From the NCBI RefSeq assembly GCF_900105065.1, contig NZ_LT629749.1:3720001-3784000 (forward strand): 64,000 bases of DNA, in the 5' to 3' direction. Position numbers and translations under genes: made by a program. Below the pieces are notes generated by a model, which was not told where the DNA came from, did not search any database, and saw nothing but the letters and a program-made list of their open reading frames with translations. Shown piece by piece: positions 1 to 64,000 of the stretch. Each line of letters starts with the position of its first letter. Within the stretch, counting starts at the first letter, position 1. The stretch is from Friedmanniella luteola. Its GTDB lineage: Bacteria; Actinomycetota; Actinomycetes; Propionibacteriales; Propionibacteriaceae.

Positions 1-84
1 GTCGCAGATGACCATCACGCGACCGTGCCGGCGGATGACCTTGCACTTGTCGCAGATCCGCTTGACGCTCGGCTGGACCTTCAT
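1..84 (-). CDS. rpmJ: 50S ribosomal protein L36 (partial, 3' end beyond window)
   Basis: Reading leftward from the ATG at 84, the first 28 residues ([20 protein letters not shown] then GRVMVICD) match the start of L36, a protein of about 37 residues, so roughly nine residues lie beyond the left edge. The Cys-x-x-Cys pair at residues 11-14 marks the zinc-ribbon (C+) form, with further ligands at the C-terminus. It is a small protein of the large subunit. It normally leads the alpha operon (rpsM, rpsK, rpsD, rpoA, rplQ), which should continue leftward. A promoter is visible at 271-299. Confidence 0.93.
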
Positions 85-270
85 GGAGCTCACTCCTGGT
101 TCTGCTCCGCGCGCACCCGCTCGCGAGAGCGGCCGAGCCCGGAGGGGGGTGGTGTGGACAACGGCCAGGCGGCTCCGGGAGAACCCGGCACCACACCCTG
201 CGCGTCGGGCCCGCACGGCGTCCGTCACCGGACACGCCTGCAGGCACCACCGACAGGCGGCCAAGGGGTT

Positions 271-299
271 ACTGTACGCGCGCCGCAGTCCGGACTCAA
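271..299 (-). promoter_or_regulatory. sigma-A type promoter for rpmJ/alpha operon
   Basis: On the minus strand TTGAGT (294-299) and TACAGT (271-276) are separated by exactly 17 bp. Transcription would start near 264, giving a leader of about 180 nt before rpmJ. The spacing and the -10 box fit the housekeeping consensus. This is a sequence reading only. Confidence 0.6.
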
Positions 300-327
300 G
301 TCAGCCCGGAGGGTACGACGACGAGGG

Positions 328-353
328 CGTCCGCGGCGGGAGCGCCGCGGGCG
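328..353 (-). terminator. GC-rich hairpin after infA
   Basis: CCGCGGCG (331-338) and CGCCGCGG (343-350) form an 8-bp stem with a 4-nt loop just past the infA stop codon. There is no U-tract, as is common in high-GC actinobacteria. With the rpmJ promoter immediately downstream, it would separate infA from the alpha operon. Confidence 0.45.
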
Positions 354-357
354 CGCC

Positions 358-579
358 TCACTTGTGGCGGTAGACGATCCGCCCGCGGGTGAGGTCGTAG
401 GCCGAGAGCTCGACGACGACGCGGTCGGCGGGGAGGATGCGGATGTAGTGCTGCCGCATCTTGCCGCTGATCGTCGCCAGCACCTTGTGCCCGTTGGTCA
501 GCTCGACCCGGAACATCGCGTTCGGCAGGGCCTCGACGATCGTTCCCTCGAGCTCGAGTGCGCCCTCTTTCTTGGCCAT
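358..579 (-). CDS. infA: translation initiation factor IF-1
   Basis: This 73-residue protein beginning [12 protein letters not shown] is a single S1/OB-fold domain. IF-1 binds the 30S A site and helps IF-2 and IF-3 select the initiator tRNA. Its length and sequence are typical of bacterial IF-1, including the KMRQHYIRI segment and the C-terminal [10 protein letters not shown] chose the ATG at 579 because the family starts MAKKEG; an in-frame TTG at 588 would add three residues. A GGGA Shine-Dalgarno lies just upstream. infA has its own promoter and is followed by rpmJ, the usual order. Confidence 0.96.
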
Positions 580-653
580 GGATCCCAATCTGTTGCGGTA
601 CGGGGTGGGGGTCGACCCACCAGGCGCGCCTGGCGACGGGTGACCGACGTTGT

Positions 654-682
654 AGTCTACGCGCCGCCCGGGCGGGGCTCAA
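654..682 (-). promoter_or_regulatory. sigma-A type promoter for infA
   Basis: On the minus strand TTGAGC (677-682), a 17-bp spacer and TAGACT (654-659). Transcription would start near 647 and give a 68-nt leader containing a self-complementary CCAGGCGCGCCTGG. Confidence 0.6.
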
Positions 683-727
683 ACCGCTCAGCGCACCGGG
701 CTGGGCCGCACCGGCTCCCGGTGAGGA

Positions 728-750
728 CCGGCCCGCGCTCAGCGGGCCGG
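728..750 (-). terminator. hairpin overlapping the stop of the ferritin-like gene
   Basis: CCGGCCCGC (728-736) pairs perfectly with GCGGGCCGG (742-750) around a 5-nt loop. The TGA of the gene at 739-1629 lies partly in the loop. It sits just upstream of the infA promoter and could act as a terminator. Confidence 0.4.
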
Positions 751-1629
751 CAGCCCGCGGTCCAGCCGCTCCCGGTAGAGCTCGACGCTCTCCCGCAGCG
801 CCGCGAGGATGTAGGGCGGGAAGTCCATCCCCTGCCGGTCGGCCCACAGCAGCCGGTGCTCGACGCGGCCGATCTCGCGGGCGTAGCCGGCGAGGTCAGC
901 GGCAATCCCGAGGTCGGTGGCGACCTGCCCCATGTCGGCCTTGTAGGCGGGACGGGCGTTCGTGCCGACGAGGTTGTAGCTGCGCTCCCGCAGCACGCGG
1001 GCCAGGAACAGCTGCCACGGCCTGAGCACCTTGTCCTGCACCATCGCCGTCGCCGACATCTGGTAGAACGCGAAGTGACCCGGCTCCTGCTGCTTGATGG
1101 GACGGATGATCGTCTCGGCGATGGCCTGCTCCCCCATCTCCGCGAGCCCGCTGCTGAGCTGGTTGTAAGCCAGCACCGCCTGCCGCTCGGTGCTCGCCCC
1201 GGTGAGGAAGTAGAGCAGCTTCGCGATGTCTTGGACCGGCTTGAGGTGGGCCAGCGCGCCGAGGACCTTGATCCGGAAGGACACGTCGAGCTGGGGCTGC
1301 GCCGGTGGGCGGCCGAGGTCGGTCTGCAGCCGGTCGAGGATCAGGCCGTGCTGGATCTCCTGCGGCTGCCAGACGTCGGAGTAGAAGGTCTTGTTGGTGT
1401 CGTCGACGTCGGGCAGCAGGACCAGCAGCTCGAGGACGTTGCGGTCCACCTCCAGCTCGACGCGGGCCAGGTAGTCGATGACGTGCCCGAAGCGCGCAGC
1501 CACCCGGCGGGGGTCGAGGATCGTCCGGTCGACCGAGTCGAGGGGGATCGGCGGGTAGAGCTCACCGAGCCGCTGGACGTGCTCGGCGATCTTGCGCTGG
1601 GTGACGGGTTGCCGTGGCACGCCGGTCAT
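739..1629 (-). CDS. ferritin-like (acyl-ACP desaturase-like di-iron) protein of unknown function
   Basis: I do not recognise a specific function. The 296-residue helical protein has two ExxH motifs in helical context, EIQHG in the first third and EPGHF near residue 180, with further acidic residues (AEMGEQAIAET) between them. This is the four-helix di-iron ligand pattern of ferritin-like proteins and acyl-ACP desaturases. No membrane segment or signal peptide is evident. The start is uncertain: the ATG at 1629 gives MTGVPRQPVTQ, and a TTG at 1662 would add an Arg-rich stretch. It lies between a DUF1707 gene and infA on the same strand, apparently as its own unit. The di-iron assignment is inferred from motifs. 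Confidence 0.6.
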   Translation of the reverse strand: MTGVPRQPVTQRKIAEHVQRLGELYPPIPLDSVDRTILDPRRVAARFGHVIDYLARVELEVDRNVLELLVLLPDVDDTNKTFYSDVWQPQEIQHGLILDRLQTDLGRPPAQPQLDVSFRIKVLGALAHLKPVQDIAKLLYFLTGASTERQAVLAYNQLSSGLAEMGEQAIAETIIRPIKQQEPGHFAFYQMSATAMVQDKVLRPWQLFLARVLRERSYNLVGTNARPAYKADMGQVATDLGIAADLAGYAREIGRVEHRLLWADRQGMDFPPYILAALRESVELYRERLDRGLPAR

Positions 1630-1761
1630 CCTACGGACGCGCTGCCGTCTCCTCCTCCGCAAGGGGCTGTGTCGCTACCCACAGGCCGCGGGGGCAAACC
1701 TTCACCCCGGCGGTGACGAAGGGGTGGGGCCCCCAGCGCCCGCGCCGCCCGCCGGCGGCCC

Positions 1762-2130
1762 TCAGAGCAGCACGAGCAGCAGGAGCACGACCAGCAGCAC
1801 GGCGCCGGCGATGCCCGCGACGGCGACGACGGTGAGCCCGTTGCCGCTGCGCGCCGGGGCGAGCTCACCGGGTCGGCCGCCCGCGCTCGCGACGGCGGCG
1901 GGGTCGGTGTAGGTGGCCAGCGGCGGCAGCCCCTGCACCACGGGGACCAGCTCCCCGAGCGTCTGCGCCGCGAACAGCCGGTCCAGCCGGGCCTGGTAGT
2001 CCTGCGGGGCCAGCGTCCCGGCCTCGAAGGCCGCGTTCAGCCGGGTGCTGAGCCGGTCGCGCTCGCCGTCGTCCACCGGCAGCGCCGGGGTGCTGCGGTA
2101 GGGCGAGGAGATCGGCAGGTCGCTGCTCAC
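1762..2130 (-). CDS. DUF1707 domain membrane protein
   Basis: This 122-residue protein has an N-terminal DUF1707/SHOCT-like segment at about residues 18-65 (VDDGERDRLSTRLNAAFEAG then LAPQDYQARLDRLFAAQTLGEL), an Ala/Gly linker, and one C-terminal membrane helix made almost entirely of Val/Leu/Ala. DUF1707 proteins are small actinobacterial membrane proteins of unknown function. The GTG start lies only 9 bp after the stop of the ECF sigma factor gene, so the two are probably cotranscribed. A membrane-associated role linked to the sigma factor is conceivable but nothing in the sequence proves it. Confidence 0.75.
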   Translation of the reverse strand: MSSDLPISSPYRSTPALPVDDGERDRLSTRLNAAFEAGTLAPQDYQARLDRLFAAQTLGELVPVVQGLPPLATYTDPAAVASAGGRPGELAPARSGNGLTVVAVAGIAGAVLLVVLLLLVLL

Positions 2131-2139
2131 CCCGCCACG

Positions 2140-3171
2140 CTACCCGGCGGCCAGCGCCGTCCCCGCGCGGAGCGCCCGCCGCTCCTCCGGGTCCTCCGGC
2201 AGGACCCGGGGCAGGCCGAAACGGTCGAACAGGGACAGCTCGAAGAACGCGACGACGTGGGAGAAGCCGCGCTCGGTCAGCGTCGGCACCTGGACGTGGA
2301 AGGCGTGGTGCCGGCCGTCGGCCTCGAGCATGTACAGCGCGAGGGCCGGACGGCCGTTGGCCATCACGGGCACCAGGACCTGGTCCCCCGGCTTCTCGGC
2401 CGGGCAGTGGGTGCTGATCAGGGTGCCGATCGCGCCGGCGCCGTGGTACCAGCCGTCGAACGGCGGCATCTCCCAGACGGCGTCCTCGGTGAGCAGCTCC
2501 ACGATCCGGCTCACGTCGTAGCGCTCGAAGGCGTCGACGTAGGCCGCCAGCATCTGCTGGGCGTGCTCCTCCTCGACCGGTGGCAGCGCGGCCTCGGGGT
2601 CGAGCTTGGCCAGCTGCGCGCGGGCGCGCTGCAGGCTGCTGTTGACCGCGGCCACGGACAGGTCGAGCAGCTCCGCGACCTCGCTGGCGTGCCAGGCGAG
2701 GACGTCGCGCAGGATGACCACGGCCCGCTGGGGCGGGGTGAGGTGCTGGAGGGCGGCGACGAAGGCGAGCCGGACGCTGTCACGGCTGAGGACGGCGGCG
2801 GCGGGGTCGTCGTCACCGTGGCCCCACACCACGGTGTCGGGCAGCGGCTCCAGCCACGGGGTCTCGGGCCGGCTGGCCAGCTGCCCGGCCGGGTCCGACG
2901 CGGGCTGACCCAGCCCGGTGGGCAACGGGCGGCGCTGGCGGGACTCCAGCGCGGTCAGGCAGACGTTCGTGGCGATCCGGTACATCCAGGTGCGCAGCGA
3001 GGACCGGTTCTCGAACCCGTGGAAGGCGCGCCAGGCCCGGATGTAGGTCTCCTGCACGAGGTCCTCGGCGTCGTGCACCGACCCGAGCATCCGGTAGCAG
3101 TGGGCGGTGAGCTCCCCGCGCAGGGGCTCGACCAGGCTGAGGAAGACGTCGTCGTCGGTGGCGAGGCTCAC
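2140..3171 (-). CDS. ECF sigma factor with C-terminal SnoaL-like domain (SigG-like)
   Basis: This 343-residue ECF sigma-70 factor has region 2 at about residues 10-80 (YRMLGSVHDAEDLVQETYIR, then LRTWMYRIATNVCL) and region 4 at about 140-195 (LTPPQRAVVILRDVLAWHAS then EVAELLDLSVAAVNSSLQRA). A SnoaL/NTF2-like domain fills the last 130 residues. ECF factors with this fused domain (SigJ/SigG type) usually lack a classical anti-sigma factor, and the fused domain modulates activity. I chose the GTG at 3171: a TACTTT -10 box (3178-3183) lies 6 nt upstream, as for a leaderless mRNA, and the longer frame would overlap the divergent VOC gene. The DUF1707 gene follows. Confidence 0.85.
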   Translation of the reverse strand: MSLATDDDVFLSLVEPLRGELTAHCYRMLGSVHDAEDLVQETYIRAWRAFHGFENRSSLRTWMYRIATNVCLTALESRQRRPLPTGLGQPASDPAGQLASRPETPWLEPLPDTVVWGHGDDDPAAAVLSRDSVRLAFVAALQHLTPPQRAVVILRDVLAWHASEVAELLDLSVAAVNSSLQRARAQLAKLDPEAALPPVEEEHAQQMLAAYVDAFERYDVSRIVELLTEDAVWEMPPFDGWYHGAGAIGTLISTHCPAEKPGDQVLVPVMANGRPALALYMLEADGRHHAFHVQVPTLTERGFSHVVAFFELSLFDRFGLPRVLPEDPEERRALRAGTALAAG

Positions 3172-3177
3172 CAGGAG

Positions 3178-3183
3178 AAAGTA
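3178..3183 (-). promoter_or_regulatory. -10 box for leaderless sigma-factor mRNA
   Basis: TACTTT on the minus strand, 6 nt before the GTG at 3171. The spacing is the same as at ten or so other genes in this window. No clear -35 was found. Confidence 0.4.
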
Positions 3184-3262
3184 CCGCCGTCCCCGATGAT
3201 CCGCAGCCCCTGCGGCGGTCTTCCCTGCACAGCATCCCGCTGCCCCGGAGAGGACCCCCGCC

Positions 3263-3658
3263 ATGAACCGCATGATCTTCGTCAACCTCCCGGTGGCCGA
3301 CGTGGAGGTCAGCAAGGCCTTCTACACCGGCCTCGGGTTCACCCTGAACCCCGAGTTCTCCGACGGCTCGACCGCCTGCGTCGTCATCTCCGACACGATC
3401 GTGGTGATGGCGCTGCAGCGGGACCGCTTCGCCGACTTCGTGGCCGGTCCCGTCGGCGACCCGGCGAGAGCCACCACCTCGATCAACTGCCTCTCGGCGG
3501 AGAGCCCGGCGGAGGTCGACAGTCTCGTCGAGCGGGCGCTCCACCACGGCGGCAAGCCGTGGCTGGACAAGATGGTGGACGGGCCGATGTACGGGCACAG
3601 CTTCGCCGACCCCGACGGCCACGTGTGGGAGGTCCTGCACATGGCGCAGCTGGCCTGA
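3263..3658 (+). CDS. VOC family (glyoxalase/bleomycin-resistance fold) protein
   Basis: This 131-residue protein has the paired beta-alpha-beta-beta-beta modules of the vicinal oxygen chelate fold. It opens MNRMIFVNLPVADVEVSKAF and ends with the typical FADPDGHVWEVLHM, whose Glu is a usual metal ligand. Members include glyoxalase I, dioxygenases and drug-binding proteins. This one resembles the uncharacterised 'lactoylglutathione lyase-like' branch, so the substrate cannot be given. A GGAG-containing ribosome-binding site precedes the ATG. It is divergent from the ECF sigma gene, and stress-related co-regulation is possible but unproven. Confidence 0.85.
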   Translation: MNRMIFVNLPVADVEVSKAFYTGLGFTLNPEFSDGSTACVVISDTIVVMALQRDRFADFVAGPVGDPARATTSINCLSAESPAEVDSLVERALHHGGKPWLDKMVDGPMYGHSFADPDGHVWEVLHMAQLA

Positions 3659-3701
3659 TCCCGCGGCGCTGAACCGGTTCGGGGAGCGGGGAGCCGGCCG
3701 C

Positions 3702-3707
3702 TAGCGT
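3702..3707 (+). promoter_or_regulatory. -10 box for leaderless aldo-keto reductase mRNA
   Basis: TAGCGT, 6 nt before the ATG at 3714, with no Shine-Dalgarno between. This fits transcription starting at or next to the start codon. Confidence 0.45.
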
Positions 3708-3713
3708 GGGCGC

Positions 3714-4748
3714 ATGACCTATGTCGCCGATGACGCTCGCTACGACGTCCAGCCCTACCGCCGCTGCGGCCGCAGCGGCCTCAAGCTCCCCGCCGTCTCC
3801 CTCGGGTTCTGGCACAACTTCGGGGACGACAAGCCGCTCGAGACCCAGCGGGCCGTGATGCGCCGGGCCTTCGACCTCGGCGTGAGCCACTTCGACCTCG
3901 CCAACAACTACGGCCCGCCGTACGGCGCCGCCGAGGTCAACGCCGGGACGATCCTGGCCCAGGACTTCCGCCCGTACCGCGACGAGCTGGTGATCTCGTC
4001 CAAGGCCGGCTGGGACATGTGGCCCGGCCCCTACGGCGACCACGGCTCGCGCAAGTACCTGACCGCCAGCCTCGACCAGTCCCTGCAGCGGCTCGGCCTC
4101 GACTACGTCGACATCTTCTACCACCACCGTCCCGACCCCGAGACGCCGCTCGAGGAGACGATGGGCGCCCTCGACGCGGCCGTCCGGGCGGGCAAGGCGC
4201 TCTACGTCGGCGTCTCGTCCTACTCCCCCGAGCACACGGCCGCCGCGGCGGCCATCCTCCGCGACCTCGGCACCCCGATGGTCATCCACCAGCCGTCCTA
4301 CTCGATGTTCAACCGCTGGATCGAGGGCGGCCTGCTGCAGGTGCTCGAGGAGGAGGGCGTGGGCTGCATCGCGTTCACCGCGCTGGCCCAGGGCCTGCTG
4401 ACCAACCGCTACCTCGACGGCGTCCCGGCCGACTCGCGGGCGGCGCAGGGCAAGTCGCTCAGCACGGACCAGATCAGCGACGCGAACCTCGCCCGGGTCC
4501 GCGCGCTGAACGAGATCGCCGCCGGCCGCGGCCAGACCCTGGCCCAGCTCGCGCTCGCCTGGGTGCTCCGCGACGCCCGCGTCACCTCGACGCTGATCGG
4601 CGCGAGCAGCGTCGCCCAGCTCGAGGACAACGTCGCCGCGGTCAAGAACCTCGCGTTCTCCGACGACGAGGTCGCGGCGATCGACGAGCACGCGGTCGAG
4701 TCCGGCGTCGACCTGTGGGCCGGCGCCCGGGACGCCACCGCCGGCTGA
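3714..4748 (+). CDS. aldo/keto reductase, YghZ/L-glyceraldehyde-3-phosphate reductase type
   Basis: This 344-residue (beta/alpha)8 NADPH-dependent reductase carries the catalytic tetrad region: Asp in FDLANNYG and its following Tyr, Lys in VISSKAGWDMW, and His in DIFYHHRPD. The PYGAAEVNAG segment and the C-terminal NADPH-binding stretch (STLIGASSVAQLEDN) match the AKR14/YghZ-MgrA branch. That branch reduces L-glyceraldehyde 3-phosphate and other aldehydes, including methylglyoxal. Full length. It is transcribed alone from a leaderless promoter and converges on the prolyl oligopeptidase gene, with a bidirectional terminator between. Exact substrate is inferred. Confidence 0.9.
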   Translation: MTYVADDARYDVQPYRRCGRSGLKLPAVSLGFWHNFGDDKPLETQRAVMRRAFDLGVSHFDLANNYGPPYGAAEVNAGTILAQDFRPYRDELVISSKAGWDMWPGPYGDHGSRKYLTASLDQSLQRLGLDYVDIFYHHRPDPETPLEETMGALDAAVRAGKALYVGVSSYSPEHTAAAAAILRDLGTPMVIHQPSYSMFNRWIEGGLLQVLEEEGVGCIAFTALAQGLLTNRYLDGVPADSRAAQGKSLSTDQISDANLARVRALNEIAAGRGQTLAQLALAWVLRDARVTSTLIGASSVAQLEDNVAAVKNLAFSDDEVAAIDEHAVESGVDLWAGARDATAG

Positions 4749-4766
4749 CCGACGCCGTTCCCGGTC

Positions 4767-4803
4767 CCTGAGCCCGTCGGAGGACTCCTTCGACGGGCTC
4801 AGG
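4767..4803. terminator. bidirectional terminator made of a REP-like palindrome
   Basis: CCTGAGCCCGTCG (4767-4779) pairs perfectly over 13 bp with CGACGGGCTCAGG (4791-4803) around an 11-nt loop. It lies between the convergent aldo-keto reductase and prolyl oligopeptidase genes. The arm belongs to the same dispersed family as the repeats near 43150 and 53200. Confidence 0.7.
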
Positions 4804-4846
4804 CCTCGGCACCGCTCAGGGGCGACGGCGCTCAGCCGGGCGGTGC

Positions 4847-6931
4847 TCAGCTGGGCGGCACCAGCCCGGTGTGGTGGGCGGCGAAGGCGAGCAGGTCGGC
4901 CCACTCGGCGGCCTGCAGGGCCGTCGGCTTGCCCGCACCGTGGCCCGTGGCCACCTCCACCCGCGTCAGCACCGGGGCGTCCCCCGCCTGCGCGTGCTGC
5001 AGGGCCGCGACGAACTTGTGGCTGTGCAGCGGCACCACCCGGTCGTCGTGGTCGCCCGTGACCACCAGGGTGGCCGGGTAGCGCGTCCCCGGCCGCACGG
5101 CGTGCAGCGGGGAGTAGGCGAGCGCGTCGGCGAACTGCTCCGGGTCGCGCGGGTCGCCGTAGTCGGAGATCCAGGCCGCGCCCACCGTGAACAGGTGGAA
5201 CCGCAGCATGTCCAGGACCCCGACGCCGGGCAGCGCGACCGCGGCCAGATCGGGACGCTGGGTCATCACCGCCCCGACCAGGAGGCCGCCGTTGCTCCGG
5301 CCGTGCAGCGCCAGCTGGTCCCGGGTGGTGACGCCGGTGGCCTGCAGGTGCTCGGCCACGGCCACGAAGTCGTCGAACACGTTCTGCTTGCGGCCCAGCC
5401 GGCCGGCCTCGTACCACTCGGTGCCGTACTCACCGCCGCCGCGCAGGTTCGCGATGGCGAGCACCCCGCCGGCCGCCAGCCAGCCCGCCCAGCCCGGCCG
5501 GTAGTCCGCGAGGACGGGGATCTTGAAGCCGCCGTAGCCCCACAGCAGGGTGGGTCGTGGCCCGGCCGGCTCCGCGCCCGCGGCGCGGACCAGGAAGTAG
5601 GGCACCCGGGTGCCGTCGGCGCTGGTGGCGACGGCCCGCTCCACCCGCACCTCCGGGGCCACGAAGCCGGACGGCGAGCCCTGCACCAGCCCGGGCAGCG
5701 GGGTGACGGCCCCCGAACCGAAGGCGACGACGTACGCCGCCGTCGGGCTGACCACCGACGACAGGCCGACGAACACCTCGTCGTCGCCGGCGTGGCCCTC
5801 GAGCCCGACCACCGCCCCGCCGGGCAGGTCGAGGGTGCCGAGCAGCCGGCCGTCGAGGTCGTAGCGGCTGACCCGCGGCTGGGCGTCGACCAGGTGGACG
5901 GTGACGAAGCCGTCACCGGCCCCGGTCACCTGGATGAGCGTGTGCTCGGTCTCGGCCAGCACCTCGCGCCAGACCGGCTCGCGGGCGTCGAGGTCGACGG
6001 CCACCACCCGGCCCCGCTCGGCGTCGTCGTCGGTCTGCAGGTACAGGGTCGAGCCCGACGAGCGGACCAGGGTGAACTCCGCGACCGGCTCGTCCACCAC
6101 CTTGACCGGCGCCCCGAGCCGGCTGGCCCCGTCCTCGGTGCTGACGGGGTAGGCCCACAGCCGGTTCTGGTTCTCGGTGCCGGCGACGATGCTGACCACG
6201 AGCCAGTGGTCGTCGTCGGTGGTCTCGGACCAGATCATCAGCCGCTCGTCGGGGAACGCCAGGACCAGCTCGTCCTCGTCCGCCGGCCGGCCGACCCGGT
6301 GCAGCCGCAGCTTCCCGCCCGCCAGCGCCGAGGTCTGCGTGCCCTCGGCGTGACCCTCGTGGTCGAAGGCGGTGTAGACGAAGGAGCGGCCGTCGGGCAG
6401 CCAGACGGGCTCGGAGAACTTGGTCTGCACCCCGACGTCGTCGACCTCGGCACCGCTGTCGACGTCCAGCAGGTGGAAGGTGTGCCAGTCGCTGCCGCCC
6501 TCGCTGACCGCGTAGGCCAGCTGGGCGCCGTCGGCCCGCAGGGCCAGCGCGGCCAGCGAGCTGGTGCCGTCGGCGGAGAAGGTGTTGGGGTCCACCAGCA
6601 CGCGGCCACCGGCCAGCAGCTCGGGCAGGGAGTCGGCGACGTACCAGACGTCCTGGTTCTGCCGGCCGTCGTTGCGGTTGACCAGGTAGCGGCCGCCGCG
6701 GTGCAGCGGGGTGCCCGCCCGCGGCCGGGCCAGCACGGCGGACATGGTCGCGCCGAACCACGCCCGCTCGGGCAGGGCGGCCAGGTAGCCGGCACTGAGG
6801 TCGTTCTGCCGCCGCACCCAGTCGGCCGTCTCTGCGGCGTCGGGGTCCTCGAGCCAGCGGTAGGGGTCGTCCACGGTCCTGCCGTGCAGCTGCTCGCGGG
6901 TGTCGTCACGTCGGGTCTGCGGGTGGTCCAC
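4847..6931 (-). CDS. prolyl oligopeptidase (S9A serine peptidase)
   Basis: This 694-residue cytosolic endopeptidase cleaves short peptides after proline. An N-terminal segment (DDPYRWLEDPDAAETADWVR) and a seven-bladed beta-propeller (about residues 75-420) lead into a C-terminal alpha/beta-hydrolase domain. The catalytic Ser is in GRSNGG (Ser546), the Asp in GDHDDRVVPLHS and the His in GHGAGKP; NLRGGGEYGTEWYEAG is also a family signature. Length is typical and there is no signal peptide. The GTG at 6931 has a TAGCGT -10 box 8 nt upstream. It is probably monocistronic, ending at the shared REP-type terminator. Confidence 0.95.
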   Translation of the reverse strand: MDHPQTRRDDTREQLHGRTVDDPYRWLEDPDAAETADWVRRQNDLSAGYLAALPERAWFGATMSAVLARPRAGTPLHRGGRYLVNRNDGRQNQDVWYVADSLPELLAGGRVLVDPNTFSADGTSSLAALALRADGAQLAYAVSEGGSDWHTFHLLDVDSGAEVDDVGVQTKFSEPVWLPDGRSFVYTAFDHEGHAEGTQTSALAGGKLRLHRVGRPADEDELVLAFPDERLMIWSETTDDDHWLVVSIVAGTENQNRLWAYPVSTEDGASRLGAPVKVVDEPVAEFTLVRSSGSTLYLQTDDDAERGRVVAVDLDAREPVWREVLAETEHTLIQVTGAGDGFVTVHLVDAQPRVSRYDLDGRLLGTLDLPGGAVVGLEGHAGDDEVFVGLSSVVSPTAAYVVAFGSGAVTPLPGLVQGSPSGFVAPEVRVERAVATSADGTRVPYFLVRAAGAEPAGPRPTLLWGYGGFKIPVLADYRPGWAGWLAAGGVLAIANLRGGGEYGTEWYEAGRLGRKQNVFDDFVAVAEHLQATGVTTRDQLALHGRSNGGLLVGAVMTQRPDLAAVALPGVGVLDMLRFHLFTVGAAWISDYGDPRDPEQFADALAYSPLHAVRPGTRYPATLVVTGDHDDRVVPLHSHKFVAALQHAQAGDAPVLTRVEVATGHGAGKPTALQAAEWADLLAFAAHHTGLVPPS

Positions 6932-6967
6932 GTCGGCCCACGCTACCCGCGCCGGGGCCGCCGGCGC

Positions 6968-7831
6968 TCAGTCGGCCAGTGGCCCGAACGGGACGCCGAG
7001 GGCGCCCAGCATCTCGGCGCCGCCGTCCTCGGCGGTGAGCACCCAGAGGCCGTGCTCGGTCACCGTCATGGTGTGCTCCCAGTGGGCGGCCGGGCGGCCG
7101 TCGTCGGTGACCACGGTCCAGTCGTCGGCGAGGACGTGGTTGTCCGGCGAGCCCAGGGTGAGCATGGGCTCGACCGCCAGCGCGAGCCCCTCGACGATCT
7201 TCGGGCCCCGCCCCCGGCCGGGCAGCACGCCGCGGGCCACCACGTTGGGCACGTCGGGCGGCTGGTGCATGGCCGAGCCGATGCCGTGCCCGACGTACTC
7301 CTCGACGATGCCGTAGCCGGCGTCGGAGGCGCGGACGTGCGCCTCGACCGCGGCCGAGATGTCCCCCACGTGACCGCCGAGGCGGGCGGCGGCGATGCCG
7401 TGCCAGAGGGCGCTCCGGGTGGTGCCGCTGAGGGCCCGGAGCTCCGGGGCCACCTCGCCGACCGCCACGGTGACCGCCGAGTCGCCGTGCCATCCCTCGA
7501 CCACGGCGCCGCAGTCGATGGAGAGCAGGTCGCCCTCGACCAGCACGCGGTGCCCGGGCACGCCGTGCACGACCTCCTCGTTCACGGACAGGCACGTGAC
7601 GCCCTGGAAGCCGCCGATGCCCTCGTGCGCGCCGTAGTCGAGGAAGGACGGGGTCGCCCCGGCGGACCGGATGACCTCGGCGGCGACGGCGTCGAGCTCA
7701 CGGGTGCTCACGCCCGGTCGGACGGCCGCGCGGGTGGCCGCCAGCGCCGCGGCCACGACGAGGCCGGCCCGCCGCATCAGCAGCAGCTGCTCGCGCGTCT
7801 TGATCTCCACCCCGCGCGGGGTGCCGAACAC
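6968..7831 (-). CDS. map: methionine aminopeptidase, type I
   Basis: This 287-residue metallopeptidase removes the initiator Met from nascent proteins. The pita-bread metal ligands are visible: Asp in LLSIDCGAVV, Asp in HGDSAVTV, His in EEYVGHGIG, and Glu in LAVEPML and EHTMTVTE. It starts at a GTG 7 bp after the adk stop, with the usual order secY-adk-map. The sequence IEIKT-like start (VEIKTREQLLLMRRAG) fits the family; an internal GTG seven codons later is an alternative start. No ribosome-binding site is obvious, so translational coupling to adk is likely. Confidence 0.93.
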   Translation of the reverse strand: MFGTPRGVEIKTREQLLLMRRAGLVVAAALAATRAAVRPGVSTRELDAVAAEVIRSAGATPSFLDYGAHEGIGGFQGVTCLSVNEEVVHGVPGHRVLVEGDLLSIDCGAVVEGWHGDSAVTVAVGEVAPELRALSGTTRSALWHGIAAARLGGHVGDISAAVEAHVRASDAGYGIVEEYVGHGIGSAMHQPPDVPNVVARGVLPGRGRGPKIVEGLALAVEPMLTLGSPDNHVLADDWTVVTDDGRPAAHWEHTMTVTEHGLWVLTAEDGGAEMLGALGVPFGPLAD

Positions 7832-7838
7832 GGCGGGG

Positions 7839-8438
7839 CTACCCGTCGACGCTGACCGCCGGCGCGCCGCCGGTCTTCGCGTCCAGCGCGTCGAACAGGC
7901 GCTGCGACACCTCGGTCACGGGTCCGAGCCCGTCCACCTCGACCAGCAGGTCGCGATTGCGGAAGATCTCGAGCAGCGGGGCCGTCTGGTCGGCGTAGAC
8001 CTGCTGGCGGACCCGGATGGTCTCCTCACGGTCGTCGGCCCGGCCGTCGGTGGCGGCGCGCTTCAGCAGCCGCTGCACCACCTCGTCCTGGTCGGCGACC
8101 AGGACGATGACGGCGTCGAGCGCCTCCCCCCGGCCGGCCAGGAAGGCGTCGAGGGTCTCGACCTGGGCGGGCGTCCGCGGGTAGCCGTCCAGCAGGAAGC
8201 CGCCGACGCAGTCCACCTCGGCCAGCCGCTGGGCGACGATGTCGTTGGTGATGTCGTCGCTGATGTAGCCACCGGAGTCCATGATGTCGCGGACCTGCTG
8301 GGCCAGCGGCGTGTCGGCGGTCTTCATGGCCCGGAAGATGTCGCCGGTCGAGACGGCCGGGATCCCGTAGCGCTGCGAGACCTGCGCCGCCTGGGTGCCC
8401 TTGCCCGCCCCCGGCGGACCCATGATGAGGAGGCGCAT
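7839..8438 (-). CDS. adk: adenylate kinase (short, LID-less form)
   Basis: This 199-residue enzyme interconverts ATP+AMP and 2 ADP. The P-loop GPPGAGKGT is at residues 7-15. The NMP-binding region (STGDIFR) and the DGYPRT motif (GGFLLDGYPRTPAQVE) are present. The LID is the short actinobacterial type (AATDGRADDREETIRVR) with no zinc-finger insertion. The ATG overlaps the secY stop by one base (TGATG), so the two are translationally coupled. Confidence 0.97.
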   Translation of the reverse strand: MRLLIMGPPGAGKGTQAAQVSQRYGIPAVSTGDIFRAMKTADTPLAQQVRDIMDSGGYISDDITNDIVAQRLAEVDCVGGFLLDGYPRTPAQVETLDAFLAGRGEALDAVIVLVADQDEVVQRLLKRAATDGRADDREETIRVRQQVYADQTAPLLEIFRNRDLLVEVDGLGPVTEVSQRLFDALDAKTGGAPAVSVDG

Positions 8439-9745
8439 CAGCGGAGGAACCCTTCGTAGTTGCGTTGCTGCAGCTGGCTCTCGATCTGCTTCACCGTGTC
8501 CAGTCCGACGCCGACGATGATGAGGATCGAGGTGCCGCCGAAGGGGAAGTTCTGGTTGGCGTCCAGGAAGATGAACGCCACCGACGGCAGCAGGGCGATC
8601 AGACCCAGGTAGAGCGACCCGGGGAACGTCAGCCGGGACAGCACGAAGGCGAGGTAGTCCTCGGTCGGCTTGCCCGCGCGGATGCCGGGGATGAAGCCAC
8701 CGTACTTCTTCATGTTGTCGGCGACCTCGTTCGGGTTGAACGTGATCGCGACGTAGAAGTAGGCGAAGAACACGATGAGCAGGAAGAACGTGACCATGTA
8801 GATCGGGTGGTCGCCACGGACGAAGTTCGCCGAGATCCAGGAGGAGAAGCGGGCCTCCGGCCGGAACTGGGCGTACAGCGCGGGCAGGTACAGCAGCGAC
8901 GAGGCGAAGATGACGGGGATGACGCCCGCCTGGTTGACCTTGATCGGGATGTAGGTCGTGGACCCGCCGAGCATCCGGCTGCCGACCATCCGCTTCGCGT
9001 ACTGCACGGGGATGCGGCGCTGGGACTGCTCGACGAAGATGACCCCGGCCATGACCACCAGGCCGAGGGCGATCACCAGCAGGAAGATGACCCAGCCCTG
9101 GGAGCCGGGGCGGGCGACCTTGAGGCCCCAGAGGGCGCTCGGGAAGGTGGCGGCGATCTGGGTGAAGATCATCACCGACATGCCGTTGCCGACGCCGCGC
9201 TCGGTGATCAGCTCACCCATCCACATGATGACGCTGGTGCCGGCGGTCATGGTGAGGATCATCGTGATGACCGGGAAGATGCCCTTGTCGTACACGAGGC
9301 CCGGGCAGCCGGTGAAGAGCCGGTCGTTGACGGCGACGGTGACGAACGCGGTGGAGTTCAGCACGGCCAGCACCAGGGTGAGGTACCGGGTGTACTGGGT
9401 GATCTTGGTCTGGCCGGCCTGGCCCTCCTTCTTGAGGGCCTCCAGCCGCGGGATGACGACGGTCAGCAGCTGCAGGATGATGCTCGCCGTGATGTAGGGC
9501 ATGATCCCCAGCGCGAAGATCGCCAGCTGGAGCAGTGCCCCGCCCGAGAACAGGTTGATCAGCGAGTACAGGCCCTGCTGCTCACCGCTCTGGGCCTGCC
9601 GGAGGCAGAAGTCGACCTGGCCGACGTTGACGTTCGGGGTCGGGATGATCGACCCCAGCCGGAACACGGCGAGGATCGCCAGCGTGAAGAAGATCTTCTT
9701 CCTCAGGTCCGGGGTCCGGAATGCGTTGGCGAATGCGGTGAGCAC
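8438..9745 (-). CDS. secY: preprotein translocase subunit SecY
   Basis: This 435-residue polytopic membrane protein with about ten helices is the channel of the Sec translocon (with SecE and SecG). It opens with FANAFRTPDLRKKIFFTLAI, has the plug/TM2a region (INLFSGGALLQLAIFALGIM) and the conserved C-terminal RGF-like loops (GIRAGKPTEDYL). The GTG start follows a purine-rich GGGAGGGCGG. Unusually, secY does not directly follow rplO: a complete secreted-protein gene with its own terminator lies between, so secY-adk-map must have its own promoter in 9746-9918, which I could not define. Confidence 0.97.
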   Translation of the reverse strand: MLTAFANAFRTPDLRKKIFFTLAILAVFRLGSIIPTPNVNVGQVDFCLRQAQSGEQQGLYSLINLFSGGALLQLAIFALGIMPYITASIILQLLTVVIPRLEALKKEGQAGQTKITQYTRYLTLVLAVLNSTAFVTVAVNDRLFTGCPGLVYDKGIFPVITMILTMTAGTSVIMWMGELITERGVGNGMSVMIFTQIAATFPSALWGLKVARPGSQGWVIFLLVIALGLVVMAGVIFVEQSQRRIPVQYAKRMVGSRMLGGSTTYIPIKVNQAGVIPVIFASSLLYLPALYAQFRPEARFSSWISANFVRGDHPIYMVTFFLLIVFFAYFYVAITFNPNEVADNMKKYGGFIPGIRAGKPTEDYLAFVLSRLTFPGSLYLGLIALLPSVAFIFLDANQNFPFGGTSILIIVGVGLDTVKQIESQLQQRNYEGFLR

Positions 9746-9919
9746 TCCCGCCCTCCCTCTCTTGGTCGACGGCCCTGTCGTGGTCGAGCACCTCGCGGTC
9801 CGACCCCGACCGTGCAGGACCGGATGACTTTATCAAGGGATCACGGTGAACCACGCATCCTCGGCGGTCCTGGCCACCCCGCCCGCAGGGGCCGGGGCTC
9901 GGCACCGGCTCGGGACGAC

Positions 9920-9961
9920 GACAGCCGCCTGCCGACCCGGGCGGGTCGACAGGCGGCTGTC
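9920..9961 (-). terminator. strong terminator after the beta-propeller gene
   Basis: GACAGCCGCCTG pairs with CAGGCGGCTGTC, with an inner CGACCC/GGGTCG stem and a GGGC loop; only one C-A mismatch interrupts it. It lies just past the stop of the gene at 9981-10985 and upstream of secY. Confidence 0.75.
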
Positions 9962-9980
9962 GGCTGGGCGGCGCGAGCGG

Positions 9981-10985
9981 CTAGACGCGCAGCCGGCTGA
10001 TCCAGTACTCCGCCGTGGTGGCGGCGTTCGCGACCCCGAAGCGGGCGTTGGGCAGGTAGAGGCTGCCCTTGTAGTACGCGGCCGTGGTCGGGATGTCGAA
10101 GGTCGCCGGTGCCCGCAGGTCCGCACTCGTCAGCGTGTCCACCAGCCGACCGCGGCTCCCGCTGCGGTCGAGGTGCACGACCGCGACCTGGTTGAGCCGG
10201 TTCTGGACCGCGTAGAGGGTGCGACCGCGGACCAGCAGGCCGTCACCGTTGGTCAGCTGGGCACCGCCCAGGTCCACCTTCTTCGCGACCCCGGTCCGCG
10301 GGTCGACCCGGAACAGGGTCCCGGTGGCGGAGTCGACCACCAGCAGGGACCGCTTGTCCGGGCTCTGGGCGATGCCGTTGGCACTGTTCGTGCCCGCGGG
10401 TGCCTGCACCCACTCCCCCGTCAGCGGCAGGGTGGCGACCCGCGCCTTCTTCGGGTTCCTGCTGCGGGTGACGCTGTAGAGCTGGGGCTTGGCCGAGTCG
10501 GTGAACCAGGCCCGGTGCTTGGTCAGCACGACGTCGTTGACGAAGCTCGGGCTCGTCTCGCTGACGGCGGTGAACGTGTGGTTGGCGAGGATCTTGCCCG
10601 AGCGGGCGCTGATCACCCGGCCGGTGCCCGTGCCGCCGCCGGCGACGTAGATCAGTCCGTCGTCGACCTTGAGGCCCACCGAGGGGTTGCCCACCCCGAG
10701 TCCCCGGCTGACCAGGTGGCGCTTGCCGGTGCGGAGGTCGACCGACAGGATGTCGCCGTTCGTCCGGGAGCCGAGGTAGGCCCGCGAGCCCTGGTCGACG
10801 GCGATCCCCTCCGGCTGGAACCCGTCCGGCAGCGCGATCCGCTCGGGCCGGTCGGCGTGGTCGCCGTGGTGCCGGGGGTGGGCCGCGACGGGTCCAGCGA
10901 GGGTGACGGTCAGGGCCGCGCTGGTCAGCGCCACCCCGGCGATCTTGGCGGCGGCGAGCAGGCGGTGTCGTGGGCGCAACGTCAT
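9981..10985 (-). CDS. secreted SMP-30/gluconolactonase-like beta-propeller protein
   Basis: This 334-residue protein has a Sec signal peptide (about residues 1-34: basic start, hydrophobic AGVALTSAALTVTLAGPVAA, then cleavage near AHPRHH). The rest is a six-bladed-propeller sequence of the SMP-30/gluconolaconase/LRE type, with repeats such as QPEGIAVDQGSRAYLGSR and TNGDGLLVRGRTLYAVQN. The histidine-rich HPRHHGDHADRPE after the signal could bind metal. The substrate is unknown, and I infer an extracytoplasmic role. It is inserted between rplO and secY, neighbours in most bacteria, and is insulated by a terminator on each side. Confidence 0.8.
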   Translation of the reverse strand: MTLRPRHRLLAAAKIAGVALTSAALTVTLAGPVAAHPRHHGDHADRPERIALPDGFQPEGIAVDQGSRAYLGSRTNGDILSVDLRTGKRHLVSRGLGVGNPSVGLKVDDGLIYVAGGGTGTGRVISARSGKILANHTFTAVSETSPSFVNDVVLTKHRAWFTDSAKPQLYSVTRSRNPKKARVATLPLTGEWVQAPAGTNSANGIAQSPDKRSLLVVDSATGTLFRVDPRTGVAKKVDLGGAQLTNGDGLLVRGRTLYAVQNRLNQVAVVHLDRSGSRGRLVDTLTSADLRAPATFDIPTTAAYYKGSLYLPNARFGVANAATTAEYWISRLRV

Positions 10986-11110
10986 CGGTGGTTCCCCCTG
11001 GGTTCGGGGCGGCGACCGGGCGGCCGCCGCACGCGGGTGCTATCCGGGGGTACGAAGCCCCGGGGTCGATGGTTCACCCGCGGGAGCCCGTCCGGATGCG
11101 GTCGGGGACG

Positions 11111-11146
11111 CACGAAGGGCCGCCCCGGTCGGGACGGCCCTTCGTG
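11111..11146 (-). terminator. terminator of the spc operon after rplO
   Basis: CACGAAGGGCCG (11111-11122) pairs perfectly with CGGCCCTTCGTG (11135-11146) around a 12-nt loop, 16 bp past the rplO stop. Confidence 0.75.
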
Positions 11147-11161
11147 TGGTGCGTTGACCAG

Positions 11162-11602
11162 TCAGCGCTGGGTGGTGCTGCCACCCGCTGCGGCGATCTT
11201 GTCCTTGGCCGAACCCGAGAACGCGTCGGCGGTGACCTGCACCGCCACGGTGATCTCGCCCGTGCCGAGGACCTTGACCGGGTGACCGGCGCGGACCGCG
11301 CCGGCCGCGACCAGCTCGTCGACGCCGATGGTGCCCCCCTCGGGGAAGAGCGCGCTCAGCCGGTCCAGGTTCACGACCTGGAACTCGACGCGGAACGGGT
11401 TCTTGAAGCCGCGGAGCTTCGGGACCCGCATGTGCATCGGCATCTGGCCACCCTCGAAGTTCTCGGGGATGTTGTTGCGGGCACCGGAGCCCTTGGTGCC
11501 GCGACCGGCGGTCTTGCCCTTGGAGCCCTCACCGCGACCCACTCGGGTCTTCGCGGTCTTGGCGCCGGGCGCCGGCCTCAGGTGATGGACCTTGAGTGCC
11601 AT
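11162..11602 (-). CDS. rplO: 50S ribosomal protein L15
   Basis: This 146-residue large-subunit protein has the Gly/Lys/Arg-rich N-terminal tail ([20 protein letters not shown] then GARN) that threads into 23S rRNA, and the conserved [20 protein letters not shown] segment. It is the last gene of the spc operon here, one base after rpmD, and is followed by a strong hairpin instead of secY. Confidence 0.97.
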
Positions 11603-11603
11603 G

Positions 11604-11786
11604 TCAGTCGACCTCCTCGACGGTGATCAGGTGGGACACCGTGTTCAGCATCCCTCGGATCTCGGGGCGGTCCTCCTTGACGGCGACGTCGCCGATGCGC
11701 TTGAGGCCGAGAGAGCGGAGCGTGTCCCGCTGGTACTGCTTGCCGCCGATGCCGGACTTCACCTGGCTGACCTTGATGCGGCTCAT
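11604..11786 (-). CDS. rpmD: 50S ribosomal protein L30
   Basis: This 60-residue protein begins [20 protein letters not shown] and ends HLITVEEVD; it matches bacterial L30 in length and sequence. Its ATG overlaps the rpsE stop by four bases (ATGA). The open frame continues further upstream, but the family start and the overlap fix the ATG at 11786. Confidence 0.96.
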
Positions 11787-12385
11787 GACTGGGCTCCCGC
11801 CCGGTGGGCCCGCAGCAGGGCGGCCGGCGTCACGTGCTCGACGGACATGCCGCGACGCTTCGCGACCTGCTCCGGCATCTCCAGGCCCTGCAGCGCGGCG
11901 ACGGTGGCGTGCACCACGTTGATCGCGTTGGTGGAGCCCAGCGACTTGGCGAGCACGTCGTGCACGCCGGCGCACTCCAGCACCGCCCGCGCCGAGCCAC
12001 CGGCGATGACGCCGGTACCCGGGGAGGCGGGGCGCAGCATGACCACACCGGCCGCCTTCTCACCCTGGACGGGGTGGGAGATGGTGCCCTGGATGCGAGG
12101 GACGGTGAAGAAGTGCTTCTTCGCCTCCTCGACGCCCTTGGCGATCGCCGCGGGCACCTCCTTGGCCTTGCCGTAGCCCACGCCGACGGTGCCGTCGCCG
12201 TCGCCGACGACGACCAGCGCCGTGAAGCTGAAGCGCCGACCGCCCTTCACGACCTTCGCGACGCGGTTGATCGCCACGACGCGCTCGATGTAGTTGCTCT
12301 TCTCAGCCGCCTGGCCACGACGATCGTCACGGCCGCGGCGGTCTCCGCCTGCGCCGCCACCACTGCGGCGCTGCGTTCCACTCAT
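11783..12385 (-). CDS. rpsE: 30S ribosomal protein S5
   Basis: This 200-residue protein has the N-terminal double-stranded RNA-binding-like S5 domain ([20 protein letters not shown] then FTALVVVGD) and the C-terminal S5 domain ([21 protein letters not shown]). S5 takes part in decoding fidelity and mRNA unwinding. A Gly/Arg-rich N-terminal extension of about 27 residues ([20 protein letters not shown]) is typical of actinobacteria. Confidence 0.97.
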
Positions 12386-12403
12386 CCGTCTACCTATCTC
12401 TCG

Positions 12404-12787
12404 TCAGAATCCGAGGCCGGCCTCGCGCGCACTGTCAGCCAGTGCGGCGATGCGACCGTGGTACTTGTTGCCGGCGCGGTCGAAGACGACCTGCTCGACA
12501 CCGGCGGCCTTGGCCCGCTCGGCGACCAGGAGGCCGACCTGCTTGGCCTTGGCCGACTTGTCGCCGGTACCCGAGCGCAGGTCCGCCTCCATGGTGGAGG
12601 CCGACGCGAGGGTGCGTCCGGCGGTGTCGTCGATGACCTGGGCCATGATGTGGCGGGCCGACCGGGTGACCACGAGCCGCGGGCGCTCGGGCGCACCGAA
12701 GATCTTCTTGCGGGCCCGGATCTGACGGCGGAGCCGCGACCGGGTCTTGGTTGCGGTGCCCTTGTGCGAAGACAGCGAGACAGCCAT
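12404..12787 (-). CDS. rplR: 50S ribosomal protein L18
   Basis: This 127-residue protein binds 5S rRNA. It starts [20 protein letters not shown] and carries the family's [20 protein letters not shown] and C-terminal [21 protein letters not shown] chose the ATG at 12787, which overlaps the rplF stop by one base (TGATG); a GTG just before it would add one Met. Confidence 0.96.
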
Positions 12788-13329
12788 CACTTACCAGCCT
12801 TTCCGACCTTGCGACGGACGTGCTCGCCCGCGTAGCGAATGCCCTTGCCCTTGTAGGGCTCCGGCTTGCGCAGCTTGCGGATGTTGGCCGCGACCTCGCC
12901 CACCTGCTGCTTGTCGATGCCGATGACCGAGAAACGGGTCGGCGCCTCGACGTTGAAGGTGATGCCCTCGGGCGCGGTGATCGCCACCGGGTGGCTGTAG
13001 CCGAGCGCGAAGTCGAGCTGCGTCGGGCCCTTGGCCACGACGCGGTAGCCGACGCCGACGATCTCGAGCTTCTTCTCGTAACCCGCCGTGACGCCGGTGA
13101 CCATGTTGGCCACCAGGGTGCGGGTCAGCCCGTGGAGCGACTTGCTCTCACGCTCGTCGTCCGGCCGGCTGATCTCCAGCTGGCCGTTCTCCGCGCGCGC
13201 GACGGTGATCGGCTCCTTGACGCGGTGCTGCAGCGTGCCCTTGGGGCCCTTGACCGAAACCTGCTGGCCGTCGAGGGTGACCTCGACGCCGGACGGGACC
13301 GGGACAGGAAGCCTGCCAATGCGTGACAT
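12787..13329 (-). CDS. rplF: 50S ribosomal protein L6
   Basis: This 180-residue protein has two tandem L6 folds. It starts [20 protein letters not shown] and ends with the conserved [20 protein letters not shown] then KVGKAGK. It sits near the factor-binding centre of the 50S subunit. Located between rpsH and rplR in the normal spc order. Confidence 0.98.
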
Positions 13330-13355
13330 GTTGTTTCCTCTCTAGATCTCGTCGA

Positions 13356-13763
13356 TCACCAGACGTAGGCGACGACTTCGCCACCCACGCCGGTGCGGTG
13401 GGCCTGACGGTCGGTCAGCAGCCCCTGGGAGGTCGAGATGATCGCGATGCCGAGGCCGCCGAGGACCTTGGGCAGCCCGGTCGACTTCGCGTAGACCCGG
13501 AGGCCGGGCTTGGAGATGCGGCGGACGCCGGCGATCGAGCGCTCGCGGTTCTGGCCGTACTTGAGCGTGATCGCGAGGGTCTTGCCGACCTCGCCCTCCT
13601 TGGGCTCGTTCACCGCGAAGCTGGCGATGTAGCCCTCGCTGGCGAGGATCTCGGCGATCCCGACCTTGATCTTGCTGTGCGGCATGACCGTCTGGTCGTG
13701 GTACGCCTGGTTGGCGTTCCGGAGACGGGTCAGCATGTCCGCGATGGGGTCTGTCATGGTCAT
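13356..13763 (-). CDS. rpsH: 30S ribosomal protein S8
   Basis: This 135-residue 16S rRNA-binding protein starts [20 protein letters not shown] and contains the C-terminal [20 protein letters not shown] then EVVAYVW. In many bacteria S8 represses the spc operon by binding the rplE region; I see no proof of that here. A 93-bp gap separates it from rpsN upstream. Confidence 0.98.
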
Positions 13764-13856
13764 GGCTGGTTGGACTTCTTTCTCACCGTGGTTTCCCCGG
13801 AGGGACCTTCAGCGTTTCTGGTCTTGGAGTGCGTGCGGGTCAGCGGAGAGCTGGGG

Positions 13857-14042
13857 TCACCACGAGGACTTCGTGATGCCGGGCAGCTCGCCCGCGTGCG
13901 CCATGCTGCGCAGGCAGATGCGGCACAGGCCGAACTTGCGGAAGACCGAACGCGGCCGCCCGCACTTCTGGCACCGGGTGTAACCCTGCACCGCGAACTT
14001 CGGCTTGCGGGCCTGCTTGACCCGGAGCGCTGTCTTGGCCAT
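13857..14042 (-). CDS. rpsN: 30S ribosomal protein S14, zinc-binding type
   Basis: This 61-residue protein carries two CxxC knuckles (CQKCG and CRIC, the latter in [11 protein letters not shown]), the zinc-ribbon form of S14 (type Z). Actinobacteria often keep a second, zinc-free S14 elsewhere for zinc starvation; it is not in this window. Placed between rplE and rpsH as expected. Confidence 0.97.
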
Positions 14043-14057
14043 CTTCTGGTCCCTCTC

Positions 14058-14639
14058 TTAGTTCTGCCGGAACGGGAAGCCGAGGTGGCGCAGCAGAGCG
14101 CGGCCCTGGTCGTCCGTCGTCGCCGAGGTCACGAACGTGATGTCCATGCCCCGGACCCGGTCGATCCGGTCCTGGTCGATCTCGTGGAACATGACCTGCT
14201 CGTTGAGACCGAAGGTGTAGTTGCCGTGGCCGTCGAACTGCTTGGGCGACAGGCCGCGGAAGTCGCGGATGCGGGGCAGGGCCAGCGACAGCAGACGGTC
14301 GGCGAACTCCCACATGCGGTCACCACGCAGGGTGACGTGGGCGCCGATCGGCATCCCCTCGCGCAGCTTGAACTGGGCGATGGACTTGCGGGACTTGGTG
14401 ACCTGCGGCTTCTGGCCGGTGATCGTCGCGAGGTCCTTGACGGCCCCGTCGATCAGCTTCGAGTCGCGCGCCGCCTCGCCGACACCCATGTTGACCACGA
14501 TCTTGACCAGGCCGGGGATCTGCATGACGTTGGCGAACTGGAACTCCTGGTGCAGCGCGGGCACGATCTCGTCGCGGTAGCGCTGCTTCAGGCGCGGGAG
14601 CACCTTCGGTGCCGCCGTCTCGGTCGTCTCGGTGCTCAT
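14058..14639 (-). CDS. rplE: 50S ribosomal protein L5
   Basis: This 193-residue 5S rRNA-binding protein makes the B1b inter-subunit bridge. Family segments present include [40 protein letters not shown] and the C-terminal [20 protein letters not shown]. Its ATG overlaps the rplX stop by one base (TGATG). Confidence 0.98.
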
Positions 14640-15055
14640 CAGATCTCCTGTCCGGTCGCCCGCGCGATGCGGACGCTGCGGAACGACTTGTACTCGGAGC
14701 CGTCGGGGCGACGCTTGGTCACCTCGACGCGGTCGTACCCGACGCGGGTGACGACCTCGTCGCCGCCCTCGTTCTTGACGACCAGCTGGACGTTCGACAC
14801 GTGGATGGGGGCCTCGGAGGAGACGATCCCGCCCTTCGTGCCCGCGCCGCCCTGCGGCTGGGCCGAGGTGTCCTTCAGGTGCCGCTTGGCGATGTTGACG
14901 CCCGCGACGGTCACCTTCTGGCGCTCGGGGAACACGGCGATGATCTCGCCGACGGTCCCCTTGTCCTTGCCGGCGATGACCTTCACGCGGTCACCCTTGA
15001 TGACGTGCAGCTTGTTCGTGCCGCTCTTGAGGGCGGTGGGCTTCTTCGAGCTCAT
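14639..15055 (-). CDS. rplX: 50S ribosomal protein L24
   Basis: This protein is an early 50S assembly initiator. It has the KOW motif near residues 17-45 ([20 protein letters not shown]) and the [20 protein letters not shown] segment. At 138 residues it is longer than the usual ~105, mainly through a C-terminal tail ([20 protein letters not shown] onward). It overlaps rplE by one base. Confidence 0.96.
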
Positions 15056-15057
15056 GG

Positions 15058-15426
15058 TCAGATCACCTCCGGGGCGAGCGAGATGATGCGCATGAAGCGC
15101 TTCTCGCGCAGTTCACGGCCGACCGGGCCGAAGATGCGGGTACCGCGCGGCTCGCCGTCAGCCTTCAAGATCACCGCGGCGTTCTCGTCGAACTTGATGT
15201 ACGAGCCATCAGCGCGACGGCGCTCCTTCACGGTCCGGACGATGACGGCCTTCACGACCTCGCCCTTCTTGACGTTGCCACCGGGGATGGCGTCCTTGAC
15301 GGTGGCGACGATGACGTCGCCGATGCCGGCGTAACGACGACCGGACCCGCCGAGAACGCGGATGCACAAGATCTCCTTGGCACCCGTGTTGTCGGCGACC
15401 TTGAGCCGCGACTCCTGCTGGATCAT
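15058..15426 (-). CDS. rplN: 50S ribosomal protein L14
   Basis: This 122-residue, highly conserved protein starts [20 protein letters not shown]. It contacts 16S rRNA at bridge B5/B8. It is the first gene of the spc operon, preceded by AGGAG and by a 53-nt hairpin that separates it from rpsQ. Confidence 0.98.
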
Positions 15427-15491
15427 CTGTTATCTCCTGGTTGTCTCACTGGTTCCCGGTGTCCGGGCCTCGTGGAACGTGTGGTTTGCCT

Positions 15492-15544
15492 CCGACCGGC
15501 CGCGACCCCGGGACACCGTCAGGTGTTCCGGGGCGGCCGGTCGG
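15492..15544 (-). terminator. long hairpin between the S10 and spc operons
   Basis: CCGACCGGCCG pairs with CGGCCGGTCGG and an inner CCCCGGGACACC pairs with GGTGTTCCGGGG (one mismatch) around GTCA, forming a 53-nt near-continuous hairpin. It begins 6 bp past the rpsQ stop and ends 65 bp before rplN. It could terminate the S10 operon or control read-through. Confidence 0.65.
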
Positions 15545-15550
15545 CCTGTC

Positions 15551-15841
15551 CTACTTGGCCTTCTCGAGGATCTCGATCAGACGCCAGCGCTTGGTGGCGC
15601 TGAGCGGCCGGGTCTCCATGATCCGCACCCGGTCACCGACGCCGGCGGCGTTGCCCTCGTCGTGCGCCTTGAGGCGCGAGGTCTGCCGCAGCACCTTGCC
15701 GTAGAGGCGGTGCTTGACGCGGTCCTCGACCGCCACGACGACGGTCTTGTCCATCTTGTCGCTGACCACGAGGCCCTCGCGGACCTTGCGCGCGCTGCGC
15801 TCGGCCGGGGCCGTCACGCTCTCGTTCAGCTGCTCACTCAT
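15551..15841 (-). CDS. rpsQ: 30S ribosomal protein S17
   Basis: This 96-residue OB-fold protein binds helix 11 of 16S rRNA. It has the family's [20 protein letters not shown] and CxxA-like [20 protein letters not shown] segments. A 20-residue N-terminal extension ([20 protein letters not shown]) is longer than in E. coli. It starts one base after rpmC. Confidence 0.97.
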
Positions 15842-15842
15842 G

Positions 15843-16130
15843 TCAGGCCTTCACTCTCTCCACCGCGGGCGCGGCTGCTCCGTCGTCCGAGCCGGTCTCC
15901 TGGGAGGCCAGGTCGGGGTCGTCCACGATGCCGAGCTCGCGCTCCTGCAGCACCGTGTAGATCCGGGCGATGTCCTTGCGGACCTCCCGGAGCCGGCTGT
16001 GCGACTCCAGCTGACCGGTCGCGGACTGGAAGCGGAGCCCGAACAGCTCCTCCTTCAGCTCGCGGACGCGGGCGTCGAGGTCGGCACGGCCGAGGCCACG
16101 CAGCTCGGCGGCGGTTGCGGTCTTCGCCAT
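15843..16130 (-). CDS. rpmC: 50S ribosomal protein L29 with C-terminal extension
   Basis: Residues 1-70 form the two-helix L29 core ([20 protein letters not shown], then [20 protein letters not shown]) at the tunnel exit, near the SRP and trigger-factor docking site. Total length is 95 against the usual 65-75. The extra tail ([20 protein letters not shown] and following) is acidic and Ala-rich. Its start overlaps the rplP stop by one base. Confidence 0.95.
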
Positions 16131-16549
16131 CAGATCTCACCTGCTTCGCGCTTGATGAAGCGCGCCTTCATCGGCAGCTTGTGGATCGCCAGACGCATGG
16201 CCTCGCGGGCCACCGTCTCGTCGACCCCGGACAGCTCGAAGAGCACGCGTCCGGGCTTGATGTTCGCGATCCACCACTCGGGCGAGCCCTTGCCGGAACC
16301 CATGCGGGTCTCGGCGGGCTTCTTGGTCAGCGGGCGGTCGGGGTAGACGTTGATCCACACCTTGCCGCCACGCTTGATGTGACGCGTCATCGCGATACGA
16401 GCGGACTCGATCTGACGGTTGGTCAGGTACGAGGGCTCCATGGCCTGGATGCCGAACTCGCCGAAGGCCAGCTTGGTGCCGCCCTTGGCGGCGCCACGAC
16501 GGGTGGGGTGGTGCTGCTTGCGGAACTTCACCCTGCGAGGGATCAGCAT
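16130..16549 (-). CDS. rplP: 50S ribosomal protein L16
   Basis: This 139-residue protein next to the A-site tRNA starts [20 protein letters not shown]. It contains [20 protein letters not shown] and [20 protein letters not shown], all diagnostic. The open frame extends further upstream through rpsC sequence, but the family start and the 2-bp gap to rpsC fix the ATG at 16549. Confidence 0.98.
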
Positions 16550-16551
16550 GG

Positions 16552-17385
16552 TCAGGCCTCCTGTCCGGGCGTCTCTGCGGGGGCGGCGGACACGCCGGCC
16601 TCGACGGGAGCGGGAGTCTCCGCACCCTCGGCGCGACGACGACCGCCACGCTCCGGGCGACCCTCGGCCCCACGGCTGGGACGACCGGCGCGCTGCGGCC
16701 GGGCACGGCCACCGGCGGCGTTGCGGGCCGCCTTCTGCGCGGCACGCTCGGCGCGGGAGCCGGACACGTCGCCCTTGTAGATCCAGACCTTCACGCCGAT
16801 CCGGCCGAAGGTCGTCTTGGCCTCGTAGAAGCCGTAGTCGATGTCCGCGCGGAGCGTGTGCAACGGCACCCGGCCCTCGCGGTAGAACTCCGACCGGCTC
16901 ATCTCGGCGCCGCCGAGACGACCCGAGCACTGGATCCGGATCCCCTTGGCCGCACCGGAGCGCATGGCGCTCTGCTGGGCCTTGCGCATCGCGCGGCGGA
17001 ACTGCACGCGGGAGGCGAGCTGCTCGGCCACACCCTGCGCCACCAGCTGGGCATCGGTCTCGGGGTTCTTGACCTCGAGGATGTTCAGCTGCACCTGCTT
17101 GCCGGTCAGCTTCTCCAGCTCGCTGCGCACGCGCTCGGCCTCGGCACCGTTGCGGCCGATGACGATGCCCGGGCGGGCGGTGTAGATGTCGACGCGCACC
17201 CGGTCACGGGTCCGCTCGATCTCGACGCTGGAGATGCCGGCGCGCTCGAGACCCTTGATCAGGAGCTTGCGGATCTTGACGTCCTCGCCGACGTAGGCCG
17301 AGTACAGCTTGTCGGAGTACCAACGGCTCTTGTGGTCGGTCGTGATCCCGAGGCGGAAGCCGTACGGGTTGATCTTCTGGCCCAT
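16552..17385 (-). CDS. rpsC: 30S ribosomal protein S3
   Basis: The 277-residue protein has the KH type II domain (about residues 40-110; [20 protein letters not shown] carries the GxxG loop) and the C-terminal S3 domain to about 210. S3 lines the mRNA entry channel. The last 60 residues are a low-complexity Arg/Ala/Glu-rich tail ([20 protein letters not shown] and onward), longer than in E. coli S3 (233). Confidence 0.97.
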
Positions 17386-17387
17386 GC

Positions 17388-17777
17388 TCAGGCCTCCTTC
17401 GGCTCGACGACGACGGTGATGTGGCTGGAGCGCTTGAGGATGCGGCTCGCGCTGCCCTTGGCCCGCGGCCGGATCCGGCGCATGGTCACGCCCTCGTCGA
17501 CGAACGCCTGCGAGACCACGAGGTCCTCGCTGCGCAGGTTGTCGGTGTTCGCGGCGTTGGCCGCCGCGCTCGCGACGACCTTGTAGACCGGGTCGCTCGC
17601 CGCCTGCGGCGCGAACTTGAGGGTCACCAGGGCGTCCTCGACGCTCATGCCGCGCACCAGGTCGACGACCCGGCGGGCCTTGGTCGGGGAGACCCGCACC
17701 TGCCGCGCCACGGCGTACGAACCGGGACGGTCACCGAGCAGCGCCTGGCGGCGGCTCGGCCGTGTGTCCTTCGTCAT
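17388..17777 (-). CDS. rplV: 50S ribosomal protein L22
   Basis: This 129-residue protein has a beta-hairpin that lines the peptide exit tunnel. The core ([20 protein letters not shown]) and tunnel loop ([20 protein letters not shown]) are canonical. A short N-terminal extension ([20 protein letters not shown]) precedes the core. The start lies 32 bp after rpsS. Confidence 0.97.
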
Positions 17778-17809
17778 GTGATGAATTCCTTCTCTGCGTT
17801 CGCACCGCG

Positions 17810-18091
17810 TCAGCGGCGGCGAGACTTCCGGTCGTCCTTGACGTGGCCACGGAACGTCCGCGTGGGAGCGAACTCCCCGAGCTTGTGGCCCACCATGGAG
17901 TCGGTCACGAAGACCGGCACGTGCTTGCGACCGTCGTGCACCGCGATGGTGTGACCGATCATGTCCGGCACGATCATCGAGCGGCGCGACCAGGTCTTGA
18001 TGACGTTCTTGGTCCCGCGGCCGTTCTGCACCTCCACCTTCTTGGCGAGGTGGTCGTCGACGAACGGACCCTTCTTCAGGCTGCGTGGCAT
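17810..18091 (-). CDS. rpsS: 30S ribosomal protein S19
   Basis: This 93-residue head protein of the 30S subunit starts [20 protein letters not shown]. The [20 protein letters not shown] segment is diagnostic. It lies between rplB and rplV. Confidence 0.98.
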
Positions 18092-18111
18092 CTGTTTTCC
18101 CTAGCTCCTGC

Positions 18112-18948
18112 TCAGCGCTTCTTGCCGGACTTGCGGCGGCGGACGATCATGCGGCTGCTGGCCTTGTTCTTGTCGCGGGTGCGGCCCTCGGCCTGCCCCC
18201 ACGGCGAGACCGGGTGGCGGCCACCGGAGGTCTTGCCCTCACCACCACCGTGCGGGTGGTCGATCGGGTTCATGGCCACACCGCGGACGGTCGGGCGCTT
18301 GCCCTTCCAGCGGTTGCGACCGGCCTTGCCCCAGTTGATGTTCGACTGCTCGGCGTTGCCGACCTCGCCGATGGTGGCCCGGCAGCGGACGTCGACCAGG
18401 CGCATCTCGCCCGACGGCATGCGCAGCGTGGCGTTCTTGCCCTCGCGGGCGACCAGCTGGATGCTCGACCCGGCGGAGCGGGCCAGCTTGGCGCCACCGC
18501 CCGGCCGCAGCTCGACGGCGTGGATCGTGGTGCCGACGGGGATGTTGCGGAGCGGGAGGTTGTTGCCCGGCTTGATGTCGGCGCCCTCGCCGGCCTCCAC
18601 CGCAGCCCCCTGGGCGAGGCCCTGGGGAGCGATGATGTAGCGCTTCTCGCCGTCCGCGAAGTGCAGCAGCGCGATGCGCGCCGTGCGGTTCGGGTCGTAC
18701 TCGATGTGCGCGACCTTGGCCGGCACGCCGTCCTTGTCGTAGCGCTTGAAGTCCACGAGGCGGTAGGCCTGCTTGTGACCGCCACCGATGTGCCGGGTGG
18801 TGATCCGGCCGGTGTTGTTGCGGCCACCGGTCTTCGGGCTGGGGACGAGGAGCGACTTCTCCGGGGTCGAGCGGGTGAGCTCGACGAAGTCGGCCACGGA
18901 CGAGCCACGCCGGCCCGGCGTCGTCGGCTTGTACTTACGGATACCCAT
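18112..18948 (-). CDS. rplB: 50S ribosomal protein L2
   Basis: This 278-residue primary 23S rRNA-binding protein is needed for subunit joining and peptidyl-transferase centre assembly. It starts [20 protein letters not shown]. The conserved His-bearing segment is present ([20 protein letters not shown]), as is the basic C-terminus. Confidence 0.98.
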
Positions 18949-18967
18949 GTCTGTTCCTTACCTGTCC

Positions 18968-19276
18968 TCAGCCTGCGGGTGCGGAGAAGATGTCGATCCG
19001 CTCGCCGTCGGCGACGGAGACGATGGCCCGCTTGGTGTCGGGACGCTTCCCCGTGCCGGCGCGCGTGCGGCGCTTCTTGCCGGTCCGGTTCAGCGTGTTC
19101 ACACCGGTGACCTTGACCTTGAAGACCGCCTCGACGGCGATCTTGATCTCGGTCTTGTTCGCGTCGGGCGCGACGAGGAACGTGTACTTGTTCTCGTCCA
19201 GCAGCCCGTAGCTCTTCTCGCTCACCACGGGGGCGAGCAGGATGTCGCGGTGGTCGCGGATCTTGACGTTCGTCAC
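18968..19276 (-). CDS. rplW: 50S ribosomal protein L23
   Basis: This 102-residue protein at the tunnel exit docks trigger factor and [23 protein letters not shown] and [20 protein letters not shown] are the family signatures. Its ATG overlaps the rplD stop by four bases. Confidence 0.97.
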
Positions 19277-20115
19277 TTCAGGTCTCCTTCAGCGCGGGGC
19301 TCCGTGCCCTCGGCCGGCTCGACGTCCTCGACGGCCTCGACCGGCTCGACGATCTCGACCGGCTCGGCGACCGGCGCGGCAGTCACGACGACCGGCTCCG
19401 CCGGTGCGGCGAGCTCGGCGTCGGACGGCTCGAGGCTCTCGACCTCGGAGGCGGAGGCGACGGCCTTGGCGGAGCGGCCCTTGGCCGGACCCGCCACGTA
19501 GCTGTCGAGCGCCGCCGTGGTGAAGACGACCTCGTCGTTGACGAGCACGTCGTAGGCGTTGAGCTGGTCGACGGCGATGGCGTGCACGTCGGCGGCGTTG
19601 CGCAGGCTCAGCCAGGCCAGGTCGTCGTCCCGGTGCAGGACGACGAGGACCTTCGGGCTGGACGCCACGGTGGCCAGCGCCGCCAGGGCGATCTTCGTGG
19701 AGGGCGTGTCGCCCAGCACCAGGTCGCTGACGACGTGGACGCGGCCGTCGCGGGCCCGGTCCGACAGCGCACCGCGCAGGGCGGCGGCGATCATCTTCTT
19801 GGGCGTCCGCTGGGCGTAGCCGTGCGGCTGCGGGCCGTGCACGACGCCACCGCCGACGAACTGCGGTGCGCGGGTCGACCCCTGGCGGGCGCGGCCGGTG
19901 CCCTTCTGGCGGTAGGGCTTCTTGCCACCGCCCCGGACCTCGGCGCGGGTCTTGGTGGAGTGCGTGCCCTGGCGGGCGGCCGCCAGCTGGGCCACCACGA
20001 CCTGGTGGATCAGCGGCACGTTGGCGGTGACGTCGAACAGCTCGGCGGGCAGGTCGGTGGTGCCGGCCTTCGCGCCGCTGGCGTCCAGGACGTCGACGGT
20101 ACGGGTCTCGCTCAT
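19273..20115 (-). CDS. rplD: 50S ribosomal protein L4 with long acidic C-terminal tail
   Basis: Residues 1-205 are a normal L4, with the tunnel loop ([20 protein letters not shown] then [20 protein letters not shown]). In some bacteria L4 also represses the S10 operon. After the final helix ([20 protein letters not shown]) there is a tail of about 75 residues with repeated EPVE/VEPVE units, giving 280 residues against the usual 200-220. The tail is acidic and probably disordered. Overlaps rplC by four bases. Confidence 0.96.
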
Positions 20116-20786
20116 GCGGGGTCTCCCTTCTTGGCCGCGCTGCGCAGGACGACCAGGCCGCCCTTGGCGCCCGGGATCGCCCCCTTGATGAGGATCAGGC
20201 CGCGCTCGGCGTCGACCGCGTGCACGGTGAGGTTCTGCACGGTGACGCGCTCGACACCCATCCGGCCGGCCATCTTCATGCCCTTGAACACCCGGCCAGG
20301 GGTGGCGCAGCCACCGATGGAGCCGGGCGAGCGGTGCTTGCGGTGCACACCGTGCGAGGCGCGCAGACCGTGGAAGCCGTGCCGCTTCATGACGCCGGCG
20401 GTGCCCTTGCCCTTGCTGACGCCGGTCACGTCGACGACCTCGTCGGCCGCGAAGACCTCAGCCGTCAGCTCCTGGCCGAGCGTGAACTCGGGGGCGTCCG
20501 TCGTGCGGATCTCCACCAGGTGCTTGCGCGGGGTGACGCCGGCCTTCTCGAAGTGCCCGGCGGAGGGCTTGGTGACCTGCTTGGCCTTGATCGCGCCGAA
20601 GCCGAGCTGCACGGCTCCGTAGCCGTTCACGTCCGGGGTGCGGACCTGGGTGACGACGCACGGGCCGGCCTGGACGACCGTGACGGGGACGACGCGGTTG
20701 TTGGCGTCCCAGAGCTGGGTCATGCCGAGCTTGGTGCCCAGCAGGCCCTTGACCTTGCGGTCGGAGGTAACAGAAGGAGTGCTCAT
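20112..20786 (-). CDS. rplC: 50S ribosomal protein L3
   Basis: This 224-residue protein contributes a loop to the peptidyl-transferase centre and initiates 50S assembly. [20 protein letters not shown] and the H-rich [20 protein letters not shown] are diagnostic. The conserved Gln in the family loop (methylated in E. coli) appears to be replaced in [19 protein letters not shown]. It lies 13 bp after rpsJ. Confidence 0.97.
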
Positions 20787-20799
20787 GGTTCTTTCGTCC

Positions 20800-21108
20800 T
20801 CAGAGCTTGATCTCGATGTCGACGCCTGCGGGCAGGTCCAGTCGCATCAGAGAGTCAACGGTCTTGGGGGTCGGGTCGATGATGTCGATCAGACGCTTGT
20901 GCGTCCGCATCTCGAAGTGCTCCCGGCTGTCCTTGTACTTGTGAGGAGAACGGATCACGCAGAACACGTTCTTCTCCGTCGGGAGCGGCACCGGCCCGGC
21001 GACCTGCGCACCCGTGCGCGTGACCGTGTCCACGATCTTGCGCGCGGAGGAGTCGATGACCTCGTGGTCATAGGCCTTGAGCCTGATGCGGATCTTTTGT
21101 CCCGCCAC
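20800..21108 (-). CDS. rpsJ: 30S ribosomal protein S10
   Basis: This 102-residue protein, also known as transcription factor NusE, starts at a GTG ([20 protein letters not shown]) with AGGA upstream, and ends [10 protein letters not shown]. It is a head protein of the 30S subunit and pairs with NusB in antitermination. The open frame continues upstream, but family alignment fixes the start. It is the first gene of the S10 operon and has a leader of about 260 nt from the promoter at 21376-21404. Confidence 0.97.
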
Positions 21109-21375
21109 AGTTCGTCCTAACGTCTCAGTACATCCGGCATTGAAATCCTGCACTTGCTCCGACCCCCGCGCTCGGGTGTGTCGACCACCTTCCGGCGCAC
21201 GACTCCCCGCAGTTCCCTGCGGTGGGGGGTGACCTGGGCGGTCCGCGAGGACCACCTCACCCGGTCCGGAGGACCAGGAGGTCGGAGGCCTCCGGTGCAG
21301 CGCTCCCCGCCGTGGCCGTCCGAAGACGTCCTCAGGCGTGGCGCACCCCGGCAGACCTGCCAAAGCAACCTGGCA

Positions 21376-21404
21376 ATCTTGTCAGACAGCAGGCGGGAGA
21401 TCAA
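21376..21404 (-). promoter_or_regulatory. sigma-A type promoter of the S10 operon
   Basis: On the minus strand TTGATC (21399-21404), a 17-bp spacer and CAAGAT (21376-21381). Transcription would begin near 21369. Confidence 0.5.
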
Positions 21405-21606
21405 ATCCCGGCCGCCTCCACTCCGCTCACGGGCCCAGCGGGCCCGCCCCGGTCGGAGCACGGCCCGTGACGACGTCCTCCGGGCCGGGACCCAGTCTAG
21501 GCCCTCGACCCCCCGGCGCGGCCGCCGCGACGGATCGGCCCGGCCGGACGCCCGCGGGCCGTCGACCACGCCCTGGCGGTGGACCGCCCGGGGGGCGCCC
21601 CGCCCC

Positions 21607-21612
21607 TACGCT
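21607..21612 (+). promoter_or_regulatory. -10 box for leaderless GGT-like mRNA
   Basis: TACGCT, 6 nt before the GTG at 21619, no Shine-Dalgarno. Confidence 0.4.
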
Positions 21613-21618
21613 GGGGCG

Positions 21619-23001
21619 GTGCTGATGAGGGCCGGGGTGGCCGCGGGCCACCCCTCGACGGCGGAGGCCGGGGTGGCGACCCTGCGGGCCGGGGGCAACG
21701 CCGTCGACGCCGCCGTGGCCATGATGCTGGTCAGCTGCGCGGCCGAGACCATCTTCACCGGCCTGAGCGGTGGCGGCTTCGCCACCGTGGTGGACCCGGC
21801 GGGCGAGGTCACCTGCGTCGACTTCTTCGTGGCGGTGCCCGGGCTGGACGGCACGTCCCCGGGCGCCGGGACCGCCATCGAGGTCACCTTCGTCGGGCAG
21901 CCCATGCCGTACGAGATCGGCCCCGCGACCGTCGCCGTGCCCGGGGTGCCGGCCGGGGCGCACCACCTCTGGCGGCGCTGGGGCCGGCTGCCCTGGGCCG
22001 ACGTCGTGGCTCCGGGGCTCGACGCCTCCCACGGCACCCCGTTCCCGCGGACCCATGCCGTGCTGCTGCCGGTGATCGCGCCCGCCATGTGCGTCGGCGA
22101 CGGCCTCGAGGTCTACCGCCGGGCCGACGGCACCCTGCTGCAGGCGGGCGACCGGCTGCACCACCCCGACCACCACCACGCCTACCGGTTGCTGGCCGAG
22201 GACCCGGCGGCCTTCTACCAGGGGGCCTACGCCGAGGCCCTGGTCGCCGCGGTCGCCGACGGCGGGGCGCTCAGCGCCGCCGACCTGGCCGCCTACCGCG
22301 TCGTGGAGTCCCGGCCCCGGCAGGTGGGTTTCCACGACTTCACGGTCCACGCACGCGGCGACGACCTCGACGACCTGCTGGGCACCCTGGCCCGGGCCGA
22401 CCGCACGGTCCCCGGTGACCCGACGACCGACCCGTCCTCGGCGCTCGGCCTGGTGGACGCCCTGCGGGGGCCCGACCGGCGGGCCGAGACCACCAACGTC
22501 GTCGCCGTGGACGCGGACGGCGGCGCCTGCGCCCTGACCACGAGCCTGGGGCTGGGCTCGGGGGTCTGGGTCCCCGGCTACGGGGTGCACCTCAACTCGA
22601 TGCTCGGCGAGGGCGAGCTGATCCGGGAGCAGCTGGACCCGGGCGTGCGGATGGGCTCGATGATGTCCCCGCTGGTGGCCCTGGATGCCCAGCACCGGCC
22701 GGTCGCCGTCGCCGGCGCCGCGGGCGGCAGCCGGATCCGCCCCGCGCTGCTGCAGGTGCTGGTCCGGATGCTGCGCGGCGCCCCGCCGCAGGAGGCGATC
22801 GACGCCCCACGGCTGAACGCGCTGCCCGACCTCGTGCGGGCCGAGCCGGGCTTCAGCCCCGAGGTGCTGGCGGCGCTGGGCGCGCGGGCCCCGGTCGCGG
22901 TCGCGGCGTCGCGCGATCCCTACTTCGGCGGCGTCTCGGCCCTCAGCGCCCTGGGCGGCGGCGCCGACCCCCGCCGCGACGGCTCGGTCGCCCTGCTCTG
23001 A
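21619..23001 (+). CDS. gamma-glutamyltransferase-family Ntn-hydrolase (short form)
   Basis: This 460-residue protein has the N-terminal GGT segment (GHPSTAEAGVATLRAGGNAV, then FTGLSGGGF). Its putative autoprocessing nucleophile is Thr291 in AETTNVVAVDADGGACALTT, where E. coli GGT has TTH. The C-terminal GSMMSPLVA and AAGGSRIRPALLQVL segments are also family-like. GGT cleaves gamma-glutamyl bonds (glutathione and others) after self-cleavage into two subunits. It is about 110 residues shorter than E. coli GGT, mainly just before the nucleophile, and has no signal peptide, so it may be a cytosolic acylase-like member. The leaderless GTG at 21619 is preferred; an ATG two codons later is possible. 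Confidence 0.8.
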   Translation: MLMRAGVAAGHPSTAEAGVATLRAGGNAVDAAVAMMLVSCAAETIFTGLSGGGFATVVDPAGEVTCVDFFVAVPGLDGTSPGAGTAIEVTFVGQPMPYEIGPATVAVPGVPAGAHHLWRRWGRLPWADVVAPGLDASHGTPFPRTHAVLLPVIAPAMCVGDGLEVYRRADGTLLQAGDRLHHPDHHHAYRLLAEDPAAFYQGAYAEALVAAVADGGALSAADLAAYRVVESRPRQVGFHDFTVHARGDDLDDLLGTLARADRTVPGDPTTDPSSALGLVDALRGPDRRAETTNVVAVDADGGACALTTSLGLGSGVWVPGYGVHLNSMLGEGELIREQLDPGVRMGSMMSPLVALDAQHRPVAVAGAAGGSRIRPALLQVLVRMLRGAPPQEAIDAPRLNALPDLVRAEPGFSPEVLAALGARAPVAVAASRDPYFGGVSALSALGGGADPRRDGSVALL

Positions 23002-23030
23002 GGCGGTCGTCCGGGCCGCGGGCCGCCCTC

Positions 23031-23036
23031 TAGGGT
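23031..23036 (+). promoter_or_regulatory. -10 box for leaderless treY mRNA
   Basis: TAGGGT, 7 nt before the GTG of treY, in the 42-bp gap after the GGT-like gene. Confidence 0.4.
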
Positions 23037-23043
23037 TTCCCGT

Positions 23044-25305
23044 GTGATCCCCACGGTTCCCGCCTCCACCTACCGCCTCCAGGTCCAGCGCGACTTCACC
23101 CTCGCCGACGCGACCGCTCTCGTCGACCACCTCGCCGATCTCGGCGTCGGCGCCGTCTACCTGTCGCCGCTGCTGCGGTCGACCACCGGTTCTGCCCACG
23201 GCTACGACACCGTCGACGTGACCGAGATCGACCCCGACCGCGGCGGCGAGGCGGGCCTGCAGGCCCTGTTCGCCGCCGCCGCCGAGGCCGGGCTGGGGGT
23301 CGTCGTCGACATCGTGCCCAACCACCTCGGGGTCGAGGTGCCCGCCGAGAACCCGGCGTGGTGGGACGTCCTCCAGCACGGCCGGGAGTCGGCGTACGCG
23401 TCCTGGTTCGACATCGACTGGAGCCGGCCCCGGCTGCTGCTGCCGGTCCTCGGCGACGACGCGGTGCTGAGCGTCGAGGACGGCGAGCTGCGCTACTACG
23501 ACCACCGCTTCCCGCTGGCCCCCGGCACCGCGGCCGAGGGTGAGGACGCCGACACGGTGCACGCCCGGCAGCACTACGAGCTGGTGCACTGGTCCCGGGG
23601 CAACACCGACCTCGGGTACCGCCGGTTCTTCGCCGTCACCACGCTGGCCGGGGTCCGCCAGGAGGACGAGGCGGTCTTCGACGCCACCCACGTCCAGGTC
23701 CGCGCGTGGGTCGAGCGCGGCGTCACCGGCCTGCGCATCGACCACCCCGACGGGCTGGTCGACCCGGGCGAGTACCTGCGCCGGCTGCGCGCCCTGGCCC
23801 CCCAGCAGTGGATCACCGTGGAGAAGATCCTCGAGCCCGGCGAGCAGCTGCCGACCGACTGGCCCGTCGAGGGCACCACCGGCTACGACGCGATGCGGGA
23901 GGTCAACGGGCTTTTCGTCGACCCCGGCCACGAGCACGAGCTGACCGCGCTGTACCAGCGGCTGACCGGGGACCGGCGCAGCATCGCCGAGCACGTCGAG
24001 GCCGGCAAGCGGATGGTCGTCTCCGAGCTGCTGGTCGCGGAGATCCGCAGGATGGCGGCCCTGGTGCCCGAGGTCGAGGACGCCCCCGCGGCGATCGCGG
24101 AGGTGGCGGTGGCCTTCGCCGTCTACCGCTCCTACCTCCCCGACGGCGCGGACGACCTCGACCACGCGCTGGCCCTGGCCGTCCGCCGTCGACCCGAGCT
24201 GCGCGACGCGCTGGACACGCTCAGCCCCCGGCTGCACGACGCGGGGGACGAGCTGGCCCGCCGTCTGCAGCAGCTGAGCGGTGCCACCATGGCCAAGGGC
24301 ACCGAGGACACGGCGTTCTACCGCTACGCCCGCTTCATCGCGCTCAACGAGGTGGGGGCCGACCCCGACGAGCTGGGGATCGACCTCGAGGCCTTCCACG
24401 CCGCCCAGGTGGCCCGGCAGGACCGGCAGCCCCGCTCGATGACCGGGCTGTCCACCCACGACACCAAGCGCGGCGAGGACGTCCGGGCCCGGCTGGCGGC
24501 GCTGGCCGAGATCCCGCAGGCCTGGGGCGAGTTCGCCGAGCACTTCGCCGCGGCGGCGTCCATCCCCAACCGCGCCTTCGGCTACTTCCTGGCCCAGACC
24601 CTGGTGGGCGCCGGTCCGATCGAGCGCGAGCGGATGCACGCCTACGCCGAGAAGGCGATGCGGGAGGCCAGCGACCCCACCACCTACACCGCGGTCGACG
24701 AGGCCTACGAGTCGGCCGTGCACGCCGCCGTGGACGCCGCCTACGACGAGCCGCAGCTGCGCACCGCCTGGGACGACCTGGTCGCCGCCGTCACCCCGCA
24801 CGGCTGGACCAACGCCCTGGGTCAGAAGCTGGTGCAGCTGACCATGCCGGGCGTCCCGGACGTCTACCAGGGCACGGAGCTGTGGGACGACTCGCTCGTC
24901 GACCCGGACAACCGGCGGCCGGTGGACTTCGACCGCCGCCGGGCGCTGCTGGCGGAGGTGCGGCAGAGCCACCCGGGCGTCGACGAGAGCGGCGCGGCCA
25001 AGCTGTGGGTCACCACCCAGGCGCTGCATGCCCGGCGCGACCACCCGGAGCTGTTCACCACCTACACCCCGCTGCGCGCCTCCGGTCCGGCCGCCGGCCA
25101 CCTGGTGGCCTTCGACCGGGGTGGTGCCGTCACGCTGGCCACCCGGCTGCCCGTCAGCCTCGCCGCCGCCGGCGGCTGGCTGGACACGGCCCTGGAGCTG
25201 CCCGGCCGGTTCGTCGACGCGCTCACCGGCCGCGAGCACGAGGGTGCGGTGCAGCTGGCCGACGTGCTCGACCGCTACCCCGTCGCCCTGCTGCTGCCGG
25301 CCTGA
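23044..25305 (+). CDS. treY: malto-oligosyltrehalose synthase
   Basis: This 753-residue GH13 enzyme turns the reducing-end alpha-1,4 bond of maltodextrins into alpha-1,1. TreZ then releases trehalose. It has STYRLQVQRDFTLADATALV at the start, the (beta/alpha)8 motifs VDIVPNHLG (region I), GLRIDHPDGL (region II, Asp nucleophile) and TVEKILEPGE (region III, Glu), and the TreY-specific TMAKGTEDTAFYRYARFIAL and TGLSTHDTKRGEDVRARLAA. Length is typical. It starts with GTG (leaderless). Its usual partners treZ and treX are not in this window. Confidence 0.96.
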   Translation: MIPTVPASTYRLQVQRDFTLADATALVDHLADLGVGAVYLSPLLRSTTGSAHGYDTVDVTEIDPDRGGEAGLQALFAAAAEAGLGVVVDIVPNHLGVEVPAENPAWWDVLQHGRESAYASWFDIDWSRPRLLLPVLGDDAVLSVEDGELRYYDHRFPLAPGTAAEGEDADTVHARQHYELVHWSRGNTDLGYRRFFAVTTLAGVRQEDEAVFDATHVQVRAWVERGVTGLRIDHPDGLVDPGEYLRRLRALAPQQWITVEKILEPGEQLPTDWPVEGTTGYDAMREVNGLFVDPGHEHELTALYQRLTGDRRSIAEHVEAGKRMVVSELLVAEIRRMAALVPEVEDAPAAIAEVAVAFAVYRSYLPDGADDLDHALALAVRRRPELRDALDTLSPRLHDAGDELARRLQQLSGATMAKGTEDTAFYRYARFIALNEVGADPDELGIDLEAFHAAQVARQDRQPRSMTGLSTHDTKRGEDVRARLAALAEIPQAWGEFAEHFAAAASIPNRAFGYFLAQTLVGAGPIERERMHAYAEKAMREASDPTTYTAVDEAYESAVHAAVDAAYDEPQLRTAWDDLVAAVTPHGWTNALGQKLVQLTMPGVPDVYQGTELWDDSLVDPDNRRPVDFDRRRALLAEVRQSHPGVDESGAAKLWVTTQALHARRDHPELFTTYTPLRASGPAAGHLVAFDRGGAVTLATRLPVSLAAAGGWLDTALELPGRFVDALTGREHEGAVQLADVLDRYPVALLLPA

Positions 25306-25339
25306 GGTCGCGCCGCCGCCCGAGCCCGTCGCCGCGGCC

Positions 25340-25370
25340 GAGCCCTTCGCCGCCTCAGCGGCGGGGGCTC
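25340..25370. terminator. bidirectional hairpin between treY and GNAT gene
   Basis: GAGCCC/GGGCTC outer and CGCCGC/GCGGCG inner stems around CTCA lie between the convergent treY and GNAT genes; the right arm overlaps the GNAT stop codon. Confidence 0.5.
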
Positions 25371-26079
25371 AGCCCAGCGTCACCGTGCTCTGCTCACCCG
25401 CCTCGGCGAAGCCCAGCCTGCGCGCCAGGCGGCGGGACGCCGCGTTGTCGGTGCGGGCCCGCCACTGGGGCACCAGGCCGACGTCCAGGGCGTCGTTGAG
25501 GGCCAGCGCCGCGGCGACGGTCCCCCAGCCGGTCCGGCGGAGCTCCGGCGGTGTCAGCACCCCCAGGTGCGCCAGCAGGCCCTGCCACTCGTCGTAGCCG
25601 GCTCCCGACGTCGGCTGGTCGCGGTCGTCGAGGGTGACGAACACCCGCGCCAGCTCGGCGAGGCCGACCTCGGCGACGTCGTCGGGGGGGCAGGCCCGCT
25701 CCAGGGTCGCGGCCGCCGCCGGCGCGTCGTCGACGGGTACGTCCTCGAGGGCGACGCGTCCGGGCGCGGACGGCTCCGCGTAGCGGTCGGTGAAGCCGAG
25801 CACGGCGTGCCCGATGAGGCGGGCCGGCTGGCCGTCGCAGGACCGCAGCAGCGTCGTCGGGTCCACCAGCACCGCCGGGTCGACGTCGGCGGTCCGCTCC
25901 AGGAACCAGGCGGGCCCCAGCACCACCCAGGTGTCCCACAGCCGGACGACCATCGCCTGCCCCTCGGAGACCGACCGGACGGTGCGCACCGGGTTGGCGG
26001 CCGGGTCGAGGGTGTCGTCCGGCAGGCCGAGCAGGCGGGACCAGGCGAGCCGGACGATGGCCTGGGTGTTCGGTTCCAC
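25369..26079 (-). CDS. GNAT-family acetyltransferase-like protein
   Basis: This is a 236-residue protein. The last 60 residues resemble the end of a GNAT domain: GWGTVAAALALNDALDVGLV corresponds to the acetyl-CoA-binding loop/helix, and WRARTDNAASRRLARRLGFA to the family's 'N.AS..L..KLGF' end. The first 170 residues are divergent. GNAT enzymes transfer acetyl from acetyl-CoA to amines; no substrate is suggested. The GTG at 26079 is preferred because TACCAT lies 6 nt upstream (leaderless); the open frame runs 13 codons further. Confidence 0.7.
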   Translation of the reverse strand: MEPNTQAIVRLAWSRLLGLPDDTLDPAANPVRTVRSVSEGQAMVVRLWDTWVVLGPAWFLERTADVDPAVLVDPTTLLRSCDGQPARLIGHAVLGFTDRYAEPSAPGRVALEDVPVDDAPAAAATLERACPPDDVAEVGLAELARVFVTLDDRDQPTSGAGYDEWQGLLAHLGVLTPPELRRTGWGTVAAALALNDALDVGLVPQWRARTDNAASRRLARRLGFAEAGEQSTVTLG

Positions 26080-26130
26080 CCGGCGATGGTAAGCGGGCCG
26101 ACGCGCGTCACGACGCAACCCCGGGGACGA

Positions 26131-26164
26131 CGCAGGCCCCGGACTCGAGAGTCCGGGGCCTGCG
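26131..26164 (-). terminator. terminator of tuf
   Basis: A perfect 16-bp stem, CGCAGGCCCCGGACTC with GAGTCCGGGGCCTGCG, and a 2-nt GA between the arms, 30 bp past the tuf stop. Confidence 0.8.
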
Positions 26165-26194
26165 TCTGATCAGCTGATCAGCGTGCTGCTGAGG

Positions 26195-27388
26195 TCACTT
26201 GAGGATCTTGGTGACCCGGCCGGCGCCGACGGTGCGACCACCCTCACGGATGGCGAACTTCAGCTCCTCCTCCATGGCGATGGGCTGGATGAGCTGCACG
26301 GACATGTCCGTGTTGTCACCCGGCATCACCATGTCGGTGCCCTCGGGGAGGTTCACCACACCGGTCACGTCCGTCGTCCGGAAGTAGAACTGCGGGCGGT
26401 AGTTGTTGAAGAACGGCGTGTGACGGCCGCCCTCCTCCTTCGAGAGGATGTAGACGCGCGCCTCGAAGTCGGTGTGCGGGGTGGTCGTGCCCGGCTTGAT
26501 CACGACCATGCCGCGCTCGACGTCCTCGCGCTTGGTGCCGCGGAGCAGGAGGCCGACGTTCTCGCCCGCCTGGCCCTCGTCGAGGAGCTTGCGGAACATC
26601 TCCACGCCGGTGACCGTGGTGGTCTGCTTGGTGGTGCGGATGCCGATGATGTCGACGGTCTCGTTGACCTTGACCACACCGCGCTCGATGCGGCCGGTGA
26701 TGACGGTGCCACGACCGGTGATCGTGAAGACGTCCTCGACGGGCATCAGGAACGGCTTGTCGATCTCGCGGACCGGCTGCGGGATCGCGGTGTCGACGGC
26801 GGCCATGAGCTCCATGATCGAGTCGCCCCACTTCTCGTCGCCGTTCAGCGCCGGGAAAGCGGCCACGCGGACGACGGGGGTCTCGTCGCCGTCGTACTCG
26901 TACTCGCTGAGGAGCTCGCGGACCTCGAGCTCGACGAGCTCCAGGATCTCCTCGTCGTCGACCATGTCGCACTTGTTCAGCGCGACGACGATCGCAGGCA
27001 CGCCGACCTGGCGGGCCAGCAGGACGTGCTCGCGGGTCTGCGGCATCGGGCCGTCAGTGGCGGCGACCACGAGGATGGCACCGTCCATCTGAGCGGCGCC
27101 GGTGATCATGTTCTTGATGTAGTCGGCGTGACCGGGGCAGTCGACGTGCGCGTAGTGCCGCGACTCCGTCTGGTACTCGACGTGCGCGATGGAGATGGTG
27201 ATGCCGCGCTGACGCTCTTCGGGCGCCTTGTCGATCTGGTCGAACGCCGACGCCTGGTTGAGGGTCGGGTACTTGTCGTGCAACACCTTGGTGATCGCCG
27301 CGGTCAGCGTGGTCTTGCCGTGGTCGATGTGCCCGATGGTGCCGATGTTGACGTGCGGCTTAGTCCGCTCGAACTTGGCCTTGGCCAC
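26195..27388 (-). CDS. tuf: translation elongation factor Tu
   Basis: This 397-residue GTPase delivers aminoacyl-tRNA to the ribosome. G1 is in [10 protein letters not shown]3 in DCPGHADYI and G4 in NKCDMVDD, followed by beta-barrel domains 2 and 3. Start: GTG at 27388 ([20 protein letters not shown]), preceded by AAGGAG; a longer frame to 27415 is read-through of the leader. It follows fusA after a 196-bp gap and ends in a 16-bp hairpin. Confidence 0.98.
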
Positions 27389-27584
27389 TGGGGCTCCTTC
27401 TGGATTCCTCGCCACGCGATCGCGGGGCGATTACTGGTGATAGCTGGTCTGTGCTGACCGGGACGTGCCGGTCAATTCTGGGCCCGGGGGCAGGCTCAGT
27501 CAAAACGAGGACGTGATGACCGGGCCCACCCGCGTGGGGTGCCGAGGGGGACGACCCCTCAGACCCCCCGGGACCACGAGGCGA

Positions 27585-29687
<2,103 letters not shown>

Positions 29688-29789
29688 CGCGGCGTCTTCA
29701 ACCTCTCATCTGGGGGTGATCCGACCTGTCCGCACAGGACGGGACGGTGGTCCCGCCGGCGGATGAGCCGGGAAGAAGTGCTGGGTGGG

Positions 29790-30260
29790 TTACCAGCGGT
29801 AGTGGGCGAAGGCCTTGTTGGCCTCGGCCATCTTGTGCGTGTCCTCGCGACGCTTCACGGCGGCACCGAGGCCGTTGGAGGCGTCGAGGATCTCGTTCAT
29901 GAGGCGCTCGGACATCGTCTTCTCGCGACGGGCACGGGCGAAGCTGACCAGCCAGCGCATCGCGAGGGTGGTCGCGCGGTTCGGCTTGACCTCGATCGGG
30001 ACCTGGTAGGTGGCGCCACCGACACGACGGCTCTTGACCTCCAGCGCGGGGCGGACGTTGTCCAGCGCGCGCTTCAGGGTCTGCACCGGGTCGGTGCCGG
30101 TCTTGGTGCGGGTGCCGTCGAGCGCGGTGTAGACGATGCCCTGGGCGATGGTCTTCTTGCCGTCGACCAGGATCTTGCTCACCAGCTGGGTGACCAGCGG
30201 GGAGCCGTAGACCGGGTCGACCGGCAGCGGACGCTTCGGGGCGGGGCCCTTGCGTGGCAT
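29790..30260 (-). CDS. rpsG: 30S ribosomal protein S7
   Basis: This 156-residue 16S rRNA-binding protein of the 30S head starts [20 protein letters not shown] and ends NKAFAHYRW. Its ATG overlaps the rpsL stop by one base (TAATG). The longer open frame upstream is shadow of rpsL. In E. coli S7 controls the str operon by translational feedback. Confidence 0.98.
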
Positions 30261-30631
30261 TACTTCTCCTTCTTCGCGCCGTAGCGGCTGCGAGCCTGCT
30301 TGCGGTTCTTCACGCCCTGCGTGTCGAGCGAGCCGCGGATGATCTTGTAGCGGACGCCGGGCAGGTCCTTCACGCGACCGCCGCGGACGAGCACCATCGA
30401 GTGCTCCTGCAGGTTGTGGCCGACGCCGGGGATGTAGGCCGTGACCTCGACCCCCGAGGAGAGACGGACACGCGCCACCTTGCGCAGAGCGGAGTTCGGC
30501 TTCTTGGGGGTGGTGGTGTACACGCGGGTGCACACACCGCGACGCTGGGGCGAACCCTTGAGCGCCGGCGTCTTGTTCTTGCTCACCTTGTCCGCCCGGC
30601 CCTTGCGGACCAACTGCTGAATTGTGGGCAC
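30260..30631 (-). CDS. rpsL: 30S ribosomal protein S12
   Basis: This 123-residue decoding-centre protein starts [20 protein letters not shown]. The streptomycin-relevant lysines are wild type in [13 protein letters not shown] and [13 protein letters not shown]. First gene of the str operon, with a promoter at 30806-30834. Confidence 0.98.
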
Positions 30632-30805
30632 TGCGTCCTATCTCTTTCTCTTGGGCTGCGCGGGGCGCGGCACTGACTCACTGCCATGGCTGGAACTACG
30701 GGGAGCGGGTTCCCAGCGACGCTGGGGCCCGCCGTGCGCGCTCGGCCACGTCGCAAGACACTCGGGGCACGCACGAGAGATCGGGCAAGCCCGACACAAG
30801 GATCT

Positions 30806-30834
30806 AGGCTACCCGGCGTCCTCCGAGCGGTCAA
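30806..30834 (-). promoter_or_regulatory. sigma-A type promoter of the str operon
   Basis: On the minus strand TTGACC (30829-30834), a 17-bp spacer and TAGCCT (30806-30811). Transcription would start near 30799. Confidence 0.65.
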
Positions 30835-30862
30835 AACACCCGACCCTGCCCGGCACGGCCGC

Positions 30863-30887
30863 CACCGGCGTGGAGCCACGCCCGGTG
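30863..30887 (-). terminator. hairpin after MOSC gene
   Basis: CACCGGCGTGG and CCACGCCCGGTG pair with a single bulged C and an AG turn, 55 bp past the MOSC gene stop and just upstream of the rpsL -35. Confidence 0.45.
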
Positions 30888-30941
30888 CCCCCAGGACAAC
30901 CAGGGCGCGGGCCGGGTTGTTCCGGCTCCGGCGCGAGCCGC

Positions 30942-31610
30942 TCAGTCGAGGACGACGAGCCGGCGTTCGCGGGCCGCCTCGGCGATCTCGGGCTCGAGGT
31001 CGTCGCCCGCGGCGAGCAGCGACGGCAGCAGGTCCCGCTCGGTGGTGGTGGCCCGGAACACCAGAGCGGCGGTGACGTCGTGGTCGGGCCGGTGCACGAC
31101 CTCCACCCGGTCGCCGGCCGCGACGGTGCCGGGCACCACGACGCTCAGGTAGGTGCCCGGGCGGCCGGCCTCGACGAAGGTCTTGGCCCAGGCCCGCTCC
31201 CCCATCCAGCCGCGGAACGTGGCGCAGGGGATGCGGGGTGAGGTCACGCGCAGCTGTGCGGTGTCGCCGATCTGCCACACCTCGCCGACGCGGGCCTCGT
31301 TGACGTCCATCCCGGTGGTGGTGAGGTTCTCCCCGAACGAGCCGTCGGGCAGGGCCCGGCCGAGCCGGGCCTCCCAGGCGTCCAGGTCCTCGCGCTGGAA
31401 GGCGTAGACCGCCTGCAGGTCGCCACCGTGGTGCCGGGTGTCGCCGATGAAGTCGCCGACCAGCCCGCTGCCCAGGCCGCCGCGCTTGGCGCCGGGCGCC
31501 CGCAGCTCGACCGGACCGGTCACCGGCCGCTTGCCGATCCCCGTCGAGCGGGCCGACTTGTACGGGTTCGGCTCGGCACGGCCGACGTTGACGGAGAGGA
31601 TGTGACCCAC
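30942..31610 (-). CDS. MOSC domain-containing protein (YiiM-like)
   Basis: This 222-residue protein has an N-terminal beta-barrel lead (MGHILSVNVGRAEPNPYKSA) and a MOSC core with GDFIGDTRHHGGDLQAVYAF, GSFGENLTTTGMDV and the conserved Cys in SPRIPCATFRGWMG. MOSC proteins bind sulfur/molybdenum cofactor ligands; YiiM-like members reduce N-hydroxylated bases using Moco. The nearby molybdate transporter supports a Mo link, though the two are separate units. The leaderless GTG start has TAGGCT 6 nt upstream (31617-31622). Confidence 0.88.
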   Translation of the reverse strand: MGHILSVNVGRAEPNPYKSARSTGIGKRPVTGPVELRAPGAKRGGLGSGLVGDFIGDTRHHGGDLQAVYAFQREDLDAWEARLGRALPDGSFGENLTTTGMDVNEARVGEVWQIGDTAQLRVTSPRIPCATFRGWMGERAWAKTFVEAGRPGTYLSVVVPGTVAAGDRVEVVHRPDHDVTAALVFRATTTERDLLPSLLAAGDDLEPEIAEAARERRLVVLD

Positions 31611-31616
31611 CGGAGC

Positions 31617-31622
31617 AGCCTA
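31617..31622 (-). promoter_or_regulatory. -10 box for leaderless MOSC mRNA
   Basis: TAGGCT on the minus strand, 6 nt before the GTG at 31610. Confidence 0.4.
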
Positions 31623-31674
31623 GGCGACGGCGGCCACGCCGCCACCCGGTTTCGGGCCGTCGGCCGGCGCGCGC

Positions 31675-32097
31675 TCAGTGACCGGTGAGCCGGCGGTAGC
31701 GGCCGTTGAGCACCGGCCGCCAGCCGTCCCCGTCCCGGCGCTCGACCTGCTGGCCCAGCTCGTCACCCTCGCGCCGGAAGCGGTGCCGCTGGTCGGCGTC
31801 GGTCAGCTCGAGGACCCCCGCGCGGACACCACCGGTGGCCAGCGCGGGCGGGCCGCCGGCGGAGTCGAAGCGCCACCAGCCCACCTGGCCCGGCGCGGTG
31901 ACCCGGAAGACACCGTGCACGGTCAGCTCGGCGCCGTCGGCGCGGACCTGCCGGTAGTCCTGCACCACGGCCGTCCCGTCGACGTCCAGCCGCAGCACCA
32001 GCGAGGCGCGGGCCGTCGGGGCGTCGGCGTCGGCCCCGAGGCGTTCCAGCCCGGTCCAGGTGCCCAGCAGCGGGAGGAAGTCGGCGGCCAGGTCCAC
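31675..32097 (-). CDS. lipocalin-like/DUF1579-type protein of unknown function
   Basis: This 140-residue soluble protein is all beta in appearance. It starts MDLAADFLPLLGTWTGLERL and has WWRFDSAGGPPALATGGVRA and QQVERRDGDGWRPVLNGRYR. The 'L-GTW-G' opening resembles DUF1579/THAP4-like beta-barrels that bind small ligands. No function can be given. The -10 box of its leaderless promoter (TAGCGT, 32104-32109) overlaps the modC stop codon, so it may be transcribed both alone and with the mod operon. Confidence 0.55.
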   Translation of the reverse strand: MDLAADFLPLLGTWTGLERLGADADAPTARASLVLRLDVDGTAVVQDYRQVRADGAELTVHGVFRVTAPGQVGWWRFDSAGGPPALATGGVRAGVLELTDADQRHRFRREGDELGQQVERRDGDGWRPVLNGRYRRLTGH

Positions 32098-32106
32098 GGC
32101 GCCACG

Positions 32107-33204
32107 CTACGGCGCGGGCGCTCGCCGGGGCTCGGTCGCGTCGGGGTAGACGGCCACGTCGGGCGCCTTGACCGTCGCCCAGACAGGCGAGCCGGGCCGG
32201 AGGTCCAGCTCCGCGACCGCCGCGGCCGTGACCTCCGCGAGGATGCTGCTCCCCGGGTCCGGGGCGTCCGCGACCTCGACCCGGACGCCCGAGCCGTGCG
32301 GCTCCAGCCCGGCCACCCGGCCTGCCCACACGTTGCGGGGCGACCCCTCGGGGCGGCGGGTGAACAGGGAGACCGCCGCCGGGCGGAACGACGCCCGGAC
32401 CGGCCCGCGGACGGCCTCGGCCCCGTGCACCACGCCCCCGCCGGGGAGCCGGACGACGGCGCCGACGCCCTCCCCCGCCAGCAGGTTCAGCCCGACCAGC
32501 CGGGCGACGTAGTCGGTCCGCGGCCGGGCGGCGACCTCGGCCGGGGTGCCGGTCTGCACGACCCGCCCGGCCTCCACCACGACCAGCCGGTCGGCCAGCA
32601 CGGCAGCGTCGACGGGGTCGTGGGTGACGACCACGGTGGCCCCGCCGAAGGCCTGCAGGTGCCGTCGCAGCTCCCCGCGGACGAGCAGCCGGGTCCGGGC
32701 GTCCAGGGCTGCCAGCGGCTCGTCGAGCAGCAGCAGGCCCGGCTCGGTGGCCAGCGCCCGCGCCAGCGCCACCCGTTGCGCCTGGCCGCCGGACAGGGTG
32801 CGGGGGCGCGCGGGCGCCAGCTCGCCCAGCCCGACCCGGGCCAGCCAGCCGGCCGCGACCGCCCGGGCCTCGGGCCGGGGCCGGCCCCGCGCGGTCAGCC
32901 CGAAGGCCACGTTGTCGAGCACCGACAGGTGCGGGAACAGCAGGTAGTCCTGGAAGACGACGCCCACCCCGCGCTCGTGGGCGGGCCGGTGCCACCGCCG
33001 GCCGGCGTCCGCGAGCAGCCGGCCGTCCAGCTCCACCCGGCCGCGGTGCAGGCCGAGCAGGCCGGCGAGGGCCCTCAGCGCGGTCGACTTGCCCGCGCCG
33101 TTGGGCCCGACGAGGGCCACGACCTCGCCGGGCCCGACGTCGAGGTCGAGACGGAGGTCGAAGCCCGGGCGGACGACCACCAGCCGGGCCTGCAGGCCGG
33201 TCAC
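32107..33204 (-). CDS. modC: molybdate ABC transporter ATP-binding protein
   Basis: This 365-residue ATPase has Walker A at residues 33-41 (GPNGAGKST), the signature TLSGGQAQRVALARALATEP, Walker B LLLLDEPLAALD and the switch His in VVVTHDPVDA. A C-terminal TOBE-like domain of about 100 residues follows (WAGRVAGLEPHGSGVRVEVA). It energises ModB. The GTG at 33204 overlaps the modB stop (GTGA); the upstream open frame is a modB shadow. Molybdate rather than sulfate is inferred from ModA and the HTH-TOBE gene. Confidence 0.9.
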   Translation of the reverse strand: MTGLQARLVVVRPGFDLRLDLDVGPGEVVALVGPNGAGKSTALRALAGLLGLHRGRVELDGRLLADAGRRWHRPAHERGVGVVFQDYLLFPHLSVLDNVAFGLTARGRPRPEARAVAAGWLARVGLGELAPARPRTLSGGQAQRVALARALATEPGLLLLDEPLAALDARTRLLVRGELRRHLQAFGGATVVVTHDPVDAAVLADRLVVVEAGRVVQTGTPAEVAARPRTDYVARLVGLNLLAGEGVGAVVRLPGGGVVHGAEAVRGPVRASFRPAAVSLFTRRPEGSPRNVWAGRVAGLEPHGSGVRVEVADAPDPGSSILAEVTAAAVAELDLRPGSPVWATVKAPDVAVYPDATEPRRAPAP

Positions 33205-34019
33205 CACCGGGCGGTCCAGCGGTCCCGGAGCAGGGCCAGCACGACCACCGACACCGCGAGCAGCAGCACCGAGAGCAGCAGGGCGGCCCCCGAGTCGGTC
33301 TCCAGGGCCAGGTAGACCTCGAGGGGCATGGTGCGGGTGGTGCCCGGGAAGCTGCCGGCGAAGGTGATGGTGGCCCCGAACTCGCCCAGCGCCCGGGCCC
33401 AGGCCAGCACGGCGCCCGCGGCGATGCCCGGCCCGACCAGCGGGAGCGTGACCCGGCGGAAGACGGTGACCGGACGGGCTCCGAGGGTCGCGGCGGCCTC
33501 CTCGTAGCGCCGGTCGGCTCCGCGCAGCGCGCCCTCCACCGCGAGCACCAGGTAGGGCAGGGCCACGAAGACCTGCGCCAGCACGACCGCGTACGGGGTG
33601 AACGGGAAGGCGAAGCCGGTCAGCGCGTGCAGCGGCCGGCCGACGAGGCCGGAGCGGCCGAGCACGGTGAACAGGGCGACGCCGCCGACGACGGGCGGGA
33701 GCACCAGCGGGACGGTCACGAGGGCCCGGAGCAGCGGGGCGCCGCGCAGACCCGGACGGGCGAGCAGCCAGGCCAGCGGCACGCCCAGGAGCAGGGCCAC
33801 CACCGTCGAGGCGCTGGCGGTGACCAGGGAGAGCCGGAGGGCCTGCAGGGCGCCGCCGCTGGTCAGCAGGGCGCCGGCCTGGCTCCACGGGGCGCGCAGC
33901 ACCAGCCCGAGCAGGGGCCCGAGGAGGAACAGCAGGGCCAGGGCGGCCGGCAGCCCGAGCACCCAGGGGACCGGGCCCCGGACGTCGACCGCGCCGGCGG
34001 CCGGCACGGCCCGGCTCAC
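33201..34019 (-). CDS. modB: molybdate ABC transporter permease
   Basis: This 272-residue inner-membrane protein has about six helices and the EAA loop for ModC contact (EEAAATLGARPVTVFRRVTL). The LGEFGATITFAGSFPGTTRT segment is diagnostic of ModB/CysT-type permeases and usually marks ModB. Overlaps both neighbours by four bases. Confidence 0.92.
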   Translation of the reverse strand: MSRAVPAAGAVDVRGPVPWVLGLPAALALLFLLGPLLGLVLRAPWSQAGALLTSGGALQALRLSLVTASASTVVALLLGVPLAWLLARPGLRGAPLLRALVTVPLVLPPVVGGVALFTVLGRSGLVGRPLHALTGFAFPFTPYAVVLAQVFVALPYLVLAVEGALRGADRRYEEAAATLGARPVTVFRRVTLPLVGPGIAAGAVLAWARALGEFGATITFAGSFPGTTRTMPLEVYLALETDSGAALLLSVLLLAVSVVVLALLRDRWTARW

Positions 34020-34792
34020 GGCGGGCCGAAGCCGGCGTCCCGCAGCACCCGCCGGCCCGCGTCGGAGCGCACCAGGTCGACGAACGCCCGGGCGGTGGTC
34101 GGGTTGCGGCTCGCCCGCAGCACCGCCACGGGGTAGCGGTTGGGCGCCTGGGCGGCCTCGGGGACGGGGAGGCCCTCGACGCCTGCACCGGCCGCCACCA
34201 CGTCGGTGGTGTAGACGAGGCCGGCGTCGACCTCGTCGGCGGTCACCTTCTGCAGGACGGCCTTGACGTCGGACTCGAGCGTGTCGGGGGCCGCCGTCAC
34301 CCCGGCCGCCCGGAGCACCTGCTCGGCGGCTGCCCCGCAGGGCACCTGGGCGGCGCAGAGGGCGATCCGGAGGTCGCGGTCGGCGAAGTCGGCCAGCCCG
34401 CTCACCCGTCCGGGGTTGCCCGGCGGAACGGCGATCTCGAGGGTGTTGGTGGCGACGTCGACCGGGTCGGCGGCGGCACCCGCCGTCGTCACCGTCGTCA
34501 TGGTGGCGGTGCTGGCGGCGGCGAAGACGTCAGCCGGGGCGCCCTGCACGGCCTGCGCGGCGAGGGTGGCGCTGGACCCGAAGGAGAAGGCCACCGTCGT
34601 GCCCGGGTGCGCCGCCTCGAACTCCCGGCCGAGGGCGGTGAAGGCCTCCGTCAGCGAGGCGGCCGCGAGGACGGTCACCGTGCCGCTCGGCCCGGCGGCG
34701 GGTGCCGCTGCCGGTGCGTCGGCCGAGCAGGCGGTGAGGGACACCGCGACGGCGGCGGCCAGGGCGGCCGCGGCGGCCCGGGGGCTGCTCAC
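34016..34792 (-). CDS. modA: molybdate ABC transporter substrate-binding lipoprotein
   Basis: This 258-residue lipoprotein has a signal with lipobox LTAC (Cys22). The periplasmic-binding fold begins VTVLAAASLTEAFTALGREF, and the Ser-bearing AFSFGSSATLAAQ and the later Asp/Tyr region (DEVDAGLVYTTDVVAAG) are typical ModA oxyanion-binding segments. It captures molybdate or tungstate outside the cell. The GTG at 34792 overlaps the upstream HTH-TOBE gene (GTGA). Confidence 0.93.
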   Translation of the reverse strand: MSSPRAAAAALAAAVAVSLTACSADAPAAAPAAGPSGTVTVLAAASLTEAFTALGREFEAAHPGTTVAFSFGSSATLAAQAVQGAPADVFAAASTATMTTVTTAGAAADPVDVATNTLEIAVPPGNPGRVSGLADFADRDLRIALCAAQVPCGAAAEQVLRAAGVTAAPDTLESDVKAVLQKVTADEVDAGLVYTTDVVAAGAGVEGLPVPEAAQAPNRYPVAVLRASRNPTTARAFVDLVRSDAGRRVLRDAGFGPP

Positions 34793-35187
34793 CGGTGCTC
34801 CGGGACCTCGACGACGACGTGCGTCGACTTCACCGACGCCACCGCCAGCACCCCGGGCTCCAGGCCGAGCTCGGTCGCGGCCTCGGCCGACATCAGCGAG
34901 ACCACCCGGAACGGCCCGCACTGCAGGTCCACCTGCGCCATCACCGTGTCCTTGACCACCCGGGTGACCAGGCCGGTGAAGCGGTTGCGGGCGCTCTCGG
35001 CGACCGGGCTGCCCAGCTCCGGCGCCGACGCCACCTGCTGGGCCAGCGCGGCCAGGTCGCGGCCGTCGACGCGGGCAGGGCCCGGACCCCCGGCGCTCGG
35101 CAGCCGGCCCGACTCCACCCAGCGGCGGACCGTGTCGTCGGAGACGCCGAGCAGGGCCGCGGCCTGGGCGATGCGGTAGCGGGGCAC
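34789..35187 (-). CDS. HTH-TOBE molybdate-responsive protein
   Basis: This 132-residue protein has an excisionase/MerR-type helix-turn-helix (YRIAQAAALLGVSDDTVRRW VESG region, residues 4-28) and a C-terminal molbindin-like TOBE domain (about 65-130; RNRFTGLVTRVVKDTVMAQV, then VVSLMSAEAATELGLEPG). TOBE domains bind molybdate as oligomers. The fusion suggests it senses molybdate and controls or stores it for the operon it leads. The GTG start is leaderless with TAGGAT 6 nt upstream (35194-35199). Confidence 0.85.
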   Translation of the reverse strand: MPRYRIAQAAALLGVSDDTVRRWVESGRLPSAGGPGPARVDGRDLAALAQQVASAPELGSPVAESARNRFTGLVTRVVKDTVMAQVDLQCGPFRVVSLMSAEAATELGLEPGVLAVASVKSTHVVVEVPEHR

Positions 35188-35193
35188 AGGATC

Positions 35194-35199
35194 ATCCTA
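35194..35199 (-). promoter_or_regulatory. -10 box for leaderless mod operon mRNA
   Basis: TAGGAT on the minus strand, 6 nt before the GTG at 35187; the only promoter seen for the four-gene mod operon. Confidence 0.45.
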
Positions 35200-35286
35200 G
35201 GCCGCTCCTGCGGCCTTCGGGCGCGGAATGTTCCGCGTCTGCGTACATCTGCGCGTGCGGCGGGCGGGCGCGGCAGACTGAGGTCC

Positions 35287-35823
35287 GTGAGCGCGGCACA
35301 CGGCAGGGTGATCGTCATCACCGGCGCGATGGCGGCGGGCAAGTCCACGGTGGCCGAGCTGCTGGCCCGCCGGCTCCCGCGGTCGGTGCACATCCGCGGC
35401 GACGTGTTCCGCAAGATGGTCGTCAACGGGCGCGCGGACATGACCCCGCAGCCGGACCCGGAGGCCACCGCCCAGCTCCAGCTGCGCTACGAGCTGGCGG
35501 CCGGCACGGCGGACCGCTACGCCGCGGCCGGCTTCGACGCCGTCGTGCAGGACGTCATCATCGGCACCGAGCTGGAGCACTTCGTGCGGCGCGTCACCAC
35601 CCCCGCGCGGTACCTGGTGGTGCTCTCCCCCAGCGTCTCGGCCCTGGAGTGGCGGGAGGAGCAGCGCGCCAAGTCCGGCTACGTCCACTTCTCCCCCGGA
35701 GCCCTGGACGAGGTGCTCCGGCGCGAGACCGCGCAGATCGGCTACTGGCTCGACTCCTCCGCGCAGACGCCGGACGAGACGGTCGACGACATCCTGGCCC
35801 ACCTGGACCGCGCCGCGGTCTGA
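35287..35823 (+). CDS. P-loop kinase (AAA/chloramphenicol phosphotransferase-like)
   Basis: This 178-residue protein has a Walker A at residues 12-20 (ITGAMAAGKSTVAELLARRL), the RGDVFRKMV segment and a VVQDVIIG strand. A LID-like region (LEWREEQRAKSGYVHFSPGA) resembles chloramphenicol 3-O-phosphotransferase/zeta-toxin-like small-molecule kinases. Substrate unknown; no antitoxin-like partner is adjacent. The GTG at 35287 follows CAGACT by 7 nt (leaderless). It is divergent from the mod operon and precedes an ABC exporter by 68 bp. Confidence 0.75.
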   Translation: MSAAHGRVIVITGAMAAGKSTVAELLARRLPRSVHIRGDVFRKMVVNGRADMTPQPDPEATAQLQLRYELAAGTADRYAAAGFDAVVQDVIIGTELEHFVRRVTTPARYLVVLSPSVSALEWREEQRAKSGYVHFSPGALDEVLRRETAQIGYWLDSSAQTPDETVDDILAHLDRAAV

Positions 35824-35879
35824 GCGGGCGTCCGGGCGGGGCCGCCGGCGACCGAACCCGACCTGTCAGTGGGCTCGGC

Positions 35880-35885
35880 TACTGT
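35880..35885 (+). promoter_or_regulatory. -10 box for leaderless ABC exporter mRNA
   Basis: TACTGT, 6 nt before the ATG at 35892. Confidence 0.4.
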
Positions 35886-35891
35886 CCGCGC

Positions 35892-36842
35892 ATGGACCTG
35901 GCGATCGAGGCGCACGGCCTCGTCAAGCGCTACAAGAGCTTCACCGCCCTCGGCGGGGTGGACCTGGCGGTGCCCCGCGGCACCGTGCTGGGCCTGCTGG
36001 GGCCGAACGGGGCGGGGAAGACGACCACCGTCCGCTGCCTGACCACGCTGCTGCAGCCCGACGGCGGGTCGGCCCGCGTCGCGAGCGTGGACGTGCTGAA
36101 GGATCCCGGCGGCGTCCGGAAGCGGATCGGGCTGTCCGGCCAGTACTCGGCGGTCGACGAGTACCTGACGGGGATGGAGAACCTCGTCATGGTCGGCCGG
36201 CTGTACCACCTCGGCCGGGCCCGGAGCCGGGCCCGCGCCCACGAGCTGCTCAAGCAGTTCGGGCTCGAGGAGGCGGGCGGCAAGCCGGCCAAGGCCTACT
36301 CGGGCGGCATGCGGCGCCGGCTCGACCTCGCCGCCGCGCTCGTGGCCGAGCCCGAGGTGCTGTTCCTCGACGAGCCGACCACCGGGCTGGACCCGCAGGG
36401 CCGCATCGAGGTGTGGGAGATGATCGCCGCCCTGGTGGCGGGGGGCACGACGCTGCTGCTCACCACCCAGTACCTCGAGGAGGCCGACCGGCTGGCCGAC
36501 GAGATCGTCGTCATCGACCGCGGCCTGGTCATCGCCCAGGGCACCGCCGACCAGCTCAAGGCGCAGGTGGGGGGTGAACGGCTGGAGCTCACCGTCTCCT
36601 CGCCCGACCAGCTGGAGACGGCCGTGCGGTGCCTCGACGGGCTCGGCACCGGGCCGGTGACCGCCGACGCCCACAGCCGCGGCATCACCGCCCCGGTCTC
36701 GGGCGGGGCCGGCGTGCTCGTGGAGGCCCTGCGCCGCCTGGACTGCGCCGGCGTCACCCTCGACGACGTGGGGCTGCGCCGGCCCACGCTCGACGACGTG
36801 TTCCTGTCCCTGACCGGCCACACCGCCGAGGAGGAGAAGTGA
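35892..36842 (+). CDS. Drr-type ABC transporter ATP-binding protein
   Basis: This 316-residue ATPase has Walker A at 37-45 (GPNGAGKTT), the signature YSGGMRRRLDLAAALVAEPE, Walker B VLFLDEPTTGLDPQGR and the H-loop replaced by Gln in LLLTTQYLEEADRLAD. This Q-loop-like TQYLEEAD is a mark of the DrrA family. The C-terminal extension (LTVSSPDQLETAVRCLDGLG) and TLDDVFLSLTGH end are also DrrA-like. DrrA proteins power export of antibiotics or lipids. Overlaps its permease by four bases. Confidence 0.92.
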   Translation: MDLAIEAHGLVKRYKSFTALGGVDLAVPRGTVLGLLGPNGAGKTTTVRCLTTLLQPDGGSARVASVDVLKDPGGVRKRIGLSGQYSAVDEYLTGMENLVMVGRLYHLGRARSRARAHELLKQFGLEEAGGKPAKAYSGGMRRRLDLAAALVAEPEVLFLDEPTTGLDPQGRIEVWEMIAALVAGGTTLLLTTQYLEEADRLADEIVVIDRGLVIAQGTADQLKAQVGGERLELTVSSPDQLETAVRCLDGLGTGPVTADAHSRGITAPVSGGAGVLVEALRRLDCAGVTLDDVGLRRPTLDDVFLSLTGHTAEEEK

Positions 36843-37639
36843 GCGTGCTCAGCTCGTTGGGCGACGGCCTCGTCGTCGCCCAGCGCAACCTCATCAAGAT
36901 CAAGCGGGTGCCGGAGCTGCTGGTCTTCACCACCCTGTCGCCGATCATGTTCGTGCTGCTCTTCGCCTACGTCTTCGGCGGGGCGATCTCCGGCGGCGAC
37001 CCGCAGCAGTACCGCGAGTTCCTCATCGCCGGGATCTTCGCCCAGACCGTGATCTTCGGGGCGACGACGACGGGCGCGGGGCTGGCCGACGACGTGCAGA
37101 AGGGCATCATCGACCGGTTCCGCTCGCTGCCGATGTCACGGACGGCGGTGCTGACCGGGCGGACGCTCTCGGACGTGGTCAACAACGTCATCGTGCTGGT
37201 GGTGATGTCGCTGACCGGCCTGCTGGTGGGCTGGCGGATCCGCAGCTCGTTCCTCGACGCCCTCGCCGGCTACCTCGTGCTGCTGGTCTTCGCCTACGCC
37301 ATCTCCTGGGTGATGGCCTTCGTCGGCCTGCTGGTGCCCAGCGTCGAGGTGGTCAACCAGGCCTCGTTCATCGTGATCTTCCCGATCACCTTCATCGCCA
37401 ACACCTTCGTGCCCCTGGAGTCGCTGCCCGGACCGCTCGAGGTGTTCGCGCAATGGAACCCGGTCTCGGCCATCACCGCGGCCGCGCGGGAGCTCTTTGG
37501 CAACGACGCCCTGACCGCCCCCGCCACGGTGTGGCCGCTGCAGCACCCGGTCGTCTACACCCTGATCTGGTCGGCGCTGGTCCTGGTCGTGTTCGTCCCC
37601 CTCACCACCTGGCAGTTCCGGCGCGCCGCCAGCCGGTGA
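36839..37639 (+). CDS. Drr-type ABC-2 transporter permease
   Basis: This 266-residue protein has six predicted membrane helices. It has the ABC-2 signature FIVIFPITFIANTFVPLESL and the cytoplasmic LADDVQKGIIDRFRSLPMSR loop, as in DrrB. With the ATPase it forms a homodimeric-type exporter. GTG start overlaps the ATPase stop (GTGA). Cargo unknown. Confidence 0.92.
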   Translation: MSVLSSLGDGLVVAQRNLIKIKRVPELLVFTTLSPIMFVLLFAYVFGGAISGGDPQQYREFLIAGIFAQTVIFGATTTGAGLADDVQKGIIDRFRSLPMSRTAVLTGRTLSDVVNNVIVLVVMSLTGLLVGWRIRSSFLDALAGYLVLLVFAYAISWVMAFVGLLVPSVEVVNQASFIVIFPITFIANTFVPLESLPGPLEVFAQWNPVSAITAAARELFGNDALTAPATVWPLQHPVVYTLIWSALVLVVFVPLTTWQFRRAASR

Positions 37640-37680
37640 CGGCAGCCCTCCCTCCTCCGTTCGGGCCACACCTCCCGCTG

Positions 37681-37783
37681 CCCCTCGACCTCGACCTCGA
37701 CCCTCGACCCCAGATCCCTCTGCCCCCGACCCCTCGACCCCTCGACCCCTCGGCCCCTCGGCCCCCGACCCCCGACCCTCGAC
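37681..37783. repeat. CCCTCGAC-type minisatellite, G-quadruplex-prone on minus strand
   Basis: About 100 bp of irregular repeats of CCCTCGAC, CCCCTCGG and CCCCCGAC, with about twelve C runs of 3-5 separated by short linkers. The minus strand therefore carries about twelve closely spaced G runs, far more than the four needed for a G-quadruplex. Confidence 0.75.
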
Positions 37784-37811
37784 GCCGCTCTCTCCGCCGC
37801 GGTCGAGGCCT

Positions 37812-37895
37812 GTCCCCCACTTCACACCCCTCCGGTGGACTTCACACCCCGTGCAGAGGGTGCCTCGACCACCGCAGGGGTGTGAAGTGGGGGAC
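37812..37895. repeat. palindrome A, left of the DUF559 gene
   Basis: Two 27-bp arms (37812-37838 and 37869-37895) are inverted repeats with a single mismatch; both contain the unit ACTTCACACCCC. The 30-bp middle carries another direct copy (TTCACACCCC at 37841-37850). It shares its arms and the order of units with palindrome B at 39053-39122, but one inner arm is decayed. Confidence 0.85.
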
Positions 37896-38018
37896 CTGAC
37901 AAGACGGCAGCGTCCGGGCGGCGCGAGCGGGCGCGGCGATGGCGGCGGGATGGCTCCCGGGGCGCCAGGTCGGGCGGCAGCGGGACCGCCCCGGGTGCCG
38001 CGCTGGCCGGCGGCCGGG

Positions 38019-38939
38019 CTAGAGCGGGCGACCGGCGCGGGCGAAGGCGCGCAGCAGGCGCTGCTGGATCAGCAGCGGGCGGGCGAGGTCGGCCCAGATC
38101 CACCGGACGACCTGCCAGCCGGCGTCGCGGAGGGCGTCCTCGCGCAGCTTCTCCGCGAAGACGACGTCCTCGGGTCGCTGACCCGGTCGGAGCAGGGCGC
38201 CGTACTTGACCCGGCCGTCGAACTCCCCGATCGTGCGCCGGTCGGGCCAGGCGAAGTCGACGCGGGCGATCATCGTCCCCTCGGCGTCGTAGACCTCGTA
38301 CTGCGGGATCGGCGAGGGCAGGCCGAGCTCGCCGATCCGGACGCGGCTGACCGACTCGCCCGCCGTCTCCGCCCGGCCGTCGAGGAAGTCGGCCACCCGG
38401 CGCGCCTGTCGCACTCCCGGCCACTGCTCCATCGTGCTCAGCACGTCCTCGAGGTGACCGAAGTCGAGGTCCTGCGCGGCGGCCCGGTCGCCGGCGGCGA
38501 CGGCCTGGTCGAACGGCAGCAGCCGGGCCAGGTCGGCCACGGTGCGGGGCAGGGTGGTGACCGCCAGTCCGTCCAGCTCGGCGACGTGGGCCGTCGGCAG
38601 CGTCGCCCCGTGCACCTCGACGTCGCGTCGACGCTTCGCGCCGGTGCTGCGGTTGCGGGTGAGGTGCACCCGCTCGATCGACGCCGGCCAGACCGGCAGC
38701 CCGTGCAGCACCGCGGCCGAGCCGTGGCTGACGACCGCGCCCGGCTGCACCTGGGCGGCGACCGCCTCCAGCTGCAGCCGGTGCCGGACTTCCGCCGTGA
38801 CCTCGGCCGGCGAGCCGTCCGCGGCGGCCCAGGCTCCCCGGCGGACGTGGACCAGCCGGCCGTCGCGCTGCATGCGGCGCAGCTCGTCGGGTGCGTAGCC
38901 GTCCTGCAGCAGGTCGCGGGTGAGGCGGATCTTCGACAT
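38019..38939 (-). CDS. AbiEi-like N-terminus plus DUF559 (PD-(D/E)XK/Vsr-like) nuclease-type protein
   Basis: The first 55 or so of 306 residues resemble the winged-helix N-terminus of AbiEi-type antitoxins (IRLTRDLLQDGYAPDELRRM, then RDGRLVHVRRGAW). The middle reads as the family's SHGSAAVLHGLPVW segment. The last 90 are DUF559-like, with a PD-(D/E)XK pattern: Asp and Glu in RVDFAWPDRRTIGEFDGRVK, and EKLREDALRDAGWQVVRWIW. No AbiEii-type toxin gene is next to it. The ATG at 38939 (MSKIRL) is preferred; a 40-codon longer frame begins at a GTG inside palindrome B. DNA cleavage is inferred. Flanked on both sides by related palindromes. Confidence 0.8.
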   Translation of the reverse strand: MSKIRLTRDLLQDGYAPDELRRMQRDGRLVHVRRGAWAAADGSPAEVTAEVRHRLQLEAVAAQVQPGAVVSHGSAAVLHGLPVWPASIERVHLTRNRSTGAKRRRDVEVHGATLPTAHVAELDGLAVTTLPRTVADLARLLPFDQAVAAGDRAAAQDLDFGHLEDVLSTMEQWPGVRQARRVADFLDGRAETAGESVSRVRIGELGLPSPIPQYEVYDAEGTMIARVDFAWPDRRTIGEFDGRVKYGALLRPGQRPEDVVFAEKLREDALRDAGWQVVRWIWADLARPLLIQQRLLRAFARAGRPL

Positions 38940-39052
38940 CTGCCCACCCCACCGCAGAATCGGGCGCGCGGACCGGGTGCCGACCCGATCTGTGGACAAC
39001 GTCTGACCGGCCTGACGACCCGGGAGACGCCGCAGCCACCCTGCGTCCGCCG

Positions 39053-39122
39053 ACTTCACACCCCTGCGGTGGGCTTCACACCCCGTGCACGGGGTGTGAA
39101 GTGCCCCGCAGGGGTGTGAAGT
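39053..39122. repeat. palindrome B, right of the DUF559 gene
   Basis: A 70-bp nested palindrome: 17-bp perfect outer arms (39053-39069 and 39106-39122), and a 26-bp perfect inner palindrome (39075-39100). It contains four copies of TTCACACCCC, two direct (39055, 39075) and two inverted (39091, 39111). The outer arm sequence is the same as in palindrome A. Confidence 0.9.
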
Positions 39123-39176
39123 GGGGGCCCGAGGGAGACCCGAGGGTCCGAGGGGCGGGTGCCCGGGGACGCCGAA

Positions 39177-39204
39177 GGGCGGGCCGGGTGTCCCCGGCCC
39201 GCCC
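39177..39204 (-). terminator. terminator of rpoBC
   Basis: GGGCGGGCCGGG (39177-39188) pairs perfectly with CCCGGCCCGCCC (39193-39204), 23 bp past the rpoC stop. Confidence 0.75.
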
Positions 39205-39226
39205 TCCGACGGTCTTGCTGGCTAGC

Positions 39227-43081
<3,855 letters not shown>

Positions 43082-43142
43082 GTTGTCTGTCTCTTCTCTT
43101 TAGTACGCGATCTCAGATGCTGTGGACCGATCCCCGCGGCCC

Positions 43143-43171
43143 GAGCCTGTCGAAGAACCTCCGACAGGCTC
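43143..43171. repeat. REP-like palindrome between rpoB and rpoC
   Basis: GAGCCTGTCG (43143-43152) and CGACAGGCTC (43162-43171) form a perfect 10-bp stem with a 9-nt loop, extended by CCTGAGCCTGTCGG-type flanks. Same family as 4767-4803 and 53200-53271. It lies in the rpoB-rpoC transcript, 15 bp after the rpoB stop on the minus strand. Confidence 0.75.
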
Positions 43172-43186
43172 AGGCAGCGGTGGGGA

Positions 43187-46100
43187 TCAGACTTCTTCGA
43201 CGCCGAGCGACTCACCCGGACGGCGGGACAGGTCGATGCCGAAGTCCTCGCCGCCGCGGTAGTCGTCCTCGGAGTCCCGCAGCTCCACCTCGGTGCCGTC
43301 GGAGGACAGCACCTCGACGTTCAGGCAGAGCGACTTCATCTCCTTGACGAGCACCTTGAAGGACTCGGGGATGCCCGGCTCCGGGATGTTCTCGCCCTTG
43401 ACGATGGCCTCGTACACCTTCACGCGGCCGGGGACGTCGTCGGACTTGATCGTCAGCAGCTCCTGCAGGGCCCAGGCGGCACCGTAGGCCTCGAGGGCCC
43501 ACACCTCCATCTCGCCGAACCGCTGGCCGCCGAACTGGGCCTTACCGCCCAGCGGCTGCTGCGTGATCATCGAGTACGGACCCGTGGAACGTGCGTGGAT
43601 CTTGTCGTCGACCAGGTGGTGGAGCTTCAGCATGTAGATGTAGCCCACCCCCACCGGCATCGGGAACGGCTCACCGGACCGGCCGTCGAACAGGTTGGCC
43701 TTGCCGTCGGCGTTGACCAGCCGGACACCGTCACGCGTCGGCAGGGTGTTGCCCAGCAGACCCGTGATCTCCTCCTCGGTCGCCCCGTCGAAGACCGGGG
43801 TGGCGAGGTTGGTGTTGCCGTCGACGTGCTCGAGCCCGACGTCGCGCAGGCGCTCGGCCCAGGCCTCCTGCACGCCCGAGACGTCCCAGCCCTGGCTGGC
43901 GACCCAGCCCAGGTGGGTCTCGAGGACCTGGCCGACGTTCATCCGGCTCGGCACGCCGAGCGGGTTGAGCACGATGTCGACCGGCGTCCCGTCCTCCATG
44001 AACGGCATGTCCTCGACCGGCAGGATCTTGGAGATGACGCCCTTGTTGCCGTGCCGGCCGGCGAGCTTGTCGCCGTCCTGGATCTTGCGCTTCTGGGCGA
44101 CGTAGACCCGGACCAGCTGGTTCACGCCGGGGGGCAGCTCGTCGTCGGACTCGCGGTCGAAGACGCGGACGCCGATGACCGTCCCGGACTCGCCGTGGGG
44201 CACCTTGAGCGAGGTGTCGCGCACCTCGCGCGCCTTCTCACCGAAGATCGCGCGCAGCAGCCGCTCCTCGGGGGTGAGCTCGGTCTCGCCCTTGGGCGTG
44301 ACCTTGCCGACCAGCACGTCGCCGGTGGAGACCTCGGCGCCGATGCGGATGATCCCGCGCTCGTCGAGGTCGGCCAGCATCTCCTCGGAGACGTTCGGGA
44401 TGTCCCGGGTGATCTCCTCGGCGCCCAGCTTGGTGTCGCGGGCGTCGACCTCGTGCTCCTCGATGTGGATCGAGGTCAGCAGGTCGTCCTGGACGACGCG
44501 CTGGCTGAGGATGATGGCGTCCTCGTAGTTGTGGCCCTCCCACGGCATGAAGGAGACGAGCAGGTTGCGCCCGAGCGCCATCTCGCCACCGTCGGTGCAG
44601 GGACCGTCGGCCAGCGGCGTGCCGGCCTCGACCCGCTGCCCGTCGCGGACCAGGGGGCGCTGGTTGATGGCGGTGCCCTGGTTGGAACGCTTGAACTTGC
44701 TGAGCCGGTAGCTGCGGTAGCTGCCGTCGTCGTAGGCGATCTCGATCAGGTCGGCGCTCACCGCGGTGACCACGCCGCCCTGGGCCGCCGTCGTGACGTC
44801 ACCGGCGTCGACCGCGCCGCGGTACTCCATGCCGGTGCCCACGAACGGGGCCTCGGAACGGATCAGCGGGACGGCCTGGCGCTGCATGTTCGCGCCCATC
44901 AGGGCACGCGACGCGTCGTCGTGCTCGAGGAACGGGATCATCGCGGTGGCGACGGAGACCATCTGGCGGGGGCTGACGTCCATGTACTGGATGTCGTTCG
45001 CCGGGACGGTGTCCGGGTCGGCCTTGCGTCGACGGGCCAGCACGCGCTCCTCGGCGAAGTGCAGGTCGTCGGTCAGCTTCGCGTTCGCCTGGGCGATGGT
45101 GTAGCGGTCCTCGACGTCGGCGGTCAGGTAGTCGATCTGGTCGGTCACCTGGCCGTTCTCGACCTTGCGGTACGGCGTCTCGACGAAGCCGAATGCGTTG
45201 ACCCGGGCGAACGAGGCGAGCGAGCCGATCAGGCCGATGTTCGGGCCCTCGGGGGTCTCGATCGGGCACATCCGGCCGTAGTGCGACGGGTGGACGTCAC
45301 GGACCTCCATGCCGGCGCGGTCACGGGACAGACCCCCCGGGCCGAGGGCCGAGAGGCGCCGCTTGTGCGTCAGGCCCGCGATCGGGTTCGTCTGGTCCAT
45401 GAACTGGCTCAGCTGGGAGGTGCCGAAGAACTCCTTGAGCGCCGCCACGACGGGCCGGATGTTGATCAGGGTCTGCGGCGTGATGGCCTCGACGTCCTGG
45501 GTCGTCATCCGGTCGCGCACCACGCGCTCCATCCGGCCGAGGCCGGTGCGCAGCTGGTTCTGGATCAGCTCGCCCACGGTGCGCAGGCGACGGTTGCCGA
45601 AGTGGTCGATGTCGTCCTCCTCGACCAGCAGCTCGCCACGCGGGGCGTCGAGCACCTCCTTGCCGTCGTGCAGCGCGACGATGAAGCGGATGGCCGCCAC
45701 GATGTCGTCGGTGGTGAGGACCTGCTTGTCGAAGGGCTCGTCGAGGCCCAGCTTCTTGTTGATCTTGTACCGGCCGACCTTGGCGAGGTCGTAGCGCTTC
45801 GGGTTGAAGTAGTAGTTCTCCAGCAGCGCCTGCGCGGCCTCACGGGTCGGCGGCTCGCCGGGGCGCAGCTTGCGGTAGATGTCGAGCAGCGCCTCGTCCT
45901 GGGTGGAGGTGTGGTCCTTCTCCAGGGTGAGCCGCATGGACTCGTACTGGCCGAACTCCTCGAGGATCTGCGCGTCGGTCCAGCCGAGCGCCTTGAGCAG
46001 CACGGTGACGTTCTGCTTGCGCTTGCGGTCGAGGCGGACCCCGACCATGTCGCGCTTGTCGATCTCGAACTCCAGCCACGCACCGCGGCTCGGGATCATC

Positions 46101-46663
46101 TTGCAGGTGAAGATGTCCTTGTCCGAGGTCTTGTCGGTGGTCTGCTCGAAGTAGACGCCGGGGCTGCGGACCAGCTGGGAGACGACGACGCGCTCGGTGC
46201 CGTTGATGACGAAGGTGCCCTTGTCCGTCATCAGCGGGAAGTCGCCCATGAAGACGGTCTGGCTCTTGATCTCGCCGGTCTCGTTGTTCATGAACTCGGC
46301 GGTGACGAACAGCGGCGCCGCGTAGGTGACGTCGCGGTCCTTGCACTCCTCGACGCTGTTCTTCGGCGGCTCGAAGCGGTGGTCGCGGAACGACAGCGAC
46401 ATCGTGCCGGAGAAGTCCTCGATCGGGGAGATCTCCTCGAAGATCTCCTCCAGACCGGACTTGGTGTTGACGTCGGTCCGGCCCTCAGCGAGCGCGGAGT
46501 CGACCCGCGTGCGCCAGGCGTCGTTGCCGACGAGCCAGTCGAAGGAGTCGACCTGCAGGTCGAGGAGATCGGGAACCTCCATCGGCTCGGCGATCTTCGC
46601 GAACGAGATGCGGCCGGTGGATGAGACGACTTTGGTGTTCGAGGCGGTGCGCGAGGCGGCCAA
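43187..46663 (-). CDS. rpoB: DNA-directed RNA polymerase subunit beta
   Basis: This 1158-residue beta subunit has the rifampicin region [20 protein letters not shown] followed by [14 protein letters not shown]. It also has [19 protein letters not shown] and the C-terminal [21 protein letters not shown] chose the TTG at 46663 ([13 protein letters not shown]): it is preceded at good spacing by GGAAGGA and matches how actinobacterial RpoB proteins begin. A GTG at 46720 would add 19 residues but has no good Shine-Dalgarno. The promoter is at 46826-46854. Confidence 0.97.
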
Positions 46664-47094
46664 CAGTGGGTCCTTCCGAGACTCTCGGGCGGGTGGAGCT
46701 ATGAAGTTGGATGAGTTCACGTGTCAGGTCCGGGCGCCCGGGGGGACGGACCAGACCGGCCTCCGCGCACGCGAAACGGCCCGCGTCAAGCGAAACGGGT
46801 CGACGAATGCGGAGGGCAAGGTTCTAGTCTAGGGAGCAGTCCCCGGTTTGACAAGTCCGCGGGCAGGGCGGACCAGGGCGGTCAAATCGGACCGGGGGCG
46901 CGGGAGTGCAGGGCACTCGAACCGCGACGGTCTCGCCGAACGCTTGCCGGAAGCATACCCGCCGGACCGGCCCTCGCAAGCACCTCCGACGGACGGGTCC
47001 CTCGGGTCGACGCCGCTCCCCCGCGCCGCCCCGCGACCCCCGCCGGGAGGGCCGCCGCCCTAGACTCGGCCCGTCGCCCGAGGACAGGAGAGCC
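46664..47094. other. 431-bp divergent region between rpoB and mutarotase gene
   Basis: It holds the rpoB leader of about 155 nt, the rpoB promoter (46826-46854), and on the plus strand a TAGACT -10 box (47061-47066) for the mutarotase gene, which does have a Shine-Dalgarno (AGGAG). I see no further gene. Confidence 0.6.
46826..46854 (-). promoter_or_regulatory. sigma-A type promoter of rpoBC
   Basis: On the minus strand TTGTCA (46849-46854), a 17-bp spacer and TAGACT (46826-46831). Transcription would start near 46819. Confidence 0.65.
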
Positions 47095-47424
47095 ATGCAG
47101 CGCGTCGCCCAGGTCGTCGGTCTCGCACCGGAGGCCGTGACCCGCTACAAGGAGCTGCACGCCTCCGTCTGGCCGGACGTGCTGCGCACGATCCACGCCT
47201 GCGGCATCCGGAACTACTCCATCTTCCTGCGCGAGCCCGAGCTGCTGCTGTTCGCCTACTTCGAGTACATCGGCGAGGACTACGAGGCCGACCAGGCGGC
47301 CATGGCGGCCGACCCGGTCACCCAGGAGTGGTGGGCGCTGACCATGCCGATGCAGCGACCGCTGGAGGGCCGCGCCGACGGCGCGTGGTGGGCCGTCGTC
47401 CCCGAGGTCTTCCACGTCGACTGA
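47095..47424 (+). CDS. L-rhamnose/L-fucose mutarotase family protein
   Basis: This 109-residue protein matches the RhaM-type dimeric alpha/beta-barrel mutarotases. It starts MQRVAQVVGLAPEAVTRYKE, has the conserved His in KELHASVWPDVL, and ACGIRNYSIFL and the WW pair in QEWWALTMPMQ. It interconverts alpha and beta anomers of 6-deoxy sugars. Next to an L-fucose oxidation cluster it most likely supplies the beta-L-fucose anomer. The ATG is supported by AGGAG. Transcribed toward the lacI operon. Confidence 0.88.
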   Translation: MQRVAQVVGLAPEAVTRYKELHASVWPDVLRTIHACGIRNYSIFLREPELLLFAYFEYIGEDYEADQAAMAADPVTQEWWALTMPMQRPLEGRADGAWWAVVPEVFHVD

Positions 47425-47459
47425 CCCCCGCCGCCGGGTCGACCCGGGACGGCCCCGCG

Positions 47460-48227
47460 TCAGCGGGCCAGCCAGCCGCCGTCGACGGGCAGCACCACGC
47501 CGTGCACGTAGGCCGCCGCGTCGGAGCTGAGGAAGACGACGGCGCCCGCCAGGTCCTCCCCCCGCCCCCAGCGGCCGGCGGGGATCCGCGCGGAGATCGC
47601 GGCGTTCCGCTCGCCGTCGGCCAGCAGGGCCTCGTTCAGGTCGGTGTCGACGTAGCCGGGCGCGACCGCGTTGACCGCCACCCCCCGGCCCGCCCACTCG
47701 TTGCACAGCGCCTTGGTGAGCTGCGCGACGGCACCCTTGGACGCGGCGTAGGCCGGCACCCGGATACCGCCCTGGAAGCTGAGCAGCGAGGCGACGTTGA
47801 CCACCCGGCCCCAGCCCCGCTCCAGCATGGGCCGGCCGAACGCCTGGCAGAGCTGGAACACCGCACGGGTGTTGACCGCCAGCACGGCGTCGAAGTCGGC
47901 CAGCGGGAAGTCCGTGGCCGCGTGCCGCACCTGGGTGCCGGCGTTGTTGACGAGGATGTCGACCGGCCCGAGGTCGAGCGCGGCCGCCACCGCGGCGTCG
48001 ACCGAGGCCGCGTCGGCGAGGTCGACCGGCACCCGGTGCAGCCAGCGACCGCAGGCCTGCGCCAGCCGCTGCAGCTCGTCCGGGACCTCCCCGCGCTGCA
48101 GGCCGACCACGTCCGCCCCGGCCCGCAGCAGACCCGCCGCGACCGCCGCCCCGATCCCCCGGGAGGCGCCGGTCACCACGGCGGTCCGGCCGGTCAGGTC
48201 GAAGGGGCTGCGGTCCGCCGCCGTCAC
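47460..48227 (-). CDS. SDR dehydrogenase, KduD-like; probable role in 2-keto-3-deoxy-L-fuconate oxidation
   Basis: This 255-residue classical SDR has the TGASRGIG cofactor loop near the N-terminus, NNAG, catalytic Ser in VNVASLLSF and the YxxxK (YAASK). The stretch CNEWAGRGVAVNAVAPGYVD followed by TDLNEAL and RIPAGRWG strongly resembles KduD (2-keto-3-deoxygluconate 5-dehydrogenase). In this cluster it probably oxidises 2-keto-3-deoxy-L-fuconate or L-fucose; which SDR does which step cannot be told from sequence. The GTG start overlaps the lactonase stop (GTGA). Confidence 0.85.
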   Translation of the reverse strand: MTAADRSPFDLTGRTAVVTGASRGIGAAVAAGLLRAGADVVGLQRGEVPDELQRLAQACGRWLHRVPVDLADAASVDAAVAAALDLGPVDILVNNAGTQVRHAATDFPLADFDAVLAVNTRAVFQLCQAFGRPMLERGWGRVVNVASLLSFQGGIRVPAYAASKGAVAQLTKALCNEWAGRGVAVNAVAPGYVDTDLNEALLADGERNAAISARIPAGRWGRGEDLAGAVVFLSSDAAAYVHGVVLPVDGGWLAR

Positions 48228-49096
48228 GACCGGCACCCGCCGAGCGCGGCGAGCCGGCCCGGGTCGATCCCGTAGACCCGGACGGCGGTGCCGCCGAGCA
48301 CGGCGGCCGCCGCCTCGACACCCAGCTCGGTGACGAGCGGGTGCAGGCCCTCCCACACCGCGGTGTAGCCGCCGGCCAGCACCGAGACCGGCCAGTCCCC
48401 GCCGTACATCAGCCGGTCGGGCCCGAACACGTCGACGGCGTGCGCGACCACCGGGCGCAGGGCCTCCGTCGACCACGCCGTCGGGTCGGCGGCGGGGTAG
48501 AGCCCGGACACCTTCGCGTGCACGTTGGGCGGTTCCGCCGCCCGCGCCAGCAGGGTCCGCCAGGGCTCGAGGTCGACCGAGCCGATCGGCGGGGCCGCGA
48601 GGTGGTCGACGACCAGGCGCAGCCCGGGGTGCTCGGCGGCCAGGACGGGCACGTGCTCCAGGTGCCGGGGCAGCACCGCCACCACGTCGAAGGCCAGGCC
48701 TGCGGCGGCGAGCAGGCCCAGGCTCTCGCGCACCTCCGGCCGCACCAGGAAGTCGGGGTCGGGCCGGTCGTGGATGAGGGTGCGGATCCCGACGACCAGC
48801 GGGTCGGCGGCCAGACCGGGCAGCAGGGCCGCCGTCGCGTCCGGGTTCTCCAGCGGCAGGAACGCGACGACGGCCACGACCTCCGGGTGCGCGGCGGCCG
48901 TCGCGAGCATGAGCGCGGTGTCCTCGGCGTTGTCCGCCGCCTGCACCAGCACCACGGCGTCGACCCCGCAGGCGCGCAGCTCGGGCAGCACCTCGTCCTC
49001 GGCGATGCTGCGGAAGATCGGCCCGTGCTGCGGCCCGAGCCAGGGGTAGGTCGCCCGGTCGAGGTCCCAGACGTGCTGGTGGGCGTCGATGATCAC
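48224..49096 (-). CDS. amidohydrolase-2 family L-fuconolactonase
   Basis: This 290-residue TIM-barrel metal hydrolase has HxH in IIDAHQHVWDLDRATYPWLG, then LVVDHLA, HAKVSGL and the Asp in MYGGDWPVS. This is the pattern of the lactonases in COG3618 (L-fucono-1,5-lactonase, L-rhamnono-lactonase). It would open L-fuconolactone to L-fuconate. It lies 42 bp after lacI and overlaps the KduD-like gene. Confidence 0.88.
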   Translation of the reverse strand: MIIDAHQHVWDLDRATYPWLGPQHGPIFRSIAEDEVLPELRACGVDAVVLVQAADNAEDTALMLATAAAHPEVVAVVAFLPLENPDATAALLPGLAADPLVVGIRTLIHDRPDPDFLVRPEVRESLGLLAAAGLAFDVVAVLPRHLEHVPVLAAEHPGLRLVVDHLAAPPIGSVDLEPWRTLLARAAEPPNVHAKVSGLYPAADPTAWSTEALRPVVAHAVDVFGPDRLMYGGDWPVSVLAGGYTAVWEGLHPLVTELGVEAAAAVLGGTAVRVYGIDPGRLAALGGCRS

Positions 49097-49138
49097 AGCT
49101 CTCCTGGGGCGGGTGCGGGGTCGGTGGTCAGGTGGCGG

Positions 49139-50149
49139 TCAGCGTGGCGCGGCGGTGGACTCGCGGAGCACCAGCCGCGGCGGCGGGTCCGCCACGACCT
49201 CGTCCCGCCCCGGGCCCCCGCCCAGCCGCTCGTGCAGGGCCCGGACCGCGGCCCGGCCCAGCTCGTAGGTGGGCATCTTGACGGTCGTGAGCGGGGGCCA
49301 GGTGTTCTCGGCGGTCCAGGCGTCGTGGACGGAGACCACCGCGAGGTCGGCCGGCACGGCGATCCCCAGGGTGCGGGCCTCGGCCAGCACTCCGAGGGCG
49401 GCGTTGACGTTGGCCACCACCAGGGCCGTCGGCGGCGGGTCGGCCGCCATCAGCCGGCGGAGCGCCGCGCGGCCGTCGGCCGGGACGTAGCCCAGCCGGC
49501 TGACGGCCGTCCCGGGCACGGGCAGCCCGGCAGCCGCCATCGCCGCCTCGAAGCCGGCCAGCCGGCGGCGGGCCGTGAACGACTGCGGCAGCCCGCCGAC
49601 GTGGGCGATCCGGCGGTGCCCCAGGGCGATCAGGTGCTCGGTGGCCAGCCGGGCGCCGGCCTCGTCGTCCAGCACGGCCCCCCCGAGGTGGCCCGGCTGG
49701 AAGGAGTTGAGGAAGACCAGCGGGTGGCCCGCCTGCACCAGGGGCGCCAGCTCGGCGGGCAGGCGGTGGTCGGCGACCTGGACGAGCACCCCGTCCACCC
49801 GGCCCTCCCCCACCAGCCGGCTCACCATCTCACCGTCGGGCTCGAGGTCCTCGCTGCGGCCGAGCAGCACCATGTGGTCGCGGGCGGCCGCCTCGTCCTC
49901 GACACCGAGCATCAGGTCCGTGGCGAAGGCGTTGGTGAGGTCGGGCACCACGAGGGCGATGACGTCGGTGCGGGCGAACTTGAGCGCGCGGCCGGCGAAG
50001 TTGGGCCGGTAGGCGAGGTCGGCGGCGGCCTGCTTGATCCGGGCCCGGGTCGCGACGCTCACCCGCGCGCCGGGCGCGTCGCTGAGCACCCGGGAGACCG
50101 CGGAGATCGACACGCCGGCCCGCCGGGCGACGTCGCCCAGGGTCGCCAC
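49139..50149 (-). CDS. LacI-family transcriptional regulator of the fucose cluster
   Basis: This 336-residue repressor has the N-terminal HTH (TLGDVARRAGVSISAVSRVL), hinge (YRPNFAGRALKFARTDVIAL) and a periplasmic-binding-like effector domain. It starts with a leaderless GTG after TAGGAT (50156-50161). It is divergent from the dehydratase operon. The operator-like palindrome at 50178-50195 overlaps both promoters, which suggests repression of both and autoregulation. The effector is probably a fucose-pathway intermediate (inference). Confidence 0.92.
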   Translation of the reverse strand: MATLGDVARRAGVSISAVSRVLSDAPGARVSVATRARIKQAAADLAYRPNFAGRALKFARTDVIALVVPDLTNAFATDLMLGVEDEAAARDHMVLLGRSEDLEPDGEMVSRLVGEGRVDGVLVQVADHRLPAELAPLVQAGHPLVFLNSFQPGHLGGAVLDDEAGARLATEHLIALGHRRIAHVGGLPQSFTARRRLAGFEAAMAAAGLPVPGTAVSRLGYVPADGRAALRRLMAADPPPTALVVANVNAALGVLAEARTLGIAVPADLAVVSVHDAWTAENTWPPLTTVKMPTYELGRAAVRALHERLGGGPGRDEVVADPPPRLVLRESTAAPR

Positions 50150-50155
50150 GCGGCG

Positions 50156-50206
50156 ATCCTAGGCGTCCGAGCACCGTTGCGCAATCGTTTGTGCAGGGAC
50201 TAGGGT
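50156..50206. promoter_or_regulatory. divergent promoters with overlapping -35 boxes
   Basis: Minus strand: TTGCGC (50179-50184), 17-bp spacer, TAGGAT (50156-50161) for lacI. Plus strand: TTGCGC (50177-50182), 18-bp spacer, TAGGGT (50201-50206) for the dehydratase operon, whose GTG has AGGAG upstream. Confidence 0.6.
50178..50195. promoter_or_regulatory. LacI-type operator
   Basis: TGCGCAATCGTTTGTGCA is an 18-bp near-palindrome (14 of 18 positions symmetric) with the central CG typical of LacI-family operators. It covers both -35 boxes of the lacI/dehydratase divergent promoters. Confidence 0.7.
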
Positions 50207-50239
50207 CGGGTCGCCCGACCGACCTGCCAGGAGTCCCGC

Positions 50240-51550
50240 GTGCCGCTCATCACCGCCGTCGACGTCGTGGACGTCCGGTTCCCGACGTCGTTGACCGCGG
50301 ACGGGTCCGACGCGATGAACAAGGACGGCGACTACTCCGCCGCCTACGTCGTGCTGCGCACCGACGCCGACGGGGTGGAGGGCTACGGGCTGACCTTCAC
50401 GATCGGCCGGGGCAACGACCTGGTGGCGATCGCGGCCCGGCAGCGGGGTGAGCCGCTGGTCGGGCTCGACGTCGACCAGCTCGTCGGCGACCTCGGCGGG
50501 ACCTACCGCCGGCTGCAGTCGGACTCGCAGCTGCGCTGGCTGGGACCGGAGAAGGGCGTCGTGCACCTGGCGCTGGCCGCGGTGATGAACGCCGTCTGGG
50601 ACCTGGCCGCGCGCCGGGCGCAGCAGCCGCTGTGGCGCTTCGTCGCGGACCTGGAGCCCGAGGCCCTCGTCGACACGATGGACCTCAGCTACCTGTCCGA
50701 CGTGCTGCCCCGGCACGAGGCCGTCGCGATGCTGACCGCTCTGCGGCCCACGCTGGACGACCGGCTCGCGGTGCTCGACGCGTCGGGCTACCCCTGTTAC
50801 ACGACCTCGGCCGGCTGGCTGGGCTACTCCGACGAGAAGCTCCGCCGACTCTGCCAGGAGGCCGTCGACGAGGGCTACCGCTACCTCAAGCTCAAGATCG
50901 GGGCGTCGCTCGAGGACGACCTGCGGCGCTGCGCCATCGCCCGCGAGGTGATCGGCCCGGACCGCCACCTGATGATCGACGCCAACCAGGTGTGGGACGT
51001 CGGCACGGCCATCACGTGGACCCGCGCGCTGAGCCACTTCGACCCGCTCTGGATCGAGGAGCCGACCAGCCCCGACGACGTCCTCGGCCACGCCACCATC
51101 CGCCGGGCCGTCGCCCCGGTCGGCGTCGCGACCGGCGAGCACGGGATGAACCGGGTGCTGTTCAAGCAGCTGTTCCAGGCGGAGGCGATCGACTTCTGCC
51201 AGCTGGACTCCTGCCGGCTGGGCAGCCTCAACGAGATCCTGCCCGTGATGCTGATGGCCGCGAAGTTCGGCGTCCCGGTCTGCCCGCACGCCGGCGGCGT
51301 CGGCCTCTGCGAGCTGGTCCAGCACCTGTCGATCATCGACTTCCTCGTCGTCTCCGGCAGCACCGAGGGCCGGGTCGCGGAGTACGTCGACCACCTGCAC
51401 GAGCACTTCGTCGACCCGTGCGTGGTGAAGGACGCGGCCTACGTGCTGCCCACGCAACCCGGCTACAGCGCGCAGATGCACCCCGCCTCGCTCGACGTCT
51501 ACGCCTATCCGGCCGGGAGCTACTGGGCCGGACGCCCTAGCGTGGCCTGA
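50240..51550 (+). CDS. L-fuconate dehydratase (enolase superfamily)
   Basis: This 436-residue protein matches FucD/ENOSF1 closely. The start [20 protein letters not shown] followed by [14 protein letters not shown] is specific. Barrel residues are the KxK (YLKLKIG), metal Asp in [12 protein letters not shown], Glu in [10 protein letters not shown] and VATGEHGMN, and the His in [12 protein letters not shown]. It removes water from L-fuconate to give 2-keto-3-deoxy-L-fuconate. The GTG at 50240 has AGGAG 7 nt upstream. First gene of a three-gene operon. Confidence 0.95.
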
Positions 51551-51580
51551 CCCACCCCCACCGAAGGAGAAGGAGCCCCG

Positions 51581-52447
51581 ATGAAGCTGGCTCGACTGGG
51601 CCCCGTCGGCCACGAGACCCCCGTCGTCATCACCGACCACGGCACCTACGACCTCAGCAGCGTCGTCTACGACCTGACCGGGGAGTTCTTCGCCAGCGGC
51701 GGCCTCGACCGGGTGCGGGACGCCGTCGCCGCGGACGAGCTGCCCCTGTTCCCCAGCGCCGGGGTGCGGGTGGGCGCGCCCGTCGCCCGGCCGAGCGCCG
51801 TCATCTGCATCGGCATGAACTACGCCGCCCACGCGGCCGAGTCGGGGGCCAGCCCCCCCGAGCGGCCGGTGCTGTTCCTCAAGACCCCGAACACGGTCGG
51901 CGGTCCCGACGACCCGGTGCAGATCCCCCGGGGCAGCGAGAAGACCGACTGGGAGGTGGAGCTGGCGCTGGTCATCGGCCGCCGGACCGCCTACCTCGAC
52001 TCCCCCGCGCAGAGCCTGGACCACGTCGCCGGCTTCACGATCTGCGACGACCTCTCCGAGCGTGCCTTCCAGCTGGAGGTCTCGGGCGGGCAGTGGAGCA
52101 AGGGCAAGTCCTGCCGCGGCTTCACCCCGACGGGGCCGTGGCTGGTCACCCCGGACGAGGTCGACCACACCGGCCTGCGGCTGCGGAGCTGGGTGAACGG
52201 CGAGCCGCGGCAGGACTCGAGCACCGCGGACCTGATCTTCGGCGTCGAGGAGATCGTCTACCAGCTGAGCCAGTACCTGGTCCTGGAGCCGGGCGACCTG
52301 GTGCTGACCGGCACCCCCGAGGGCGTCGCGCTCTCGGGCCGCTTCCCCTACCTCCGGGAGGGTGACGTCGTGGAGGTCGAGATCGAGGGGCTGGGCCGCC
52401 AGCGGCACGCGTTCACCGGCTGGGCGCCGCTGGAGGACGGGCGGTGA
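51581..52447 (+). CDS. fumarylacetoacetate hydrolase family; 2,4-diketo-3-deoxy-L-fuconate hydrolase
   Basis: This 288-residue FAH-fold hydrolase has VICIGMNYAAHAAESGASPP, metal ligands in EKTDWEVELALVIG (ExE) and TICDDLSERAFQ (Asp), and the LVLTGTPEGVALS end. In the fucose context it should cleave 2,4-diketo-3-deoxy-L-fuconate to pyruvate and L-lactate. It lies 30 bp after the dehydratase gene, with AAGGAG before the ATG, and overlaps the next SDR gene by four bases (GTGA). Confidence 0.9.
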   Translation: MKLARLGPVGHETPVVITDHGTYDLSSVVYDLTGEFFASGGLDRVRDAVAADELPLFPSAGVRVGAPVARPSAVICIGMNYAAHAAESGASPPERPVLFLKTPNTVGGPDDPVQIPRGSEKTDWEVELALVIGRRTAYLDSPAQSLDHVAGFTICDDLSERAFQLEVSGGQWSKGKSCRGFTPTGPWLVTPDEVDHTGLRLRSWVNGEPRQDSSTADLIFGVEEIVYQLSQYLVLEPGDLVLTGTPEGVALSGRFPYLREGDVVEVEIEGLGRQRHAFTGWAPLEDGR

Positions 52448-53199
52448 GCGGCGAGCTCGACGGCCTGGTCGCCCTGGTCACCGGCGGGGCGTCCGGCATC
52501 GGCGCCGCGGTCGCGGCCCGCCTGCAGGCCGACGGCGCCCGGGTGGCGGTGCTCGACCTCGACGCGGACGCCGCGGCGGAGGGTCAGCTCGGGGTCGTCT
52601 GCGACGTGGCGGACGACGCGTCCGTCCGGGCCGCCGTCGCGCGGGTCGTCGAGGAGCTCGGCGGCCTGGACGTGGTGGTCAACAACGCCGGCATCGGCGC
52701 CGCCGGCACCGTCGCGGACAACAGCGACGAGGAGTGGCACCGGGTGCTCGACGTCAACGTGCTCGGCATGGTGCGGGTGACGCGGGCGGCGCTGCCCCAC
52801 CTGCGGGCGTCGTCGGCACCGGCGGTGGTCAACACCTCCTCGATCGCCGCGACGGCGGGCCTGCCGCAGCGGGCGCTCTACAGCGCGTCCAAGGGTGCGG
52901 TGCTGGCGCTGACCCGGGCGATGGCGGCGGACCACGTCCGCGAGGGGATCCGGGTGAACTGCGTGAGCCCGGGGACCGCTGACACCCCCTGGGTGCAGCG
53001 GCTGCTCGACGCGGCCGACGACCCGGTGGCCGAGCGGACGGCGCTGGAGGCCCGGCAGCCCCACGGCCGGCTCGTCTCCGCCGCGGAGGTGGCCGACGCC
53101 GTCGCCTACCTGGCCAGCCCCCGCTCGCGCTCCACGACGGGCACCTCGCTCGCCGTCGACGGCGGCATGCAGGAGCTGCGGCTCCGCCCGCGCAGCTAG
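52444..53199 (+). CDS. SDR dehydrogenase of the fucose cluster
   Basis: This 251-residue classical SDR has TGGASGIG at about 14-21, NNAGIG, Ser in NTSSIAAT and YSASK. The segment VREGIRVNCVSPGTADTPWV is characteristic of SDRs in L-fucose and L-rhamnose oxidation loci. It probably oxidises L-fucose to the lactone or 2-keto-3-deoxy-L-fuconate at C4. The GTG start overlaps the hydrolase stop. It ends next to a block of REP-like repeats. Confidence 0.88.
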   Translation: MSGELDGLVALVTGGASGIGAAVAARLQADGARVAVLDLDADAAAEGQLGVVCDVADDASVRAAVARVVEELGGLDVVVNNAGIGAAGTVADNSDEEWHRVLDVNVLGMVRVTRAALPHLRASSAPAVVNTSSIAATAGLPQRALYSASKGAVLALTRAMAADHVREGIRVNCVSPGTADTPWVQRLLDAADDPVAERTALEARQPHGRLVSAAEVADAVAYLASPRSRSTTGTSLAVDGGMQELRLRPRS

Positions 53200-53271
53200 C
53201 CCTTCGACAGGCTCAGGGTGCGGGGTCGACAGGCTCAGGGCGCGGATCCGTGCCCTGAGCCTGTCGAAGGG
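53200..53271. repeat. REP-like palindrome cluster
   Basis: A perfect 19-bp inverted repeat, CCCTTCGACAGGCTCAGGG (53200-53218) with its complement at 53253-53271. A third direct copy of TCGACAGGCTCAGGG (53226-53240) lies between. It can fold in two alternative ways and sits between the convergent fucose operon and rplL. Confidence 0.85.
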
Positions 53272-53285
53272 CCTGGAGAGACGAC

Positions 53286-53316
53286 GAAGCCCCGACCTCG
53301 AGGAGGTCGGGGCTTC
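53286..53316 (-). terminator. terminator of rplJL
   Basis: GAAGCCCCGACCTC (53286-53299) pairs perfectly with GAGGTCGGGGCTTC (53303-53316) around a 3-nt loop, 40 bp past the rplL stop. Confidence 0.8.
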
Positions 53317-53356
53317 GCGCGTCGTGCGGGGTGGGTCGCCTAGGCGACCCGGGAGG

Positions 53357-53746
53357 TCACTTGACGGTGACCTTGGCGCCGGCGCCCTCGAGGGCCTCCT
53401 TGGCCTTCTCGGCCTGCTCCTTGGTGACCTTCTCCAGGACGGCCTTGGGGGCGGCCTCGACCAGGTCCTTGGCCTCCTTGAGGCCCAGGCTGGTGAGGGT
53501 GCGCACCTCCTTGATGACCTGGATCTTCTTGTCGCCGGCCGCCTCGAGGATGACGTCGACCTCGTCCGAGGCCTCCTCCTCCTCGACAGCGGCACCGCCA
53601 CCGGCACCGGCCGGGGCAGCCGCGGCCACGGGGGCAGCAGCGGTGACGTTGAAGGTGGTCTCGAACTCCTTGACGAACTCGGAGAGCTCGATCAGGGTCA
53701 GCTCCTTGAAGGCGTCAAGGAGCTCTGCGGTGCTGAGCTTCGCCAT
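53357..53746 (-). CDS. rplL: 50S ribosomal protein L7/L12
   Basis: This 129-residue stalk protein has an N-terminal dimerisation helix pair ([20 protein letters not shown]), an Ala/Gly hinge ([16 protein letters not shown]), and the factor-binding C-terminal domain ([20 protein letters not shown] then [15 protein letters not shown]). It recruits EF-Tu, EF-G and IF-2. AAGGAAGGA precedes the ATG and overlaps the rplJ stop region. Confidence 0.98.
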
Positions 53747-53761
53747 GATGGGCGTCCTTCC

Positions 53762-54463
53762 TTAGTTTTCTTCCGCAGCGTCAGCCGCGACGGGGTTGGT
53801 GTCCGGGACGGCGGTGGCCGTCTCGGTGTCCGCAGCGGGTGCTGCCGCGATGTCTGCCTCGGCGGCCGGGGCCGCGTCGGTGGTGTCGTCCGTGCTGGGC
53901 TCCTGGTCGACCGCCGCCGGGGTGCCGGCGCCGCCGATGATCGAGGGGTCCTCCTGCGCCGCCTGCTCCAGGGCCGCGGCGAGCCGCGCGACCTGGGACA
54001 GCGGAGCGGCGACGAGCGAGACGGCCTGCTGCAGGACTCCCTGCATGCCGCCGGCGACCTTGGCGAGGAGGACCTCACGGGACTCCAGGTCGGCCAGCGT
54101 GCGCACCTCGTCGGAGTTCAGGAACTTGCCGTCCAGAACCCCGCCCTTGATGACCAGAAGCGGGTTGGTCCGTGCGAAGTCACGCAGACCCTTCGCGACG
54201 ACGACGGGGTCGCCGTCCACGAAGGTGATCGCCGTGGGTCCGACGAGGTGCTCGTCGAGACCCTCGACACCCGCCTCGCGGGCGGCGATCGTGGTCAGGG
54301 TGTTCTTCGACACGGCGTAGGTGGCGTTCTCACCGAGTGAGCGGCGCAGGTCCTTCAGCGCCTTCACGGTGAGACCGCGGTACTCGGTCAGGACGACCGC
54401 CGAGGAGCTGGAGAACTTGTCCTTCAGCTCGGCGACCGCAGCTGCCTTGTCCGGCCTCGCCAT
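53762..54463 (-). CDS. rplJ: 50S ribosomal protein L10 with long C-terminal tail
   Basis: Residues 1-175 are a normal L10 ([20 protein letters not shown], then [20 protein letters not shown]), ending with the L12-binding helix ([18 protein letters not shown]). A further ~58 residues rich in Ala, Asp, Glu and Thr follow, giving 233 against the usual ~175. L10 anchors L12 dimers and, in many bacteria, represses its own leader. The ATG at 54463 follows GGAGGAG; the longer frame is leader read-through. Confidence 0.97.
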
Positions 54464-54545
54464 AGTCTCCTCCACTTCGTCACGTGCTACGGGTGTAGCG
54501 CTTCCGAAGGGCTGGCCCTGACGTGCGGGCACGGACCGGGGACGA

Positions 54546-54578
54546 GAAAAGCCCCCGACGCGCAGGCGTCCAGGGGGC
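54546..54578 (-). promoter_or_regulatory. intrinsic-terminator-like hairpin in the rplJ leader (candidate L10 attenuator)
   Basis: On the minus strand GCCCCC/GGGGGC and GACGC/GCGTC stems with a 2-nt bulge and CTGC loop are followed directly by TTTTC. It is the only hairpin in the window with a T-tract, and it lies inside the rplJ leader, about 85 nt before the start codon. It could be an attenuator controlled by L10, or end a short leader RNA. Confidence 0.6.
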
Positions 54579-54740
54579 GGTGCTGACGTGACGGACCCGG
54601 TCCACCCACGCGGGGCGGCATCGGGGCTGACAGCTCAGCGACGATCCTTGATCAACCTGCGCGGGCCATCCGTGACGAGCACGACGTCTTCGGACCTCAC
54701 CCCGAGGGGTTCGGCCGACCAGCGGTCTTCGGCGTCCGCC

Positions 54741-54770
54741 ACAGTACCCCCGCCCGCGGGAGGAGACCAA
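54741..54770 (-). promoter_or_regulatory. promoter of rplJL
   Basis: On the minus strand TTGGTC (54765-54770), an 18-bp spacer and TACTGT (54741-54746). Transcription would start near 54734, giving a leader of about 270 nt. Confidence 0.5.
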
Positions 54771-54866
54771 ATCGTGACCGGTCGTCGCTGCCTCCCTGAG
54801 AGAGCCGCCACCAACCCTGAGAACCGGGCCCGTCAACCCGCCGCGCCCTGAGGATCCCTCAGAGTT

Positions 54867-54895
54867 TTGGCGAATTGATCTCGTTTGGATAACGT
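54867..54895 (+). promoter_or_regulatory. promoter of the NlpC/P60 gene
   Basis: TTGGCG (54867-54872), a 17-bp spacer and TAACGT (54890-54895). Transcription would start near 54902, about 70 nt before the ATG. The region is notably AT-richer than its surroundings. Confidence 0.5.
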
Positions 54896-54971
54896 GTGCC
54901 CGCCAGTCCGCGTCGACACCGTTGTCGAACCCACCGAGGGCCGGCCCGTCGACTCGAGGGAGACCCACCCC

Positions 54972-55922
54972 ATGGGCAAGATCCTGATGAGAGCAGCGTC
55001 GCTGGCGACCGGACTGGCCCTGGCCGTCTCCGTCACCGCGACCGCCGAGCTCCCCGCCAGCGCCGCCTCGACCTGCAGCGCCTCGTTCAGCAGGTACCAG
55101 GTGATCAGCAAGGGCAGCAAGGGCTCGCAGGCGAAGGCGATGGAGTGCCTCCTGCGCAAGGCCGGCTACAGCGCCACCGTCAACGGCAGCTTCTCGGTGC
55201 ACGACGCCGCCAAGCTCGCTCGGTTCCGCCGTTCGGTCGGCCTCAGCCCGCTCAAGGTCGCGGGCCCCCGCCCCTGGAGCGCCCTGCTCTCCCAGGGCTC
55301 CCGTCCCGCGCTCGAGCGCGGCGACAAGGGTGCCGACGTCCTCCGGCTGCAGCGCTCGCTGCGCGCACTCGGCTACACCAAGGTCACGCTGACCTCCTAC
55401 TTCGGGGCCAATACGGTCGCGGCCGTCAAGTCGGCTCAGAAGAAGCGCGGTCAGAAGCAGACCGGCCGGGCCACCACCGCCGTGTGGTCCGCCCTGCAGC
55501 ACGGTCGGGTCGCCGCGGTCCCCGCGCCGAAGAAGGCCGTCGCGAAGAAGACCGCCTCCAGGGCCAGCTCCTCCAGCAAGGGCGCGAAGGCCCTCGCCTT
55601 CGCCAAGAGGCAGATCGGCGACTCCTACCGCTACGGTGCCACGGGCCCGAACAGCTGGGACTGCTCCGGGCTGACGGGCGGCGCCTGGAAGGCGGCCGGG
55701 GTCAAGATCCCCCGCACGTCGCAGGCCCAGTACCGCGCGGGCAAGAAGGTCGCCAAGTCGGACCTGAAGCCGGGTGACCTCGTCTTCTTCTACTCCGGGA
55801 TCAGCCACGTCGGCATCTACGCGGGCAGCGGCAACGTCATCCACGCCTCGCGCCCCGGCCAACCGGTCGCGAAGATCAAGATGAAGTACATGCCCTACCA
55901 GGGCGCCCGTCGCTACAGCTGA
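54972..55922 (+). CDS. secreted NlpC/P60 peptidoglycan endopeptidase with two PG-binding domains
   Basis: This 316-residue protein has a signal peptide (about 1-34), two peptidoglycan-binding-1 repeats (about 45-105 and 112-172; GSKGSQAKAMECLLRKAGYS, DKGADVLRLQRSLRALGYTK), a Lys/Ser linker, and a C-terminal NlpC/P60 domain. The catalytic Cys is in SWDCSGLTGGAWKAAG and the His in GISHVGIYAGSG. It should cleave peptide cross-links (D-Glu to diamino acid) in the cell wall, in growth or cell separation. The ATG at 54972 follows GGGAG. Ends in a bidirectional hairpin. Confidence 0.93.
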   Translation: MGKILMRAASLATGLALAVSVTATAELPASAASTCSASFSRYQVISKGSKGSQAKAMECLLRKAGYSATVNGSFSVHDAAKLARFRRSVGLSPLKVAGPRPWSALLSQGSRPALERGDKGADVLRLQRSLRALGYTKVTLTSYFGANTVAAVKSAQKKRGQKQTGRATTAVWSALQHGRVAAVPAPKKAVAKKTASRASSSSKGAKALAFAKRQIGDSYRYGATGPNSWDCSGLTGGAWKAAGVKIPRTSQAQYRAGKKVAKSDLKPGDLVFFYSGISHVGIYAGSGNVIHASRPGQPVAKIKMKYMPYQGARRYS

Positions 55923-55940
55923 GCCACCCGCTCGTCCACC

Positions 55941-55979
55941 ACGTCCGCAGCCCCCGGCCCGCCGGGGGTCTGCGGACGT
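55941..55979. terminator. bidirectional terminator
   Basis: ACGTCCGCA/TGCGGACGT outer and CCCCCGG/CCGGGGG inner stems lie between the convergent NlpC/P60 and carboxylesterase genes. Confidence 0.7.
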
Positions 55980-56012
55980 CGTGCGTCCGGGACCGTCGCG
56001 TCGCCGGCGCGG

Positions 56013-57479
56013 TCAGGGACGCGGCATGACGTCCCGCCCGGCCCAGGCCCGGCGGCGCTCGGCATCGGGGTCGTCCACGAGGTGGTCCCCCGCCGGGTCC
56101 AGCACCAGGGTGCGCCGCTCGTCGAGCGTGAACGCGGGCCAGTCGGGACCCGGGTCGAGGTCGCGGGCGAACGCGAGCCAGCGGCGCCGCATCCGTCCGG
56201 CCAGGGCCTGGCGCTGAGGGGTGCGGCGGCCGCGCAGCACCACCGCCGGGTACCCGCGCCAGTCCCACAGGTACGGCAGCTCGGCGGCGTGCGTCGCGCC
56301 CAGCAGGGGCACCGCGGCGTCGAAGCGGTAGCACCAGGTCCGGCCGCCCGCCGCGGCGTGCCGCTCGGCGAAGTGCCGCGTCGGGAAGGCGAAGTTGAGG
56401 TCGGTGCCCAGCGCCCGCGTGCCGGCGGCCGTGTCCGGGTAGTGCGCGAGCAGCCGCTGGGCCTCCGTCCAGCCCAGCGCGGCCTGCAGCCGCGCGACCA
56501 GCGTGGGCCGGGTCGTGGGCATGATGTCGCTCCGCTGCGCCTGGAACAGCGTGACCTCGTCCCGGTTGTGGCCGGCCAGCAGGGCCACCTCGGGCCGCAC
56601 CGACCTCTGCGCCTCCTCCAGCGACGCCGGCACCAGGTCGCCGTCGAACCAGGGGGCGGCCGGCAGGGTGCCGGGGAACTGCGCGTCGACGGCCTCCTGG
56701 GCCCTGAGCAGCTCCTGCGGGGTCAGCTGCCACAGCCGGTCGCCGTCGCGCCGGCCGAGCCCGAGGTTGCGCGCGTAGGCCCGGGCGACCTCCTCGCGGG
56801 CCTCGTCGCCGTGGATGAGGCTGTAGGAGCCGCTCTGCAGGACGGCGCCGCGGAACAGGCCGACCGCCGACGGCGCGGTGAGCAGCAGGGCCACCGAGAT
56901 CGACCCGGCCGACTCCCCCGCCACCGCGACCTGGTCCGGGTCCCCCCCGAACGCGGCGATGTTCTCCTGGACCCACCGCAGCGCCGCCAGCTGGTCGCGC
57001 AGGCCCAGCAGGCTGGGCACCTCGGCGTCGACCGCCGACGCCAGGTCGACGAAGCCGAGGACGCCCAGCCGGTAGTTCACGCTGACGACGACCACGTCCC
57101 CCTGCCCGGCGAGGGGCCCGCCCGGGTAGAGCGCGCCGCTGCCGCTGCGGAAGGCGCCGCCGTGCAGCCAGACCAGCACGGGGCGGGGCCGGCCGTCGGT
57201 GCGGGCCGCGGTCGGGGCGTGCACGTTCAGGTAGAGGCAGTCCTCCCCCACGGGCCCACCCAGCCCTCGGGTCGGACCGCCCTGCAGCGACGCCCCGGCG
57301 GGCCGGGTGGCCGGCCGGACCCCGTCCCAGGGCACGACGGGAGCGGCGGCGCGGAACCGGCGGGGGCCGACCGGAGGGGCGGCGTACGGCACGCCCGACC
57401 AGGCCGTGACCCCGTCCCGCTCGACCCCCCGCAGCCGTCCGCCGGTCACCCTCACCACCGCGTCGTGCTCGACCGTCAT
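56013..57479 (-). CDS. type B carboxylesterase
   Basis: This 488-residue alpha/beta-hydrolase has EDCLYLNVHAPT, the oxyanion hole WLHGGAFRSGSG, the nucleophile Ser in VAGESAGSISVALLL, and the His in GATHAAELPYLW. Start region: VRVTGGRLRGVERDGVTAWS GVPYA. No signal peptide, so cytosolic. The family hydrolyses diverse carboxyl esters (p-nitrobenzyl esterase-like); the substrate is unknown. ATG at 57479 with GGAGGGG upstream; monocistronic and divergent from a GNAT gene. Confidence 0.93.
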   Translation of the reverse strand: MTVEHDAVVRVTGGRLRGVERDGVTAWSGVPYAAPPVGPRRFRAAAPVVPWDGVRPATRPAGASLQGGPTRGLGGPVGEDCLYLNVHAPTAARTDGRPRPVLVWLHGGAFRSGSGALYPGGPLAGQGDVVVVSVNYRLGVLGFVDLASAVDAEVPSLLGLRDQLAALRWVQENIAAFGGDPDQVAVAGESAGSISVALLLTAPSAVGLFRGAVLQSGSYSLIHGDEAREEVARAYARNLGLGRRDGDRLWQLTPQELLRAQEAVDAQFPGTLPAAPWFDGDLVPASLEEAQRSVRPEVALLAGHNRDEVTLFQAQRSDIMPTTRPTLVARLQAALGWTEAQRLLAHYPDTAAGTRALGTDLNFAFPTRHFAERHAAAGGRTWCYRFDAAVPLLGATHAAELPYLWDWRGYPAVVLRGRRTPQRQALAGRMRRRWLAFARDLDPGPDWPAFTLDERRTLVLDPAGDHLVDDPDAERRRAWAGRDVMPRP

Positions 57480-57569
57480 CCGTCGTCCCCTCCGTCGCCC
57501 GTTCCGTCGCCCGATCCTGCCACCGCGCCGCCCCGGCGGGAGACGGCGGCGCTGTGCTTGGCTGGGCCG

Positions 57570-58058
57570 GTGCACCCCGCCCTCCGCCCCGCCCGGCCCG
57601 ACGACGTCGACCGGATCCACCAGCTGGTCGTGGACCTGGCGACCTACGAGCGGGCGGCCGACCAGGTCCGGGCGACCCCGGAGCAGCTCCGCGCCGCCCT
57701 CTTCGCGCCCGCTTCGGCCGTCCACGCGCTGGTGGCCGAGGACGGCACCGGCACCGTCGTCGGCTTCGCGCTCTGGTTCCTGAACTTCTCCACCTGGGAG
57801 GGCGTGCACGGCCTCTACCTCGAGGACCTCTACGTGGAGCCCGGGCACCGCGGGTCCGGGCTGGGCCGGGCCCTGCTGCAGGCGCTGGCGGAGATCGCGG
57901 TCGAGCGCGGGCACGCCCGCGTCGAGTGGTCCGTGCTGGACTGGAACGCCCCCTCGATCGGGTTCTACCGACGGCTGGGCGCCCGGCCGATGGACGGCTG
58001 GACGGTGTTCCGGCTGACCGGCGACGCCCTGCACGCCGTCGCGGGCGCGCAGGGCTAG
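57570..58058 (+). CDS. GNAT acetyltransferase, diamine/spermidine N-acetyltransferase-like
   Basis: This 162-residue GNAT domain has motif A VEPGHRGSGLGRALLQALAE (QxxGxG/A type), the FSTWEGVHGLYLEDLYVEPG strand typical of spermidine/thialysine acetyltransferases, and WNAPSIGFYRRLGARPM. It transfers acetyl from acetyl-CoA to an amine, probably a polyamine-like substrate (inference). The GTG start at 57570 is fixed by alignment to LRPARPDDVDRIHQLV. Confidence 0.87.
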   Translation: MHPALRPARPDDVDRIHQLVVDLATYERAADQVRATPEQLRAALFAPASAVHALVAEDGTGTVVGFALWFLNFSTWEGVHGLYLEDLYVEPGHRGSGLGRALLQALAEIAVERGHARVEWSVLDWNAPSIGFYRRLGARPMDGWTVFRLTGDALHAVAGAQG

Positions 58059-58067
58059 CCGTCGGGG

Positions 58068-58874
58068 TCAGCTCACCTCGCGGTGCAGCAGCCGGTGGGT
58101 GCCCACGGCGAGCGGCAGCAGCACCCAGAGCGCGACCGAGGTCGCCAGCCGCGCCCAGTCGACGCCAGCCATGCTGCCCTCGAGCAGCGGCGTGCTGGTG
58201 ACGGCCAGGTCGAGCCAGCGAGCCGGCGTCTCCAGCCACCCGACCATCGCGCCGAGCACCGTCCACAGGGTCGGCAGGACCAGGAAGGCGACGATCGCCG
58301 GCGCGCTGGCGCCGATCGCGGCGCCGAAGCCGACCCCCTGCGCCACCCCGACCAGCTGGAGCAGCACCGCGCCGCCGACCTCGCCCGCGTCGAGGGACCA
58401 CGACCCGTCGCCGTCGAGCCAGATGATGCCGACCACGTTCGCCAGCGCACCGACCACGAGGGCCACCCCGACCGCCGCCAGGCCGACCAGGCTCGCCGCC
58501 ACCAGCTTGGCCACCCCGACCCGGAGCCGGCGGGGCTCCAGCGTGAACGTCACCAGGCCGGTGCGGTGGATCCACTCGGCGGTGGCGGTGAGGATGCCGA
58601 GCACGGGCAGCAGGAAGGCCTGCGGCAGGGCCGACGCGAGCGCGAGCGAGCTCCAGGTGAGGGTGTCGGCGTCGGACGTGAGCAGCACCAGGGCCACCGT
58701 GGCCGCGGTCACCAGCGCGATGACGAGCAACAGCCCGCGGCCCGCGCGGGTGTCGACCAGCTTCCGCGTCTCGACGACGAGGAGGCGGCCGAAGGGCACC
58801 CCGGTGGGCGTCGACCGGCGGTCCTGCGCGGCCGGGACGCCGGTGGTCGACGTCGTGGACGTGGTGGCGGTCAT
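58068..58874 (-). CDS. ABC-2 type transporter permease
   Basis: This 268-residue membrane protein has about six helices after a 25-residue Thr-rich N-terminus (MTATTSTTSTTGVPAAQDRR). The LLVVETRKLVDTRAGRGLLL opening and TAEWIHRTGLVTFTLEPRRL segment match permeases of bacitracin/lantibiotic-type two-component-linked exporters. The ATG overlaps the ATPase stop (ATGA). Its transport cargo is not known. Confidence 0.85.
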   Translation of the reverse strand: MTATTSTTSTTGVPAAQDRRSTPTGVPFGRLLVVETRKLVDTRAGRGLLLVIALVTAATVALVLLTSDADTLTWSSLALASALPQAFLLPVLGILTATAEWIHRTGLVTFTLEPRRLRVGVAKLVAASLVGLAAVGVALVVGALANVVGIIWLDGDGSWSLDAGEVGGAVLLQLVGVAQGVGFGAAIGASAPAIVAFLVLPTLWTVLGAMVGWLETPARWLDLAVTSTPLLEGSMAGVDWARLATSVALWVLLPLAVGTHRLLHREVS

Positions 58875-59770
58875 GCCCCCACCGCCTCGCGTGCGTCGTC
58901 GGCGGTGAGCTCGAGGAACATCTGCTCGAGCCCCCCGCCCTCGCTGGCCCGCAGCTCGGTGAGGGCCAGCCGCTCCGCGGCGGCGAGCCGGCCGACGCGG
59001 TCGAGCGGCGCGGCGGCGACCAGCGTCCGGCCGCCCGTCCGGGTGACCGTGATGCCGGCCGCCTCCAGGGCGTCCGCCAGCACGTCGAGGTCGTCGGACC
59101 CGACGACGGTGCTCGTGCTGGCCAGCAGCTCCGTCTTGGCGCCCTGCGCCACGATGCGGCCGCGGCCGATCAGCACCAGCTCGTCGGCGACGACCTCGAC
59201 CTCGTGCAGCAAGTGCGAGGACAGCAGCACCGTGCCACCGCGGGCGGCGAAGTCCCGGAGCAGGCCCCGCATCCAGTGGATGCCCGCCGGGTCGAGCCCG
59301 TTGGCCGGCTCGTCCAGGATGAGCACCTGCGGGTCCCCGAGCAGGGCGTGGGCGATCCCGAGCCGCTGCCGCATCCCCAGCGAGTAGTGCTTGACCCGGC
59401 GCCGCGCCTCGGTGGGCGACAGGCCGACCAGGGCCAGCATCGCGTCGACCCGGGCGCGGCCGACGCCCATCAGGACGGCGGCCAGGGTGAGCACCTCGCG
59501 ACCCGTGCGGCCGCCGTGCTGCGCGCCGGCGTCCAGCAGGACGCCGACCTCGCGGCCGGGGTTGGGCAGCGAGCGGTAGGGCCGGCCGAGGACGGTGGCC
59601 GCACCGCTGCTCGGCGGGGTGAGCCCCACCATCATGCGCATGGCGGTGGACTTGCCCGCGCCGTTGGGTCCGAGGAAGCCCGTCACGCTGCCCGGGCGGA
59701 CCTCGAAGCTGATGTCGTCGACGGCGGTGAACGACCCGTACCGCCGGCTGAGCCTGTCGATGGTGATCAT
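58871..59770 (-). CDS. ABC transporter ATP-binding protein
   Basis: This 299-residue ATPase has Walker A GPNGAGKST at about residues 33-41, the signature YSLGMRQRLGIAHALLGDPQ, Walker B VLILDEPANGLDP and H-loop LLSSHLLHEVE. The LLDAGAQHGGRTGREVLTLA segment is typical of actinobacterial exporters next to LuxR-type two-component systems. GGAAGG precedes the ATG. It is divergent from the histidine kinase gene, which probably controls it. Confidence 0.92.
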   Translation of the reverse strand: MITIDRLSRRYGSFTAVDDISFEVRPGSVTGFLGPNGAGKSTAMRMMVGLTPPSSGAATVLGRPYRSLPNPGREVGVLLDAGAQHGGRTGREVLTLAAVLMGVGRARVDAMLALVGLSPTEARRRVKHYSLGMRQRLGIAHALLGDPQVLILDEPANGLDPAGIHWMRGLLRDFAARGGTVLLSSHLLHEVEVVADELVLIGRGRIVAQGAKTELLASTSTVVGSDDLDVLADALEAAGITVTRTGGRTLVAAAPLDRVGRLAAAERLALTELRASEGGGLEQMFLELTADDAREAVGA

Positions 59771-59887
59771 GGGCCCAGCCTTCCCAGGCCATCCGGTCGC
59801 CCGCATCGGTCGCGCGGCCGTCCCACCCCCGACCTTGGTCGGCGCAGGTCGAGCCCGAGGTCGGTGGTGGGCCGACGCCGGTCGCCC

Positions 59888-59893
59888 TAGCCT
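59888..59893 (+). promoter_or_regulatory. -10 box for leaderless histidine kinase mRNA
   Basis: TAGCCT, 6 nt before the GTG at 59900. Confidence 0.45.
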
Positions 59894-59899
59894 GAGCGG

Positions 59900-61135
59900 G
59901 TGCCCGACCGCCCCGCCCCGCCGCCGCTGACCCGGTTCCAGGAGGGCTGGCGGCTCACGGTGGCGGCGCTGGGCGGCCTGCTGCTCTGGGTCGGCCAGTT
60001 CGGTACCAACGACCAGCCGGTCGTCTGGTTCGCCGGGCTGGACCTGCTGCTCGGCAGCGCCAGCGTCGTCGCGGTGCACTGGCGGCGACGGTGGCCGGCC
60101 ACCGTCGCGTGGCTGACCACGCTGACGACGGCGTTCTCGTCGACGGCGGGGGTCGCCGGGGCCCTCGCCTACGTCTCCCTCGTCACGACCCGACGCTGGA
60201 AGGCGATCGTCCCGGTGTCGGTGGCCGGACTCGGGACCGGGTCCCTCTACGAGCTGGTCGCGCCCGGGTCCGGGCTGCCGGGCGACGAGCTGCCGTGGTG
60301 GACGACGCTGGTCTTCCTCGCCCTGTTCACCGCCGTCGCCCTCGTGGCCGGTCTCTACATCGGGGCGCGGCGCGACCTCGTGCAGTCCTACCGCGACCGG
60401 GCGGAGACGGCCGAGCGGGAGCAGGCGGCCCGGGTGGAGCAGGCCCGGATGGGCGAGCGCGCCCGGATCGCCCGGGAGATGCACGACGTGCTGGCGCACC
60501 GGATCTCCCTCGTCGCCCTGCACGCCGGGGCGATGACCTACCGCACCGACCTGGGCGCCGAGGAGCTGCGCTCCTCGGCCCGCGTGGTGCAGGAGAACGC
60601 ACACCTGGCCCTGAGCGAGCTGCGCGACGTGCTGGGCGTCCTGCGGGACCGGACGCCGGGGCCCGCGGCGGTCGGCCCCGGGCCCTCGCCGCCGCAGCCG
60701 CAGCCGACGCTCGCCGACCTGCCGGCGCTGGTCCGCGAGACCCGTGAGGCCGGCACGCCCGTCCAGGTCGCCGGCCGGCTGGCCGATCCGGCAGCGCTGC
60801 CCGACGCCGTCGGCCGGACCGCCTTCCGGGTGGTCCAGGAGGCCCTCACCAACGCCCGCAAGCACGCTCCGGGCTGCCCGGTGGTCCTGCGGCTCGACGG
60901 CACCCCGGGCGCCCGGCTGGAGGTCGAGGTCAGCAACCCGCTGCTGCGCTCCCCGGTCCCGGCCGGCGACCGGGCGTGGGGTCCGGCCGGGCTGGGGGCG
61001 GCCTCCCCGGTCCCCGGGGCGGGGCTGGGCCTGGTCGGCCTGGCCGAGCGCGTCGGGCTGGCCGGAGGCGGGCTGGTGCACGGGCCGGCCGCCGGTCGCT
61101 ACGAGGTCCGCGCCTGGTTGCCGTGGCCCGCGTGA
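59900..61135 (+). CDS. NarL-type sensor histidine kinase (HisKA_3)
   Basis: This 411-residue kinase has about four to five N-terminal membrane helices (1-155), a dimerisation/phosphoacceptor helix with His195 in ARIAREMHDVLAHRISLVAL, and an HATPase_c domain with VVQEALTNARKHAPG (N box) and GAGLGLVGLAERVGLAGGG (G box). It has almost no extracellular sensor, so it is probably an intramembrane-sensing kinase. A Pro-rich linker (GPGPSPPQPQP) lies between the domains. It overlaps its response regulator gene by four bases. Confidence 0.93.
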   Translation: MPDRPAPPPLTRFQEGWRLTVAALGGLLLWVGQFGTNDQPVVWFAGLDLLLGSASVVAVHWRRRWPATVAWLTTLTTAFSSTAGVAGALAYVSLVTTRRWKAIVPVSVAGLGTGSLYELVAPGSGLPGDELPWWTTLVFLALFTAVALVAGLYIGARRDLVQSYRDRAETAEREQAARVEQARMGERARIAREMHDVLAHRISLVALHAGAMTYRTDLGAEELRSSARVVQENAHLALSELRDVLGVLRDRTPGPAAVGPGPSPPQPQPTLADLPALVRETREAGTPVQVAGRLADPAALPDAVGRTAFRVVQEALTNARKHAPGCPVVLRLDGTPGARLEVEVSNPLLRSPVPAGDRAWGPAGLGAASPVPGAGLGLVGLAERVGLAGGGLVHGPAAGRYEVRAWLPWPA

Positions 61136-61809
61136 GCGAGGGGACCGGGCCGGACGGCGTGGTGCGCGTGCTGCTGGCCGACGACGACGCCCTGGTCCGG
61201 GCGGGACTGCGGATGATCCTCGGCGGCCATCCCGACCTCGAGGTCGTCGGCGAGGCCCGCGACGGGGTCGAGGCCGTGGAGCTCGCGGGGGCGCTGGCCG
61301 CGGACGTGGTGCTGATGGACATCCGGATGCCGCGCCAGGACGGCCTGGCCGCCACCGAGGTGCTGCTGCGGTCGGGGTCGCCGCCGGCGGTGCTGGTGCT
61401 GACCACCTTCGACACCGACGACAGCGTGCTGACCGCCCTGCGGATCGGGGCCAGCGGCTTCCTGCTGAAGGACACCCCGCCCGACCGGATCGTCGACGCC
61501 GTCCGGCGGGTGGCCACCGGGGAGCCGATGCTCTCCCCCAGCGTCACCGCCCAGCTGATCGCCGCGGTCGCCGGCGGCCAGCAGCCCGACCGGGCTGCCG
61601 CGGCCCGCTCCCGGCTGGCGGGCCTCACCGAGCGGGAGCGGGAGGTGGCCCTGGCCGTCGGCGCCGGACGCACCAACGCCGAGATCGGGGCCGCGCTGTA
61701 CATGAGCGTCGCCACGGTGAAGGCCCACGTGTCACGGGTGATGGCCAAGCTGGGCGTCGAGAACCGGGTCCAGGTGGCGATCCAGGTCCACGACGCCGGG
61801 CTCGGCTGA
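61132..61809 (+). CDS. NarL/FixJ-family response regulator
   Basis: This 225-residue protein has a receiver domain (acidic pair in VLLADDDALVRAGL, phosphoacceptor Asp63 in VVLMDIRMPRQDG, Thr in VLTTFDTDD, Lys in FLLKDTPP) and a LuxR-type HTH (LTEREREVALAVGAGRTNAE and MSVATVKAHVSRVMAKLGVE). It should be phosphorylated by the kinase just upstream and probably regulates the divergent ABC exporter. GTG start overlaps the kinase stop. Confidence 0.94.
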   Translation: MSEGTGPDGVVRVLLADDDALVRAGLRMILGGHPDLEVVGEARDGVEAVELAGALAADVVLMDIRMPRQDGLAATEVLLRSGSPPAVLVLTTFDTDDSVLTALRIGASGFLLKDTPPDRIVDAVRRVATGEPMLSPSVTAQLIAAVAGGQQPDRAAAARSRLAGLTEREREVALAVGAGRTNAEIGAALYMSVATVKAHVSRVMAKLGVENRVQVAIQVHDAGLG

Positions 61810-61818
61810 CGGGACGGC

Positions 61819-63252
61819 TCAGGCCAGCAGATGCCGGCCGGCCCGGCCCAGGCCGGCCCAGGACACCACCGCGCCCACGGCGAGCAACCCCGCGCCGATC
61901 AGCATGGCCACGACGAAGCCCCGGCCGAGTGCGGCGGCGTCGTCCACCCCGGCCCCACCCAGCCCGGCCACAGCGGGCACGACGGCGATGGCGAGCAGCC
62001 CGGCAGAGCGGGCGGTGGCGTTGTTGATGCCGGAGGCGGCCCCCGCGAGGTGGTCGGGCGCGGCGGCGAGCACGGCGGCGAGCACGGCGGCGGTGAGCGG
62101 GGCGACGGCACAGGACAGGCCGAGGCCGAGCAGCAGGACCGAGGGCAGCACGTCGGTCAAGAAGTCCGCGCCCGGGCCGATCCGCAGGGCGGCGACGAAG
62201 CCCGCCCCGGCCAGCAGGCAGCCCAGGGTCATCAGCGTCCGCGGTCCGTGCCGCTGCGCGGCCGCCCCGGCCCGGGCGGAGAGCAGCAGCATGCAGGCGG
62301 TGACGGGGAGGACGGCGGTGCCGGCGGCGAGCGGACCCCAGCCGCTGACCACCTGCAGCTGGAGCACGATGAGGAAGAAGTAGACCGCCAGGGCGGCGTA
62401 GACGAACACCGTCACCAGGTTGGTCGCCGCGAAGACGCGGTCGGTGAACATGTCGAGCCGGACCAGGGGCTGGGCGGCCCGCCGCTCGACGACGACGAAG
62501 GCCGCGCCCGCCACCAGACCCAGCAGTCCGGCGCCGACCAGCACCGGGTGCCAACCGCTGCGGCCGGCCTCGGTCAGCGCGTAGGTGAGCCCGCCGAGGG
62601 CGAGGACCACCAGCACGGTGCCGGGCAGGTCGACGTGGCCGGTCCCGGCCACGACCTCCTCGTCACGGCTCTCCGGGACGTGCCGCAGCGTCACCACGAC
62701 GATCAGCGCGGCGACCGGGAGGTTCACCAGGAACACCCAGCGCCAGTCGAGGCCGACCAGCCAGCCGCCGAGGAACGGACCGACCGCGCCGGCGATGCCC
62801 CCGAGGCCGGACCAGGCGCCGACGGCGCGGGCGCGGTCCTGCGGCACGAAGCTGGCGGAGATGATGGCGAGGCTGCCCGGGGTCAGCAGGGCGCCGCCGA
62901 CCCCCTGCAGGGCGCGGGCGGCGATGAGCACCTCCTCGCCGGGCGCGAGGGCGCAGAGGGCGGACGCGACGGCGAACCAGACCACCCCGACCAGGAAGAC
63001 CCGGCGGCGGCCGTAGAGGTCGCCCAGCACGCCGCCCAGCAGGATCAGTGCCGCCAGCGTGAGGGTGTAGGCGTTGACCACCCACTGCAGGGCGGTGAAG
63101 CCGGCGTCGAGGTCCCGGCCGATGGCGGCCAGCGCCACGTTGACGACGGTGCCGTCCAGCTGGGCCAGGCCGGAACCGGCGATGGTGGCCAGCAGCACCC
63201 AGCGACCCTGCCGGGTGCCGGCCCGGACGAGTCCGGTCGGGGCGACGGTCAC
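61819..63252 (-). CDS. MFS drug:H+ antiporter, DHA2 (14-TMS) family
   Basis: This 477-residue membrane protein has about 14 helices. Motif C-like LAQLDGTVVNVALAAIGRDL and LQWVVNAYTLTLAALILLGG followed by GDLYGRRRVF (motif A) are DHA2/EmrB-QacA signatures. It probably exports hydrophobic drugs or dyes. I chose the GTG at 63252 (MTVAPTGL), preceded by GGGGGG; the longer frame begins inside the rplA terminator hairpin. It converges on the two-component operon. Confidence 0.9.
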   Translation of the reverse strand: MTVAPTGLVRAGTRQGRWVLLATIAGSGLAQLDGTVVNVALAAIGRDLDAGFTALQWVVNAYTLTLAALILLGGVLGDLYGRRRVFLVGVVWFAVASALCALAPGEEVLIAARALQGVGGALLTPGSLAIISASFVPQDRARAVGAWSGLGGIAGAVGPFLGGWLVGLDWRWVFLVNLPVAALIVVVTLRHVPESRDEEVVAGTGHVDLPGTVLVVLALGGLTYALTEAGRSGWHPVLVGAGLLGLVAGAAFVVVERRAAQPLVRLDMFTDRVFAATNLVTVFVYAALAVYFFLIVLQLQVVSGWGPLAAGTAVLPVTACMLLLSARAGAAAQRHGPRTLMTLGCLLAGAGFVAALRIGPGADFLTDVLPSVLLLGLGLSCAVAPLTAAVLAAVLAAAPDHLAGAASGINNATARSAGLLAIAVVPAVAGLGGAGVDDAAALGRGFVVAMLIGAGLLAVGAVVSWAGLGRAGRHLLA

Positions 63253-63282
63253 GCCGTCCCCCCGGACCGGCTCCGGGCGTGC

Positions 63283-63315
63283 GGACGGGCCGCGCACACC
63301 GTGCGCGGCCCGTCC
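63283..63315 (-). terminator. terminator of rplKA
   Basis: GGACGGGCCGCGCAC (63283-63297) pairs perfectly over 15 bp with GTGCGCGGCCCGTCC (63301-63315), 33 bp past the rplA stop. Confidence 0.8.
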
Positions 63316-63348
63316 GTCGAGCTGGTCACCGAGAGGTGAGGAGTGGGG

Positions 63349-64000
63349 TCACTCCGCCTCGGGCTTGGTGCGGTTCGGGTCCAGCGGGACGCCGGGGCCC
63401 ATCGTGGTGGAGAGCGTGATCTTCCGCAGGTACCGACCCTTGGAGGCGCTGGGCTTGAGCCGCAGGATCTCGTCGAGGGCGGCGAAGTAGTTCTGCTCCA
63501 GCTGCTCCCGGGTGAAGGACGCCTTGCCGATGATGAAGTGCAGGTTCGCGTGCCGGTCGACCCGGAACTCGATCTTGCCCCCCTTGATGTCGGTCACGGC
63601 CTTGGCCACGTCGACGGTCACCGTGCCGGTCTTGGGGTTCGGCATCAGACCACGCGGGCCGAGCACACGGCCGAGGCGGCCGACCTTGCCCATCAGGTCC
63701 GGGGTGGCGACGACGGCGTCGAAGTCGAGGTAGCCGCCGGCCACCTTCTCGATCAGCTCGTCGGAACCGACCTCGTCGGCCCCGGCCGCCTCGGCGGCCG
63801 CCGCCCGGTCGCCAGTGGCGAACACGAGGACGCGCGCCGTCTTGCCGGTGCCGTTGGGCAGGTTGACCGTGCCGCGGACCATCTGGTCGGCCTTGCGGGG
63901 GTCGACCCCCAGCCGCATGGACACGTCGACGGTCTCGTCGAACTTCGCCTTGGTGTTCGCCTTGGCGAACTCCATCGCCTCGCCCGGCGCGTAGAACTTC
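63349..64000 (-). CDS. rplA: 50S ribosomal protein L1 (partial, 5' end beyond window)
   Basis: About 216 residues are visible, starting [16 protein letters not shown] at the right edge, so about 20 N-terminal residues are missing. Typical L1 segments include [20 protein letters not shown] and [21 protein letters not shown]1 binds 23S rRNA at the mobile L1 stalk and moves E-site tRNA; in many bacteria it represses its own operon. rplK should lie just beyond the edge. Unusually rplJL is about 9 kb further on rather than adjacent. Confidence 0.97.

Follow-up and report, generated by a model that had tools for sequence, protein, structure and literature searches.

A gene bracketed by two related palindromes raises the question of whether the palindromes belong to the gene, and of what the gene's product might do to them. 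One such arrangement lies in the 64,000-nucleotide stretch of the Friedmanniella luteola chromosome analysed here (the window), between a permease gene and rpoC. It was originally predicted, from the letters alone, to be a mobile cassette whose protein acts on the flanking structures. Both palindromes were located (Table 1), their arms being 76% complementary in A (37795-37849/37858-37912) and 89% in B (39050-39087/39088-39125), and they are also direct repeats of one another (113 nt at 77%), so that the gene is indeed bracketed by related sequences. The unit said to be common to them was seen in both, ACTTCACACCCC being followed by T(C/G)CGGTGG, and within the window the exact 12-mer occurs only at A and B, as had been claimed. 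Palindrome A is bordered by GTCCCC/GGGGAC and lies 129 bp downstream of the gene's stop codon. Gene calls, both in the window and around the solo copies described below, were made with a codon-usage script and not with an established caller; by these calls there is one good gene between the palindromes, in agreement with the prediction. An AbiEii nucleotidyltransferase toxin is likewise absent among its called neighbours, the ABC-2 permease and rpoC. The next gene encodes an ABC-transporter ATPase with a weaker match to AAA_21, and is 'AbiEii' by label name only.

Table 1. Features of the cassette locus, in window coordinates.
Feature	Position	Strand	Remarks
drrB-like ABC-2 type permease	36839..37639	plus	Flanking host gene
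Palindrome A	37812..37895	none	Scored as one palindrome, core 37818-37889; ACTTCACACCCC-type boxes, two per arm, ~20 bp apart
AbiEi-nuclease gene	38019..38939	minus	306 aa; predicted AbiEi-type half (1-187) and predicted Vsr/I-Bth0305I-type nuclease half (192-304)
Palindrome B	39052..39123	none	Built from the same ACTTCACACCCC unit as palindrome A; 112 bp upstream of the start codon
Terminator-like hairpin after rpoC	39170..39211	none	Present too in the empty sister locus L027, and therefore outside the cassette
rpoC	39227..43081	minus	Flanking host gene; its 3' side is a recurrent cassette slot

The protein was modelled with AlphaFold on an alignment of 23 sequences (mean pLDDT 90.9). Residues 1-187 of the model resemble the AbiEi antitoxin 6y8q (Z 12.4, 169 aligned, rmsd 5.9), and residues 192-304 resemble the I-Bth0305I homing endonuclease domain 3r3p (Z 11.4, 97 aligned, rmsd 2.6), the endonuclease-like protein 3hrl (Z 11.2) and Vsr 1cw0 (Z 9.2). 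A resemblance of residues ~51-187 to nucleotidyltransferase toxins such as MenT1 (Z 10.9) is taken as the second domain of AbiEi in the model. On this predicted structure, an AbiEi-type half would be joined to a nuclease half of the Vsr/I-Bth0305I type, which favours the earlier assignment of an AbiEi-like winged helix and a nuclease domain. The name DUF559 fared less well: a whole-genome search with its own model, PF04480, did not list the window gene among its matches, and 'DUF559' is therefore a resemblance. Pfam AbiEi_4 reaches the window protein at E 0.01, under the cut-off, and matches 14 of the 23 aligned members (E 0.01), the window protein not among them; PADLOC AbiEi models match all 23 (E up to 0.01). 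Candidate active-site residues are almost invariant over 108 loci: E195 in 108/108, D228 in 107/107 (one gap), E239 and D241 each in 107/108 and K245 in 103/108, the motif in the window protein being E239-F-D241-G. Which of these five would be catalytic is read from the fold of the model.

The exact 12-mer has 24 forward and 24 reverse occurrences in the 4,717,514-bp chromosome, the reversed-pattern control giving 0. The chromosome holds 21 copies of the ~72-bp palindrome, A and B included, and 19 of these are not beside the window gene. Context and conservation were counted on 20 of the 21, the copy at 2862328 being excluded. In the alignment of these 20 the outer boxes stand at constant spacing and, together with the GTCCCC/GGGGAC border, are almost invariant; the inner box varies more, and conservation tails off ~20 bp beyond the palindrome. 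No GTAG or CGTC tag was seen by eye at the borders of this family, the one family so inspected. Among 56 relatives, 19 of them from the same genus, one or two stray occurrences of the 12-mer were found in 12 and none in 44. We also considered the palindromes as RNA genes, and rejected this; the matches that Rfam gave at a permissive threshold were to microRNA families and fell far short of the gathering scores, an artefact to be expected of any long hairpin.

Homologues of the protein occur in all 20 genomes of the genus (E up to 0.001), which is probably Microlunatus, as loci of several relatives are identical to Microlunatus records, and the family was matched in 86 of 296 sampled genomes of the phylum (E up to 1e-10). 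Eighty named loci, the best 80 of 486 confirmed, come from Rhodococcus, Pseudonocardia, Geodermatophilus, Nocardia, Blastococcus and others. Carriage by phages and plasmids was also considered and set aside, since phage records gave no match to the window protein and plasmid records only five, all below 60% identity and annotated as hypothetical or AbiEi antitoxin.

Palindromic flanks were found to accompany these homologues, as the original prediction required of a cassette. The framing statistics cover 108 loci, 107 of them with full 400-bp flanks, and kinship between species makes some of them non-independent; eight duplicates (L046, L055, L057, L061, L067, L072, L078 and L082), L052, which bears a stop, L062-L064, which are partial or weaker, and the distant homologues L085-L093 were left out. 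Of the 107 loci, 50 have a palindrome on both sides, 41 on one side and 16 on neither, so that 91 have at least one, and in simulated flanks a palindrome arose in 1/108. Palindrome density is 1.80/kb in the DNA adjoining the gene (155 in 86 kb) and 0.09/kb farther off at the same loci (43 in 472 kb), a contrast that sets mostly intergenic against mostly coding DNA. In 48 of the 50 two-sided loci each palindrome finds its best match in its partner across the gene, and the observed similarity was reached by none of 5000 permutations; the palindromes are matched within the pair of one gene and different from gene to gene. Sequence related to the palindrome is present on the opposite flank in 22 of the 41 one-sided loci, and 19 are without a detectable partner.

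The palindromes share a common anatomy and no common sequence. Their median length is 70, and a strong internal direct repeat is present in 92 of 135 arms, with an offset of 19 or 20 in 83 of the 92, compared with about 2 in shuffled arms. A palindrome with such a 19-20-bp internal repeat presents four boxes, all facing the same side of the helix. Nine distant homologues (32-37% identity), inspected individually, have two palindromes of 39-57 bp in four cases, one in four and none in one.

Copies of these palindromes often lie away from the cassette, and they are nearly private to the genome that supplies the palindrome. When 33 genomes were searched with 37 palindromes, 231 of the places listed were in the genome that had supplied the palindrome, 180 of them away from the cassette, and 2 were in other genomes; these copy counts are lower bounds, as up to 17 or 37 candidates were scored per genome. 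In the 20 genomes of the genus, searched with 24 palindromes in one joined query, 115 of the distinct places listed were in the own genome and 2 elsewhere. Both foreign places are in one genome, G003, which bears a related cassette; its site there is orthologous to the one occupied by the matching family. Within Microlunatus, 84 of the 115 listed places are away from the cassette, spread over 14 of the 24 families, and for the other 10 none was listed away from it. A family in G019 that accounts for three of the 84 has no detected cassette of its own; of the two homologues in that genome, one (L050) has another palindrome and the other (L213) has no palindrome of that kind. With 13 palindromes taken from as many named genomes, 116 places were listed in the genome of origin and 0 elsewhere; 96 are away from the cassette, in 9 of the 13 genomes, and none was listed away in the remaining 4. 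Counting the cassette's own, the listed places number at least 38 in Nakamurella silvestris, at least 24 in Pseudonocardia acaciae and at least 23 in Nocardia brasiliensis. Palindromes found widely without relation to the gene had been named as an outcome that would speak against the prediction, and here the result is divided: 19 of the 21 copies in the window genome are not beside the gene, whereas the listed copies are almost confined to the genome that supplied the palindrome.

Comparison of the drrB-rpoC interval in relatives showed that it differs between them, as a history of gain or loss had been predicted to leave it. In the sister genome G018, whose RpoC C-terminus is 98% identical, the interval is short and holds only a terminator-like hairpin above threshold. 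Diverged cassettes occupy it in G006, G007 and G011, and in G019 it contains a palindrome without a homologue. In the protein tree the rpoC-slot cassettes of the window genome (G000) and of G006, G007 and G011 do not form a single clade and the most parsimonious count is two changes, which is most simply explained by two separate arrivals. At all 13 orthologous solo sites located in G018 the window palindrome is missing, and the exact 12-mer is likewise absent from that genome; two of the 13 intervals contain hairpins of other sequence. Exact insertion joints could not be read from these 13 sites, as their intergenic DNA is too diverged.

The clearest pair of states was observed at position 1325113 of G000, where another cassette of that genome is present and G018 has a single palindrome at the same place. 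The flanks are 90-92% identical, and the alignments of the two G000 flanks share one 41-bp stretch of the lone G018 palindrome. The two genomes therefore carry palindrome-gene-palindrome and solo alleles of one locus, through gain in G000 or loss in G018. A second clear pair was sought among the gene-free loci L209-L212 and not obtained: the palindrome in L209 is of a different kind, that in L211 is weak, and L210 and L212 lack one. In the test for the terminal inverted repeats and target-site duplication that mark an insertion sequence or MITE, the sites were too diverged, or the duplicated item was the repeat itself. No recent within-genome duplication of a whole cassette was found among the fetched loci. 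One candidate for transposition within a genome, L138 and L142 from a single MAG, was rejected, since the two align over the whole 4.3 kb and are more likely to represent two strains.

Many cassettes occupy the same place in related species, which suggests that movement is rare and vertical descent common. In 14 such same-site pairs the gene is 69-77% identical as DNA and 40-66% as protein, and its similarity falls below that of both flanks in 12 of the 14 and below that of one flank in 2, some of these flanks being unusually conserved genes such as rpoC. L070 and L075, for example, are 61% identical in protein and 77% in gene DNA between flanks of 93% and 89%, and their palindromes are different. 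When the domains were compared in seven same-site pairs, the winged helix was the least conserved part in six. On the sequence evidence, this is what a recognition domain changing together with its matching sites would give. The tree unites the same-site sets G006/G007/G011 (the rpoC trio) and L067/L068/L071, and separates L070 from L075 and L076 from L079 with moderate support; as some same-site cassettes are not joined, replacement of one cassette by another is possible.

Since the copy distribution, the flanks of homologues and the rpoC interval all came out in this way, the mobile-cassette reading is well supported by association, and so is an action of the protein on the structures beside its gene. 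This reading has to be weighed against four others, of which the main rival is regulatory. Here the AbiEi-type domain would repress its own promoter through the upstream palindrome, the downstream copy would be a terminator, and the solo copies would be regulon sites or terminators. AbiEi and Rv2827c are reported to autoregulate through inverted repeats (PMC7319586), and the usual spacing is compatible with such a role: in most cases ~90-150 bp separate the upstream palindrome from the matched part of the gene, and the downstream palindrome follows the gene closely. The placement of the copies can be read in the same way: all 40 examined copies are intergenic, and of the 20 palindromes examined in the window genome (A and B among them) 17 have converging genes on either side, an orientation shown by 36 of 214 adjacent gene pairs at those loci when the 17 are counted in (binomial tail 5e-11). 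The preference was considered as a general rule and not upheld, being strong in the window genome and not reproduced in the relatives, where 7 of 20 solo loci lie between converging genes compared with 17 of 74 pairs (tail 0.16); it is therefore a trait of that genome or palindrome family and not of the class. Only 2 of the 40 copies stand between divergent genes, unlike promoters, although divergent pairs are scarce in the background too. Moreover, a terminator has no need of an operator's sequence, and a conserved regulon would hardly be private to each genome or missing from all 13 sister sites. The solo and occupied alleles demand an event of gain or loss, and the almost invariant active site of the nuclease is left unexplained. 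Autoregulation with terminators thus accounts for the AbiEi half but leaves the private solo copies, the alleles and the conserved nuclease unaccounted for, and we consider it improbable.

The second alternative is that the palindromes are sites of the host, for termination, supercoiling or chromosome organisation, and that the nuclease is a domesticated partner with little or no present mobility. Long persistence by vertical descent at orthologous places would agree with this, as would the convergent bias of the window genome. The number of listed copies, however, ranges from none to dozens and their sequence is private to each genome, and a family matched in 86 of 296 genomes of the phylum is no essential host system. 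This explanation appears to us unlikely, and less so only than the two that follow.

In a classical homing endonuclease gene the palindrome would be a mere target, and the solo copies empty targets of host origin. The nuclease fold of I-Bth0305I in the predicted model and the existence of solo and occupied alleles are in its favour. Targets of host origin would, however, be expected in relatives that lack the gene; at the 13 sites located in G018 the copies of the window family are missing, none of the 56 relatives has more than two stray 12-mers, and the palindromes themselves multiply. We regard this explanation as very improbable. Weakest of all is the proposal that the palindromes are ordinary REPs moved by a Y1 (HUH) RAYT encoded elsewhere, with the AbiEi-nuclease gene as a passenger: REPs can be species-specific and are often reported between convergent or unidirectional genes (PMC3733652), but the window genome gave no Y1_Tnp match and the gene recurs between matched pairs of palindromes.

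The reading that we prefer, and consider likely, is of a selfish element bounded by palindromes and driven by its nuclease, of which the window cassette would be an autonomous copy. As for the class, we lean slightly towards the view that it is a distinct kind of bacterial selfish DNA, convergent with REP/RAYT, in which AbiEi-Vsr fusion nucleases mobilise their own four-box palindromes, insert themselves and shed solo copies; the recognition domain and the palindrome would coevolve, leaving many actinobacterial species with private protein-DNA pairs of their own. Matched framing, palindromes specific to each gene, families private to a genome and, at one locus, solo and occupied alleles are seen in the DNA itself; from these patterns we infer that the protein binds and cuts the palindromes and that the element moves, as the original prediction had proposed for the flanking structures.

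It would be reasonable to propose a mechanism along the following lines. The winged helix of the AbiEi type would bind the palindrome boxes; AbiEi proteins are reported to bind inverted repeats (PMC7319586). As the majority of the palindromes carry two boxes on each arm, 19-20 bp apart and four in all, a symmetric dimer or tetramer is likely, and I-Bth0305I is described as dimerising on a target of nearly 60 bp (PMC3943268). The Vsr-like half may then nick or cut the palindrome, either as DNA or as an extruded hairpin. If the break were repaired from another copy bearing a palindrome, a bare palindrome would spread; in an alternative, homing-like outcome of repair, the gene would be inserted together with one extra palindrome. 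Recombination between the flanking palindromes could remove the gene and leave a solo copy, in the way that solo LTRs arise. Each lineage may have a private family because the recognition domain and the boxes drift together, or because cassettes replace one another.

A survey of the literature on DUF559, palindromes and related topics, limited to titles and the openings of abstracts and with most subscription papers and bioRxiv outside its coverage, found no description of such elements among the papers listed. Our observations point to a class of selfish element that has drawn little notice and whose enzyme is an unexpected one. If this is true, it offers a function for a large actinobacterial family that is annotated on plasmids as hypothetical or as AbiEi antitoxin, and it provides many natural protein-palindrome pairs of differing specificity, in which recognition and homing are directly testable.

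Several known systems share parts of this organisation. Residues 1-187 would share the AbiEi fold with the AbiE type IV toxin-antitoxin systems, going by the predicted model; the window gene differs in having no neighbouring AbiEii nucleotidyltransferase and in carrying a nuclease domain of its own. With I-Bth0305I and the EDxHD homing endonucleases the nuclease fold appears, in the same model, to be common; here it is joined to an AbiEi half and not to DNA-binding modules of the phage type, whole palindromes flank the gene, and there was no match in phage records. Retroelements, being bounded by repeats, can be reduced to a single repeat, the solo LTR. By analogy, the cassette would be reducible to one repeat in a similar manner; its repeats, unlike theirs, are palindromes, its gene encodes a nuclease and it has no reverse transcriptase.

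The closest comparison is with REP/RAYT, in which, as here, a gene lies between two palindromes that differ from lineage to lineage and have cognate copies elsewhere in the genome. RAYTs are reported always to have two flanking REPs, to coevolve with them, to evolve faster than neighbouring genes and to correlate with the abundance of cognate REPs (Nunvar 2010, PMC2817692), and REPINs are described as mobile doublets (PMC3116915). As far as these reports go, the flanking and the correlation with cognate copies have close counterparts in our data, and there are signs of coevolution and of fast evolution of the gene. The palindromes here are ~70 bp long, mostly with four boxes 19-20 bp apart, whereas REPs are given as 20-40 bp (PMC3733652); two-sided framing was detected in 50 of 107 loci, whereas it is reported as constant for RAYTs; and the listed copies per family range from at least 1 to at least 38, against a usual number above 100 for REPs. 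The comparison that was originally drawn with REP/RAYT therefore holds for the logic, a gene between palindromes with cognate copies, and fails for the enzyme. Y1_Tnp (PF01797) gave 0 matches in the window genome at E up to 1, and in a control search it was matched in 10 of 14 genomes, with 6 above the cut-off. As the defining Y1 transposase is missing and the flanked gene is predicted to fold as an AbiEi winged helix with a Vsr-like nuclease, we do not assign the cassette to REP/RAYT, though it seemingly works alike. If our reading is true, the REP/RAYT lifestyle, in which a population of palindromes is kept by one cognate nuclease, has arisen at least twice, with unrelated enzymes.

Cassettes (a nuclease gene with its palindromes) of several species were observed to occupy one shared chromosomal place in the loci L048, L054 and L077, and likewise in L067, L068 and L071; within both sets the palindromes differ, and the sets form a natural series for recognition change or cassette replacement. 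Across many loci the central six bases were CTGCAG in 23 of 135 palindromes, by far the most frequent centre, and the remaining sequence of these palindromes varies. Among nine distant homologues of the window's nuclease gene (L085-L093; 32-37% identity), the gene adjoins two palindromes in four, one in four and none in one, the paired palindromes being shorter (39-57 bp). These loci possibly constitute a second architectural class.

Palindromes, probable gene remnant and repeat run in the window and at other loci
Feature	Genome	Location	Coordinates	Remark
Close palindrome pair		L025	4927-4998 and 5137-5208	one family
Palindrome	G019	L035, rpoC 3' end	about 2244-2314	unit ACTTCGCACC
Nuclease-gene match	G012	L040, adjoining rpoC	C12:77821-77976	52-codon match
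Low-complexity run	G000	window, between permease gene and palindrome A	37680-37790	CCTCGACC-type octamers

The L035 unit differs by one base from the 12-nt repeat unit of palindromes A and B. Three copies of this palindrome occur in G019, where no cassette for it was found, both homologues being flanked otherwise or lacking such flanks; it is possible that they are an orphan family left after gene loss. The G012 match is to the nuclease end of the gene and contains a stop, and a short palindrome is also present; this is probably a decayed cassette. Upstream of the drr genes, open frames at window 32100-35200 resemble a molybdate uptake cluster.

Close same-family pairs like that of L025 were also observed in G002, G003, G004, G009 and G019, with a spacing of about 136-471 bp (L025 included), and some of them adjoin a cassette. 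Such pairs recall either collapsed cassettes or the REP doublets of REP/RAYT systems.
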